IMG/VR virus record: IMGVR_UViG_3300029266_001478
Location: 1-39,198 of that record
Origin: a virus
Direction: 5' to 3' (one strand)
DNA: 39,198 bases
Shown here: one piece after another, positions 1-39,198 of the stretch
How the letters are laid out: every line of letters starts with the position of its first letter
How positions within the stretch are numbered: position 1 is the first letter of the stretch
Position numbers and translations under genes: made by a program
Notes under the pieces: generated by a model
Database searches by the model: none
The model's input: only the letters and a program-made list of their open reading frames with translations
Told to the model about the DNA's origin: nothing

Positions 1-1
1 A

Positions 2-394
2 GACCACTACTCACCAAACACTATGTGTGTTGAGTTTCCGGTCCACGAAGAACATTTCGTCAAGGGCAAGAGAGAGATTACAATGTGGGAACAACTTGAG
101 ATTGCGGCACAATATCAACACTACTGGGCTGACAACTCTGTCTCTATCACAGTAACCTTCAAACCAGAAGAGGCGGCAGACATAAAGACTGCCCTTGAAA
201 TGTATGAGACGAGATTAAAAGCGGTTTCTTTCCTTCGTTATGAAGAGACTGGCTACGTCCAGGCTCCCTATGAGCCCATTGACGAAGAGGAATACGAGGA
301 AATGTCAAAGGGCATTACGCCTGTAAGTCGCTTTGTTACCAACGAAGGCGGGGTAGGGACTAAATTCTGTGATTCAGATCATTGTGAAATCTAG
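2..394 (+). CDS. nrdJ: Class II (B12-dependent) ribonucleotide reductase, C-terminal end, 5' truncated by window edge
   Basis: The frame is open to the left edge, so only about the last 130 residues are present. The run WADNSVSITVTFKPEE, then LKAVSFLRYEETGYVQAPYE, matches the C-terminal part of adenosylcobalamin-dependent ribonucleoside-triphosphate reductases of the Lactobacillus RTPR type. The tail KFCDSDHCEI carries a C-X4-C pair, the spacing of the redox-active C-terminal cysteines that reduce the active site and are recharged by thioredoxin. Known family role: reduction of ribonucleotides to deoxyribonucleotides without oxygen or a second subunit. An internal ATG at 23 is not the real start. 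It heads the phage nucleotide set (thyX, dUTPase, dCMP deaminase, thioredoxin and glutaredoxin all lie in this window). The catalytic barrel cannot be seen. Confidence 0.88.
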   Translation, partial: DHYSPNTMCVEFPVHEEHFVKGKREITMWEQLEIAAQYQHYWADNSVSITVTFKPEEAADIKTALEMYETRLKAVSFLRYEETGYVQAPYEPIDEEEYEEMSKGITPVSRFVTNEGGVGTKFCDSDHCEI

Positions 395-402
395 GAGGCA
401 AA

Positions 403-645
403 ATGAATTTCAACCATTTGGTGTCAGACAGAGAGAGCAAAATAACTTGTGGCAGGAACCATTGTGGAGCAAGCAAATGGGTTCCAGTGTCGGAGGGGGA
501 AGCCTCCGCAGGTAAGAATATCTCTGTCCAAATGCTTTGCGAGAATTGTAAAGCAAGAACGCATGTATTCCTACACTTTGAGGAATACAAAACACACGAG
601 AAACTTATTATTCAGGAGGTGAACCGTGATAAAACCAGTAAATAG
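403..645 (+). CDS. Small zinc-ribbon-like protein, function unknown
   Basis: 80 aa with a clear AGGAGG a few bases before the ATG. Two cysteine pairs, C16/C21 (ITCGRNHC) and C46/C49 (LCENC), separated by about 25 residues, look like a zinc-ribbon knuckle arrangement. The C-terminus is basic and polar. It lies 8 nt after nrdJ and overlaps the groES start, so it is probably translated in the same operon. I do not recognise a named family. Metal binding is inferred from cysteine spacing only. Confidence 0.7.
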   Translation: MNFNHLVSDRESKITCGRNHCGASKWVPVSEGEASAGKNISVQMLCENCKARTHVFLHFEEYKTHEKLIIQEVNRDKTSK

Positions 646-895
646 ACACATTCTTGTAGACTATTCTCCACCACAGGAAAAGTCAGAGACAGGAATCCTG
701 CTCCCAGACGACTATAAAGTGCCAGAAGAAAACCACGTCGTTGTTGGAGTTCTTTCAGTGTCAGAAGACGTGTCGTTCAAGTGCGAAAAAGGGGATAAAA
801 TTGTCATAGACAAAAAGATGTTAGAGGAATTAAGCATTGAGCATTCTACTTATTACACAATTTTAGAAAATTATGTAATAGGAGTGATTGAATAA
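626..895 (+). CDS. groES: GroES-like co-chaperonin
   Basis: 89 aa, GTG start preceded by AGGAGGTGAACC. The N-terminal IKPVNRHILVDY and the mobile-loop segment EKSETGILLPDDY match GroES, where this loop docks on GroEL. A KGDKIVID turn (the vkvGDkVl motif) and the final YVIGVIE complete the family pattern. It is slightly shorter than bacterial GroES (about 95-97 aa), with a shortened roof-loop region. Known role: lid of the chaperonin folding chamber. A groEL homologue lies at 22543, so the phage carries both halves although they are about 21.6 kb apart. It overlaps the preceding gene by 20 nt. Phage co-chaperonins such as T4 gp31 assist capsid folding; that role here is inference. Confidence 0.88.
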   Translation: MIKPVNRHILVDYSPPQEKSETGILLPDDYKVPEENHVVVGVLSVSEDVSFKCEKGDKIVIDKKMLEELSIEHSTYYTILENYVIGVIE

Positions 896-1789
896 ATGGA
901 CAAGGACTTTTACAACAGATCATCGGCTTCTAGCCTAGGTTGGGATCCAACTTGGTTTGATGAAAAGTATTTTGATGACAAACTCGTAAGAGCGATCAAA
1001 CGCTTTCAAAAGTCCTATGGGTTAAAGTCCGATGGCCTCTGTGGCCCCGGCACATTCCGTCGTCTTTGGGTTGAGAGGCAAGAAAACATTGATGATCATA
1101 AGCCCGAAGACCAACATTATTCTAACTATATTGTTTACAATGGTAAGTTTACCCCAATCGAGTGGGACAAGCTTGTTCTCTGGTCAGAGCGAGGCGGGTT
1201 GGCCGCCCGCTCTGGCACTTACTATGACTACACAGGCAGACCAGAACGCGACGTTAAACTATTCGTTAACCACTGGGATGTTTGTCTGTCTTCAACACAA
1301 TGCCAAAAGGTTCTGGATAAGCGCGACATTTCTGTTCATTTTCTTATCGATAATGACGGCACAATCTACCAGACACTTGACCTACAGCACGCAGCATTCC
1401 ACGCCGGCAATGTTAACCGCAAGTCTATTGGTGTTGAGATTACAAATGCTTACTACCTAAAATACCAAAGCACCTATGTCCGCAAAGGCTTCGGCGAGCG
1501 CCCATTGGTCGAGGGTGCTTGGGCACACGGAAACAAACTAGAGCCATTCTTGGGCTTTTATCCAGTTCAAATAGAAGCACTCAAAGCCCTTTGGTTAGCA
1601 ATTCACGAATCCACTGGTGTTCCTTTTGAGACCCCATTGAATCAGTTTGGGAAAACTTCTACTATTTACGAACAGCAATGGGCATATGGAAAGGAGAGAG
1701 GATTTGTCAGCCACTACCACGTCAACAAAAGAAAAATTGACTGCGCAGGGCTAGACATAAAAGCTTTGCTATCTGAGCTTGACAACTGA
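896..1789 (+). CDS. Endolysin: peptidoglycan-binding domain plus N-acetylmuramoyl-L-alanine amidase
   Basis: 297 aa. Residues about 12-60 form a PG_binding_1-like module (DDKLVRAIKRFQKSYGLKSD, then GLCGPGTFRRLW). Residues about 120-295 form an Amidase_2 (PGRP-like) zinc amidase: NHWD supplies the first His, AAFHAG the second, and VSHYHVNKRKIDCAG the C-terminal His/Cys ligands; SIGVEI is the conserved core strand. The enzyme cuts between MurNAc and the stem peptide. No signal peptide is visible, so export would need a holin. It follows groES directly. Its last codons (Leu-Asp-Asn-stop) contain the -35 box of the thyX promoter. Confident on the catalytic class. Confidence 0.9.
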   Translation: MDKDFYNRSSASSLGWDPTWFDEKYFDDKLVRAIKRFQKSYGLKSDGLCGPGTFRRLWVERQENIDDHKPEDQHYSNYIVYNGKFTPIEWDKLVLWSERGGLAARSGTYYDYTGRPERDVKLFVNHWDVCLSSTQCQKVLDKRDISVHFLIDNDGTIYQTLDLQHAAFHAGNVNRKSIGVEITNAYYLKYQSTYVRKGFGERPLVEGAWAHGNKLEPFLGFYPVQIEALKALWLAIHESTGVPFETPLNQFGKTSTIYEQQWAYGKERGFVSHYHVNKRKIDCAGLDIKALLSELDN

Positions 1790-1807
1790 CCTGCGACCCG
1801 TTATACT
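1779..1807 (+). promoter_or_regulatory. Promoter for thyX
   Basis: TTGACA at 1779-1784, 17-nt spacer, TATACT at 1802-1807. The -35 box lies in the last codons of the endolysin gene. An inverted repeat CCGTTAT (1798-1804) / ATAACGG (1814-1820) surrounds the -10 box and could be an operator. Confidence 0.8.
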
Positions 1808-1827
1808 ATAAACATAACGGAGAGCAA

Positions 1828-2556
1828 ATGTACAGCAAGTCAGTTGAATTATACGGCGATGGCATTGGTCGCGTAGATTATGTAAATCATATGGGTGACG
1901 ACCTTACCGTCGTAAACGCTGCACGAGTATCATTCGGTGTAGAAAAGGAAGAAATAGATGGAAGAGACAAAAAGCTTATCAGTTACCTCATCAAGCACAG
2001 GCACACTTCGACTCTGGAGCATAATCTCATTACTTTCAGGTTCAGTGTTCCTCTTTACGTTCGGTCTCAGCACCATCGTCATAGAACTTGGTCTTATAAC
2101 GAGATTAGTAGACGCTACACTGATGTAGACATTAAGTTCTATGAACCCAAAGAGTTCAGGACTCAGCACAAGTCCAACCGACAGGCAAGTAATGCCGAAG
2201 AGTTGATTGATCCGCAGATCATTAGCGGGCAAGACCCTTACATACAGGTCGACCCTTATGTTGATCCTGTCAGCAAGGTTATCAGAATGCATCATGCAGA
2301 TTCCCTTGGGCTCTTTAACAAGATGATCGAAGCAGGCATTTGCCGAGAACAAGCCCGTGGAGTTTTACCACAGAATATGTATACGGAATACTACGGCACA
2401 GTAAATGTCTCTAACCTCTTGAAGTTCATTGATCTTCGCACACACGAAGGGGCACAATGGGAGATCCAAAAGGTTGCCGAGGCTTGCTTGGAGATTGCTA
2501 CGGATCTGTTCCCAGAAACCGTGGGTGCTTATCGTAGGATTAGAGGCGAAGAATGA
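1828..2556 (+). CDS. thyX: Flavin-dependent thymidylate synthase ThyX
   Basis: 242 aa. The signature RHRTWSYNEIS (RHR at 84-86, then 7 residues to S94) is the ThyX motif that binds FAD and dUMP; the downstream SRRY is also conserved. The protein converts dUMP to dTMP with FAD, NADPH and methylenetetrahydrofolate, and unlike ThyA yields tetrahydrofolate. It has its own promoter and a GGAGAG ribosome site. With dUTPase (14726) and dCMP deaminase (35092), both dUMP-producing, this gives a complete phage route to dTMP. The gene ends in GEE encoded by GAGGCGAAGAATGA, a variant of the repeated junction element seen downstream. Confidence 0.93.
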   Translation: MYSKSVELYGDGIGRVDYVNHMGDDLTVVNAARVSFGVEKEEIDGRDKKLISYLIKHRHTSTLEHNLITFRFSVPLYVRSQHHRHRTWSYNEISRRYTDVDIKFYEPKEFRTQHKSNRQASNAEELIDPQIISGQDPYIQVDPYVDPVSKVIRMHHADSLGLFNKMIEAGICREQARGVLPQNMYTEYYGTVNVSNLLKFIDLRTHEGAQWEIQKVAEACLEIATDLFPETVGAYRRIRGEE

Positions 2557-2777
2557 TCGAATGGAAAGAAACTAATGGCGACTTTACTGCTGTGTGCTCC
2601 TACGATACACTCACAGAATCTTACACAGTTGAGGTCGCACATTCAGACGGCAGGCAAGATAGTGTAACTTGGGTTCGGATGGGTTATGAACCCAGATTCG
2701 GAATGGACGATCAGGACGCCCAAAGATCAATCCGTGAATCTGAGAAGATTTGTGTTAGAATGGAGAACGAAGAATGA
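2553..2777 (+). CDS. Hypothetical protein, 74 aa
   Basis: The ATG overlaps the thyX stop codon (ATGA), suggesting translational coupling. The product is acidic, with a predicted beta-rich N-terminal half (WKETNGDFTAVCSYD, then YTVEVAHSDG) and no recognised motif. The last residues ENEE are dictated by the 16-nt repeat GGAGAACGAAGAATGA, which is also the ribosome site and start of the next gene. Function unknown. Confidence 0.65.
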   Translation: MIEWKETNGDFTAVCSYDTLTESYTVEVAHSDGRQDSVTWVRMGYEPRFGMDDQDAQRSIRESEKICVRMENEE

Positions 2778-3100
2778 GCATTGAAGTTGCGACATCTGCC
2801 CGGATGAGAAAGGGATCGCTCCAGTCGAGGCACAAGATTTCAGTATCAGTATCCAATGCTTTTAGGAAAGAACTAAAAGTGTGGGAAGATGTATATAAAA
2901 GAGATGGTTATATAATGAAGGGGTCGTGGCTATCTATCAGTGTAGGCTTACAGAGTGTTGTTGCTGATGCTCTTATATCCACCAAGGAGTTCCAAGAACT
3001 ATCCGAAATAGAAAAGTTAATGATAGCTTTCTCCATCGGAGGTGCGGTGGAAGTAGAGTATAGAAAATTTCAGTCAAGGGTTAGGGAGAACGAAGAATGA
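2774..3100 (+). CDS. Hypothetical protein, 108 aa
   Basis: Starts inside a 16-nt junction repeat (GGAG 9 nt before the ATG) and ends at the next copy, giving the tail ENEE. The sequence is mostly helical, basic at the N-terminus (SARMRKGSLQSRHK) with a mixed amphipathic middle (LQSVVADALISTKEFQELSE). The stretch EIEKLMIAFSIGGAVEVEYR resembles part of the next gene's product (EEEMLIRVALSVGYSARRSR), so the two may be distant paralogues. No known domain recognised. Confidence 0.65.
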   Translation: MSIEVATSARMRKGSLQSRHKISVSVSNAFRKELKVWEDVYKRDGYIMKGSWLSISVGLQSVVADALISTKEFQELSEIEKLMIAFSIGGAVEVEYRKFQSRVRENEE

Positions 3101-3333
3101 CAAAAGAAATAGCAGAGACGATAATGAAAGAAATAAATACAGATCTTGAAACAATTTCTGATTTCTGTCATTATAATCGAATGTCCGAAGAAATTACTTT
3201 TATGGAGAATGCCACAGAGATTTTCAAAAAGCACATCAATCTCAGCGAAGAAGAAGAGATGCTAATTCGTGTGGCTCTGTCTGTTGGATACTCAGCCCGC
3301 CGCTCAAGGAGAACGAAGAATGAAAGTGGGTGA
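3097..3333 (+). CDS. Hypothetical protein, 78 aa
   Basis: The start overlaps the previous stop in a junction repeat. The product is acidic and helical with a C-terminal basic tail. ITFMENATEIFKKHINLSEE followed by EEMLIRVALSVGY resembles the C-terminal half of the preceding protein. It runs through the next junction element in a shifted frame and ends 14 nt inside the following gene. Function unknown. Confidence 0.6.
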   Translation: MTKEIAETIMKEINTDLETISDFCHYNRMSEEITFMENATEIFKKHINLSEEEEMLIRVALSVGYSARRSRRTKNESG

Positions 3334-3562
3334 TAAAGTTCAGTTCCGGTGCGCGTCCTCCTGTTGCGGAGGTCGCTATTTAGGCGCAACAGGCGAGATC
3401 ATAAGAGAAAAAGAAAAAACTCTTTACTATAGTAAGTGGGAACGCGAAGGTGACGATAGGTATTGTATGTGTTATCTTGTAAGATACACAATGCCAAACG
3501 GCAAGACTATCAACAATGTTGCGCGACCAGAAGATCTAAAACTATTGGAGAACGAAGAATGA
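3320..3562 (+). CDS. MKVGD-type small protein, SH3-like barrel predicted
   Basis: 80 aa. The ATG at 3320 sits in a junction repeat and is preferred over the upstream in-frame start at 3269. It begins MKVGDKVQF, followed by a Cys-rich turn (CASSCCGGRY), alternating strand-like segments (ATGEII, YLVRYTMPNGKTI) and ends in ENEE. The MK(V/I)GD start and short beta-rich length match a group of small proteins scattered through this window (4148, 6911, 7083, 7247, 7641, 38047). Function unknown; an SH3/KOW-like fold is an inference from pattern only. Confidence 0.65.
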   Translation: MKVGDKVQFRCASSCCGGRYLGATGEIIREKEKTLYYSKWEREGDDRYCMCYLVRYTMPNGKTINNVARPEDLKLLENEE

Positions 3563-3792
3563 GTGATCTATTGGTTAAACTCTTAGAAGGTACAACTGGG
3601 ATGACCGAAGAGCAAGAGATCTTTAAAAAGGCTAAAACAATCATAGCAGAGCACTTTTCTGTTTCTGAAGATGTGGTTGAATGGAGATCCTTTAAGAAAG
3701 AAGGCTGGCACATCGATCCACCCGGCAGATGGTATGTTAATGGAAAACTTCTGAAATTCAAATTGATCCCATTTATGGAGAACGAAGAATGA
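3559..3792 (+). CDS. Hypothetical protein, 77 aa
   Basis: Starts at the ATG in a junction repeat (3559), not at the earlier in-frame start. A helical N-terminal half (LLVKLLEG, EEQEIFKKAKTIIAEHF) is followed by a Trp-rich segment (VVEWRSFKKEGWHIDPPGRW). It ends FMENEE through the next repeat. No recognised domain. Confidence 0.6.
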   Translation: MSDLLVKLLEGTTGMTEEQEIFKKAKTIIAEHFSVSEDVVEWRSFKKEGWHIDPPGRWYVNGKLLKFKLIPFMENEE

Positions 3793-4151
3793 AAATCGAA
3801 GGACCACTTTGGATTGAATCCAAGCCCGAAGAGGGCGAATTCAGCGGCAGCACAATTTACATCCAGTTTATCTCTTTTAGTGACAAAGAGATAGACTATG
3901 AAAATCCCCACCACACAGCAAAGGTTATGAGTGCTATGCTGACACCGAATGATGTAGAGATGATGGGAGACAAAGACCCAAGCTCTCTTTTCGCCACCGT
4001 TGCTACTACGCGCTGGACAACAATCCCAGACTATTTACAGAAAAGTATAGCAGCGTTGAATGTTTTTGGAGAAGACACGGTAGTTGCTAGGCGCCACTGG
4101 TCTCTTGAAGACGATAACCTTGTTCCTATTGTTGTGGAGAGAAAGAAATGA
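3789..4151 (+). CDS. Hypothetical protein, 120 aa
   Basis: The ATG comes from a junction repeat at 3777-3792. The product has a beta-rich N-terminus (GPLWIESKPEEG, TIYIQFISFSD) and no recognised motif. Its own end does not carry ENEE, so the string of repeat-linked genes stops here. The start of the next gene overlaps its stop. Confidence 0.6.
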   Translation: MKIEGPLWIESKPEEGEFSGSTIYIQFISFSDKEIDYENPHHTAKVMSAMLTPNDVEMMGDKDPSSLFATVATTRWTTIPDYLQKSIAALNVFGEDTVVARRHWSLEDDNLVPIVVERKK

Positions 4152-4342
4152 AAGTCGGCGACAAGATAATCCAAGTTATCCCACAGACCTCAACTACCAG
4201 AATAGATGGGATAGAGGCGACAATCATAGAAATCAAAGAAGATGGAATCATTGTTGAGTTTTATCATTTCCACGAGAAGAAGATGGTTCAGCAGTTTTGG
4301 CCAAGTGCTCGCGAAGTAAAATTATTAAAGGAAAACAAATGA
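4148..4342 (+). CDS. MKVGD-type small protein, SH3-like predicted
   Basis: 64 aa, MKVGDKIIQVIPQ start, then strand-like GIEATIIEIKEDGIIVEFYHF and a C-terminal basic segment. This is the typical layout of small beta-barrel proteins of the MK(V/I)GD group. The start overlaps the previous TGA and its end overlaps the next ATG. It uses AGA and three ATA codons in a short stretch (4199-4230), relevant to the tRNA set at the right end. Function unknown. Confidence 0.65.
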   Translation: MKVGDKIIQVIPQTSTTRIDGIEATIIEIKEDGIIVEFYHFHEKKMVQQFWPSAREVKLLKENK

Positions 4343-4500
4343 AAATCGAAATAAAAAAAGATGGTGAAGAACACCTGATTGGAATCCCCGAAAAGATTAT
4401 TGAGATGGTTGGTTGGGAAGAGGGCACCGCATTGAAGATTGAGATAGGAAGAGACTTCGATCTAAATGCGACAACGCTTGTGATCACAAAGAAATCTTAA
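4339..4500 (+). CDS. AbrB/MazE-like swapped-hairpin DNA-binding protein
   Basis: 53 aa from the ATG at 4339, preceded by AAAGGAAA and overlapping the previous stop. HLIGIPEKIIEMVGWEEG followed by TALKIEIG follows the AbrB/SpoVT pattern (xIPkeixexlgwxxGdxlxi). Such proteins form dimers that bind DNA as transition-state regulators or antitoxins. No toxin partner is obvious beside it, so a regulatory role is the simpler inference. Confidence 0.65.
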   Translation: MKIEIKKDGEEHLIGIPEKIIEMVGWEEGTALKIEIGRDFDLNATTLVITKKS

Positions 4501-4508
4501 CTATTTAT
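4500..4508 (+). promoter_or_regulatory. ACTATTTAT motif, possible late-type promoter element
   Basis: The same 9-mer also precedes the genes starting at 19784 and 26446, in each case in a short gap 14-35 nt before the ATG. No TTGACA-type promoter is visible here. It differs in orientation from the T4 late box (TATAAATA), so any promoter role is inference from recurrence. Confidence 0.35.
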
Positions 4509-4522
4509 AGCTGGAGAACAAA

Positions 4523-5155
4523 ATGAAAAAGATTTTAAATGAGTGGAATGAGTTCTTAAGCGAGAGCAGCATAAGCCGTTCTTATGAACACATCCTCAAA
4601 CACGACACTGGATTCCTTACAGCATTTCGTGATAACACCAAGGACACTACAAAGTGTATGAGCGACCATAGCAAAACTCTTGAGAATTTTGAGCGCAACA
4701 GGCAATTGAAGGCCGTTCTGTTGAACAAGGGCTACGGTGTAACTGCTGTCGATGGCACCTATGTCGAAGATTTTGGAACAGAGGCTGCGAAAGAAGTCAA
4801 AGAAGACTCGTTCTTTGTTGCTAATCTTAAAGACAATCCAAACTTTAAGGCTGATCTTCGGGGTCTATCCGAACACTTTTGTCAAGACTCATTTTTGTTT
4901 GTTTCTCGCGGTGGCGAACAATCTTTTCTTGTTGGAACAAACAAGGCAGAGTTCCCTGGATACGGAAACGAAGAAGAGACAGGCTCATTTCTTGGCGGAC
5001 AAGAAGGCGAGTTTATGACCCGCGTTGGAAAAACAAAGCGCCCCATCAAATTTGCTGAGGGTCTTGAAACCAAAGCTAAAATGCAGAACAACACAAAGTT
5101 CCTCATCTCGCGCCTCGCCAAGCAGGTCCTACAGGAGATGAAGGGGGATAGTTGA
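4523..5155 (+). CDS. DUF3293-like protein
   Basis: 210 aa, GGAG ribosome site 10 nt upstream. The segment RNRQLKAVLLNKGYGVTAVD, then EDSFFVANL, then HFCQDSFLFVS and FLVGT follows the DUF3293 layout, whose biochemical role is unknown. The N-terminus KKILNEWNEFLSESS is a short hydrophobic/acidic helix of a type shared loosely with other genes here that follow the ACTATTTAT motif. The C-terminus is a helix (LISRLAKQVLQEMK). Family assignment is by eye and moderate. Confidence 0.6.
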   Translation: MKKILNEWNEFLSESSISRSYEHILKHDTGFLTAFRDNTKDTTKCMSDHSKTLENFERNRQLKAVLLNKGYGVTAVDGTYVEDFGTEAAKEVKEDSFFVANLKDNPNFKADLRGLSEHFCQDSFLFVSRGGEQSFLVGTNKAEFPGYGNEEETGSFLGGQEGEFMTRVGKTKRPIKFAEGLETKAKMQNNTKFLISRLAKQVLQEMKGDS

Positions 5156-6042
5156 ATCCCTACTACGACGAAATCGTAGTTGGCTCCTCGCTTCGTGCTC
5201 TACTCTTTGCCTCCTTGCGGGGGCTTCCTGTGTTTTTCAGCACACCAGAGAAGCCTTTTGAGTTTGACTTTTTCAAACCATCGGTTGACTTATCGGCAAT
5301 GGGCCTAGAAAACACTTTAACAATCTGGAACACACCAAGGAGAGAGGCAAAGACCGGAGAGCCAAAGATTCATTTGTGGGAGCATCTATTGTTTGTTCTC
5401 GGCGTAAGAGGGCTCGCTCCTTTCTCTGGCTTTTGCTCTTCACTTCGTCTTGACGAGAACACCTTGACAGGCTTTTCAGATTATGCTAAATTACGATCAG
5501 TTGATTTTGGAGTGTGCCATTACTTTGATGAGCACGCCACCTACAACCTGCTGACTACCGAAGAAGAAGAGAAGAGTTACATAGTCTATGATAGAATCGC
5601 ATTTATGCGAGGAGGCAAACACGATCTTGACTTGATAGAGAGGAACAGCAAATTTTGTAACAAGATTTGGTTTTACCTTTCTCACAGAATAGATGGAAAG
5701 GTCCTCTGTAAAGACGCCTGTGCTGTTTCATTTTTGTCAAGCGACCAAGTAGACGACTTTGATTTTTCGGAGACCATAGCGAGGCTTAAGACGCTACAAA
5801 AGATGAAAGATTTAGGACTGCGAGGACCAAGAAATGGCTACCAGCCCAGCGGAAAGATACGCTACAGAAGCTTCAAGACTGAAACAATCGATCGTTATAA
5901 ATTCTTATCATCTCCTCCATTATGGGTGGAGACTGATTCGATCAAAGTTCCGAAGATTTCTGAAAAGGAACTTATCCTACAACTCGCCGACATCGCGAGA
6001 ACAAACAAAAGAATAATAGAACCATTATGGCAAAACACTTAG
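5152..6042 (+). CDS. Conserved phage protein of unknown function, Rossmann-like N-terminus
   Basis: 296 aa. A TTG start overlaps the preceding stop (GTTGA) with GGGGG upstream. The N-terminus YDEIVVGSSLRALLFASLRG resembles the first beta-alpha unit of a dinucleotide-binding fold (GxxLxA rather than the strict GxGxxG). The middle (HLWEHLLFVLGVRGLAPFSG) is hydrophobic, probably buried. No catalytic motif is recognised. It is followed by the nucleotidyltransferase-like gene with a 16-nt overlap. To my recollection this pair recurs together in marine myoviruses, suggesting linked function. Confidence 0.6.
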   Translation: MNPYYDEIVVGSSLRALLFASLRGLPVFFSTPEKPFEFDFFKPSVDLSAMGLENTLTIWNTPRREAKTGEPKIHLWEHLLFVLGVRGLAPFSGFCSSLRLDENTLTGFSDYAKLRSVDFGVCHYFDEHATYNLLTTEEEEKSYIVYDRIAFMRGGKHDLDLIERNSKFCNKIWFYLSHRIDGKVLCKDACAVSFLSSDQVDDFDFSETIARLKTLQKMKDLGLRGPRNGYQPSGKIRYRSFKTETIDRYKFLSSPPLWVETDSIKVPKISEKELILQLADIARTNKRIIEPLWQNT

Positions 6043-6914
6043 CAGGCATTATTCCATTAGCGAACTTCAAGGACAATTTCAAGTTGCCTTACGATTCGTT
6101 TATGCTACCAATCCAAGGTGACTTTACTCTCATCCAGAAGTCTGTCTTTGAGTGTGCTATGGCTGGCTGTTCCACCATTTGGATCGTGGCCAATGATGAT
6201 CTAGCACCGATAGTCAAAAAACACATTGGAGAGTGGGTCTATGATCCCGTCTACTTCTGGGACAACTACATAGACAACCGCATCGTTCAGCGTAGAATCC
6301 ACATCCCTATCTACTATGTTCCAATCTTGCCGAAAGACCGGAACAGGCGTGATAGCTATGGGTGGTCTGCCTTGTTTGGAATGCACTCTGCTTGGTGGAC
6401 ATCCATCAGAATCTCAAAATGGATGATCCCGAAGAAATACTTTGTGTCTTTTCCCAATAACGCTTATGACTTCTGGTCTATCCGAGAACATAGAAAACAA
6501 ATCTTCAACACAACCAAGAACTTTTTCTTCACCCACGAGGGCAAAACAATCAAGGACGATCTACCTATTCCTTTCTCAATGCGAGGAGAAGACTTCATTC
6601 AATGCCGGAGAGAGGTGAACAGATTGACCACGAAAGAATATGGACCACTCGCAGAAGACGAGACTTGGTTGGACCTTAAAAAACTACCTCTTAAAGAGCG
6701 CTGGTCAGCGCGCTACTTTGATCTGCCAACAATCTTTGGTAAGATAAGCGAAGAAGAATGCTTCCGCCAGGAGCTTGACTGGTTCTATGATCTCCGTGAG
6801 TGGGATGGCTATCGCGCCTACCTCGCGTCAGATAATCTTGTGAGATCGCCCAACTGGCGCTTGACAAAGCCACACCAACTGAATAAACTATGTGTAGACG
6901 AGGGAGAGGAATGA
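6027..6914 (+). CDS. Nucleotidyltransferase-like (GT-A fold) conserved phage protein
   Basis: 295 aa. The N-terminal layout GIIPLANFKDNFKLPYDSFM, then DFTLIQKSVFECAMAGCSTI and IWIVANDD, follows sugar-nucleotide pyrophosphorylases (activation loop, then a helix with A/GC, then a strand). A strict GxGTRL/Lys signature is not visible, so activity is uncertain. The rest is rich in Trp/Arg (SAWWTSIRISKWMIPKKY). It overlaps the preceding gene by 16 nt. A mannose-isomerase-type cupin at 26074 would fit the same sugar pathway. Function is inferred from pattern only. Confidence 0.55.
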   Translation: MAKHLAGIIPLANFKDNFKLPYDSFMLPIQGDFTLIQKSVFECAMAGCSTIWIVANDDLAPIVKKHIGEWVYDPVYFWDNYIDNRIVQRRIHIPIYYVPILPKDRNRRDSYGWSALFGMHSAWWTSIRISKWMIPKKYFVSFPNNAYDFWSIREHRKQIFNTTKNFFFTHEGKTIKDDLPIPFSMRGEDFIQCRREVNRLTTKEYGPLAEDETWLDLKKLPLKERWSARYFDLPTIFGKISEEECFRQELDWFYDLREWDGYRAYLASDNLVRSPNWRLTKPHQLNKLCVDEGEE

Positions 6915-7096
6915 AGATCGGTGACTTGGTAACTAATAAAGTGCTTGGTTTCGGCGTCGTCGTTGAATGTAAGATGGATCCGAATTGGGCGGCATCAAAC
7001 CAGGACTATCCGATTTGTCTGGTATATTGGGCGAGCCAACGCAACACAATGTGGATTAATCGTTCAAAAATTGAGTTGGTAAATGAAAATCGGTGA
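6911..7096 (+). CDS. MKIGD-type small protein 1 of a tandem set
   Basis: 61 aa, ATG at 6911 after GGGAGAGGA, overlapping the previous stop. It begins MKIGDLVTNKVLGFGVVVEC and contains ICLVYWASQRNTMW, the strand-turn-strand pattern of this small protein group. The end overlaps the next gene by 14 nt. First of five neighbouring tiny genes before the polymerase, four of which have the MK(V/I)GD start. Function unknown. Confidence 0.65.
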   Translation: MKIGDLVTNKVLGFGVVVECKMDPNWAASNQDYPICLVYWASQRNTMWINRSKIELVNENR

Positions 7097-7247
7097 TTTG
7101 GTTTGGGACACTACCGACAATAGGGCTTACATTGTCTTGGAAATCAGCAGCACTGGCTTTGCTGAGACAATTGTAAAGATTGGCCCAGGCCCTTGGGGTG
7201 ATTTCTGGGTTGATGAAACAATACTCAAACTACTATCGGAGGCATAA
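7083..7247 (+). CDS. MKIGD-type small protein 2 of a tandem set
   Basis: 54 aa. It begins MKIGDLVWDTTDNRAYIVLE and ends TILKLLSEA. The final KLLSEA is encoded by the repeated junction element CTACTATCGGAGGCATAATG, which also supplies the ribosome site and start of the next gene. Length, start and beta-rich pattern match its neighbours, so these are tandem paralogues. Function unknown. Confidence 0.68.
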   Translation: MKIGDLVWDTTDNRAYIVLEISSTGFAETIVKIGPGPWGDFWVDETILKLLSEA

Positions 7248-7423
7248 TGAGAGTCGGTGATCTGGTAAAACACAGAGACTACCCTTGGTGTTTTGGTATA
7301 GTTCTCTCTTATGATGAGTTCGGGACCAACACCATCAGGTGGCTAACCACCGACACCCCCACGAGAAGAGGTGCGATTAGCAAACACAGCTATCGGATCC
7401 TCAAACTACTATCGGAGGCATAA
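7247..7423 (+). CDS. MRVGD-type small protein 3 of a tandem set
   Basis: 58 aa. MRVGDLVKHRDYPWCFGIVL start, TIRWLTTDTP strand, end RILKLLSEA from the junction repeat. The start overlaps the previous TAA (TAATG). It matches its neighbours in length and pattern. Function unknown. Confidence 0.68.
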   Translation: MRVGDLVKHRDYPWCFGIVLSYDEFGTNTIRWLTTDTPTRRGAISKHSYRILKLLSEA

Positions 7424-7425
7424 TA

Positions 7426-7641
7426 ATGAAACTCTATCGCGAAGGCACATTGCTGAGAGGTAGTTTCGGCCTGTGGATGATCACAGAGATCACCAAGAAA
7501 GTGTGGGGACAACCTCCTGCTGAGATGACCTACACCTATGTGTGTCTCAGAGACTCTCGTATCACCCATTCTCCGTGCCGGGTTATTCATCACCAGATTT
7601 CTGTTGATAATTCTGGTATGGAACTTGTTTCGGAGGCATAA
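7426..7641 (+). CDS. Small protein 4 of the tandem set
   Basis: 71 aa. It starts MKLYREGTLLRGSFGLW instead of MKVGD but has the same length class, a beta-rich pattern (WMITEIT, MTYTYVCLRDSR) and the junction-encoded end LVSEA. It is a diverged member or an unrelated gene captured by the same junction element. Function unknown. Confidence 0.65.
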   Translation: MKLYREGTLLRGSFGLWMITEITKKVWGQPPAEMTYTYVCLRDSRITHSPCRVIHHQISVDNSGMELVSEA

Positions 7642-7847
7642 TGAAAGTAGGTGACTTGGTGAGAACCAAGAAGATGTATATTATAATGGTAACAGGAGAC
7701 TCATACCAGACTAATAAATCACTCACACCAAAAATAGACGGGTTCGTCATAGAAAGTTACAACAGAGATGTTAAGGTGTCTTTTCCTAGTTTGGGTTACA
7801 CCTCAACATTTCAGAAAACAGTTCTCAAGCTACTATCGGAGGCATAA
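7641..7847 (+). CDS. MKVGD-type small protein 5 of a tandem set
   Basis: 68 aa. MKVGDLVRTKKMYIIMVTGD start, VKVSFPSLGYTSTF strand region, end VLKLLSEA from the junction repeat. The start overlaps the previous TAA. The next ATG in the element (7847) opens only 16 codons that run into the polymerase promoter, so the tandem set ends here. Confidence 0.68.
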   Translation: MKVGDLVRTKKMYIIMVTGDSYQTNKSLTPKIDGFVIESYNRDVKVSFPSLGYTSTFQKTVLKLLSEA

Positions 7848-7864
7848 TGACCACAAGAAAGTGC

Positions 7865-7893
7865 TTGCGCCCACCGCCCTGCCGTGTTACATT
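7865..7893 (+). promoter_or_regulatory. Promoter for the DNA polymerase gene
   Basis: TTGCGC at 7865-7870, 17-nt spacer, TACATT at 7888-7893, with the GTTA run into the -10 box shared by the promoter family of this window. Weaker -35 than most. The 93 bases between the last small gene and 7940 otherwise hold nothing convincing. Confidence 0.6.
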
Positions 7894-7939
7894 ATGAATG
7901 TAAGCAGCGGCACTGACGCCCACAGACGAAGGACACATA

Positions 7940-10900
7940 ATGACTGAGAGAGCACAGAGCAAGATCAAGTTTATTGGGCTACACGCCCACAGCGTAGCGG
8001 GGTCCATCTTTGATGGGCTTGGCTTTCCCCAAGAGCATATGGACTTCGCCTATCAGAATGGAATGGATGCGCTCGCGCTCACTGACCACGGCAATCAGAA
8101 TGGATTAGCCTATCAGGTGCTACACGCCAAGAAAATGAAGTCCGAAGGCAAGGACTTTAAGCCAATCTTTGGCTGCGAAGCCTACTTCATTCCCTCAGTT
8201 GACGAGTGGAAAGAAGAATACGATCAGACAATGCTGGATAAGAAGAAGGCACGAGCAGCAAAGAAGGCTGGTGCGTCTGGTGCTACTGTTGAGGACGAAG
8301 GCGCGAGCAAGGGTAAGGGTAGCAGCGTTCTACGCCGTCGCCGCCACCTCGTGCTTCTAGCACAGAATCAGAAGGGTTTGAACAACCTGTTCAAGCTTGT
8401 GTCCGAGAGCTATAAAGATGAGAACTTCTACCGCTATCCACGAATGGACTATAAGATGCTCAAAGAGCACGGTGAAGGCATCATCGCTTCGTCCGCTTGT
8501 CTCGGCGGCGTCTACGCTGGCAATTACTGGGAGAACAGAGACGAAAGCCCGGAGGCAGTCCTTGGCGCTATGCGCGAGACTACCAGAAGGATGGTTGATG
8601 TGTTTGGTGATCGCTGGCACGGCGAGATCCAGTGGAACAATGTCCCAGAACAGCACGAACTAAACAAGTTTGTTATTCAGGTTTGTGATGAGTTCGGGGT
8701 TAAAGTAATCTCGACCGCAGACTCTCACTATCCTAGCCGCGATGCCTGGAAGGACCGCGAACTCTACAAGCGACTTGGTTGGCTTGGTAAGGGCCGCCCA
8801 CAGTGGGCAGACTCCGAGAGCGAGTTGCCCATCTCTGTTGATGAGATCGGTTACGAGCTTTACCCCAAGAATGGCGATGAGATGTGGGAGAGTTACAAGA
8901 ACTACTCTCAAATGTGCAAAACAAACTATGATGATGACCTCGTGCTGAATAGCATTGAAGAGACTCACCGCATTGCTTTTGATCGCATTGAGAACTTTCT
9001 ACCAGACAACACCGTCCGCCTTCCGTCGTTCGTGGTTCCTGCCGGGAACACTGCAACAGAGGCTCTGATCAAATTTTCGATCGAAGGGCTGAACAAACTT
9101 GGGTTTGCTGACAACACAGATTACCTAGCGAGATTAAAGCACGAACTGAATGTCATTGATGACCGAGGCTTCTCTAAGTATTTCTTGACAATGAAAGCTA
9201 TCGTTGATGTCACGGACACAATGATGCTTGCTGGTCCCGGTCGCGGCTCGGCTGCTGGCTCTCTTGTGGCTTATTGTCTTGGGATTACGCAGGTTGATCC
9301 TATTAAATATGATCTTCTCTTCTCCCGTTTCCTGCGGGCTGATGCAAAGGACTACCCAGATATTGACTATGACATCTCCCGTCCGATGGAACTCAAGGAT
9401 AAATTGATTGAGTTGTGGGGCGAGGATTGTGTTGCGCCCATCTCCAACTGGAACACACTTCAGTTGAAGTCGCTCATCAAGGACATTTCCAAGCTCTACG
9501 GTATTCCGTTTGGTGAAGTTAACTTGGTGACCAACGCAATGATCAAAGAGGCAACTCCGCTTGCCAAGCAGAAGCACGGCATCAAAGCTGGAATGTATAA
9601 CCCCACTTGGCAGGAGGTGATGGAGTTCTCTGATTCGCTCAAGAACTTTTTGAACACCTACCCTGATGTTAAGACGCACGTTCAGTCACTTGTCGGGCAG
9701 GTTCGCTCTTGTTCTCGCCACGCTGGTGGCGTTGTGATTGCCGAGGACCTAGACAAGTACATGCCTCTCATCAATTCCAAGGGTGTCCGACAGACGCCTT
9801 GGTCAGAGGGGCAGAATGTCAGGCATCTTGAGCCGATGGGTTTCATTAAGTTCGATCTTCTTGGGCTCTCCACTCTTGCTATGATGGAGACTGCGATTGA
9901 GCAGATTCTAAAGCGCCACCACGGCATTGAAGAGCCCACTTTCTCACAGGTCAAGGACTTCTATGACAAGAGGCTTCATCCTGATGTGATTGATCTGAAT
10001 GACGCAAAAGTCTACAAGAATGTTTTTCACAAGGGCAACTTTGTGGGCACTTTCCAGTTCACCGAGGACGGAGCCCAGAGTTTCGCAGAGAGAGCGACAC
10101 CAAATAACATTATTGACATCTCTGCCATTACATCAATCTATCGACCCGGTCCCCTTTCGGCGAATGTCCACGAGGACTTTATTGAGGCAAAGAACAGTCC
10201 GCATCTCATCAAATACTTGACGCCTGAAGTTCAAGAGATCACCGAAGAAACATTTGGCTTCTTGATCTTTCAGGAACAAATCGCCAAGATTGCTCACGCA
10301 CTGGGCAAGGACCTGTCCCTTGATGAGGGCAACTTGCTCCGCAAGCTTCTAACCAAGAAGGGCACCGGCAAGGGCTTCGAGGTTAAGGATGCTATTCACA
10401 AGAAGTTCATTACTGGTTGTGTGGAGAAGGGTATCACAAACCGCGAAGCACAGGCTCTTTGGGAGAAGTTTGAATACTTCTCTGGCTATGGTTTCAACAA
10501 GTCCCACGCTGTTGCTTATTCTCTCATCTCTTATCAGTGCGCTTGGCTACTGACTTACTATGAGCCTGAGTGGGTTTCGGCGTTCCTCTCAAGAGAGCCA
10601 GAGAAGAAGAAAGAAAACGCCATTAACACCGCCAAATCCCTTGGCTACCACATTCAGCCAGTCGATGTAAATACATCTGGTCGTGTATGGGAGATCGGAG
10701 AAGATAACAAGACACTGATTCAGCCACTCACCAGCATCAAGGGCTTCGGTGACTCTGCGATGGATCAGGTGTTGAACAATCGACCATTCACAGACATCGA
10801 GGATCTTCTCTTCCGAGAGGAGATTAAATATGCTAAACTAAACAAGAAGGCACTTGATGCTCTTTGTCGAGCGGGTGCTATGGATAGCCTGATGGATGAC

Positions 10901-11383
10901 AGGTTCACAGGTCGCAAACACTTCTGGTCAGCGTCAGTTGTAGACCGTCCAAAGACCAAGAAGAAGTTTCACGGTAACATCGATCTCTATCGTCCAGAGG
11001 GAGACTTCTCAGAGGAAGAAATCATCCAGTTCAAGACCGATCTGACTGGCGTGTTTCCGATGTCCTTGGTTGTAAGCCCAGAGATGATTCAGGATCTACG
11101 AGACAAATACATCCCACCTATCTCAGAGTTTGATGAAGGGTTGCAAATCTGCTGGTTTATTCCACGCAAGATTATTCCGAAGAAGACAAAGAAAGGAAAA
11201 GACTATTGGATTCTAGAAGTGATTGATTCCAATAACGAGACAGAGAAGATTAGATGCTGGGGAGTTGATGTAAAGAAGGACAGAATTCACATCAATCGTC
11301 CCTATCTATCACGGCTGAGTTACGATCCGAAGTGGGGCTTCTCCACTAGGTCGGTTTACAGAAACTTTAGAATGTTAGGCTAA
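7940..11383 (+). CDS. dnaE: DNA polymerase III alpha subunit (C-family polymerase)
   Basis: 1147 aa, near the bacterial DnaE length. Residues about 9-290 are a PHP domain with the metal-site motifs intact (HAH at 15-17, LTDHGN, GCEAY, HLVLLAQ, SACLGG, ADSHY), so it may be catalytically active. The polymerase core has GPGRGSAAGS from residue 432, PDIDYD with catalytic Asp 476 and 478, and GFIKFDLLGL with Asp 639. An HhH segment (SIKGFGDSAM) and a C-terminal OB-like region (CWFIPRKIIPKKTKKGKDYW) follow. No DnaQ-type exonuclease domain is fused. It is the only DNA polymerase in the window. It has its own promoter and an AAGGA ribosome site. Confidence 0.95.
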   Translation: MTERAQSKIKFIGLHAHSVAGSIFDGLGFPQEHMDFAYQNGMDALALTDHGNQNGLAYQVLHAKKMKSEGKDFKPIFGCEAYFIPSVDEWKEEYDQTMLDKKKARAAKKAGASGATVEDEGASKGKGSSVLRRRRHLVLLAQNQKGLNNLFKLVSESYKDENFYRYPRMDYKMLKEHGEGIIASSACLGGVYAGNYWENRDESPEAVLGAMRETTRRMVDVFGDRWHGEIQWNNVPEQHELNKFVIQVCDEFGVKVISTADSHYPSRDAWKDRELYKRLGWLGKGRPQWADSESELPISVDEIGYELYPKNGDEMWESYKNYSQMCKTNYDDDLVLNSIEETHRIAFDRIENFLPDNTVRLPSFVVPAGNTATEALIKFSIEGLNKLGFADNTDYLARLKHELNVIDDRGFSKYFLTMKAIVDVTDTMMLAGPGRGSAAGSLVAYCLGITQVDPIKYDLLFSRFLRADAKDYPDIDYDISRPMELKDKLIELWGEDCVAPISNWNTLQLKSLIKDISKLYGIPFGEVNLVTNAMIKEATPLAKQKHGIKAGMYNPTWQEVMEFSDSLKNFLNTYPDVKTHVQSLVGQVRSCSRHAGGVVIAEDLDKYMPLINSKGVRQTPWSEGQNVRHLEPMGFIKFDLLGLSTLAMMETAIEQILKRHHGIEEPTFSQVKDFYDKRLHPDVIDLNDAKVYKNVFHKGNFVGTFQFTEDGAQSFAERATPNNIIDISAITSIYRPGPLSANVHEDFIEAKNSPHLIKYLTPEVQEITEETFGFLIFQEQIAKIAHALGKDLSLDEGNLLRKLLTKKGTGKGFEVKDAIHKKFITGCVEKGITNREAQALWEKFEYFSGYGFNKSHAVAYSLISYQCAWLLTYYEPEWVSAFLSREPEKKKENAINTAKSLGYHIQPVDVNTSGRVWEIGEDNKTLIQPLTSIKGFGDSAMDQVLNNRPFTDIEDLLFREEIKYAKLNKKALDALCRAGAMDSLMDDRFTGRKHFWSASVVDRPKTKKKFHGNIDLYRPEGDFSEEEIIQFKTDLTGVFPMSLVVSPEMIQDLRDKYIPPISEFDEGLQICWFIPRKIIPKKTKKGKDYWILEVIDSNNETEKIRCWGVDVKKDRIHINRPYLSRLSYDPKWGFSTRSVYRNFRMLG

Positions 11384-11400
11384 CAACAAGGAGACAAGCA

Positions 11401-11541
11401 ATGGCTATTAAGAAGGCACAGGGCAAGGCACCCAAGAAAAAGACTACTATTGGGAAGAGCCCGCTAACAAAGCGCAAGCAACCGGGTCCGCACGGCGGAA
11501 ACAAGGGCTATAAGAAGCGTTATCGCGGTCAAGGTAAGTAA
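11401..11541 (+). CDS. Small, very basic protein, 46 aa
   Basis: ATG at 11401 preceded by AAGGAGA, 17 nt after the polymerase stop. Nearly a third of residues are Lys or Arg (KKAQGKAPKKKTTIGK, GGNKGYKKRYRGQGK), with Gly and Pro, so it is probably disordered and nucleic-acid binding. A perfect terminator hairpin follows immediately, which supports it as the last gene of the polymerase unit. Similar basic, Gly-rich composition appears at the N-terminus of the 30647 nucleotidyltransferase. Function unknown. Confidence 0.7.
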   Translation: MAIKKAQGKAPKKKTTIGKSPLTKRKQPGPHGGNKGYKKRYRGQGK

Positions 11542-11548
11542 AATGACG

Positions 11549-11583
11549 AACCCCCACTCTAATTAGAGTGGGGGTTCTATGTT
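11549..11583 (+). terminator. Rho-independent terminator
   Basis: Perfect 12-bp stem, AACCCCCACTCT (11549-11560) and its complement (11565-11576), AATT loop, followed by a short pyrimidine/T stretch. It ends the polymerase unit. Confidence 0.88.
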
Positions 11584-12273
11584 TTGCGAGCAACTGATTT
11601 GGTGCGTTGGCACAGGGCTGTCAACGAGATAAGATATAAACACAACGAACTGGAATTGCTGAAAGAATTGGCCGACGACTATGGTCCAGTCTTTCGCGAA
11701 CATGTGCGCAAGTATTGTGAAGATAATAGAATCGACATAGAGGGACTACAAGCGCGCTCAAACCTGTCAGCAACAACGGAAAAAAACCAAGAAGGCGACG
11801 GTGATAAAAATCTTTTAGAAGACAGTGAGACGGCACTAGAGTCCGCTGGTGAGCATTTTGTGGGTGAAGAGCCGATGGTTGAGCCTATAAAAGCAGAAAG
11901 CAAAGACGTTGATGAAATGCACGAGATCTTCAAAAAACTATTCAAAAAACTAGCAGTCCATTTACACCCCGATAAGGTCGAGAACTTGACAGATAGTGAG
12001 AAGCTTGATAGGCTAGAGATGTTCAAGGAAGCCAAACAGGCTTTGGACGAAGAGCGTTACTTTTTTCTTCTCGATCTCTCAGAGCGATTTAAAATCAGGC
12101 TGCCTAGAAATTATAAGCAACAGACACGATGGATGAAAAACAAGGTTGACCACTTAAGCCAAGAAATCAAGTCCCAACAATCAACCTATAATTTTTGCTA
12201 TGCCGAATGCGAGACCGAAGAAGAGAGAGTAGAATTAATAATAATGTTTTTGAAACAGCTTTACGAAATCTAA
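11584..12273 (+). CDS. J-domain protein (DnaJ-like)
   Basis: 229 aa with a TTG start 9 nt after GGGGG of the terminator stem; the true start is uncertain, and GTG at 11602 is an alternative. Residues about 111-165 form a J-domain: amphipathic helix II FKKLFKKLAVHLHPDK with the diagnostic His-Pro-Asp at 128-130, then helix III ending FKEAKQALDEERYFFLLDL. The N-terminal helix and an acidic, Ser/Glu-rich linker precede it, and a helical C-terminus with Cys residues (NFCYAECETEEE) follows. J-domains stimulate Hsp70 (DnaK) ATPase; none is encoded here, so a host DnaK would be the partner. Confidence 0.8.
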   Translation: MRATDLVRWHRAVNEIRYKHNELELLKELADDYGPVFREHVRKYCEDNRIDIEGLQARSNLSATTEKNQEGDGDKNLLEDSETALESAGEHFVGEEPMVEPIKAESKDVDEMHEIFKKLFKKLAVHLHPDKVENLTDSEKLDRLEMFKEAKQALDEERYFFLLDLSERFKIRLPRNYKQQTRWMKNKVDHLSQEIKSQQSTYNFCYAECETEEERVELIIMFLKQLYEI

Positions 12274-12298
12274 AAACGCAATTCATCAGATTTTTTTT
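12266..12298 (+). terminator. Possible weak terminator after the J-domain gene
   Basis: AAATCT (12266-12271) can pair with AGATTT (12288-12293), leading into a run of eight T residues (12291-12298). The stem is short and the loop long, so this is tentative. Confidence 0.3.
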
Positions 12299-12328
12299 GA
12301 GGCAAAATTTCCAGATTTAGGAGGCAAA

Positions 12329-12439
12329 TTGGAACATCTGTTTAACTGCCACGGCGAATGGGCAGCACTTTTTACTTGCTTTAGTTCGTTACCAATGTTA
12401 AGATATTGGTACAAGTCCAAAAATATGGAGGAAACTTGA
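12329..12439 (+). CDS. Small membrane-associated CHxEW-type protein, 36 aa
   Basis: TTG start 4 nt after a strong AGGAGG. The product begins MEHLFNCHGEWAALF, continues with a hydrophobic stretch (AALFTCFSSLPMLRYW) and ends basic/polar. The stop TGA overlaps the TTG start of the next gene, a junction style used throughout this window. The pattern CHxEW-hydrophobic-LP-W resembles tiny membrane proteins I recall from other marine phages, but that is memory, not a search. Function unknown. Confidence 0.6.
   Translation: MEHLFNCHGEWAALFTCFSSLPMLRYWYKSKNMEET
12376..12404 (+). promoter_or_regulatory. Possible weak promoter for the adenylosuccinate synthetase homologue
   Basis: TTGCTT at 12376-12381, 17-nt spacer, TAAGAT at 12399-12404. 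It lies inside the 36-aa gene. A start near 12411 would leave the TTG at 12436 with its GGAGG intact. Confidence 0.4.
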
Positions 12440-13443
12440 TTACAGACATCGTTATAGGTCTTCAGCACGGAGACGAGGGTAAAGGAAAGGTAACCCATCA
12501 CCTACTCAAAAATGGAGAATATACACATTGTGTAAGATTTAATGGAGGTTGCAACGCAGGACACACTATTTACCACAATGGAACAAGACTTATCACTCAT
12601 AGCATCCCTGCTGGTGTGTTCTTTGATGTTACCTCCGTTATTGGAAATGGTTGTGTTATCGATCCGGTCAGACTCTTCGAAGAAATAGAATACCTTGAGT
12701 CTCACGGCATCAACGTGAGAGACAATCTAAAGATTGCTAAGAATGCTCACATCATCACCACGCTTCATAAGGCGCAGGATGGCAAAGACGAGCGAATCGG
12801 CACCACTAGAACAGGCAATGGACCTGCCTACCGAGATAAATATGCTCGTGTTGGCGCCCGCGCTGCCGACATCCCAGAACTTTATCCTTTTCTGGTTGAC
12901 ATCTACGAAGAACTCTCAGGTGATTCCGCAATCTTGATGGAAGGCGCTCAGGGCTTCTGGCTAGACCCTGACTGGGGCGACTACCCCTATGTCACCTCCT
13001 CACACACAGGGACGGCTGCTGCCATTCAGAACGGCATTAACCCACGCTCTATCCGCAATGTGTGGGGAATAATCAAGGCTTACGAGACCTATGTGGGCAA
13101 GAGACCATTCCAGCCAGAGGGGGAAGTTTTTGAACACATCCAGAAGGTCGGACAAGAATTTGGAGCCACCACAGGACGTGTCAGGCAGTGTAATTGGCTA
13201 AATTCAAGAGAGATCCGACAGGCAATCGATATGAACGGGGTGAACCGCCTTGTCGTGAACAAGATGGATGTCTTGCGAGAACTCGACGCCTGGGGCACCA
13301 CAGAGGGCCGCATCCACGGCGAAGAGCACTACCGCCGCCACATCGAGGACCAGTTTAGTCCGAGACTAGGCATCGAGAAGATTTATTTCTCTGACAATCC
13401 CCGCACAATCGGTGAAGAGAACCGCTTGACAGACGCCGCCTGA
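12436..13443 (+). CDS. purA: Adenylosuccinate synthetase homologue (PurA-like, short archaeal/phage type)
   Basis: 335 aa from TTG 12436, which follows GGAGG; an in-frame TTG at 12406 is an alternative but lacks a ribosome site. The P-loop-like GLQHGDEGKGK retains the catalytic Asp of PurA; GGCNAGHT supplies the catalytic His. IGTTRTGNGPAY, EGAQG, TSSHTGTAA and the C-terminal TTGRVRQCNWLN are family segments. The length is well below E. coli PurA (432) and near archaeal PurA and viral PurZ. PurA joins IMP and Asp with GTP. Because the Asp is kept, I favour PurA over PurZ, the 2-aminoadenine enzyme. A GMP reductase-like gene at 18106 makes or uses the same intermediate. Confidence 0.85.
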   Translation: MITDIVIGLQHGDEGKGKVTHHLLKNGEYTHCVRFNGGCNAGHTIYHNGTRLITHSIPAGVFFDVTSVIGNGCVIDPVRLFEEIEYLESHGINVRDNLKIAKNAHIITTLHKAQDGKDERIGTTRTGNGPAYRDKYARVGARAADIPELYPFLVDIYEELSGDSAILMEGAQGFWLDPDWGDYPYVTSSHTGTAAAIQNGINPRSIRNVWGIIKAYETYVGKRPFQPEGEVFEHIQKVGQEFGATTGRVRQCNWLNSREIRQAIDMNGVNRLVVNKMDVLRELDAWGTTEGRIHGEEHYRRHIEDQFSPRLGIEKIYFSDNPRTIGEENRLTDAA

Positions 13444-13454
13444 CGGGCTATATT
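13426..13454 (+). promoter_or_regulatory. Promoter for uvsE
   Basis: TTGACA at 13426-13431, 17-nt spacer, TATATT at 13449-13454. The -35 box is read in frame as Leu-Thr within the last codons of the preceding gene (ending RLTDAA). Confidence 0.8.
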
Positions 13455-13475
13455 ATTTATGTCGTTGGAGGACAC

Positions 13476-14432
13476 ATGAGCAAGAACTATGGTTATGCGT
13501 GTATCAATCATCAGTTGTCGAATCCACAGGATTTCGGTGGCAAAGTAAAGGACAGAATTACCACGAATAGGACGATGATCAAGAGAACATTTCAGGAGCG
13601 GGGCATCAAGTACGCCTCGTCCTTGGCCCTCCTGAACATCCTTGATTTACAAAAGATCCTTGAGTGGAATGTTCAGCACGGCATCAACTTCTTCCGTCTG
13701 TCCTCCAACGTCTTTCCTTGGGCGTCGGAGTATCAGCTACAAGATATGCCCGATTACGAGGCAATCTACGAAGCGTGCGAGCGCTCCGGCAACTACATTC
13801 GCCAGCACGGCATTCGTATCACTTCACACCCTGGTCCGTTCAACAAACTCGCTTCCCCCAAGGAGCGTGTGTTTAACAACACCAAGCGTGACTTGGAGAT
13901 TCACGGCGAGTTCTTCGACATGCTAGAGCTACCTCGTAATCACTACGCCAAGATCAACATTCACGTTGGCGCAGCCTACAACAACAAGCCTGTCGCGCTG
14001 GACACGTTTGCCAAGAACTTCGAGCGCCTACCAGCCTCAGTAACCTCTAGACTAACGGTGGAAAACGATGATAGACAAAGCCTATACTCAACTCAAGAGC
14101 TTTACGATGGGGTGTTTGTTCGCACTGGCATTCCTATTGTTTTTGATTATCATCACCACGTTTTCTGCACGGGAGACCTTACGGAAAAGCAAGCTCTGGA
14201 GTTGGCTATCTCGACTTGGGGCGACATCAAGCCGGTAGTTCACTACTCTGAGTCTCGTGCGGAAGAGAAGAAAGACGCTAAGATTCGTCCCCACGCACAC
14301 TCTGATTACGTCAACGGACCTGTTGACGACTATGGCTACGACCTCGACGTTATGATCGAGGCCAAAGCTAAGGAGCTTGCTCTGTTCAAGCTCAAAAGAA
14401 ACGAAGCTGCACGCTTGACAGCGGCAGCATAA
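13476..14432 (+). CDS. uvsE: UV damage endonuclease (UvsE/UVDE family)
   Basis: 318 aa, start after TTGGAGGACAC. TIM-barrel endonuclease motifs are all visible: YGYACIN, FFRLSSNVFPW, ITSHPGPFN, INIHVGAAYNN, LTVENDDRQS, IVFDYHHHVF, VVHYSES and HAHSDYV. These His/Asp/Glu residues bind the metal ions of UVDE, which nicks 5' of UV photoproducts without a glycosylase step. A sunlit environment is a plausible reason for carrying it. It has its own promoter, and its C-terminal codons (RLTAAA) hold the -35 of the next promoter. The family assignment is clear. Confidence 0.92.
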   Translation: MSKNYGYACINHQLSNPQDFGGKVKDRITTNRTMIKRTFQERGIKYASSLALLNILDLQKILEWNVQHGINFFRLSSNVFPWASEYQLQDMPDYEAIYEACERSGNYIRQHGIRITSHPGPFNKLASPKERVFNNTKRDLEIHGEFFDMLELPRNHYAKINIHVGAAYNNKPVALDTFAKNFERLPASVTSRLTVENDDRQSLYSTQELYDGVFVRTGIPIVFDYHHHVFCTGDLTEKQALELAISTWGDIKPVVHYSESRAEEKKDAKIRPHAHSDYVNGPVDDYGYDLDVMIEAKAKELALFKLKRNEAARLTAAA

Positions 14433-14443
14433 CCCGTTACACT
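14415..14443 (+). promoter_or_regulatory. Promoter for the 14472 gene and dUTPase unit
   Basis: TTGACA at 14415-14420, 17-nt spacer, TACACT at 14438-14443. The -35 is in frame in the last codons of uvsE (Leu-Thr). It probably drives the run dUTPase-GHKL-Dam and onward. Confidence 0.8.
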
Positions 14444-14471
14444 ACTAACATAACCACCAAGGAGTCTTACA

Positions 14472-14729
14472 ATGGCTGACACACATGAAGAGAAGAAGCG
14501 CTACGTCCTAGAGTACATCCGGTCACTCAACGCGATTGAAGAGGCCATCGAGCCTTACAAAGAGCAGAAGCGAGAGCTACGGACGGAGTTCCGTGAGCAG
14601 GGTTGGCTTAACACCGACGAGATCCGTGCGGCTGTGAAGGCTTGGCGATTGTTCAAAGATAAAATTGACATTGAAGAAGTCTACGACAATTTCCAGATGC
14701 TCTCGGGCGGCACGAAGGAGGAGGCGTGA
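14472..14729 (+). CDS. Small helical protein, possibly GapR/DUF2312-like
   Basis: 85 aa, AAGGAGT ribosome site. Mostly charged helix: a first helix YVLEYIRSLNAIEEAIEPYK continues into EQKRELRTEFREQGW, then NTDEIRAAVKAWRLFKD. The pattern (long helix, then a short one with a D/E-I-R motif) is reminiscent of the DUF2312/GapR nucleoid-binding proteins, but the match is weak. The next start overlaps its stop (GTGA). Otherwise unknown. Confidence 0.55.
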   Translation: MADTHEEKKRYVLEYIRSLNAIEEAIEPYKEQKRELRTEFREQGWLNTDEIRAAVKAWRLFKDKIDIEEVYDNFQMLSGGTKEEA

Positions 14730-15184
14730 TCCTTGAGTATCATAAATTAGAGGAACAGGTTAAGGCACCTTCTCGCTCAAATCCATCAGATGCCGGCTTG
14801 GACATCTTCGCCCATTTTAACAAGATTGGAGACTACAAGAGTGTTCTTCCGAGTTCCTCGATTCTCATCCCAACAGGGTTGAAGTTTGGTGTCCCACACG
14901 GCTATATGTTACAAGTGATGAACCGATCCAGCATCGCCGCCAAGCGCGGACTTGTGGTAGGCGCACACGTAATTGATTCTGGCTATGACGGTGAGGTCTT
15001 CATCAACCTACACAATGTTGGCTCTCGCAGTCAGGACATTTATCACGGAGACAAGATCGCACAACTAGTTATGATCCCAGTTGTTCCTTTCCGCGCAATG
15101 GAGAATCTCGACAACGATTTGTATAGTGATGAGATCTCAATCTCGAAAAGAGGTGATGGGGCACTAGGCAGCACAGGAGGATAA
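14726..15184 (+). CDS. dut: dUTP diphosphatase (trimeric dUTPase)
   Basis: 152 aa, GTG start overlapping the previous stop, with GGAGGAGG just upstream. Motif I SDAGLDIFA (Asp 22), motif II MNRSSIAAKRG, motif III VIDSGYDGEVFINLHN, motif IV GDKIAQLVM and the flexible C-terminal motif V RGDGALGSTGG are all present. It hydrolyses dUTP to dUMP, which keeps uracil out of DNA and supplies ThyX. The sequence supports a complete and probably active enzyme. Confidence 0.93.
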   Translation: MILEYHKLEEQVKAPSRSNPSDAGLDIFAHFNKIGDYKSVLPSSSILIPTGLKFGVPHGYMLQVMNRSSIAAKRGLVVGAHVIDSGYDGEVFINLHNVGSRSQDIYHGDKIAQLVMIPVVPFRAMENLDNDLYSDEISISKRGDGALGSTGG

Positions 15185-15187
15185 GAA

Positions 15188-16711
15188 ATGGCACAAACAA
15201 TCTTAACAGAAGCAGCACCACCAGAGAAGGAAGCCCTCTACGGGGCTTTAGGAATATACCCGGACAAGAACACTGCTTTGTCCGAGTTGATTGACAACTC
15301 TGGAGAATACGGGAACACAACGACTGTTAAGATTGTTTGTGAGCCACATCAAATCATAATTAGCGACGACGGCGCCGGCCTGAATCTAGAAACTATGGTG
15401 TCGATGTTTCGCATCAAGAGAAACGAACACTCTGAGGGTGAAACAGGCAAGTTTGGTTATGGATTCAAGTCGGCGACCAGTTTTCTAGGTGACGGGACAA
15501 CAGTCCTATCTCTACAAGATGGCAACTTCACTTGGGGAAAAGCCGAGCCCAATGACAACTGGCAATACGAAATCAAATCTATTCCGCAAGGTGACGAGGA
15601 TTTCGAGAGTTATCAAAACAATTGGAATGAACACAAAGCCTCAGAGTCATCCAGCGGCACAACGATAATTATTCCCAAATTGAAAGAGAAGTTCTCTGAT
15701 GTCGATCTGGGACACCTTCGGGTGTTTATTTCAAGAACTTACGCTATAAATTTTAAAAAGAAAAATATAAATGTGACGCTGAATGGAAACAAGATTGGCT
15801 TCTTGAGCCCGTTTGGCAAGGTCTTGAACCCCGAGTTCGACAAGAAGGTTGTAAAGTTTGGTGATTTAGAATTCAAGATCTCCTTCTTACTAAGAGGCAA
15901 CGAAAAGATGCACTCTGGGTTAACTATTGTGAGAAACGATAGAATCATCGCAAGTGGTTACTCAATGGGCATCCCAGGGATTACAGATCCTGCCATGGCA
16001 GAGTACCAAATAGTGTTGTGGTGTGGCAACAAACTTGACGATTACTTGAGAATGACTCCAATGAAGACAATTAGCCCCAATCAAGCGATTGACAGAGGCT
16101 TCCGCCGGGCATTCTTTTTTCAATCTGGTCTTGTAAATGAGATAAAGAAGACAATTGAGTCTGCCCCGACATCCACGGAGGTCTTCGTGCCGTTATCACA
16201 GCACACAAAGATCCTTACTGGCTTGGAAGGATTAAGGGAGAAGCTGCCAAGAAACTTTTCTTCCTACATAAACACGAGAGAGGCAGCACTAGCGGAACAA
16301 AAGCCAAGACCTCCCGCCGTTCACAAAGAAAGGGAGAAAATCGTCAGCGTTGTTTCCGCGCCAAAATTTCCAGCCTCACCTACCACAACAGTCACAACAA
16401 CGTCAGTCAGTTTTACAAGCGGCCTGTTCAACATCGATCTTAAGCCGCTCGGAGAGACAAACTTTATGTGGGATGTTGAAGAACGTCTTGTCGGAGACAA
16501 ACTACAGATTGTTGCTGTCTTTAACTATGACATTCCGTTTGTAAGAGGCATCATTTCTGGTCCTCGTAATGAAGTTGCCAAAGACTTCATCAATGACGCC
16601 ATCGCCCAGATAATTTATTCAAAGACAATCCTTGACGAATCAATTCACAACGGTTATAAGAATACATATAGAAACATTTCACGCATTAAATCACAAATTT
16701 TTGGAGGATAG
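15188..16711 (+). CDS. GHKL-type ATPase (MORC/Hsp90/MutL-like fold), function unknown
   Basis: 507 aa. ATP-binding GHKL motifs are clear: N-box ELIDNS (33-38), G1 DDGAGL (60-65) and G2 GKFGYGFKSA (87-96). This resembles MORC and HATPase_c_3 proteins more than kinases, as no His-kinase or response domains are visible. Residues about 165-330 form an S5-like transducer region. A Pro/Thr/Ser-rich linker (about 365-405) leads to a separate C-terminal domain (VEERLVGDKLQIVAVFNYD). The gene ends exactly where the Dam-type methyltransferase begins, so they are probably co-translated. MORC-like ATPases clamp or compact DNA, or take part in defence in other organisms; the role here is unknown. Confidence 0.8.
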   Translation: MAQTILTEAAPPEKEALYGALGIYPDKNTALSELIDNSGEYGNTTTVKIVCEPHQIIISDDGAGLNLETMVSMFRIKRNEHSEGETGKFGYGFKSATSFLGDGTTVLSLQDGNFTWGKAEPNDNWQYEIKSIPQGDEDFESYQNNWNEHKASESSSGTTIIIPKLKEKFSDVDLGHLRVFISRTYAINFKKKNINVTLNGNKIGFLSPFGKVLNPEFDKKVVKFGDLEFKISFLLRGNEKMHSGLTIVRNDRIIASGYSMGIPGITDPAMAEYQIVLWCGNKLDDYLRMTPMKTISPNQAIDRGFRRAFFFQSGLVNEIKKTIESAPTSTEVFVPLSQHTKILTGLEGLREKLPRNFSSYINTREAALAEQKPRPPAVHKEREKIVSVVSAPKFPASPTTTVTTTSVSFTSGLFNIDLKPLGETNFMWDVEERLVGDKLQIVAVFNYDIPFVRGIISGPRNEVAKDFINDAIAQIIYSKTILDESIHNGYKNTYRNISRIKSQIFGG

Positions 16712-17191
16712 ATGAATAAGAACACGCAGAAGGTAATGTTTAGCTCTCAAAACAACGAATGGGCAACCCCCCAATCTTTCTTCGATAAGCTTGACAGTAT
16801 CTTCGGGCCATTTACTTTGGACGCCGCCGCGTCGTCTAGCAATTATAAGGTAAAAAACCACTTTACAGAGGCGGACGATAGCCTGTCTCAGGATTGGTCA
16901 GGTAACACGGTTTTTCTAAACCCGCCCTATGGCCGCGCCCTGAAAGAATGGGTCCGCAAGGCTTATGAAGAAGGACAGAAGAGCGGCACGACTGTTGTGA
17001 TGCTTATTCCTGCCCGCACTGACACCAAATATTGGCACGACTACGTGATGAAGGCAGACGAGATTCGTTTTGTGCGTGGGCGCATCAAGTTTGGTGACGA
17101 GACCAACTCCGCACCATTCCCATCAGCCGTGATCGTATTCCGCCAGACCTCATTTAACGGACCACGCATCACAGGAATGGAGCGTCCGTGA
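16712..17191 (+). CDS. Phage Dam-type DNA N6-adenine methyltransferase
   Basis: 159 aa. Matches the phage Dam family: EWATPQSFFDKLDSIFGPFT and LDAAAS for the AdoMet region, the catalytic NPPYG at 70-74, then PARTDTKYWHDYV and RGRIKFGDE. It modifies adenine N6 in DNA; the target site cannot be read. GGAGG precedes the ATG directly after the GHKL gene stop. It is one of two apparently intact adenine methyltransferases here (the other at 32932), with a degenerate third at 24979. Likely role is protection from host restriction, by inference. Confidence 0.9.
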   Translation: MNKNTQKVMFSSQNNEWATPQSFFDKLDSIFGPFTLDAAASSSNYKVKNHFTEADDSLSQDWSGNTVFLNPPYGRALKEWVRKAYEEGQKSGTTVVMLIPARTDTKYWHDYVMKADEIRFVRGRIKFGDETNSAPFPSAVIVFRQTSFNGPRITGMERP

Positions 17192-17445
17192 ATAGAGCAA
17201 CCAGAAGACGCCTCAAAAAGAAGAATGGCGGCAACGAAAAACTTGCCCAAAAAATTTCCACCTTCGGACACAGGCCGGACAACTGTTCAGCATGTGACGA
17301 ACCATTCGACAAAAAAAGCAAAGACCACGCAATGACTTGGCGAGTAGTGGTGCGCGAGAATCCCACTCGCGTATCCCTATTCTGCCCCCAATGCATCGAA
17401 AAAACAAAGGAGGTGCTAGATGCCCACGTCAACACAATTGATTGA
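17188..17445 (+). CDS. Small zinc-finger-like protein
   Basis: 85 aa, GTG start overlapping the methyltransferase stop. A very basic N-terminus (NRATRRRLKKKNGG) precedes a four-cysteine site: C33/C36 (CSACDEPF) and C66/C69 (FCPQC), a zinc-ribbon spacing. A histidine/Trp-rich loop lies between. It overlaps the DUF3310 gene by 26 nt. Nucleic-acid binding is the likely role, inferred from charge and cysteine spacing; no family is recognised. Confidence 0.65.
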   Translation: MNRATRRRLKKKNGGNEKLAQKISTFGHRPDNCSACDEPFDKKSKDHAMTWRVVVRENPTRVSLFCPQCIEKTKEVLDAHVNTID

Positions 17446-17752
17446 CCCATTCGACTCGCACGGAATTGAAGACCCCACCGGCACCGAAGAGGTAGCCCTA
17501 AACTACTTGAACCAAGTAAAGACAGGATTAGAAGGCATCGCCGCCCGCGAAGCCGTGAACCACCCACCGCACTACAACAGCGGAAATATCGAAGTAATCG
17601 ACGCTATTGAAGATTGGGGACTTGACTTTAACGGTGGCAACGTGGTAAAATATGTTGCGAGGCACCAACACAAGGCAGAACCTCTTGAAGACCTCAAGAA
17701 AGCCCGTTGGTATCTCGACCGCATCATAGAAGGATATGAAGATGGGAGTTAA
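17420..17752 (+). CDS. DUF3310 protein
   Basis: 110 aa, AGGAGG ribosome site 6 nt upstream. The C-terminal half NHPPHYNSGNIEVIDAIEDW, then GGNVVKYVARHQHK and LKKARWYLDRIIEG, is the DUF3310 signature, common in phages and often labelled nucleotide-kinase-like, although no kinase P-loop is visible. The N-terminal 45 residues are acidic and less conserved. It lies between a zinc-finger gene and thioredoxin, overlapping both. Confidence 0.85.
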   Translation: MPTSTQLIDPFDSHGIEDPTGTEEVALNYLNQVKTGLEGIAAREAVNHPPHYNSGNIEVIDAIEDWGLDFNGGNVVKYVARHQHKAEPLEDLKKARWYLDRIIEGYEDGS

Positions 17753-18131
17753 AAGAATAAATCGCCGCAATCTAGAACAGATTCTAAGCGGCGCGGTAAA
17801 GGCGCCTCACGAGGTGGTAATCAAGCTCTACGGCTCGAACTGCCACCTGTGTCATGCACTAAAGCCACTCTTTGTTGACATTGCTGTAGACTATGATGGA
17901 GTTCATTTCTACGCTTTTAATATGGAAGACGGAGACGGCCTTGAGAAAAAATATGGCTTTAAAGGTGTTCCCGCCATATGCTTTGTAAAGACCGGTGGGA
18001 TAAAGCCGGTTATTCGTTTCTTGGAAGAACCCAAGAAGCCCCATAAAGAAACTTGGTATCATCAGACGGGAATCAGGCAGTTTATTAACAACAATAGGAA
18101 CAAAGATGAAAGAAGCACTAACATACGATGA
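17736..18131 (+). CDS. Thioredoxin-like protein
   Basis: 131 aa. The active-site motif CHLC (C36-C39) follows strand VVIKLYGSN, with KGVPAICFV supplying the cis-Pro. The middle CHLC residues differ from the classical WCGPC, so its redox potential may differ. A likely partner is the class II ribonucleotide reductase at the left edge. The ATG at 17736 overlaps the DUF3310 end; an alternative ATG lies 6 nt on. It overlaps the next gene by 26 nt. Confidence 0.85.
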   Translation: MKMGVKRINRRNLEQILSGAVKAPHEVVIKLYGSNCHLCHALKPLFVDIAVDYDGVHFYAFNMEDGDGLEKKYGFKGVPAICFVKTGGIKPVIRFLEEPKKPHKETWYHQTGIRQFINNNRNKDERSTNIR

Positions 18132-19128
18132 TGTCCTCCTCGTTCCGAAGTGTTCCGATATCCGCTCTCGATCTGAAGTGGACATCTCAACTGATCTTGG
18201 GAACAACCTCTTTCTTGAGTTTCCGATTGTTTCATCGCCGATGGACACAATCTCTGAAGAATTCATGGCTAGGTCTATGCATTCGGCCGGCGGAACTGCC
18301 GTTATTCACAGATATTGTAGCATAGAAACACAATCTGGAATGATCGGTAGGGCCTTCTCTATGGGTGCTACCAATATAGGGGGCGCCATTGGTGTGTCTG
18401 GAGACTATCTTGAACGCGCCCATGCCGCACTGGAACAAGGCTGTCGCTTTCTCTGTGTTGATGTTGCTCACGGACATCACATAATGATGAAAGAAGCCCT
18501 TGAGAACCTAAGAAAAACTTTCGGCGGTAACATCCATATCATGGCTGGAAATGTGGCCACCCTTTCGGGCATTAACGCTCTTGCTGATTGGGGTGCCAAC
18601 TCGGTTCGTTGTAACATTGGGGGAGGCTCTATCTGCTCTACCAGAATTCAGACAGGTCATGGCAAGCCGGGCCTCCAAACAATCTTTGATTGTGACAAGA
18701 CTGACCGGGATGTATCCATCATTGCCGATGGGGGTATTCGTAACGCTGGTGACATTGTAAAAGCAATAGCCGCTGGTGCCGATGCTGTTATGCTTGGTTC
18801 GCTTCTCGCAGGAACAAGAGAGACGCCCGGCGAGGTGTTCACAGATGAGATGGGAATAAAATACAAAACCTATCGCGGAATGGCCTCAAAAGAAGCGCAG
18901 GTTGATTGGCGTGGAAAATACTCGTCTTTTGAGGGTGTTTCGTCTACTGTTCCTTATCGTGGCAAAGTGACAAACATTCTTGAAGATCTCAAGCGCGGCA
19001 TTCGGTCTGGTTTCTCTTACTCCGGCGCTCGCTCTATAGCACAATTCCAAACAAAAGCCGAATTTATCCGTCAGACCAATGCCGGACTTGGCGAAAGCCG
19101 GACGCACATCACCACAAGGAAGTGGTAG
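18106..19128 (+). CDS. IMP dehydrogenase / GMP reductase family protein, GMP-reductase-like flap
   Basis: 340 aa TIM barrel without CBS domains. The start [11 protein letters not shown] and IVSSPMDT resemble IMP dehydrogenase. The catalytic loop [10 protein letters not shown] places Cys 177, and [15 protein letters not shown] binds the phosphate. The flap RGMASKEAQ, then [16 protein letters not shown] (271-286), aligns gap-free with the GMP reductase flap (EYRAAEGKTV type), with Glu 276 at the position of its catalytic Glu. The DRYFQ motif of IMPDH is absent. So the reaction may be GMP to IMP rather than IMP to XMP. The PurA homologue at 12436 uses IMP. The call of GuaB versus GuaC is unresolved. 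Confidence 0.85.
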
Positions 19129-19475
19129 TGCCCAAGGACAAAGAATATAACTATGGTCAAGAACTCAAGGACATTCGTTTTAGAGTTACCGACGACGATC
19201 ATGCCCGGCTGCTCATTAGGTTGCGCCACAATAAAATCCCAATGTCAATGCTTTTTAGAGCAGTCATCGACGGCGTAATAGAAGAAGACCCGAACATTAC
19301 AGCTTTTATAGATGATTATGTCTTTAAGCATAAGATCTTGAGCCGAGGACGTTTCAGCAAGAGCGCCAAATTAAAAAAGAAGGGACAAGAGGTTCTTGAA
19401 GATTTTGGCTTCTTAGACGAGGCTGATAAAGAAAACCTATTTGACTTAATTGCACAGGAGTTTCCAGACCTATGA
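19128..19475 (+). CDS. Hypothetical protein, 115 aa
   Basis: GTG start at 19128, overlapping the previous TAG with AAGGAAG 6 nt upstream; an in-frame GTG at 19122 is less well spaced. The N-terminus is KDIRFRVTDDDHARLLIRLR, then NKIPMSMLFRAVIDGVIEED. This strand-then-two-helices pattern is compatible with a ribbon-helix-helix DNA-binding protein. The rest is helical and charged. It is followed directly by the sigma-region-4-like gene, so a regulatory pair is possible. Moderate on coding, low on function. Confidence 0.6.
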   Translation: MPKDKEYNYGQELKDIRFRVTDDDHARLLIRLRHNKIPMSMLFRAVIDGVIEEDPNITAFIDDYVFKHKILSRGRFSKSAKLKKKGQEVLEDFGFLDEADKENLFDLIAQEFPDL

Positions 19476-19744
19476 ATAAAAACGAACTTTTAGTTTGCGC
19501 GCAGCAGTGTCTTAAAGACAAAGAAAGTTGTGACGCTTCAGAGTGTAGATTTAACATTGATTATAAAGAAGAATATAATTGTTCTTTAATCTCAATCTAC
19601 CAGAGTGGTGCTATGGCCTTAAGAGACGTTGCTAAACGCGAAGGTCTTTCTTTCGCTCGGATAAAACAAATTCAAGACAAGGCACTAATTAAATTACAGA
19701 AAAGACTTTCCAAAGAACAAATTTATGATTTATTGGCAAGTTGA
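19472..19744 (+). CDS. Sigma-70 region 4-like helix-turn-helix protein
   Basis: 90 aa. The C-terminal half MALRDVAKREGLSFARIKQI followed by QDKALIKLQKRL matches sigma region 4.2 (xLxEVAxxxGvSxxRIxQIexxALxKLr), which reads the -35 element. The N-terminal half has four cysteines (C9, C13, C20, C25), a possible metal site. No regions 2 or 3 exist, so it is not a full sigma factor. It could modify host promoter choice or act as an independent regulator. Upstream overlap with the 19128 gene suggests co-expression. Confidence 0.72.
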   Translation: MNKNELLVCAQQCLKDKESCDASECRFNIDYKEEYNCSLISIYQSGAMALRDVAKREGLSFARIKQIQDKALIKLQKRLSKEQIYDLLAS

Positions 19745-19745
19745 A

Positions 19746-19754
19746 CACTATTTA
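19746..19754 (+). promoter_or_regulatory. ACTATTTAT motif, possible late-type promoter element
   Basis: Second of three occurrences of this 9-mer before an ATG in an otherwise short gap. No TTGACA-type promoter is visible here. Confidence 0.35.
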
Positions 19755-19783
19755 TTTTGAGTTTTTAAGGAGAACTAAACAAA

Positions 19784-20443
19784 ATGGGCCGTAAAACACT
19801 ACTAACAGAATCAGAAATCCGCCAGTTCATGAAACTGGCAAACATCAAGCCTCTTCAAGAGATGGGCGGCATAGGATACGATATGCCCGGCGCTCGTGAC
19901 GAAGAAGAAAAAGAGAAAGTTCCTGGTGTGCGTGATGATTACATGCAGGAAGCCGAGGAAGAAGAAATGGAGATGGACGCAGAAGCTCCAGCACCCGAGG
20001 GTGATATGGAAATGGATATGGGCGCCGAGATGGGTGAAGAGCCCGGCGGCGACATGGAAATGGATATGGGCGCTGACATGGACGCCGAGATGGGCGAGAT
20101 GGAAGGCGGCAAAGAAGAGCAGTTTGCGGACATCGTAGACAAGCTCGCAGATCTACTCGGCCTTGACGCTGATGTAGAGGTCGGTGAAGAGGAAATGGAA
20201 ATGGGGGGTGAAGTTGAAGCCGAAGAAGGTGGTGATCCAGTGGGTGATGCCGCTCCCGAAGCAGGAATGGAGATGGATGTCGATGACGACGAAGAAGCAG
20301 AAGAACCAATGATGGAAAGCGACGAAGACATTGTACAAGAAGTCGCTCGCCGCGTTGCTGCACGCCTTCTCCGTGAGAAAAAGCAGGATGATACGGCGAA
20401 CAAGCTAGCCGAACGTATCTTCCGTCGCCTTGCTTCAAAATAA
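19784..20443 (+). CDS. Acidic Met/Glu/Asp-rich protein, possible structural or scaffold-like
   Basis: 219 aa, AAGGAG ribosome site. The N-terminus is RKTLLTESEIRQFMKLANIK. The middle is low complexity, with repeats of EMEMD and MEMDMGA over about residues 60-170, broken by a hydrophobic piece FADIVDKLADLLGL. The C-terminus holds two similar basic helices (VARRVAARLLREKK and ANKLAERIFRRLASK). Such acidic proteins with helical ends are common among phage core or scaffold proteins, but no homology is claimed. The two antisense open frames here are composition artefacts. A terminator hairpin follows. Confidence 0.7.
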   Translation: MGRKTLLTESEIRQFMKLANIKPLQEMGGIGYDMPGARDEEEKEKVPGVRDDYMQEAEEEEMEMDAEAPAPEGDMEMDMGAEMGEEPGGDMEMDMGADMDAEMGEMEGGKEEQFADIVDKLADLLGLDADVEVGEEEMEMGGEVEAEEGGDPVGDAAPEAGMEMDVDDDEEAEEPMMESDEDIVQEVARRVAARLLREKKQDDTANKLAERIFRRLASK

Positions 20444-20447
20444 TAGC

Positions 20448-20476
20448 TTGACCAAGTTCTCATAAGCCGTTATAAT
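20448..20476 (+). promoter_or_regulatory. Promoter for the 20524 gene, overlapping a terminator
   Basis: TTGACC at 20448-20453, 17-nt spacer, TATAAT at 20471-20476. The terminator's left arm begins inside the -10 box. Confidence 0.78.
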
Positions 20477-20514
20477 AATCATCTAGGTAACCATCCTAGG
20501 TGATTATTTTTTTT
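20474..20514 (+). terminator. Rho-independent terminator overlapping a promoter
   Basis: 14-bp stem (20474-20487 with 20495-20508, one G-U pair), 7-nt loop and eight T residues at 20507-20514. A transcript started from the overlapping promoter (near 20483) would lack most of the left arm, so only read-through from upstream should be stopped. Confidence 0.85.
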
Positions 20515-20523
20515 GGAGGTTTG

Positions 20524-20943
20524 ATGTTCTGGTATTTTCTAACAGCGATAACTTGCTTGGCTCTCGGATGCCTAATCGGCTTTCTAATTTCCATTAGGAA
20601 CGCAGCAGGGCAATCAATGGCAATTGTCCGAATGTCAAACATCATTGGACTTTCTATCTTGGTTAAGTGTATAGAGGAATTTAGCTATGCCAACACCGTT
20701 AAATTATCCGCACTGCGCGATAGAGGCTTGACCCGAGACGACGAAGCTTATAGAGCAGAAAAGCAGATTCAAGAGAAAATTATGTTGAACTTCAAGGAGG
20801 GAGCCGTAAAGCATTTGACCTTAGCACACTCTGGAATTTTCAGAAAAGCTATGCCTTACACTGATTGGCGCTCTGCTATGAGATTTTTAGAGAGTAATAA
20901 ACAATTAGCAATTCTATTTAGAACAGGAGCCGAAAATGATTAA
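20524..20943 (+). CDS. Small membrane protein, one N-terminal TM segment
   Basis: 139 aa from ATG 20524, 5 nt after GGAGG. An in-frame GTG at 20500 is inside the terminator and is not used here. An N-terminal TM helix (FWYFLTAITCLALGCLIGFLI) is followed by a charged helical soluble part ending near an amphipathic C-terminus. The TM/helix layout is compatible with an inner-membrane anchored phage protein. It overlaps the ClpP-like gene by 8 nt. Function unknown. Confidence 0.65.
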   Translation: MFWYFLTAITCLALGCLIGFLISIRNAAGQSMAIVRMSNIIGLSILVKCIEEFSYANTVKLSALRDRGLTRDDEAYRAEKQIQEKIMLNFKEGAVKHLTLAHSGIFRKAMPYTDWRSAMRFLESNKQLAILFRTGAEND

Positions 20944-21598
20944 AAAGATTATAGGAAAGATTCTAGAAAAGTTATCAAAGAAGCCGGTCGCCGAAAGCGC
21001 ACCTGCTACAGAAAATTTGAAGCCCATCAGCCTCAGTGAGATGCTTGGTGGTTCGCCAGAGCCAGAGTTGCGAGTTATCGGACTTTATTCAGACGTGAAC
21101 GATGAGAAGATCGCTGAATTAACACAGGCTCTACTCTATCTAAATGAGACTAACAAGATGCGAGATAAGGAAAAGGAAGAGTCTAAGCCCATCCAATTCT
21201 TTATCAACACCTACGGAGGAAGCGCAGATGATATGTTCGCCCTCTATGATGTTATGGAAACAGTCAAAGAAGAAACAGAGATTCACACCATCGGCGTCGG
21301 CAAGGTAATGTCTGCTGGAACTCTTCTCCTCGCAGGGGGAACCAAGGGCAAGCGCAAGGTTGGCAAGAATTGCCGCATAATGATTCACAACGTAGCGGCA
21401 GGCAACTTTGGCATCCTCCCAAACCTAGCGAATGAATTAGAAGCCATCCAGCAGCTTCAGGATGATTACATCGCTGCTATGGTAGAGAACACCAAATTCA
21501 CCCGCAAGAAGCTGGAGAAGCTACTTAATCAAAAGGTTAACATCTATCTTGACGCCGAAGAAGCAGTCAAGTATGGTTTAGCCGATGAGATAATGTAA
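20936..21598 (+). CDS. ClpP-like serine protease with altered triad
   Basis: 220 aa. ClpP core visible: INTYGGS, catalytic Ser 126 in KVMSAGTLLLAGG, catalytic His 151 in RIMIHN, and the C-terminal YLDAEEAVKYGLADEI. By alignment with E. coli ClpP (TERDRFLSAPEA), the catalytic Asp position is Asn 202 (KVNIYLDAEEA). About 40 extra residues precede the core. ClpP forms barrel proteases with Clp ATPases; in phages related folds also serve as prohead proteases. Whether the Asn still works cannot be told. It overlaps the 20524 gene. Confidence 0.83.
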   Translation: MIKKIIGKILEKLSKKPVAESAPATENLKPISLSEMLGGSPEPELRVIGLYSDVNDEKIAELTQALLYLNETNKMRDKEKEESKPIQFFINTYGGSADDMFALYDVMETVKEETEIHTIGVGKVMSAGTLLLAGGTKGKRKVGKNCRIMIHNVAAGNFGILPNLANELEAIQQLQDDYIAAMVENTKFTRKKLEKLLNQKVNIYLDAEEAVKYGLADEIM

Positions 21599-21607
21599 GG
21601 AGCAATT

Positions 21608-22489
21608 ATGCCTGATAGTTTATTGAATTTGCTTGAGATCTTCAACGAGGTTCTTGAAGAGGGATTCCCAACAGGAGCAGATCTAGAACAAGCAAAGGAT
21701 CACTTAACCGGCCCCCGGAGAGAGAAGGCTAGAAATTGGCTTCAAAAAAACTTTGAGAATATAGAAGTAATGCTGATGGACCTCCCTTTTGCGCTGGGGA
21801 CTGGCAGGGATTCAAACTATGTCAAGATAAGACCCAAAAGCAAAAAAGAATCGGATCAACTTTATCTTAAATTCAAAGATGATAAGGTGGCTGGTCTAAA
21901 AATCGGTAGAGGCTCGTCAGGTGGAGCGAACAGCGGCACCAGATTAGAGAAGGAGCTAAAAGACCTGTTCGCCTCTTTTCGTGATGCTGAGATTGATGAA
22001 AAAGAATTTTTTGATTTTGTTAGCAACGCCAAACCAGGACAGCCCGGACCCGATCTGAGTTTAGGGTTTCTCTCACCTGATGGCTCTGTCGACGCCTATG
22101 TTGATATTGAAATAAAACGTAGGCTCGGCAGTAACGCAGAATTTATTCAAATAGCGACATTGCCAGATAGCTTTGTAAAATACGATGAAGATAGTCCGCA
22201 AAAAAAGATTAGAGAACTTTCCATAGAGGGCAAGAAAGCAAGCTCAAAAGAAGTCAGGGCGCAATTAAAAAGAAGGTTCTCAGACATTGACTTGTTTTAC
22301 ATAGAGGACAAGTTTTACTCTCCCGAGGTTGTGTTCAATGATCCCGGCAGTGTGTTTAAATTTGTTAAGCGCAAGGCAAGCAGAGATGGGAAAAAAGGGC
22401 CTAGATTGAATGTTTGCCTCTATTCCATTGATAAGGACAAAGGGTTTGATAAAAAGGAATTGGACAAGTTGGGCGACTTCTTTGAATAA
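21608..22489 (+). CDS. Hypothetical protein with a PD-(D/E)XK-like segment
   Basis: 293 aa, AAGGAGC ribosome site. Mid-protein segments TRLEKELKDLF, then GPDLSLGFLSPDGSVDAYVD and IEIKRR, could be a PD-(D/E)XK nuclease core (an upstream Glu, a Pro-Asp/Asp and a Glu-X-Lys). The spacing is plausible but no further motif confirms it. A charged helical N-terminus (LLEIFNEVLEE) and a lysine-rich C-terminus surround it. Its stop is 3 nt upstream of the groEL promoter. Nuclease activity is a guess. Confidence 0.5.
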   Translation: MPDSLLNLLEIFNEVLEEGFPTGADLEQAKDHLTGPRREKARNWLQKNFENIEVMLMDLPFALGTGRDSNYVKIRPKSKKESDQLYLKFKDDKVAGLKIGRGSSGGANSGTRLEKELKDLFASFRDAEIDEKEFFDFVSNAKPGQPGPDLSLGFLSPDGSVDAYVDIEIKRRLGSNAEFIQIATLPDSFVKYDEDSPQKKIRELSIEGKKASSKEVRAQLKRRFSDIDLFYIEDKFYSPEVVFNDPGSVFKFVKRKASRDGKKGPRLNVCLYSIDKDKGFDKKELDKLGDFFE

Positions 22490-22492
22490 AGC

Positions 22493-22520
22493 TTGACAAA
22501 AGCTTAGAAATGGTTATAAT
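22493..22520 (+). promoter_or_regulatory. Strong promoter for groEL
   Basis: Perfect TTGACA at 22493-22498 and TATAAT at 22515-22520, 16-nt spacer, 22 nt before the ATG. Among the closest to consensus in the window. Confidence 0.87.
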
Positions 22521-22542
22521 ATAAACAACACACGGAGGACTT

Positions 22543-24123
22543 ATGACCAATAAAATGGTCTTCGCTAACAACGAAGAACTACGACAGAAGATTCTAGCCG
22601 GAGCCAACATTCTGGCTGATTATGTCTCTTCTACTCTCGGACCAAAGGGCAGAACCGTTCTGCTCAAAGAAAAAGACAAGACAGCATTCGCAACAAAGGA
22701 CGGCGTTACAGTAGCACAGTTTGTTCAGTTGGACGATGTGTTTGAAAACGCTGGCGCCCAGATTATTCGCCAAGCAGCAAATGAAACTAACACAAGCGCC
22801 GGAGACGGCACAACCACTGCCACTGTTCTTGCGAGAGCGATCCTAAACGAAGCACAGCGGCACATAGTCGCCGGCGTTTCGCCAATCGAACTACAAAGGG
22901 GAATAGATGCCACAGTTGCAGAAATCAACAAAAACCTTACGGAGATGGCAAGACCGGTTACTAGCATTGAAGATATCAAACACATCGCTACTATTTCAGC
23001 CAACAACGATTCGACTATTGGCGATCTCATTGCTCTGGCTGTTGATAAAGTTGGACAAGATGGCTCTATCACAATTGAAGAGTCTCGGTCTTTAGAAACC
23101 TCTATCGATGTTACAGAGGGCTTCCGCTTTGCCGCTGGCTACTGTGCTTCTGCGTTTATTAACGATGAGCGCCGCAACATTATGCATCACGAAGAACCGC
23201 TTGTGTTGGTCACTGATTACAAGATTGTCCAGGTAGAACAAATCCTTCCGATTCTTGAGTTGGTCTCAAGAGAGTCTCGACCCCTGATCATTGTTGCTGA
23301 AGACCTTGAGGGGCAGGCACTTGCCGCAATGATTATGAACGCAATGCGAGGCTCTTTGAAGATTGCCGGTATCAAAGCCCCGTTTTATGGAGAAGAGCGC
23401 CGAAACTTGCTTTCCGACCTCGCTTTATCAACTGGTGCGACATTCATTACCCGAGAATCAGGCCAGAAGCTACAGACCATAACCTTAGCACAACTTGGCT
23501 CTGCCAAGTCTGTTGAGAGCACGAAGGTCGGCACTATTATTGTTGGAGGCAACTGCGACTACGAAGGAGTCGAGACACGAATTGGTAGCCTGAAAGCCGA
23601 GATCTCTAACACAGATGATTTTGCCGAGTGCGAACGAATTCAAGGTCGCATTGTGCGACTATCTTCAGGTGTTGCTGTTGTCCATGTTGGCGGCGCAACC
23701 CAGGTAGAGATGACCGAACGCAAGCATCGTATTGAGGACGCATTAGAAGCAGTGAGATCTGCTCAGGAAGAGGGAGTAATCGGCGGTGGTGGAACGGCTC
23801 TGCTGAGGGCCAGCCAAGCGATCACGATTACAACTGACCACGAAGAACAAGCGATTGGAATGACAATTGTAAAGAATGCCTGTGAGGCCCCCTTCCGCCA
23901 GATGTGTAAGAACGGCGGCAAGAGTGAAGATTTACTATTGAACCATATCCTCAGTGAGGTAGAAGGAATGGGCTATGATTTTAGATCAGGTGTCTTAGTA
24001 GACCTCTATGACAAGGGGATTCTAGACCCAGTTAGGGTAACCAAGTCCGCACTAAAGAATGCAGCTTCTTGCGCCGGCACACTGATTACCACTAATTATG
24101 GAATCATTCAGGCAGAGCAATGA
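22543..24123 (+). CDS. groEL: GroEL-like chaperonin
   Basis: 526 aa, ATG after CGGAGG, near full GroEL length (about 548) but without the Gly/Met tail. ATP-site motifs STLGPKGRTVLL, DGVTVAQ and AGDGTTTATVLA are present, as is IGGGGTALLRA near the C-terminus; the apical domain (FINDERRNIMHHEEPLVLV) is more diverged. Known role: ATP-driven folding in a double ring with GroES. A GroES homologue is at 626. Phage chaperonins can fold phage capsid or tail proteins. The strong dedicated promoter suggests high expression. Confidence 0.93.
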   Translation: MTNKMVFANNEELRQKILAGANILADYVSSTLGPKGRTVLLKEKDKTAFATKDGVTVAQFVQLDDVFENAGAQIIRQAANETNTSAGDGTTTATVLARAILNEAQRHIVAGVSPIELQRGIDATVAEINKNLTEMARPVTSIEDIKHIATISANNDSTIGDLIALAVDKVGQDGSITIEESRSLETSIDVTEGFRFAAGYCASAFINDERRNIMHHEEPLVLVTDYKIVQVEQILPILELVSRESRPLIIVAEDLEGQALAAMIMNAMRGSLKIAGIKAPFYGEERRNLLSDLALSTGATFITRESGQKLQTITLAQLGSAKSVESTKVGTIIVGGNCDYEGVETRIGSLKAEISNTDDFAECERIQGRIVRLSSGVAVVHVGGATQVEMTERKHRIEDALEAVRSAQEEGVIGGGGTALLRASQAITITTDHEEQAIGMTIVKNACEAPFRQMCKNGGKSEDLLLNHILSEVEGMGYDFRSGVLVDLYDKGILDPVRVTKSALKNAASCAGTLITTNYGIIQAEQ

Positions 24124-24353
24124 TAAGAGGCGACTTAGTTCACATTCCACAGGATGCTTTCTTAATAAGAGAGTTAGACACCACGTCAACAACTTCCGAC
24201 TATCTAAAATTGAAAAAGCCCCTCAAGGCTTTGTTCTGGGAAAGAGACGGAAAAGATCCAAAATGGGGCTCTGTTTATGTCAGAGATCAAATTTGGGTAG
24301 TGCGAATGAGAGATATTTATCCAATAGCAAAGGAGTTAGAAAATGCTAGTTAA
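24120..24353 (+). CDS. Small GDLV-type protein, SH3-like predicted
   Basis: 77 aa, ATG overlapping the groEL stop. It begins MIRGDLVHIPQDAFLI, with ALFWERDGKDPKWGSVYVRD and a helical end, a variant of the small MK(V/I)GD-type barrel pattern (GDLV near the start). Overlap with the next gene is 11 nt. Function unknown. Confidence 0.6.
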   Translation: MIRGDLVHIPQDAFLIRELDTTSTTSDYLKLKKPLKALFWERDGKDPKWGSVYVRDQIWVVRMRDIYPIAKELENAS

Positions 24354-24636
24354 ACTTACAGAGATATGTGGCACGGGTGCTGTAACAAGCGGGCGCCGCT
24401 ATTCATTGCGAGAGGTTTTTGTAAACCCAGAGCATGTTGTCATGGTAAGAGAGGAGCATCAAATCCGAGCCCTCAATGAACAAGAGATGCTTACCGAGGG
24501 GTTAAAGAAAGGCCATCGCTTCTCCAAGATCACAATTGATAAAGGCACTACTGGAACAGAGATAGTCGTAGTTGGAGATCCCAACGCAGTAGAGACGGCC
24601 CTGATGAATAGCCGCAGCCAACTATTGAGAGGTTAA
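24343..24636 (+). CDS. Hypothetical conserved phage protein, 97 aa
   Basis: AAGGAG upstream. VKLTEICGTGAVTSGRRYSL, then EVFVNPEHVVMVRE and FSKITIDKGTTGTEIVVVG, follows a small beta-rich pattern (a strand reading IxVNPexVxxv, then a central GtEIvVVG) that I recall from marine phages, with a faint resemblance to FlbD-type regulators. No catalytic residues are evident. Function unknown. Confidence 0.6.
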   Translation: MLVKLTEICGTGAVTSGRRYSLREVFVNPEHVVMVREEHQIRALNEQEMLTEGLKKGHRFSKITIDKGTTGTEIVVVGDPNAVETALMNSRSQLLRG

Positions 24637-24638
24637 AA

Positions 24639-25019
24639 ATGGGACAACGAGTAAACATTCAGTATTCCGTTGAGCTTGATGAACTTGATAAAGAAGTCAA
24701 TAGGCTTTTTGATAACACAGGAAATAAATTGGCAGAGATTACCCACTGTTCTTTCAGCTATGTTCCTATGGACCTTAGCGGAATTGAGATGATTGATGAC
24801 TTGCGACAGAAGTTAGCAAGAATAGACATAGCCTTGGGAGATGTTCAAAACATTGTTGAGGGCTATGTCCGCTTCAAGTCAGCACCACCAGAGCAGGAAC
24901 ACAAGCCGCCAGAGCCTTCGGGACTCCCTGATGTAGGGGATCTACAAGACAGAGTGGCCCAGTTTAAGGAGATGTTAGATGCGCAGTCCAATCAAGAACC
25001 TCAAGAAGAGAACGAATAG
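24639..25019 (+). CDS. Hypothetical helical protein, 126 aa
   Basis: Starts 2 nt after the preceding stop. An N-terminal strand (VNIQYSVELDEL) leads into charged helices (LDKEVNRLFDNTGNKLAEI, and IEMIDDLRQKLARIDIALGD), then a Pro/Glu-rich acidic tail (PPEQEHKPPEPS) and a final amphipathic helix. A coiled coil is likely. It overlaps the next gene by 41 nt. No known family. Confidence 0.6.
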   Translation: MGQRVNIQYSVELDELDKEVNRLFDNTGNKLAEITHCSFSYVPMDLSGIEMIDDLRQKLARIDIALGDVQNIVEGYVRFKSAPPEQEHKPPEPSGLPDVGDLQDRVAQFKEMLDAQSNQEPQEENE

Positions 25020-25737
25020 CCTTTCGGCAATTAAAGACATCATCCCTAAAGGTTCTATTGTAGAGAGTCATCTGTTTTATGATGGCTCTCTTGAGTTAAA
25101 CCTTGCTGAAGATGATAGATTCGTAGTGGCGAATGCTTCAAAGTATGTTGTTTATGAGTTTTGGGCTTGTGCTTTGGAAAATCCAAAGAAGATAGCCGAC
25201 ATAGCAAACCATCTTTTTCCTTCTTTGAACGAACAAACTTTTGACATTCTACAGAAAGACTGGGCTCGTTACAAAGATCCCTATGTTCGATCTGCTTTCT
25301 TCTTCCTTCTCAACAGGTGCAGCACTCTTGGAATGATTACCCACGGAGAGTTCGACACCAAGAACTACAACCCCTTCGCGACCAACGATTTGCGTCAGTT
25401 TGCTCCAAAAAACTTCCACCTTATTGGGAGTCCAAATAAAAAAATGGAGGAAACCATAGGCGTTGTAGAGGAAGCAACACACATCTTTATCCACGCTGGC
25501 AGATTCTCATTCAACCTATTTCAACACGGAGCGACTGAATCTTTGGAGGAGACAAAGTTTAACCACAACAAACTGTTAGACTCTCTGTTCTCAATGGACA
25601 AAAAGGCGGCAGTGGTTTACGATTTCCACCCGAGACTCAAGACCTACAAAGACAAGTTTAACTTGACTTTCTTAGATGAATCGGGTAAACTAACAAATGA
25701 ACAAAACGCAAAGGAAATAATTCTACACAATGATTAA
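24979..25737 (+). CDS. D12-class adenine methylase homologue with degenerate active site
   Basis: 252 aa. The overall layout follows D12-class (Dam) N6-adenine methylases: an N-terminal IVESHLFYDGSLEL where the glycine-rich AdoMet loop would be, and AFFFLLNRCSTLGMITHGEF where the family has A-x-FLYLNxxxxxGL followed by GxFN. The catalytic (D/N)PP(Y/F) is absent: the candidate positions read HAGRFS or YDFHPR. So it looks like a pseudo-enzyme or one with a changed role. It starts inside the preceding gene. Two apparently intact adenine methylases lie elsewhere in the window. Moderate confidence in homology, high that DPPY is missing. Confidence 0.6.
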   Translation: MRSPIKNLKKRTNSLSAIKDIIPKGSIVESHLFYDGSLELNLAEDDRFVVANASKYVVYEFWACALENPKKIADIANHLFPSLNEQTFDILQKDWARYKDPYVRSAFFFLLNRCSTLGMITHGEFDTKNYNPFATNDLRQFAPKNFHLIGSPNKKMEETIGVVEEATHIFIHAGRFSFNLFQHGATESLEETKFNHNKLLDSLFSMDKKAAVVYDFHPRLKTYKDKFNLTFLDESGKLTNEQNAKEIILHND

Positions 25738-26077
25738 CAAACTGCTAATTGCTACGGCGCTCTTTATTATTGGGCAAACAATAACTTGGTTTTCATCCTA
25801 TTCTCAATTTGTTTGGGAGTGGGCAAGGGAAAACACAATTTGGATTGCTGTTGTTAGCGCAATACCATCTGCACTGTGTTTCATTTATGGATTACGTTAC
25901 GCCTACGAATTTTTTCAAAGTGGTTGGGCACCCCGGTTTTATATATTCGCCCTGTCATTTGTTGTGATGCCGGTTTTTTTCTGGTATTTTATGGGTGAAG
26001 CATTCTTCACAACAAAAAACATTATGTCGGCTGCTCTCGCAACCGCAATTATCTACATCCAGATGAGGTTCAAATGA
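25730..26077 (+). CDS. Polytopic membrane protein, four predicted TM helices
   Basis: 115 aa. Hydrophobic segments at about 4-20 (LLIATALFIIGQTITWF), 38-56 (WIAVVSAIPSALCFIYGL), 69-90 (FYIFALSFVVMPVFFWYFM) and 98-112 (IMSAALATAIIYIQMRF). To my recollection a similar four-helix protein with WFxxxSQF near the start recurs in marine phages; its function is not known. It overlaps the preceding gene by 8 nt and the cupin gene by 4. A holin role is possible but unsupported. Confidence 0.7.
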   Translation: MINKLLIATALFIIGQTITWFSSYSQFVWEWARENTIWIAVVSAIPSALCFIYGLRYAYEFFQSGWAPRFYIFALSFVVMPVFFWYFMGEAFFTTKNIMSAALATAIIYIQMRFK

Positions 26078-26406
26078 GAAAAGTAAATAAGAAATGGGGC
26101 CACGAGTTAATCTGGGCCGAAACGGCTAATTACGTTGGCAAGTTGCTCCACATCAACGCAGGACATCGCCTATCATTACAATTTCATAGAGTGAAAGAAG
26201 AGACAGTCTATGTGCTCTCTGGCACTCTCTACATTTATGACGACGAAGATAAAGTCATAAGGCTATCTCCCGGCGAGAGCTTCCACGTCAGCCCCCTGCA
26301 AGTCCATCGCTTTGGTGCAAACGAGAGCGATGTTGAAATAATGGAAGTTTCTACCCCACATCTTGACGATGTTGTGAGATTAGAGGACGATTACGGCAGG
26401 AAATAG
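26074..26406 (+). CDS. Cupin, mannose-6-phosphate isomerase type II-like
   Basis: 110 aa. KKWGHELIWAETANYVGKLL, then SLQFHRVKEETVYVLSGTLY and GESFHVSPLQVHRFGANES, follow the C-terminal isomerase domain of ManC-type enzymes (KPWGxE; LSLQxHxxRxExWxVxxG; PxxxxHRxxN), including the metal-binding His/Glu. A stand-alone cupin of this sort isomerises sugar phosphates or binds a sugar nucleotide. The nucleotidyltransferase-like gene at 6027 could supply the other half of a ManC-like pathway. It starts overlapping the membrane protein's stop. Confidence 0.8.
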   Translation: MRKVNKKWGHELIWAETANYVGKLLHINAGHRLSLQFHRVKEETVYVLSGTLYIYDDEDKVIRLSPGESFHVSPLQVHRFGANESDVEIMEVSTPHLDDVVRLEDDYGRK

Positions 26407-26418
26407 AAAAAACAAAAC

Positions 26419-26427
26419 TATTTATTG
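26419..26427 (+). promoter_or_regulatory. ACTATTTAT motif, possible late-type promoter element
   Basis: Third occurrence, 19 nt before the ATG of the 960-aa gene. No TTGACA-type promoter is visible. Confidence 0.35.
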
Positions 26428-26445
26428 GGTAACAGGAGAAATAGA

Positions 26446-29328
26446 ATGTCGTTTGCTACAGATAAATGGTTTCGTCACCTTCGCGAAGAGTTGCTAACTG
26501 AGGGTCTGGGCGATATAGGGCTTAGTGAAGACAGTGTAGCTAGGATTAGAATGGAACTCCCCGACGCCAGCGAGAAAGGTCGTGTATGGGTCGGGAATGC
26601 TCTAAAAGAATACGGACTACGCGGGCCTTACCTAAGAGCCCGATTCTTTGGAGAGTATCAAGACATCGAGGACGCCTACAAAGTCCGCTTCCAAAAAGGT
26701 GACTTCAACATCCTAACGCAGTACGCGGAGACTATTGTCGGACAGCCAATCAAGAAATGGCCGAAAGCCAAAAAGTCCTTCATAAAGAACTCCCGCAAGT
26801 TAGGCATTAGCGATGTGATTATAAACACCGTCACGCTTTTTGTTGATGAGGCGGAAGGTAAGGTTTTTAGTGATTTTATGGGCAAAATAGAAAATGTCGT
26901 TGTTACTCTCAACCAGAACCCCAACAACTACGAGATAATAAAGGACTTCCCGCCCAGTGATTGGGATGTAGCAGAAAAAGAATGTTATGAGTTTCAGCAA
27001 AACCAAGAAGATCCCGACCAAATTATGCACACATTTGACGATGGGTCTTATTGGTATGATCTTCAGTCCAGTCAATGCTCGACGGAGGCGGACAGGATGG
27101 GTCATTGTGGAGAAGACCAACGAGGTACACTATACTCTCTACGCAAGAAAGATAAGGGTAAAAAGCTCTCAAAATCTTATGTGACCATTTCTTATAACTC
27201 CTACAACAAGACCATTTTCCAAATTAAAGGAAGGTCCAATGATGCTCCTCCTGAATCCGTTTGGAAACACATTGCTTGGTTTATCGATGCCACGGATACT
27301 GTGGAGGTTGAAGAAACAGGCGAGCATTCTAACGACCAAGAAGGCTTTCATAGGATGACCGCCGGACTGATTGCACGCTCACCCGGGGTAAAGTTTATAA
27401 ACACTCTTGAACAACAAGCCGAGGAGTTGCGTCAAGAATGCGAAGACCTCGAAAATAGATATTTCTCCATGCAAAGATTAACTGGTGTCTCCCTTGACGG
27501 CTTACAAATAGAGGAGGACTTAGATCAGGGTGTCTGGTGGCTCAATGGGGTCAGTCACATTGTAGTCCCGATCCAAAGTTTTGAGATGACGAAAAAATTG
27601 GCTGCTAAGATCAATGACAACGATGGCGGGTCAGACATCAAAAATGACATCGTGGACATCATTAATGAAGAAGACGTTAACGCCATCAACGAAAGGGAGC
27701 AGTGGGATGTAGAAATTCTTTCTGAGCTTGATGCTGGTCCCGCGCTTATTGGCTTGGATCTCGACCGCCCCGAAAAAGCAAGCTACTATTATATCTTTAC
27801 TGATCTTGGTGGAATTTATGAAAACTTTATTCGTAACAGCGGCGATGAGTCGTCCGTTCGCGGCTACGAAGAATTTTTAGACGTAGCTTCAAACTTTGTC
27901 CGAGATGTTAAAGACGCGCAGGACGACATCGAAAGTCTCTTGATAGAAAGAAAACTACTGGGCCAATCGGGCGTAAAGAGCTACGCTGATAAAGTTGAAG
28001 AAGAATTCAATAACTTCCAAGTCATAGAGGGCAGCTACAATGAAATTGATGTTGTGTCTTCGGGTGTTCTGTTTAGCACTACACTAGACGAGATGACCAC
28101 TATTCTCTTTACACTCAACTTTATAGATCACCCTACGATAAGAGGGGGCTTGAGAAGTAATGGCTACGCAACTACTCCTGCTTTCAGGAATGAGATAATA
28201 GAAGAGTTGGCCAAATCAGAAAGGGCTGCCGCAGATTTTGCTAAAAAGCAAATGAAAATGAATTATGGCCCAGAATACGAGAAAAAGATCGACAGCATAT
28301 GGGACACAGCAAGACTTTCAAAATTCTTTGAGTCTAATTTGTATGCTGGCATCAAGATCATTCGCAGCAAAACTACTGAGAACCCAAGATCCGGTCAAAT
28401 GTTAGACTCTACCACAAACCGAATTGAATATAAGTTCTCACTGAAGATCGGAAGCGAAACATTACCAGCCTTTGGGCCTTTTATAGAATATTATGACAAC
28501 AATTTTGAGTTAATCACAAATGCCTTTTCAAAAGTAGTCAAGAAGATGATTGCCGATAGGTTGAGAGACTTCAAAGCCAAGACAAATAGCGACACAAACT
28601 TGCCTCTACAAGAGGCAAACCCCAATCCGCTCGATGTCCGTGTCTACGAGATAGACTTTGTTGTGTCTTATCCTCTTGGGCAGGGCTTTGAGATTACTGA
28701 CATCCACAACATTATTCGTGCAATTCCAGATGTGACAACTGTCAGGACAGTTGGTAGTGCGAAAAAGACCCAAGGCAGCAGGACCGTCTCATTACAGCGC
28801 CTCAAATTTGCCCTTCAGGGGCAAAAAAGCAGGTTAGACTGGGTTAGACAAATTTTGCTTCCACAAATCCGCAAGATCGATGGGCGCATTAGAATTCACA
28901 AGGTAAAGACGGCTGATTTGGTTAAGACAAGCAAACAAAGACTAGAAGAATACTTCTTGGGATCGTCTCGCCGCCAATCGCCGGGCAGAGCAACCCCTGT
29001 TCCGACAATTCAACAACTCACAGCCGATTGGGTTGAGGGTGGAGTGATGTATGACAGCCCAACCAACTTTAATCTAACCCGTTACAGCGTTATGATGCCA
29101 GTGGAGGATTTGGAGCACTTGTTGTCAAGAGTCCCGCGCAAACACGGTCACCACTTCGACGCCGGCTATCAGAAATTTATAGAAATGGGTCCGCACGACC
29201 CTATTTACTTAGCGATAGGCAAGAATGGGAGAGCGAAGATCACCGGCAATGAAGACGATTTACGTTATGCTATCAAAGCGGGAGTAGAAGAGGTTCCGGT
29301 GTTCATTTCTTACCAGCGTCAGGTTTAG
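26446..29328 (+). CDS. Large protein with PcfJ-like segment and ParB-like C-terminus
   Basis: 960 aa from ATG 26446 after CAGGAGAAA; an in-frame TTG at 26425 has no ribosome site. The N-terminus is DKWFRHLREELLTEG. Around residues 205-275, DRMGHCGEDQRGTLYSLR, then SYVTISYNSYNKTIFQI and KGRSNDAP, resembles the PcfJ-type domain (HCV...SLR...TIE...QxxGxxNxxP). The last ~100 residues (MMPVEDLEHLLSR, then HDPIYLAIGKNGRAKITGNE and IKAGVEEVPVFISY) resemble the ParB N-terminal/sulfiredoxin-like fold (GxxxIxxGxxRLxxAxxxGxxxVPV). The rest is unassigned, with acidic helical stretches. A virion or DNA-ejection role would be a guess from size. Confidence 0.7.
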   Translation: MSFATDKWFRHLREELLTEGLGDIGLSEDSVARIRMELPDASEKGRVWVGNALKEYGLRGPYLRARFFGEYQDIEDAYKVRFQKGDFNILTQYAETIVGQPIKKWPKAKKSFIKNSRKLGISDVIINTVTLFVDEAEGKVFSDFMGKIENVVVTLNQNPNNYEIIKDFPPSDWDVAEKECYEFQQNQEDPDQIMHTFDDGSYWYDLQSSQCSTEADRMGHCGEDQRGTLYSLRKKDKGKKLSKSYVTISYNSYNKTIFQIKGRSNDAPPESVWKHIAWFIDATDTVEVEETGEHSNDQEGFHRMTAGLIARSPGVKFINTLEQQAEELRQECEDLENRYFSMQRLTGVSLDGLQIEEDLDQGVWWLNGVSHIVVPIQSFEMTKKLAAKINDNDGGSDIKNDIVDIINEEDVNAINEREQWDVEILSELDAGPALIGLDLDRPEKASYYYIFTDLGGIYENFIRNSGDESSVRGYEEFLDVASNFVRDVKDAQDDIESLLIERKLLGQSGVKSYADKVEEEFNNFQVIEGSYNEIDVVSSGVLFSTTLDEMTTILFTLNFIDHPTIRGGLRSNGYATTPAFRNEIIEELAKSERAAADFAKKQMKMNYGPEYEKKIDSIWDTARLSKFFESNLYAGIKIIRSKTTENPRSGQMLDSTTNRIEYKFSLKIGSETLPAFGPFIEYYDNNFELITNAFSKVVKKMIADRLRDFKAKTNSDTNLPLQEANPNPLDVRVYEIDFVVSYPLGQGFEITDIHNIIRAIPDVTTVRTVGSAKKTQGSRTVSLQRLKFALQGQKSRLDWVRQILLPQIRKIDGRIRIHKVKTADLVKTSKQRLEEYFLGSSRRQSPGRATPVPTIQQLTADWVEGGVMYDSPTNFNLTRYSVMMPVEDLEHLLSRVPRKHGHHFDAGYQKFIEMGPHDPIYLAIGKNGRAKITGNEDDLRYAIKAGVEEVPVFISYQRQV

Positions 29329-29338
29329 GAGAACAAAG

Positions 29339-30079
29339 ATGAGAAAAATCCAGAAAGCTTTGAGGATTATAGCCTATGGCACACTTTTTGGATTGGCCCT
29401 CTTTCTTTATCTCTTTAATATTCCACAAGAACAGAAGACTATTCACTCTGCTGATAAGTTGTCCAATAGCTACACGATAAACGAAAAGCAAGCCGTTCGT
29501 CATTCGGTCAATTCAGCCGTTCAGGTTTTCTCGATCAAACAAGGCGAGTTTAGTTTATCATCGTTGAGCGGCACCTATTTTACTCACGCCGACAAGTTCT
29601 ATGTTCTTACCTCTGCCCACGGCATCATCGGGGAGTGTTCGTTAATAAGAGTTTCCTACATAAAAGAGCATTCTAATTGTGTAGAGATTACCTTCATCGA
29701 CCACAAGAAGGACTACGCTGTAATAGAAATAGCACAAATGATAACTCGTAATCCGATTAAAATTCCTCGGCGCCTTGCTAATCCAAAAAAGAGTTTCAAT
29801 TTACTTGACAAGGCTTACTACACGGGTTATCCTAATAGTGTAGGCCCTACTACTTGGACTGGAACTATCGCTGGGCTGGGGCCGGACTACTTAATACTAC
29901 AATCATATGCTTGGTCTGGTGCTTCCGGGTCTGGTGTTTTTGACGAAAAAGGTGACCTAATCGGAATTGTGATGGCCTTAGATGTGGGTAGAACCCAATA
30001 CGGCTTACAAATCCTCAACAATTTCGTTATTGTTGTTCCAACTTGGAATGTTGATTGGCACCAAGTTTTTATGGAGTAA
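29339..30079 (+). CDS. Membrane-anchored trypsin-like serine protease
   Basis: 246 aa, GGAG ribosome site. An N-terminal hydrophobic segment (residues 8-27) with a basic start indicates a signal anchor, placing the catalytic domain in the periplasm. The chymotrypsin-fold triad is recognisable: His 94 in LTSAHG, Asp 125 in KKDYAVIE and Ser 196 in WSGASGSGVFD. GDLIGIVMA follows as the usual strand. There is no PDZ domain, unlike DegP/HtrA. Role in phage biology unknown; cell-envelope remodelling or exclusion are possibilities. Confidence 0.8.
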   Translation: MRKIQKALRIIAYGTLFGLALFLYLFNIPQEQKTIHSADKLSNSYTINEKQAVRHSVNSAVQVFSIKQGEFSLSSLSGTYFTHADKFYVLTSAHGIIGECSLIRVSYIKEHSNCVEITFIDHKKDYAVIEIAQMITRNPIKIPRRLANPKKSFNLLDKAYYTGYPNSVGPTTWTGTIAGLGPDYLILQSYAWSGASGSGVFDEKGDLIGIVMALDVGRTQYGLQILNNFVIVVPTWNVDWHQVFME

Positions 30080-30082
30080 ATT

Positions 30083-30304
30083 ATGGATAAAAAGAAAAAA
30101 GACTGCCCTTACGAAGAGTTGAAGGGCAGAATAGAGACTATTGATGTAAATTTAAAGTCTTTTAATGAAAGAATAGAGCTAATAAAAGAAATAATGGATG
30201 AAAGCTGCCCAGATGAGGCAGAATCAGATAAAGCTGTCCAAGAAGCATTGGATAGTTTTTTTATAGACGAATTGCTGAAACAAAAACCAATAGGAGAAGC
30301 ATAA
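30083..30304 (+). CDS. Small coiled-coil protein, 73 aa
   Basis: Starts 3 nt after the protease stop. The helical, charged sequence LKGRIETIDVNLKSFNERIE continues as LIKEIMDESCPDEAE, with heptad-like hydrophobic spacing, and two Cys residues. Its TAA overlaps the next ATG (TAATG). Function unknown. Confidence 0.65.
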   Translation: MDKKKKDCPYEELKGRIETIDVNLKSFNERIELIKEIMDESCPDEAESDKAVQEALDSFFIDELLKQKPIGEA

Positions 30305-30666
30305 TGTCGGAAACAATTGCTAGTGTTAGCACGGAGGTAGAAGACCTAAAGCCGAAAAAGCTAACCAACAAGGCACCGCAGGGAATGACTACATTCACTG
30401 TCTGCCGACAAAGTGACGAAACCGGCATCTCTGGTGAAGGAGTGGTGATTGAAGGCTGCGTGTTCGCAACAGGACACACTGTGATCCACTGGCTGACTCC
30501 GAGCCCGCGTGGAAGCATCGCCTTCTTTGATAATTTTGATGACTTTATTAAGATCCACGTTAGTTCTCACCCAACCAATGGGACAATCATTACCTATGAT
30601 GACGGACGACAGACTATTTACACTGCTACAGGAGAGGTAAAGAATAATGAGCCAGAAGAAAGTTGA
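30304..30666 (+). CDS. Hypothetical conserved phage protein, 120 aa
   Basis: AGGAG upstream; the start overlaps the previous TAA. Core: TTFTVCRQSDETGISGEGVV, then EGCVFATGHTVIHWL and SIAFFDNFDDFIKIHVSSHP, a beta-rich small domain I recall seeing in other large marine phages. The two ends are charged. It overlaps the nucleotidyltransferase gene by 20 nt. No function recognised. Confidence 0.62.
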   Translation: MSETIASVSTEVEDLKPKKLTNKAPQGMTTFTVCRQSDETGISGEGVVIEGCVFATGHTVIHWLTPSPRGSIAFFDNFDDFIKIHVSSHPTNGTIITYDDGRQTIYTATGEVKNNEPEES

Positions 30667-31570
30667 TCAACGCAAGAGACCGGAGCCATCACAGATAACC
30701 GGCAACTCCGCTCAGCAACGCTACAAGAGCCAGCGCCGTAAGAATGGCAAGATGTATACATCTGCTGGCGGACTGAAGAACAAGGGCTCAGGAAGTCCTT
30801 ACACTAAAAACGTCAAGCCATTCGGCACCGACTCGCTTAGATTTGAAGAAGCCTTAGAGGTTGATCCCGAGGGCTTCTCAATCAATGATCAATTAGATCC
30901 TCAGATTTGGTTTAAAGATCGCTTGAGGGCACCAATCAAAAATCGCCTTCTGTTAATCGCAAAAGACTTTGTAGACAACCTACCTTTCAAAGCAAAGATT
31001 CGAGACGTGCGCTTTACGGGCTCGCTCGCAAACTACAACTGGTCTAAGTATTCAGATATAGACCTCCACATTGTTATTGACTTTACCGATGTAGACGACA
31101 ACAGGAGCTTGGTGAAGGAAATGTTCGATGCCAAGCGCTTGCGTTGGAATGAACTACACGACATCAAAATCAAAGACTACGATGTGGAACTCTATGTTGA
31201 GGATGTGAATGAAAGTCATACTTCATCGGGCATTTATTCTGTTATGAATGATGATTGGATCCAACACCCAGAACAAATTGACCGTGCCATAGATCTGGAG
31301 ACAGCCGAGAAAAAGGCAGCAGACATAGAGCAGCAAATCAACGGTGTTGCCGCCCTATTCGCCCGTGGAGAGTTTGAAAAAGTTATGACGCACGTTGACC
31401 GCATTAAGAAAAAGATTCGCTCTATGAGGCAAGCAGGACTGGACACAGAGGCTATGGAATTCAGCCCCGAGAACATTGCCTTTAAGTTGCTGAGGCGAAA
31501 CCAACTTCTTGATGTTCTTACAAAGTTAAAATACCGGTCTTATGATCAGTCAATGACTTTGGATGATTAA
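30647..31570 (+). CDS. Nucleotidyltransferase-fold protein (polymerase beta superfamily)
   Basis: 307 aa. After a basic, Gly-rich N-terminal 55 residues, the segment VRFTGSLANYNWSKYSDIDL with HIVIDF contains the superfamily Gly-Ser (125-126) and the metal-binding Asp-X-Asp (137, 139); the third acidic residue is likely in DYDVELYV (about 179-181). This is the pattern of minimal nucleotidyltransferases (kanamycin nucleotidyltransferase/MNT-like). A helical C-terminus follows. Substrate unknown. The start codon lies inside the preceding gene, with AGGAG upstream. Confidence 0.8.
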   Translation: MSQKKVDQRKRPEPSQITGNSAQQRYKSQRRKNGKMYTSAGGLKNKGSGSPYTKNVKPFGTDSLRFEEALEVDPEGFSINDQLDPQIWFKDRLRAPIKNRLLLIAKDFVDNLPFKAKIRDVRFTGSLANYNWSKYSDIDLHIVIDFTDVDDNRSLVKEMFDAKRLRWNELHDIKIKDYDVELYVEDVNESHTSSGIYSVMNDDWIQHPEQIDRAIDLETAEKKAADIEQQINGVAALFARGEFEKVMTHVDRIKKKIRSMRQAGLDTEAMEFSPENIAFKLLRRNQLLDVLTKLKYRSYDQSMTLDD

Positions 31571-31800
31571 TGGAATTCTACGACATTACAGAAGAAGCCT
31601 ACCCACACCCCGGTGAATACATCCTTTATGTGCCCTCACAAACAATTGTGTTGTGTGGCGCCTACACAGGCGAGCGCATTAAGGCTCTACATAACGGGAA
31701 ATTGCTTGAGGATAAAGTCGAGAACTTCAAAAAAATTAAGATTGGAATGAAGGAGAGAAAAGCCAAGTTTGTGTCTAAATGCAAAGCGTGTGGTAAATGA
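31570..31800 (+). CDS. Hypothetical protein with C-terminal CxxC
   Basis: 76 aa; the ATG overlaps the preceding TAA (TAATG). Beta-rich (YILYVPSQTIVLCGAYTGER), ending in a basic tail with KCKACGK, a single CxxC that could complete a metal site by dimerisation. Its stop overlaps the next ATG. Function unknown. Confidence 0.6.
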   Translation: MEFYDITEEAYPHPGEYILYVPSQTIVLCGAYTGERIKALHNGKLLEDKVENFKKIKIGMKERKAKFVSKCKACGK

Positions 31801-32060
31801 CCAAAATCTACACCTACTGCCTATTTGATGGCGACGACACATTCCACGGCGTCTATTCCTCCCTATCGGCTGTTTACCGCGATGCTGTCAAATTAGCCAA
31901 CAAGGGAGCTAGCCAAGTCTTATTGCGGACAGAGAAAGGCTGGGGCGAACTAAGCTTGACAGCTTTGCGTAATGTGTTATATGGTAAGTGCGATGTTGTG
32001 GTTCTCTTGCAAGGAGGAAGACACAGAGCGAAAATTCTTAAAACTAAACTAAAGGAGTAA
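31797..32060 (+). CDS. Hypothetical protein, 87 aa
   Basis: The ATG overlaps the previous TGA. TKIYTYCLFDGDDTFHGVYS, then LSAVYRDAVKLANKG and SQVLLRTEKGWGELSLTALR: a strand-helix-strand small domain with a basic C-terminus (GRHRAKILKTKLKE). No motif recognised. Confidence 0.6.
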   Translation: MTKIYTYCLFDGDDTFHGVYSSLSAVYRDAVKLANKGASQVLLRTEKGWGELSLTALRNVLYGKCDVVVLLQGGRHRAKILKTKLKE

Positions 32061-32064
32061 GAGA

Positions 32065-32880
32065 ATGCTTATCAAAGATGTCATGTCTGACTGGTCCTTA
32101 ATTGAAAGTGCTACGAAAGAGTCACACACATGGCGCCAACTAACAGATGCTCGTGCCGTTTCGGGTGCTGCCATCGAAGTGAAAATCTGCGAAGATTTCA
32201 ACGCTTCAAGTGACACGCACAAGCTACTAACGCAGAAGATGGTAGAGTCTGTTAAGGGGCATTTTGATTTCAATTTGTCAAAATTTGCTAGTTCATATGA
32301 TAGCTTAAAGAGACTGACAAAGATTGATTTTGGTCCTCTTTCTGCGGCTGATCTGTTTCTATTTAAAAAGGAGACCCCCACCTCCTTAGTCCTTATTGAC
32401 GTCGCAAGCCTTAAAACTTCTTCGACATTTGAAGGAAAAAGTGTGCCTGTGTACCTCCATAACGATTCTTCCGGCGATATCCACTCTTGGCTAAAGCACC
32501 CATCCGATAACAAAAAGACAATTGGCAACATTATTATGATTGTTACTCGTGATTCCGATTGCAAAGTCTATCATTTTGACAAGCCCATCCGACATCTACG
32601 AGAAGATTTTGAGATAACTGAGACAAACAAGCATGGCGATGATTATTACGGAATTGCTCAAAGAGCATTGTTTAAATCTACAAATCGTCATTCTATTTCT
32701 GGAAGAAAAGCTACCTCATTTAACCGAGGAATACAGATCCAGTCGAAGAGCACTCTTAAAGAGGGGCCGTTCGATTGTTTCGAGATTATGAGAGAGAGGG
32801 GAGTTTTTTCTATACTATGCGAGGGGACTATCAAAAAGTCCTCAGTAATCCCTGAGATTCTCGAAAGAATGAGTTTATAG
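32065..32880 (+). CDS. Hypothetical protein, 271 aa
   Basis: AAGGAGTAAGAG ribosome site. The N-terminus LIKDVMSDWSLIESATKESH is helical and acidic. There are alternating strand-like segments (SLVLIDVASLKTSSTF and NIIMIVTRDSDCKVYHFD) and a Lys/Ser-rich C-terminal part with GPFDCFEIMRERG. No recognised fold or active site. A strong consensus promoter follows its stop. Confidence 0.6.
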   Translation: MLIKDVMSDWSLIESATKESHTWRQLTDARAVSGAAIEVKICEDFNASSDTHKLLTQKMVESVKGHFDFNLSKFASSYDSLKRLTKIDFGPLSAADLFLFKKETPTSLVLIDVASLKTSSTFEGKSVPVYLHNDSSGDIHSWLKHPSDNKKTIGNIIMIVTRDSDCKVYHFDKPIRHLREDFEITETNKHGDDYYGIAQRALFKSTNRHSISGRKATSFNRGIQIQSKSTLKEGPFDCFEIMRERGVFSILCEGTIKKSSVIPEILERMSL

Positions 32881-32882
32881 CG

Positions 32883-32911
32883 TTGACAATCGAACACCGG
32901 CCTGATATAAT
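32883..32911 (+). promoter_or_regulatory. Strong promoter for the 32932 methyltransferase
   Basis: TTGACA at 32883-32888, 17-nt spacer, TATAAT at 32906-32911, a perfect sigma70 consensus. Confidence 0.87.
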
Positions 32912-32931
32912 AAAACCACTACTGAGGTAAC

Positions 32932-33873
32932 ATGACAACACAACGAAAAGAAGTAAATAATGAACAGTTTTTCACTAACTTTGAGACCGCCGCAAGACTT
33001 GCAAAAGTGATTGAGAGGCAGTCTTGGTTTGCTGACATTACAAAGGTCGTAGAGCCTTCCGCAGGCGATGGAGCATGGCTCAAGGCTATGGATGTTCACG
33101 AAGCCTACGACATTGAACCAAAACACCCCGATGTCAAACTACAGAACTTCCTTGAGGAAGATTTCAAGGTAAAGAATAACGGCAAGTTGCTTTACGTTGG
33201 AAACCCCCCCTTCGGACGGATGGGCAAGCTCGCAAAGCAATTCATGCACAAGTGTGCCGAAGAGGGCGATTACATTGCTTTCATCCTTCCGGCTTCTTTT
33301 GCCAAGATAACTCAAATTCGTCAGATCCCAGAACATTTCCATCTTATTTATCAGGAAGATCTGCTTGAAGAGACATTTAGATTTGAACGAGAGGGCAAGG
33401 TTGTGTCAACAGTGTTTCAGATTTGGGAGAAGCAAGAGGAGCCAAGAGAGGACCGTAAAAAGAGCACCAGTTGCGATGACTTTGAATTTGTAAGAATTCC
33501 AGAGACAACCTTTAACAATGTTGCAAATGAGATCATCGCTCTCGGAGTTGACAAGTCCCTAAAGATAGACATGGTTAAAATAATGTCCAGCTTCTTGAGC
33601 CAAAAGCCTGCTCCCGCTCCAAAGAACGCAGATTTAGCAATTTGCACCCACGGGTCAGCGGTTGGAAAAGTTTACACTGGCTCTTTCGATAAGAAAAGCT
33701 CAAGAACGCATCGCTTTATCAAAGTTAAGCCCGGCATTGATAAGGCAATCATTGCCAAGGCGCTACGAAAACTTGATTATGAAAGCGTCTTCAAATACAC
33801 GGTTGGGGCCACTTGCGTCTCAACTGAGGAGATCATCTTTCTTTATGATGAATCACTAAATCCCACGCCGTAG
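32932..33873 (+). CDS. DNA N6-adenine methyltransferase
   Basis: 313 aa, GAGGTAAC ribosome site. Class I AdoMet motif VVEPSAGDGAW (motif I, residues 39-49) and the amino-methyltransferase active site NPPF (91-94) in LLYVGNPPFG, then a hydrophobic IAFILPASFAKI strand. Motif order (AdoMet loop before NPPF) is that of gamma-class adenine methylases. The 313-aa length leaves about 180 C-terminal residues for target recognition, including FNNVANEIIALGVD. It has its own perfect promoter. It differs from the Dam-type gene at 16712. Protection from restriction is likely but not shown. Confidence 0.87.
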   Translation: MTTQRKEVNNEQFFTNFETAARLAKVIERQSWFADITKVVEPSAGDGAWLKAMDVHEAYDIEPKHPDVKLQNFLEEDFKVKNNGKLLYVGNPPFGRMGKLAKQFMHKCAEEGDYIAFILPASFAKITQIRQIPEHFHLIYQEDLLEETFRFEREGKVVSTVFQIWEKQEEPREDRKKSTSCDDFEFVRIPETTFNNVANEIIALGVDKSLKIDMVKIMSSFLSQKPAPAPKNADLAICTHGSAVGKVYTGSFDKKSSRTHRFIKVKPGIDKAIIAKALRKLDYESVFKYTVGATCVSTEEIIFLYDESLNPTP

Positions 33874-33876
33874 CCC

Positions 33877-33905
33877 TTGACGGCACCACCTGAGCGCGTT
33901 ACTTT
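33877..33905 (+). promoter_or_regulatory. Promoter for the 33940 and glutaredoxin genes
   Basis: TTGACG at 33877-33882, 17-nt spacer, TACTTT at 33900-33905. Confidence 0.72.
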
Positions 33906-33939
33906 ATAAGGGCTGACACCAAAACAATAGGAGGGCAGC

Positions 33940-34062
33940 ATGGCTGACCACAACCACGATGGACTGACCGACTACTGCGTTGACATCGCCTGTGAGAACG
34001 TCACAGGTGAAGATATCGCTTGGACTTGGGATGACGAAGACAATTTCGATTGGGGTGCATAA
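33940..34062 (+). CDS. Small acidic protein, 40 aa
   Basis: ATG at 33940 after AGGAGGG. The product is rich in Asp and His (ADHNHDGLTDYCVDIA, EDIAWTWDDEDN), with two cysteines. The TAA overlaps the next ATG (TAATG), as in other gene pairs. Coding support comes from the strong ribosome site, promoter and overlap style. Function unknown. Confidence 0.6.
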   Translation: MADHNHDGLTDYCVDIACENVTGEDIAWTWDDEDNFDWGA

Positions 34063-34316
34063 TGTACATAATCTATGGCGTCTCTGATTGCCCCTCGTGC
34101 CTACGCGCACAAGCGTTATGTATGGAAAAGGACGTTGACTACGCTTGGGTGATGATGGATTGGTCAAAAGAATACCGCGAATACATCAAAGGTAGTTGGA
34201 AATGGAAGACCTATCCAGTCATTACAAGAATGTCTTTTGATGAAGATGGTTCAGAGGAATTCATTGTCGGCGGCTTTGACGAACTTAAGCAAAGGTTGCT
34301 TTCTGCCGAAGAGTGA
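34062..34316 (+). CDS. Glutaredoxin-like protein
   Basis: 84 aa from ATG 34062, overlapping the previous stop; an ATG at 34050 lies inside the upstream gene and is rejected. The active site CPSC (C10-C13) follows the strand YIIYGVSD. TYPVITR supplies the cis-Pro and FIVGGFDEL the usual G-G-F-D/E segment. It would reduce disulfides, possibly in the class II ribonucleotide reductase. A thioredoxin is also present (17736). Confidence 0.87.
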   Translation: MYIIYGVSDCPSCLRAQALCMEKDVDYAWVMMDWSKEYREYIKGSWKWKTYPVITRMSFDEDGSEEFIVGGFDELKQRLLSAEE

Positions 34317-34328
34317 CATAGTTATTAT

Positions 34329-34568
34329 GTGCAGCAACTTTCCCCCGGCGATCTTGTTAAATGGATCATAGACTACCGAGTCTTTGAAGCCGATGAGGAA
34401 GGCGGTGTTTTTCCAGTAGATGCCGTGTGGGCCAAGGGAATAGTTATAGAAGTCTCCACCGCAGATCCATTAAATGTGGTGGTGATAAGAATGGACACTG
34501 AAACACATCAAATTTTACACATGTTACATGATGGTTTATCGGTCATCAGCAAAGCAAACGGAGGTTGA
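34329..34568 (+). CDS. Small GDLV-type protein, SH3-like predicted
   Basis: 79 aa, GTG start (an ATG overlapping it is in another frame and gives only 14 residues). QQLSPGDLVKWIIDYRVFEA and AVWAKGIVIEV have the GDLV plus short-strand style of the MK(V/I)GD group. No strong ribosome site is visible, so the start is uncertain. Function unknown. Confidence 0.55.
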   Translation: MQQLSPGDLVKWIIDYRVFEADEEGGVFPVDAVWAKGIVIEVSTADPLNVVVIRMDTETHQILHMLHDGLSVISKANGG

Positions 34569-35033
34569 ATGTCGAGCAAAATTGAAACCGGCTCACTTGT
34601 CTGTATGGGCAGACGCAAAGTAAAAGGTCAAGGACTTGTTTTGGACCGAGTTAAAGACATTAATGATTTCGCCGAGTTTGATCTTTCAGACGCTTGGCTT
34701 AAGATTTATGATAAGGCGCACCCAAATTACTTTTTTAAAGACTCAGAGAAACATAGTTCTATGCTCTGGACCCTACGAGCAGATCTTAGAGACAGCATAA
34801 TTCAGAACATCAGAGACAAAACCCGCAGAGTTTCAAGAGAATTACTAAAAGAGTTTTGGGGCTACAATGCCGCCCACTCTTACCTTAAAAATGGAAATAA
34901 GATTCTTACACCAAAGACAGATTTTTCGCTTGTTAGGTGGGCCAAGGCACCATCAGACTACAGCGATAAACCCTGTGATTGGTATCGCAAGAAGACTTGC
35001 TGGCACCACACAAAGATGCTCAAAACTTTATGA
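34569..35033 (+). CDS. Hypothetical protein, 154 aa
   Basis: ATG one base after the previous stop, with GGAGG just upstream. A beta-rich start (IETGSLVCMGRRKVKGQGLV) and a helical middle (ADLRDSIIQNIRDKTRRVSR) precede a Trp/Cys/His-rich end (PCDWYRKKTCWHHTK) that might bind metal. The start resembles the small SH3-like group. Function unknown. Confidence 0.58.
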   Translation: MSSKIETGSLVCMGRRKVKGQGLVLDRVKDINDFAEFDLSDAWLKIYDKAHPNYFFKDSEKHSSMLWTLRADLRDSIIQNIRDKTRRVSRELLKEFWGYNAAHSYLKNGNKILTPKTDFSLVRWAKAPSDYSDKPCDWYRKKTCWHHTKMLKTL

Positions 35034-35043
35034 TGATAGTCGC

Positions 35044-35072
35044 TTGACGGCTCGTGCCCTGTCGGTTATCTT
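35044..35072 (+). promoter_or_regulatory. Promoter for dCMP deaminase
   Basis: TTGACG at 35044-35049, 17-nt spacer, TATCTT at 35067-35072. Confidence 0.72.
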
Positions 35073-35091
35073 GTTGGTGTAGGAGAGAGAA

Positions 35092-35538
35092 ATGTCTAAG
35101 CCACCGAAGGAATACGATGAAGGTCCGCTGACCGAGCGGGTTATGAGCTACAGAGGTCGTAACTCGCGCTACTTCAACATCGCCCGAAAGATCGCCTTCT
35201 GTTCTTCCCAGGAAGACTATAAGCACGGCGCAGTTCTTGTAAAGGGCGGATCTGTGATCAATACAAGTTGCAACAAGAATCGACTTGTTTCCTTTGGCTC
35301 TCGTTTCTGCACTGAGCACGAGGGAACCGCAACTCTACACGCAGAGTTGGGAGCTATTCTCGGCATTGAAAGAAGCATCACAGAAGGTGCTTCGATCTAT
35401 GTTTGTCGTGTTGGAAAAAATGGAGAGTTCAGGCTTAGCAAGCCCTGCCCCATGTGTCACGCAGCAATGATTCACGTTGGAATCAAGAAAGTCTATTGGA
35501 CAATTGATAACTACTCTTGCGCTATGGGGAAACTATGA
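35092..35538 (+). CDS. Deoxycytidylate (dCMP)-type deaminase
   Basis: 148 aa, AGGAGAG ribosome site. The zinc site motifs are complete: HAE in TLHAELGAILG (proton donor Glu) and PCPMC in KPCPMCHAAM. Preceding segments YKHGAVLVKGGSVI and NKNR are family-like. dCMP deaminase makes dUMP from dCMP, feeding ThyX; substrate is by inference from phage nucleotide context and could be another cytosine nucleotide. The stop overlaps the start of the next gene. Confidence 0.87.
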   Translation: MSKPPKEYDEGPLTERVMSYRGRNSRYFNIARKIAFCSSQEDYKHGAVLVKGGSVINTSCNKNRLVSFGSRFCTEHEGTATLHAELGAILGIERSITEGASIYVCRVGKNGEFRLSKPCPMCHAAMIHVGIKKVYWTIDNYSCAMGKL

Positions 35539-36017
35539 GAAAATGCGGAAACTGCGGCATCACCGGACATTACCGATCAACCTGTCCTAACAAAAAGACA
35601 GAAGACGGCAAAAGCTCAGCAAAAAAAGCCAAGGCAGGCGAGCGCCGGTGTGGCGGTTGCGGACAGTCTGGTCACGATAAGCGCAATTGTCCGCACAAAG
35701 GCGACACAAAATCAACAACTTCAGTTAAAGCCGCTAAGATCGAAGAGATCGAACAGGCCGACGGAGATTACGAAGAGACGCTTTGCGACGAGAACTGGAA
35801 GCCACTCAAAAAGGAAAAGAAAAAGATTGTCACTTGTTCTGTTTGTGGAGACGAAGGACACAATGCGGCATCTTGTTACTACAGCAAGCCAGCGCTTGAC
35901 GCTCTTGGTCCCACCATTATGGAATGTGGACACTTTACTTGGTGGATGGACGATGGCAAGTGTTCTCGCTGCTGTCAACTACAAAGGATGAGGAGGCAGG
36001 AATACGAAGCAGCGTGA
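35535..36017 (+). CDS. CCHC zinc-knuckle protein
   Basis: 160 aa from ATG 35535, overlapping the previous TGA. Three zinc-knuckles with C-X2-C-X4-H-X4-C spacing: CGNCGITGHYRSTC, CGGCGQSGHDKRNC and CSVCGDEGHNAASC, separated by Lys/Ser/Thr-rich linkers. A fourth Cys/His cluster (CGHFTWWMDDGKCSRC) closes the protein. CCHC knuckles bind single-stranded nucleic acids in retroviral nucleocapsids and eukaryotic RNA factors. They are uncommon in phages. Role unknown; single-strand binding is inferred from the motif. Confidence 0.82.
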   Translation: MRKCGNCGITGHYRSTCPNKKTEDGKSSAKKAKAGERRCGGCGQSGHDKRNCPHKGDTKSTTSVKAAKIEEIEQADGDYEETLCDENWKPLKKEKKKIVTCSVCGDEGHNAASCYYSKPALDALGPTIMECGHFTWWMDDGKCSRCCQLQRMRRQEYEAA

Positions 36018-36028
36018 CATTTCGTGAC

Positions 36029-36057
36029 TTGACAACTGCCTGATGACAGGCTAAATT
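36029..36057 (+). promoter_or_regulatory. Promoter for the 36080 and tilS genes
   Basis: TTGACA at 36029-36034, 17-nt spacer, TAAATT at 36052-36057. Confidence 0.72.
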
Positions 36058-36067
36058 ATAAGAATAA

Positions 36068-36349
36068 GGAGAACGAAGAATGAACGCAATTTCACAGGCT
36101 TTTGCAGCTATTGGATTCCTCATTATCGCTGGGATCGCCACAACCACTCGGATGAGGATTGACACCATTGAGGAGAAGGTTGACGCAAGAAACAACCTCA
36201 CCAGCGGCAAAGCGAATTATCTACCGGGCTCCGCTTGCGTCATAGCCACATCAGCAGAGCAAACCCCCGCAGACATTATCAACTATGCCAGAGCGTGCGG
36301 TAAAGCTCACGAAACGTGGCTTGAAACCCTCAAGGAGAACGAAGAATGA
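36068..36349 (+). repeat. Two further exact copies of the RBS/stop/start element GGAGAACGAAGAATGA
   Basis: Copies at 36068-36083 and 36334-36349, over 32 kb from the five copies near 3 kb. The first sits after a promoter and gives the start of the 36080 gene; the second supplies its ENEE end and the tilS start. Confidence 0.9.
36080..36349 (+). CDS. Small membrane-anchored protein, 89 aa
   Basis: ATG inside a junction repeat. One N-terminal hydrophobic segment (AISQAFAAIGFLIIAGIA) followed by a polar, largely helical tail; probably an inner-membrane anchor with the remainder on one side. Ends LKENEE through the second junction repeat. Function unknown. Confidence 0.65.
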   Translation: MNAISQAFAAIGFLIIAGIATTTRMRIDTIEEKVDARNNLTSGKANYLPGSACVIATSAEQTPADIINYARACGKAHETWLETLKENEE

Positions 36350-36945
36350 TTCACATCACAGGTAAGATCCCAAGAAGAGTTGCTGTCGCTGTAAGTGGCG
36401 GCATTGACTCTATGGCAGCCCTCGACCTTCTTCGCAGAGCCCACGATGTTATTGTCCTTCACTACAATCACGGCACACCTTATGCTCCAAAGGCAGAGGC
36501 TCTTGTTCGTGCTTATTGTATTGAGCACAAACTAACCATCGTCGTCGGAAGGTGCGAGGAAGAGATGCCTGCTGGTGTTTCCCCCGAAGCATGGTGGCGT
36601 GATCGTCGTTATGATTTCTTCACAGAAGCAACAGACCTCCCTGTCATCACAGCACATCACCTTGATGATCAGGTCGAGAACTATCTGTTTACTGCGCTCA
36701 ACGGAAACCCGTTTCTTATCCCACATGCCCGCGATCAGTTTATCCGACCTTTCTTGACCACAGAAAAGCGCGACTTTACGATGTGGTGCATAAGGAAAGA
36801 AGTTCCGAGCATCAGCGATCCCAGCAATGGAGACTATCGCTACAGGCGCAACTACATTCGCAATGTAATGATGCCGCACGCCCTTCACATCAACCCAGGG
36901 CTGAAGAAGGTCATCAGGAAGAAAGTAATCAAAGAAATCGGTTGA
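36346..36945 (+). CDS. tilS: tRNA(Ile)-lysidine synthetase-like protein (TilS)
   Basis: 199 aa, about the size of the TilS catalytic domain (E. coli TilS is 432 aa). PP-loop motif VSGGIDS (residues 16-22), AHHLDDQVENYL (HH 104-105, DDQ 107-109) and SDPSNGDYRYRRNYIRN are TilS hallmarks rather than those of other PP-loop ATPases. TilS converts C34 of tRNA-Ile(CAU) to lysidine, switching decoding from AUG to AUA. A tRNA gene with CAU anticodon lies at 38447, so an internal substrate exists. The C-terminal tRNA-binding domain seems missing. The start is in a junction repeat. Confidence 0.85.
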   Translation: MIHITGKIPRRVAVAVSGGIDSMAALDLLRRAHDVIVLHYNHGTPYAPKAEALVRAYCIEHKLTIVVGRCEEEMPAGVSPEAWWRDRRYDFFTEATDLPVITAHHLDDQVENYLFTALNGNPFLIPHARDQFIRPFLTTEKRDFTMWCIRKEVPSISDPSNGDYRYRRNYIRNVMMPHALHINPGLKKVIRKKVIKEIG

Positions 36946-36970
36946 CAGCCTGCGAACGCCCGGTTACATT
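36942..36970 (+). promoter_or_regulatory. Promoter for the first pentapeptide gene
   Basis: TTGACA at 36942-36947, 17-nt spacer, TACATT at 36965-36970. The -35 overlaps the tilS stop. Confidence 0.82.
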
Positions 36971-36991
36971 AAGAGGGAGAGAGGGGTCCAA

Positions 36992-37489
36992 ATGAAGCCA
37001 TCAGAACTGAAGAACATTCTTGACCAGCACAAGCTGTGGATCGAAAGCTCCTACCAGAAGGGCGAGCGCGCTAACCTTCAGTACGCTAACCTTGAGAGCG
37101 CTAACCTTCAGGGCGCTAACCTTCAGGGCGCTTACCTTCAGGGCGCTAACCTTCAGTACGCTAACCTTCAGAGCGCTAACCTTCAGAGCGCTGACCTTGA
37201 GGACGCCAACCTTCAGTACGCTTACCTTCAGTACGCTTACCTTCATGGCGCCAACCTTTGGGGCGCTAACCTTCAGGGTGTTAACCTTGAGAGTGGTAAC
37301 CTTCAGAACGTTGACCTTCGGGGCGTTCACCTTCAGGGCGCTACTTTTGACCTAAACTTCAAGAAGGTCGGTTATTTTCGCAATGCTATTTTCTCTGAAG
37401 ATCAGATCGCCTGGGTGTGCTTGCATCCAAAGTTCCACGAATGGGCTTCCACCCTAAAGTGGGTGAAAACAGAACGACTTTCTGCTTGA
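36992..37489 (+). CDS. Pentapeptide-repeat protein A
   Basis: 165 aa. A 25-residue helical head (ELKNILDQHKLWIESSYQKG) is followed by about 17 pentapeptide repeats of type A(N/D/Y)L(Q/E)x, forming a right-handed beta-helix, then a globular tail with WVCLHPKFHEWASTLKWV. The DNA repeats as 15-nt units (GCTAACCTTCAGGGC). The family includes gyrase-protecting DNA mimics (Qnr, MfpA), but most members have unknown targets. The head, tail and promoter are near-identical to the next gene, so one arose by duplication. Confidence 0.88.
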   Translation: MKPSELKNILDQHKLWIESSYQKGERANLQYANLESANLQGANLQGAYLQGANLQYANLQSANLQSADLEDANLQYAYLQYAYLHGANLWGANLQGVNLESGNLQNVDLRGVHLQGATFDLNFKKVGYFRNAIFSEDQIAWVCLHPKFHEWASTLKWVKTERLSA

Positions 37490-37514
37490 CAGCAGACGAT
37501 CGCCGGGCTATATT
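37486..37514 (+). promoter_or_regulatory. Promoter for the second pentapeptide gene
   Basis: TTGACA at 37486-37491, 17-nt spacer, TATATT at 37509-37514. Nearly identical to the 37998 and 38238 promoters. Confidence 0.82.
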
Positions 37515-37533
37515 ACAAGGGTAAGGAGAAGCA

Positions 37534-38001
37534 ATGAATGCGACAGAGTTGAAAGTCATTCTTGACCAGCACAAGCTGTGGATCGAAAGCTCCTACCAGA
37601 AGGGCAAGCGCGCTAACCTTCAGGGCGCTAACCTTCAGTACGCTAACCTTCAGGACGCTCGCCTTCAGGACGCTCGCCTTCAGGACGCTAACCTTCGGGG
37701 CGCTGACCTTTGGGGCGCTGACCTTGGAGGCGCTAACCTTCGGGGCGCTGCCCTTCAGCGCGCTAACCTTGGAGACGCTTACCTTCAGGGCGCTGACCTT
37801 CAGGGCGCTAACCTTGGAGACGCTTACCTTCAGGGCGCTCGCCTTCAGGGCGCTACTTTTGACCTAAACTTCAAGCAGGTCGGTTATTTTCAAAATGCTC
37901 TTTTCTCGGAAGATCAGATCGCTTGGGTGTGCTTGCATCCAAAGTTCCACGAATGGGCTTCCACCCTAAAGTGGGTGAAAGCAGAGCGACTTTCTGCTTG
38001 A
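37534..38001 (+). CDS. Pentapeptide-repeat protein B
   Basis: 155 aa. Head (LDQHKLWIESSYQKGKRANL) and tail (WVCLHPKFHEWASTLKWVKA) are almost the same as in protein A, whereas the repeat block differs: more Arg (ARLQDA), Asp and Gly (LGGA, LGDA) at the variable positions. So the ends are held constant while the coil surface changed. AAGGAGAAGC ribosome site. Function unknown; the DNA-mimic idea applies as for A. Confidence 0.88.
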   Translation: MNATELKVILDQHKLWIESSYQKGKRANLQGANLQYANLQDARLQDARLQDANLRGADLWGADLGGANLRGAALQRANLGDAYLQGADLQGANLGDAYLQGARLQGATFDLNFKQVGYFQNALFSEDQIAWVCLHPKFHEWASTLKWVKAERLSA

Positions 38002-38026
38002 CAGCAGACGATCGCCCGGTTACATT
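37998..38026 (+). promoter_or_regulatory. Promoter for the 38047 gene
   Basis: TTGACA at 37998-38003, 17-nt spacer, TACATT at 38021-38026. The -35 overlaps the pentapeptide B stop. Confidence 0.82.
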
Positions 38027-38046
38027 ACAAGAGTAAGGAGAGGCAG

Positions 38047-38241
38047 ATGAAGGTCGGAGATCTTATTTACGATGAGCACTATGGCTACGGGATCGTCTAC
38101 GATTTTTATGGTGTTCCCGGCGATGATGATGCTGTTATTCACTTCTTTTCTTGTGATGCCGGTCGAAAAATCTGTCACCTTGAGCGGCATTTGTGGCACT
38201 CCGTTGAGGTTGTCTGCGAGACACCTCAAAATAATCCTTGA
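38047..38241 (+). CDS. MKVGD-type small protein, SH3-like predicted
   Basis: 64 aa, AAGGAGAGG ribosome site. MKVGDLIYDEHYGYGIVYDF, then AVIHFFSCDAGRKICHLERH: the start and strand-turn layout of the MK(V/I)GD group seen at 3320-7847. It has its own promoter and is followed by another copy of the same promoter. Function unknown. Confidence 0.68.
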   Translation: MKVGDLIYDEHYGYGIVYDFYGVPGDDDAVIHFFSCDAGRKICHLERHLWHSVEVVCETPQNNP

Positions 38242-38266
38242 CAGCAGACGATCGCCCGGTTACATT
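38238..38266 (+). promoter_or_regulatory. Promoter with no clear gene downstream
   Basis: TTGACA at 38238-38243, 17-nt spacer identical to the 37998 promoter, TACATT at 38261-38266. The next 180 bases hold only two more promoters and no convincing gene. First of three stacked promoters before the tRNA(CAU) gene. Confidence 0.8.
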
Positions 38267-38325
38267 GAGAGGGAGAGAGGGGAGCACCCCTCACAACGAT
38301 GAAGCGAGAACATCAAAAAAAATGC

Positions 38326-38354
38326 TTGACAAGCCGCACCCCTCCGGTTAGATT
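38326..38354 (+). promoter_or_regulatory. Second stacked promoter
   Basis: TTGACA at 38326-38331, 17-nt spacer, TAGATT at 38349-38354, followed by GTAAGGAGG without a usable ORF. Nearly the same core as the 38402 promoter, including the preceding A-run. Confidence 0.75.
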
Positions 38355-38401
38355 ACAGGGGTAAGGAGGAACACAGCGACCTCCCGACGCAAAAAAAATG
38401 C

Positions 38402-38430
38402 TTGACAAGCCGCACCCTCCCGGTTATAAT
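38402..38430 (+). promoter_or_regulatory. Third stacked promoter, directly before tRNA(CAU)
   Basis: TTGACA at 38402-38407, 17-nt spacer, TATAAT at 38425-38430, a perfect consensus. CCCTCC (38415-38420) and GGAGGG (38432-38437) flank the -10 box as an inverted repeat. Confidence 0.87.
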
Positions 38431-38446
38431 AGGAGGGACACCTTAC

Positions 38447-38523
38447 TGGGTAGTGGCGAAATTGGTAATCGCAGCGGTCTCATAAACCGAAGATTGAGGG
38501 TTCGATCCCCTCCTACCCTACCA
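38447..38523 (+). tRNA. tRNA with CAU anticodon, probably tRNA-Ile(CAU)
   Basis: A cloverleaf is readable: acceptor 38447-38453 with 38513-38519, D arm from 38456, anticodon loop CTCATAA with CAT at 38481-38483, T arm GAGGG/CCCTC with loop TTCGATC, A discriminator and encoded CCA. Position 1-72 is a U-U mismatch and 27-43 a G-A mismatch. The D stem has C11-G24, which is elongator rather than initiator type. Identity (Met or Ile after lysidine modification) cannot be proved; the TilS homologue 1.5 kb upstream favours Ile. Confidence 0.82.
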
Positions 38524-38587
38524 TTTTAACAGCATAGGTGTCGTCTCTACCTTAAAAGAGGCATTTAACCAACAAAAGGACAATAAA

Positions 38588-38791
38588 TTGACTACTACTC
38601 TAAACAGCAGCTTCCTCCGCGAGGCATCCTACAACGCCGGCAGCCGCACTCTTACTGTCGTCTTCTCTAACGACAAGATCTATACTTACAAGAACGTCGA
38701 TCAGTCCGTTTACCAGGGGCTAATCACCGCTGAGAGTTCCAGCCGCTTCTTCACCAGTAACATTCGTGACAGCTTTACCACGACTGGCTGA
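38588..38791 (+). CDS. KTSC-domain protein
   Basis: 67 aa, TTG start after AAAAGGACAATAAA. NSSFLREASYNAGSRTLTVV, then KIYTYKNV and SSRFFTSNIRDSF match the KTSC domain, with the central YxY (YTY). That domain occurs alone in bacteria and phages and fused at the C-terminus of some lysyl-tRNA synthetases; an RNA-binding role has been suggested but not shown. Here it lies between two tRNA genes. Confidence 0.8.
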   Translation: MTTTLNSSFLREASYNAGSRTLTVVFSNDKIYTYKNVDQSVYQGLITAESSSRFFTSNIRDSFTTTG

Positions 38792-38799
38792 AAAAGTCC

Positions 38800-38827
38800 T
38801 TGACAGCCGCCGCCCCCCGGTTATAAT
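38800..38827 (+). promoter_or_regulatory. Promoter for tRNA-Arg(UCU)
   Basis: TTGACA at 38800-38805, 16-nt spacer, TATAAT at 38822-38827. CCCCCC (38813-38818) and GGGGG (38829-38833) flank the -10 box. Confidence 0.85.
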
Positions 38828-38839
38828 AGGGGGCAACAT

Positions 38840-38915
38840 GGCTCCATGGTGAAAGGGATTATCATTTCGAGTTTCTACCTCGACGTTCCACGTTCGAATC
38901 GTGGTGGGGCTACCA
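38840..38915 (+). tRNA. tRNA-Arg(UCU)
   Basis: Full cloverleaf: acceptor GGCTCCA with TGGGGCT (two G-U pairs), D arm GTGA/TCAT, anticodon stem TCGAG/CTCGA with loop TTTCTAC (anticodon TCT at 38874-38876), T arm CCACG/CGTGG with loop TTCGAAT, A discriminator and encoded CCA. It reads AGA (and AGG by wobble), a codon used often in the phage genes here. Confidence 0.93.
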
Positions 38916-38969
38916 TTTAGCCAACTCTGGGCTTAAACAGAGAACTAACTAAAAGGAAAATAGACAACA

Positions 38970-39116
38970 ATGCGTAACATTATGATTCTCGCAGCCACCA
39001 TTATGATCGGCTGTGGAGATAAGGACGAGGACACGGGCAGCGACACTGCCGAGGCTCAGGACACTGATGGAGAGCCTGAAGACACTGGCGGGGAAGACAC
39101 TGCTGTCGTAGAGTAA
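38970..39116 (+). CDS. Small lipoprotein, 48 aa
   Basis: ATG at 38970 after AAAAGGAAA. A short signal (MRNIMILAATIMIG) is followed by Cys 15 as a lipobox-like site; the mature tail is acidic with repeated Asp-Thr (DKDEDTGSDTAEAQ, EDTGGEDTAVVE). It should be lipid-anchored at the envelope, with an unstructured tail. Phage lipoproteins of this size sometimes block superinfection, but no evidence for that is in the sequence. Asp-Thr-Gly-rich tails are frequent in Myxococcota-type lipoproteins, a weak host hint. Confidence 0.75.
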   Translation: MRNIMILAATIMIGCGDKDEDTGSDTAEAQDTDGEPEDTGGEDTAVVE

Positions 39117-39167
39117 GTAAATTGTAGGTAGGCTTATGCAACGTGGGTTGAAATACACCCCGCCTAC

Positions 39168-39198
39168 AAGCCGCTGGCACACCGGTTAAAGTGTGCCA
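39168..39198 (+). tRNA. Possible 5' part of a third tRNA, cut by the window edge
   Basis: AAGCCGC then TG, GCAC, ACCGGTTAAA, GTGT would be acceptor strand, positions 8-9, and a D arm with a GG-containing loop. The region also forms an 8-bp hairpin (TGGCACAC with GTGTGCCA). The anticodon part lies outside the window, so this remains open. Confidence 0.35.

Follow-up and report, generated by a model that had tools for sequence, protein, structure and literature searches.

Lysidine synthetases in cells and phages

In bacteria, the enzyme TilS modifies the anticodon of one particular tRNA, which thereby comes to read AUA, a codon for isoleucine; its cellular forms are thought to require their C-terminal domains for telling tRNA-Ile2 from tRNA-Met. 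Domain 1 is kept by TilS types I and II, and domain 2 is found in type I (PMC12514573). In phages, TilS appears to have been reported first in 2019 for Pseudomonas phages PA5oct and MIJ3, and the accessible part of that account suggests a role in host viability and makes no link to phage tRNAs (PMC6892783). The enzyme has since been annotated in pelagimyophages (PMC7029224) and as ORF84 of Ralstonia phage RsoM2USA, likewise phage-encoded but longer (349 aa) than the protein described here (PMC8504454), and neither account, in its accessible portion, ties it to a CAU tRNA. Turning to the tRNA, T4-like phages encode a tRNA-Ile(CAU), a phage CAU tRNA thought to be lysidinylated (PMC1524935), and the tRNA(CAU) of a T4-like vibriophage bears lysidine according to work cited in the accessible part of PMC13191261. 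Earlier reports thus cover both a TilS encoded by phages and a phage tRNA bearing lysidine; a conserved one-domain form of TilS and its linkage to the gene of its putative substrate appear to be new.

A TilS reduced to its catalytic domain

The window, the whole 39,198-nucleotide stretch of DNA analysed here, from a large environmental phage (IMG/VR record IMGVR_UViG_3300029266_001478), carries on its plus strand a tilS gene predicted to encode a single-domain tRNA(Ile)-lysidine synthetase of 199 aa (36346–36945, with the ATG at 36346 and the stop codon ending at 36945). The protein matches Pfam ATP_bind_3 (2.9e-30) and scores 107.4 bits against NCBIfam TIGR02432 (lysidine_TilS_N; curated cut-off 93.6) over the full profile (1–189 of 189), while a sequence profile search returned the TilS structures 1wy5, 3a2k and 1ni5 as top matches, with which its motifs SGGIDS, HHLDDQ, DPSN and RNYIR all align. 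An AlphaFold (AF2) model reached a pLDDT of 94.7, and Foldseek ranks 1–5 for this model were TilS in every case. Sequence profiles and predicted fold therefore confirm that the preliminary description was right to see a TilS homologue here, and that it comprises the catalytic domain. The Foldseek list also includes the thiolases TtuA and NcsA, and the PP-loop fold is common to all of these, so that a product other than lysidine might be considered, arising by tRNA thiolation or by an unrelated nucleotide-dependent ligation; there is only a slim chance of this, since the TilS-specific motifs are kept, TIGR02432 is matched above its cut-off, TilS accounts for all top matches, and the linkage to CAU tRNA genes described below is specific.

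The closest structural comparison is the type II enzyme of Aquifex aeolicus (PDB 1wy5, 2e21 and 2e89), which has the same catalytic domain with its SGGxDS, HHxxDxxE, DxxN and RNxIR motifs, and which the window model resembles with a TM-score of 0.83 by query length. The match covers residues 25–228 of the 317 in the A. aeolicus protein, whose C-terminal domain 1 has no counterpart: window TilS stops after the catalytic domain, and neither domain 1 (types I and II) nor domain 2 (type I) is present. The suggestion that the enzyme is trimmed is therefore borne out, as a fixed trait of a phage family. In 55 viral clusters TilS measures 195–216 aa (235 in one case), against a bacterial median of 443 aa, and all 56 phage rows of a TilS tree fall on one branch apart from the 37 bacterial rows (SH-aLRT 100). 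The TilS of PA5oct and MIJ3, also one-domain (about 203 aa) and 42% identical to window TilS, lies on the same phage branch. This constancy of length, together with a following gene that is unrelated to TilS, led to rejection of the notion that the 199-aa protein is a fragment or a frameshift truncation. Across 22 phage sequences the PP-loop SGGxDS and the HHxDDxxE, DxSN and RNxxR motifs are invariant or nearly so, and window TilS has all of them.

Linkage of tilS to CAU tRNA genes

The proposed link between tilS and a CAU tRNA held up in scans blind to TilS, in which 10 of 96 CAU tRNAs shared their stretch with a tilS gene and none of 226 matched controls with the same anticodon stem did (0/118 Trp and 0/108 Arg tRNAs; p = 4e-6). 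All ten pairs are on the same strand and 0–2.3 kb apart, and their TilS proteins are at most 62% alike. Likewise, among 34 tilS loci the closest tRNA is a CAU one in 10, where 3.65 are expected (p 0.0004), and in some phages the tRNA gene follows tilS by as little as 12 (L019), 28 (L012) or 114 bases (L029). The pairing recurs in many distantly related phages, and the proximity is more than chance. A chance neighbourhood within a tRNA-rich accessory region might be argued from the cluster's organisation, in which nearly every gene has its own promoter (those of tilS and tRNA(CAU) being separate) and the intervening genes vary among phages, but the matched-control scans and the nearest-tRNA test make this extremely improbable.

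The linkage is not universal. Many tilS phages, especially in a clade of approximately 48% identity, show no CAU tRNA within 10 kb; in PA5oct the nearest one is about 7 kb from tilS within the stretch examined, and some tilS contigs, which may be fragments, show no CAU tRNA at all. Phages without a nearby CAU tRNA would be explained if the phage enzyme supplemented host TilS, acting mainly on host tRNA-Ile2, so that the CAU neighbour would be incidental and, in the window, of the Met type. Under this explanation one would hardly expect tilS to be linked to CAU and not to Trp or Arg tRNA genes, and the evidence from the tRNAs themselves, mixed as it is, also leaves it rather unlikely.

Features and identity of the window tRNA(CAU)

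The tRNA in question (38447–38523, plus strand; CAU anticodon, encoded CCA) was found by ARAGORN and by the Rfam tRNA model (61.5 bits) and folds as a cloverleaf. It begins 1,502 bases past the end of tilS, confirming the 1.5 kb spacing first noted. It has U33, A37 and the anticodon loop CUCAUAA, with mismatches at U1xU72 and G27xA43. The stem determinants of E. coli TilS (C4-G69, C5-G68 and G27.U43, according to work cited in the accessible part of PMC12069591), which are not universal, are missing, the corresponding positions being G4-C69, U5-A68 and G27xA43; C4 and C5 are likewise missing from the tRNA(CAU) of relatives L005–L007 and L013. Two other assignments were rejected. Initiator tRNA-fMet is recognised by an unpaired 1-72, three G-C pairs at 29-31/39-41 and a purine 11-pyrimidine 24 pair; here 1-72 is indeed UxU, yet 31-39 is U-A and 11-24 is C-G. 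A recoded tRNA-Trp was suggested by blastn, where a tRNA-Trp from a Microbacterium phage is matched at 78% identity across 63 nt; the match lies largely in common stems.

The preliminary description placed this tRNA in the substrate class of TilS, a view that fits its relatives better than the window copy itself. In a small classifier (29/30 correct by leave-one-out; positive bits on the Ile2 side, negative on the Met side), the syntenic tRNAs of L006 (+11 bits), L013 (+11) and L019 (+13) are Ile2-like and those of L005 (-2) and L007 (-8) ambiguous, the CAU tRNAs of tilS-linked relatives span +35.9 to -7.8, and the window tRNA, at -15.5, lies closer to bacterial Met than to Ile2 and fits all classes poorly. 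A model of the tilS-linked phage CAU tRNAs found its best match in Ile2, not in Met or fMet, among Firmicutes with all three clustered. The Met-leaning score of the window copy would favour an enzyme directed at host tRNA-Ile2; the Ile2-like syntenic tRNAs of L006, L013 and L019 speak against this, as does the anticodon arm of the window tRNA, which at positions 28–42 is identical to those of L007, L029 and L058. Compared with L007, all 15 anticodon-arm positions are retained and only 7 of 14 acceptor positions. The tRNA(CAU) of the window is a diverged copy and a probable substrate of TilS.

A further point of reference is Vibrio phage 2.275.O, which we take to be the T4-like vibriophage with the lysidine-bearing tRNA(CAU), and whose CAU tRNA scores +57 bits for Ile2 on the same small classifier. 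A profile search with the phage family, run without a positive control, found no TilS in this phage or in Bacillus phage BSP38, so that the tRNA of 2.275.O is presumably modified by host TilS.

Genomic neighbourhood and codon usage

Upstream of tilS, a sigma-70-type promoter (TTGACA-17-TAAATT, 36029–36057, plus strand) precedes an 89-aa reading frame (36080–36349, plus strand). The stop codon of this frame and the start of tilS overlap in ATGA, and the two are therefore probably co-translated; a homologue of the frame, 50% identical, lies some 580 bases upstream of tilS in L012 and L014–L016. The interval between tilS and the tRNA holds a pair of paralogous genes for pentapeptide-repeat proteins and a reading frame of 64 aa, passed over in the preliminary description. 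The tRNA gene is served by a perfect sigma-70 promoter of its own (TTGACA-17-TATAAT, 38402–38430, plus strand), homologous in L005, L006 and L013, and a single operon for tilS and tRNA(CAU) was rejected because promoters stand between them.

The wider decoding set first envisaged fared less well. The 67-aa KTSC-domain protein (38588–38791, plus strand, TTG start; Pfam PF13619, 1.3e-17) is encoded at the same place in L005, L006, L007 and L013/L017, but it adjoins such tRNAs in the closest relatives only, and therefore has no general link to TilS and was rejected as its partner. Beyond it, a perfect sigma-70 promoter (TTGACA-16-TATAAT, 38800–38827, plus strand) serves a tRNA-Arg(UCU) gene (38840–38915, plus strand), which was called by ARAGORN only, is absent from Rfam tRNA matches at E <= 1 and folds as a cloverleaf; as none of 108 Arg(UCU) tRNAs had tilS nearby, it too was set aside as a functional partner. 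Nor does codon usage supply a reason for the set: in this phage of about 45% GC, AUA makes up 16.8% of Ile codons in the window against 29% expected from third-position composition, and tilS-bearing loci use AUA no more than other tRNA-bearing loci (p = 0.68). The explanation by AUA/AGA excess was therefore rejected, an AUA excess being absent both in the window and in tilS loci.

A possible minimal system for AUA decoding

The reading favoured here, which we consider probable, is that the one-domain TilS introduces lysidine into the tRNA(CAU) encoded by the phage itself, leading to Ile charging and AUA reading. The retained PP-loop catalytic domain would bind ATP, lysine and the anticodon loop, and would add lysine to C34 to give the anticodon LAU (L = lysidine); the modified tRNA-Ile would then be charged by IleRS and read AUA. 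Pairing enzyme and tRNA genes would mean that a newly made phage tRNA(CAU) need not wait on host TilS and escapes mischarging with Met. The lost C-terminal domains are those by which cellular TilS contacts the rest of the tRNA, so that the substrate is probably chosen by its anticodon arm, although their loss could also signify lost activity or a new role. That phages possess a third, one-domain TilS type for which the anticodon arm alone marks the substrate is offered tentatively, as a possibility somewhat against the odds; such selection would leave the partner tRNA free to alter its acceptor, D and T arms, in keeping with the window tRNA, whose anticodon arm matches that of L007 throughout while its acceptor does so in only half of the positions.

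The same loss could be read as relaxed specificity. In type I and II enzymes the missing domains touch both the acceptor stem and the anticodon stem of the tRNA (PMC12514573), and the anticodon loop of E. coli tRNA-Met is likewise CUCAUAA, so that a relaxed or host-directed enzyme might lysidinylate host tRNA-Met too, with harm to host translation or a block on the reading of AUG. This is very unlikely: tRNA-Met is needed by the phage as well, the elongator tRNA-Met loop is UUCAUAC in the Firmicutes examined, and a dedicated substrate fits the linkage to CAU tRNA genes better.

A phage TilS that recognised its own tRNA(CAU) solely by the anticodon arm would, if true, constitute with it a self-contained minimal enzyme–tRNA pair for AUA decoding, largely independent of host identity rules. 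The family described here also suggests that a phage can provide both a modification and the tRNA requiring it. The existence of a widespread phage family devoid of C-terminal domains and often adjoining a CAU tRNA gene makes recognition by the catalytic domain alone directly testable.

The one-domain TilS of phages

The 199-residue product of tilS (36346–36945) scores above the curated threshold of TIGR02432, the model for the N-terminal domain of tRNA lysidine(34) synthetase TilS, and a profile of the phage family has as its top solved matches the TilS enzymes of A. aeolicus (E = 3.7e-34), G. kaustophilus (1.1e-28) and E. coli (2.6e-27). The five best solved-structure matches of its very confidently predicted structure (pLDDT 94.7) are likewise all TilS, and the PP-loop and the motifs HHxDDxxE, DxSN and RNxxR vary little or not at all across the phage family, so that sequence and modelling bear out the identification of the protein, by family, as a TilS.

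Viral relatives measure 195–216 residues, with one of 235 (55 clusters at 90% identity), and among 80 bacterial loci fetched the median is 443 residues, the short complete proteins being those of Saccharibacteria (283–296). A single 207-residue TilS among the bacterial loci comes from a 'Halobacteriovorax' MAG contig with phage-like neighbours (locus L098). In a maximum-likelihood tree, unrooted and built by a quick search from a sample picked by similarity, 56 of 56 phage-type rows lie on one side of a branch (SH-aLRT 100). The trimmed enzyme lacking a C-terminal domain, suspected in the preliminary description, is thus constant in length across the 55 viral clusters and set apart from bacterial rows, and, judging from these comparisons, is fixed in phages. 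Both of the published TilS types, I and II, possess C-terminal domains contacting tRNA (PMC12514573), so that, set against this scheme, the phage form represents a third architecture. Phage TilS has been described for MIJ3/PA5oct (PMC6892783), pelagimyophages (PMC7029224) and RsoM2USA, whose enzyme, unlike the one-domain form, has 349 residues (PMC8504454). A phage tRNA bearing lysidine is cited by PMC13191261, and a T4-like tRNA-Ile(CAU) is known (PMC1524935); we found no earlier report in the open-licence literature of a conserved one-domain phage TilS or of its linkage to a CAU tRNA.

Linkage to CAU tRNA genes

Where a tilS locus has two or more tRNAs, the one nearest to tilS carries CAU in 10/34 cases (3.65 expected, p 0.0004). 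A more stringent, tilS-blind scan of viral contigs, themselves fragments, used one anticodon arm with CAU and, as controls, the same stem with a Trp or Arg-UCU loop, counting confirmed tRNAs that share a stretch of no more than 15 kb with tilS. Among the matches listed, tilS was found near 10 of 96 CAU tRNAs, and near none of 118 Trp-loop or 108 Arg-UCU-loop controls (Fisher p 4e-6 against both pooled); in all ten linked cases listed, tilS and the tRNA share a strand and are no more than 2.3 kb apart. No two of these ten proteins exceed 62% identity, so they are not near-copies of a single case; nine have one-domain length, and one, at locus L295, is apparently bacterial-type and cut by the stretch end. 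As judged from best-scoring tRNAs, at least 13 of 22 large tilS contigs carry a CAU tRNA, and two show no tRNA. The suspected link between tilS and CAU tRNA is thus real. At locus L323, the CAU tRNA adjoining tilS (arm at 4982–4996) is 88 nt long and seems to have an extended variable arm of the kind found in Leu/Ser tRNAs.

Identity of the CAU tRNA

Trained on Ile2, Met and fMet tRNAs of bacteria, a small classifier (29/30 right in leave-out) assigned most tilS-linked phage CAU tRNAs to Ile2 and found a few ambiguous; it also put a CAU tRNA of Vibrio phage 2.275.O clearly with Ile2. Conversely, a model built from tilS-linked phage tRNAs picks Ile2 over Met/fMet in Firmicutes clusters having all three, the labels of these bacterial tRNAs being based on E. 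coli annotation and on Bacillus sequences. The window tRNA(CAU) (38447–38523) is an outlier, lying 15.5 bits towards Met and fitting every class poorly. It occupies the same site as the tRNA of loci L005 and L006, where both the promoter and the DNA downstream are homologous. Loci L007, L029 and L058 share its exact anticodon arm, whereas against L007 the acceptor stem matches at 7/14 positions and the T arm at 10/17. The tRNA-Arg(UCU) (38840–38915) is similarly diverged, differing strongly from that of close relatives; matched by ARAGORN, it is absent from the Rfam tRNA model listing even at E ≤ 1.

Organization of the locus

All four features of the preliminary description, including the KTSC gene (38588–38791), were found in place on the 39,198-base virus record, which is apparently a fragment. 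Between tilS and tRNA(CAU) lie a 64-residue ORF and two adjacent paralogues for pentapeptide-repeat proteins (36992–37489 and 37534–38001), near-identical to each other in their N- and C-terminal parts. A promoter at 36029 serves tilS and an 89-residue ORF whose stop overlaps the tilS start codon, and each tRNA is preceded by its own perfect TTGACA/TATAAT promoter, so that the set forms a neighbourhood and not a single operon. A promoter-like element, TTGACA-N12-CCGGTTANATT, occurs at ten sites in the window (1779–38430, at most two mismatches, 0.02 expected), several directly 5' of genes in this region. Downstream of tRNA-Arg, 39122–39198 holds two strong hairpins (z -1.97) ended by the contig end.

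Elsewhere the window encodes ThyX (1828–2556), a DnaE-type DNA polymerase III alpha (7940–11383), an adenylosuccinate synthase much nearer PurA than PurZ (12406–13443), a relative of IMP dehydrogenase/GMP reductase (18106–19128) and GroEL (22543–24123). An IMP dehydrogenase homologue lies 0.7–2 kb downstream of tilS in four compared loci (L030, L058, L059, L098), an arrangement not found in the window. The L098 contig (PBIO01000016.1), binned with a bacterium, carries one-domain tilS, a CAU tRNA and IMP dehydrogenase on phage-looking DNA, possibly a host clue or a binning error.

Proposed function

The comparisons above establish the family, architecture and conservation of the protein and its linkage to CAU tRNA genes. 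By inference, the phage TilS would select its substrate by the anticodon arm and lysidinylate C34 of the phage tRNA(CAU), which would then carry Ile and read AUA. A codon-bias reason for the set, as first proposed, must be rejected: AUA forms 16.8% of Ile codons in the window against 29% expected from composition, and its use in tilS loci is no higher than in control loci. A likelier reason for the pairing would be a need to modify new phage tRNA(CAU) fast, before MetRS charges it, at times when host factors run short or the tRNAs of the host are broken down.
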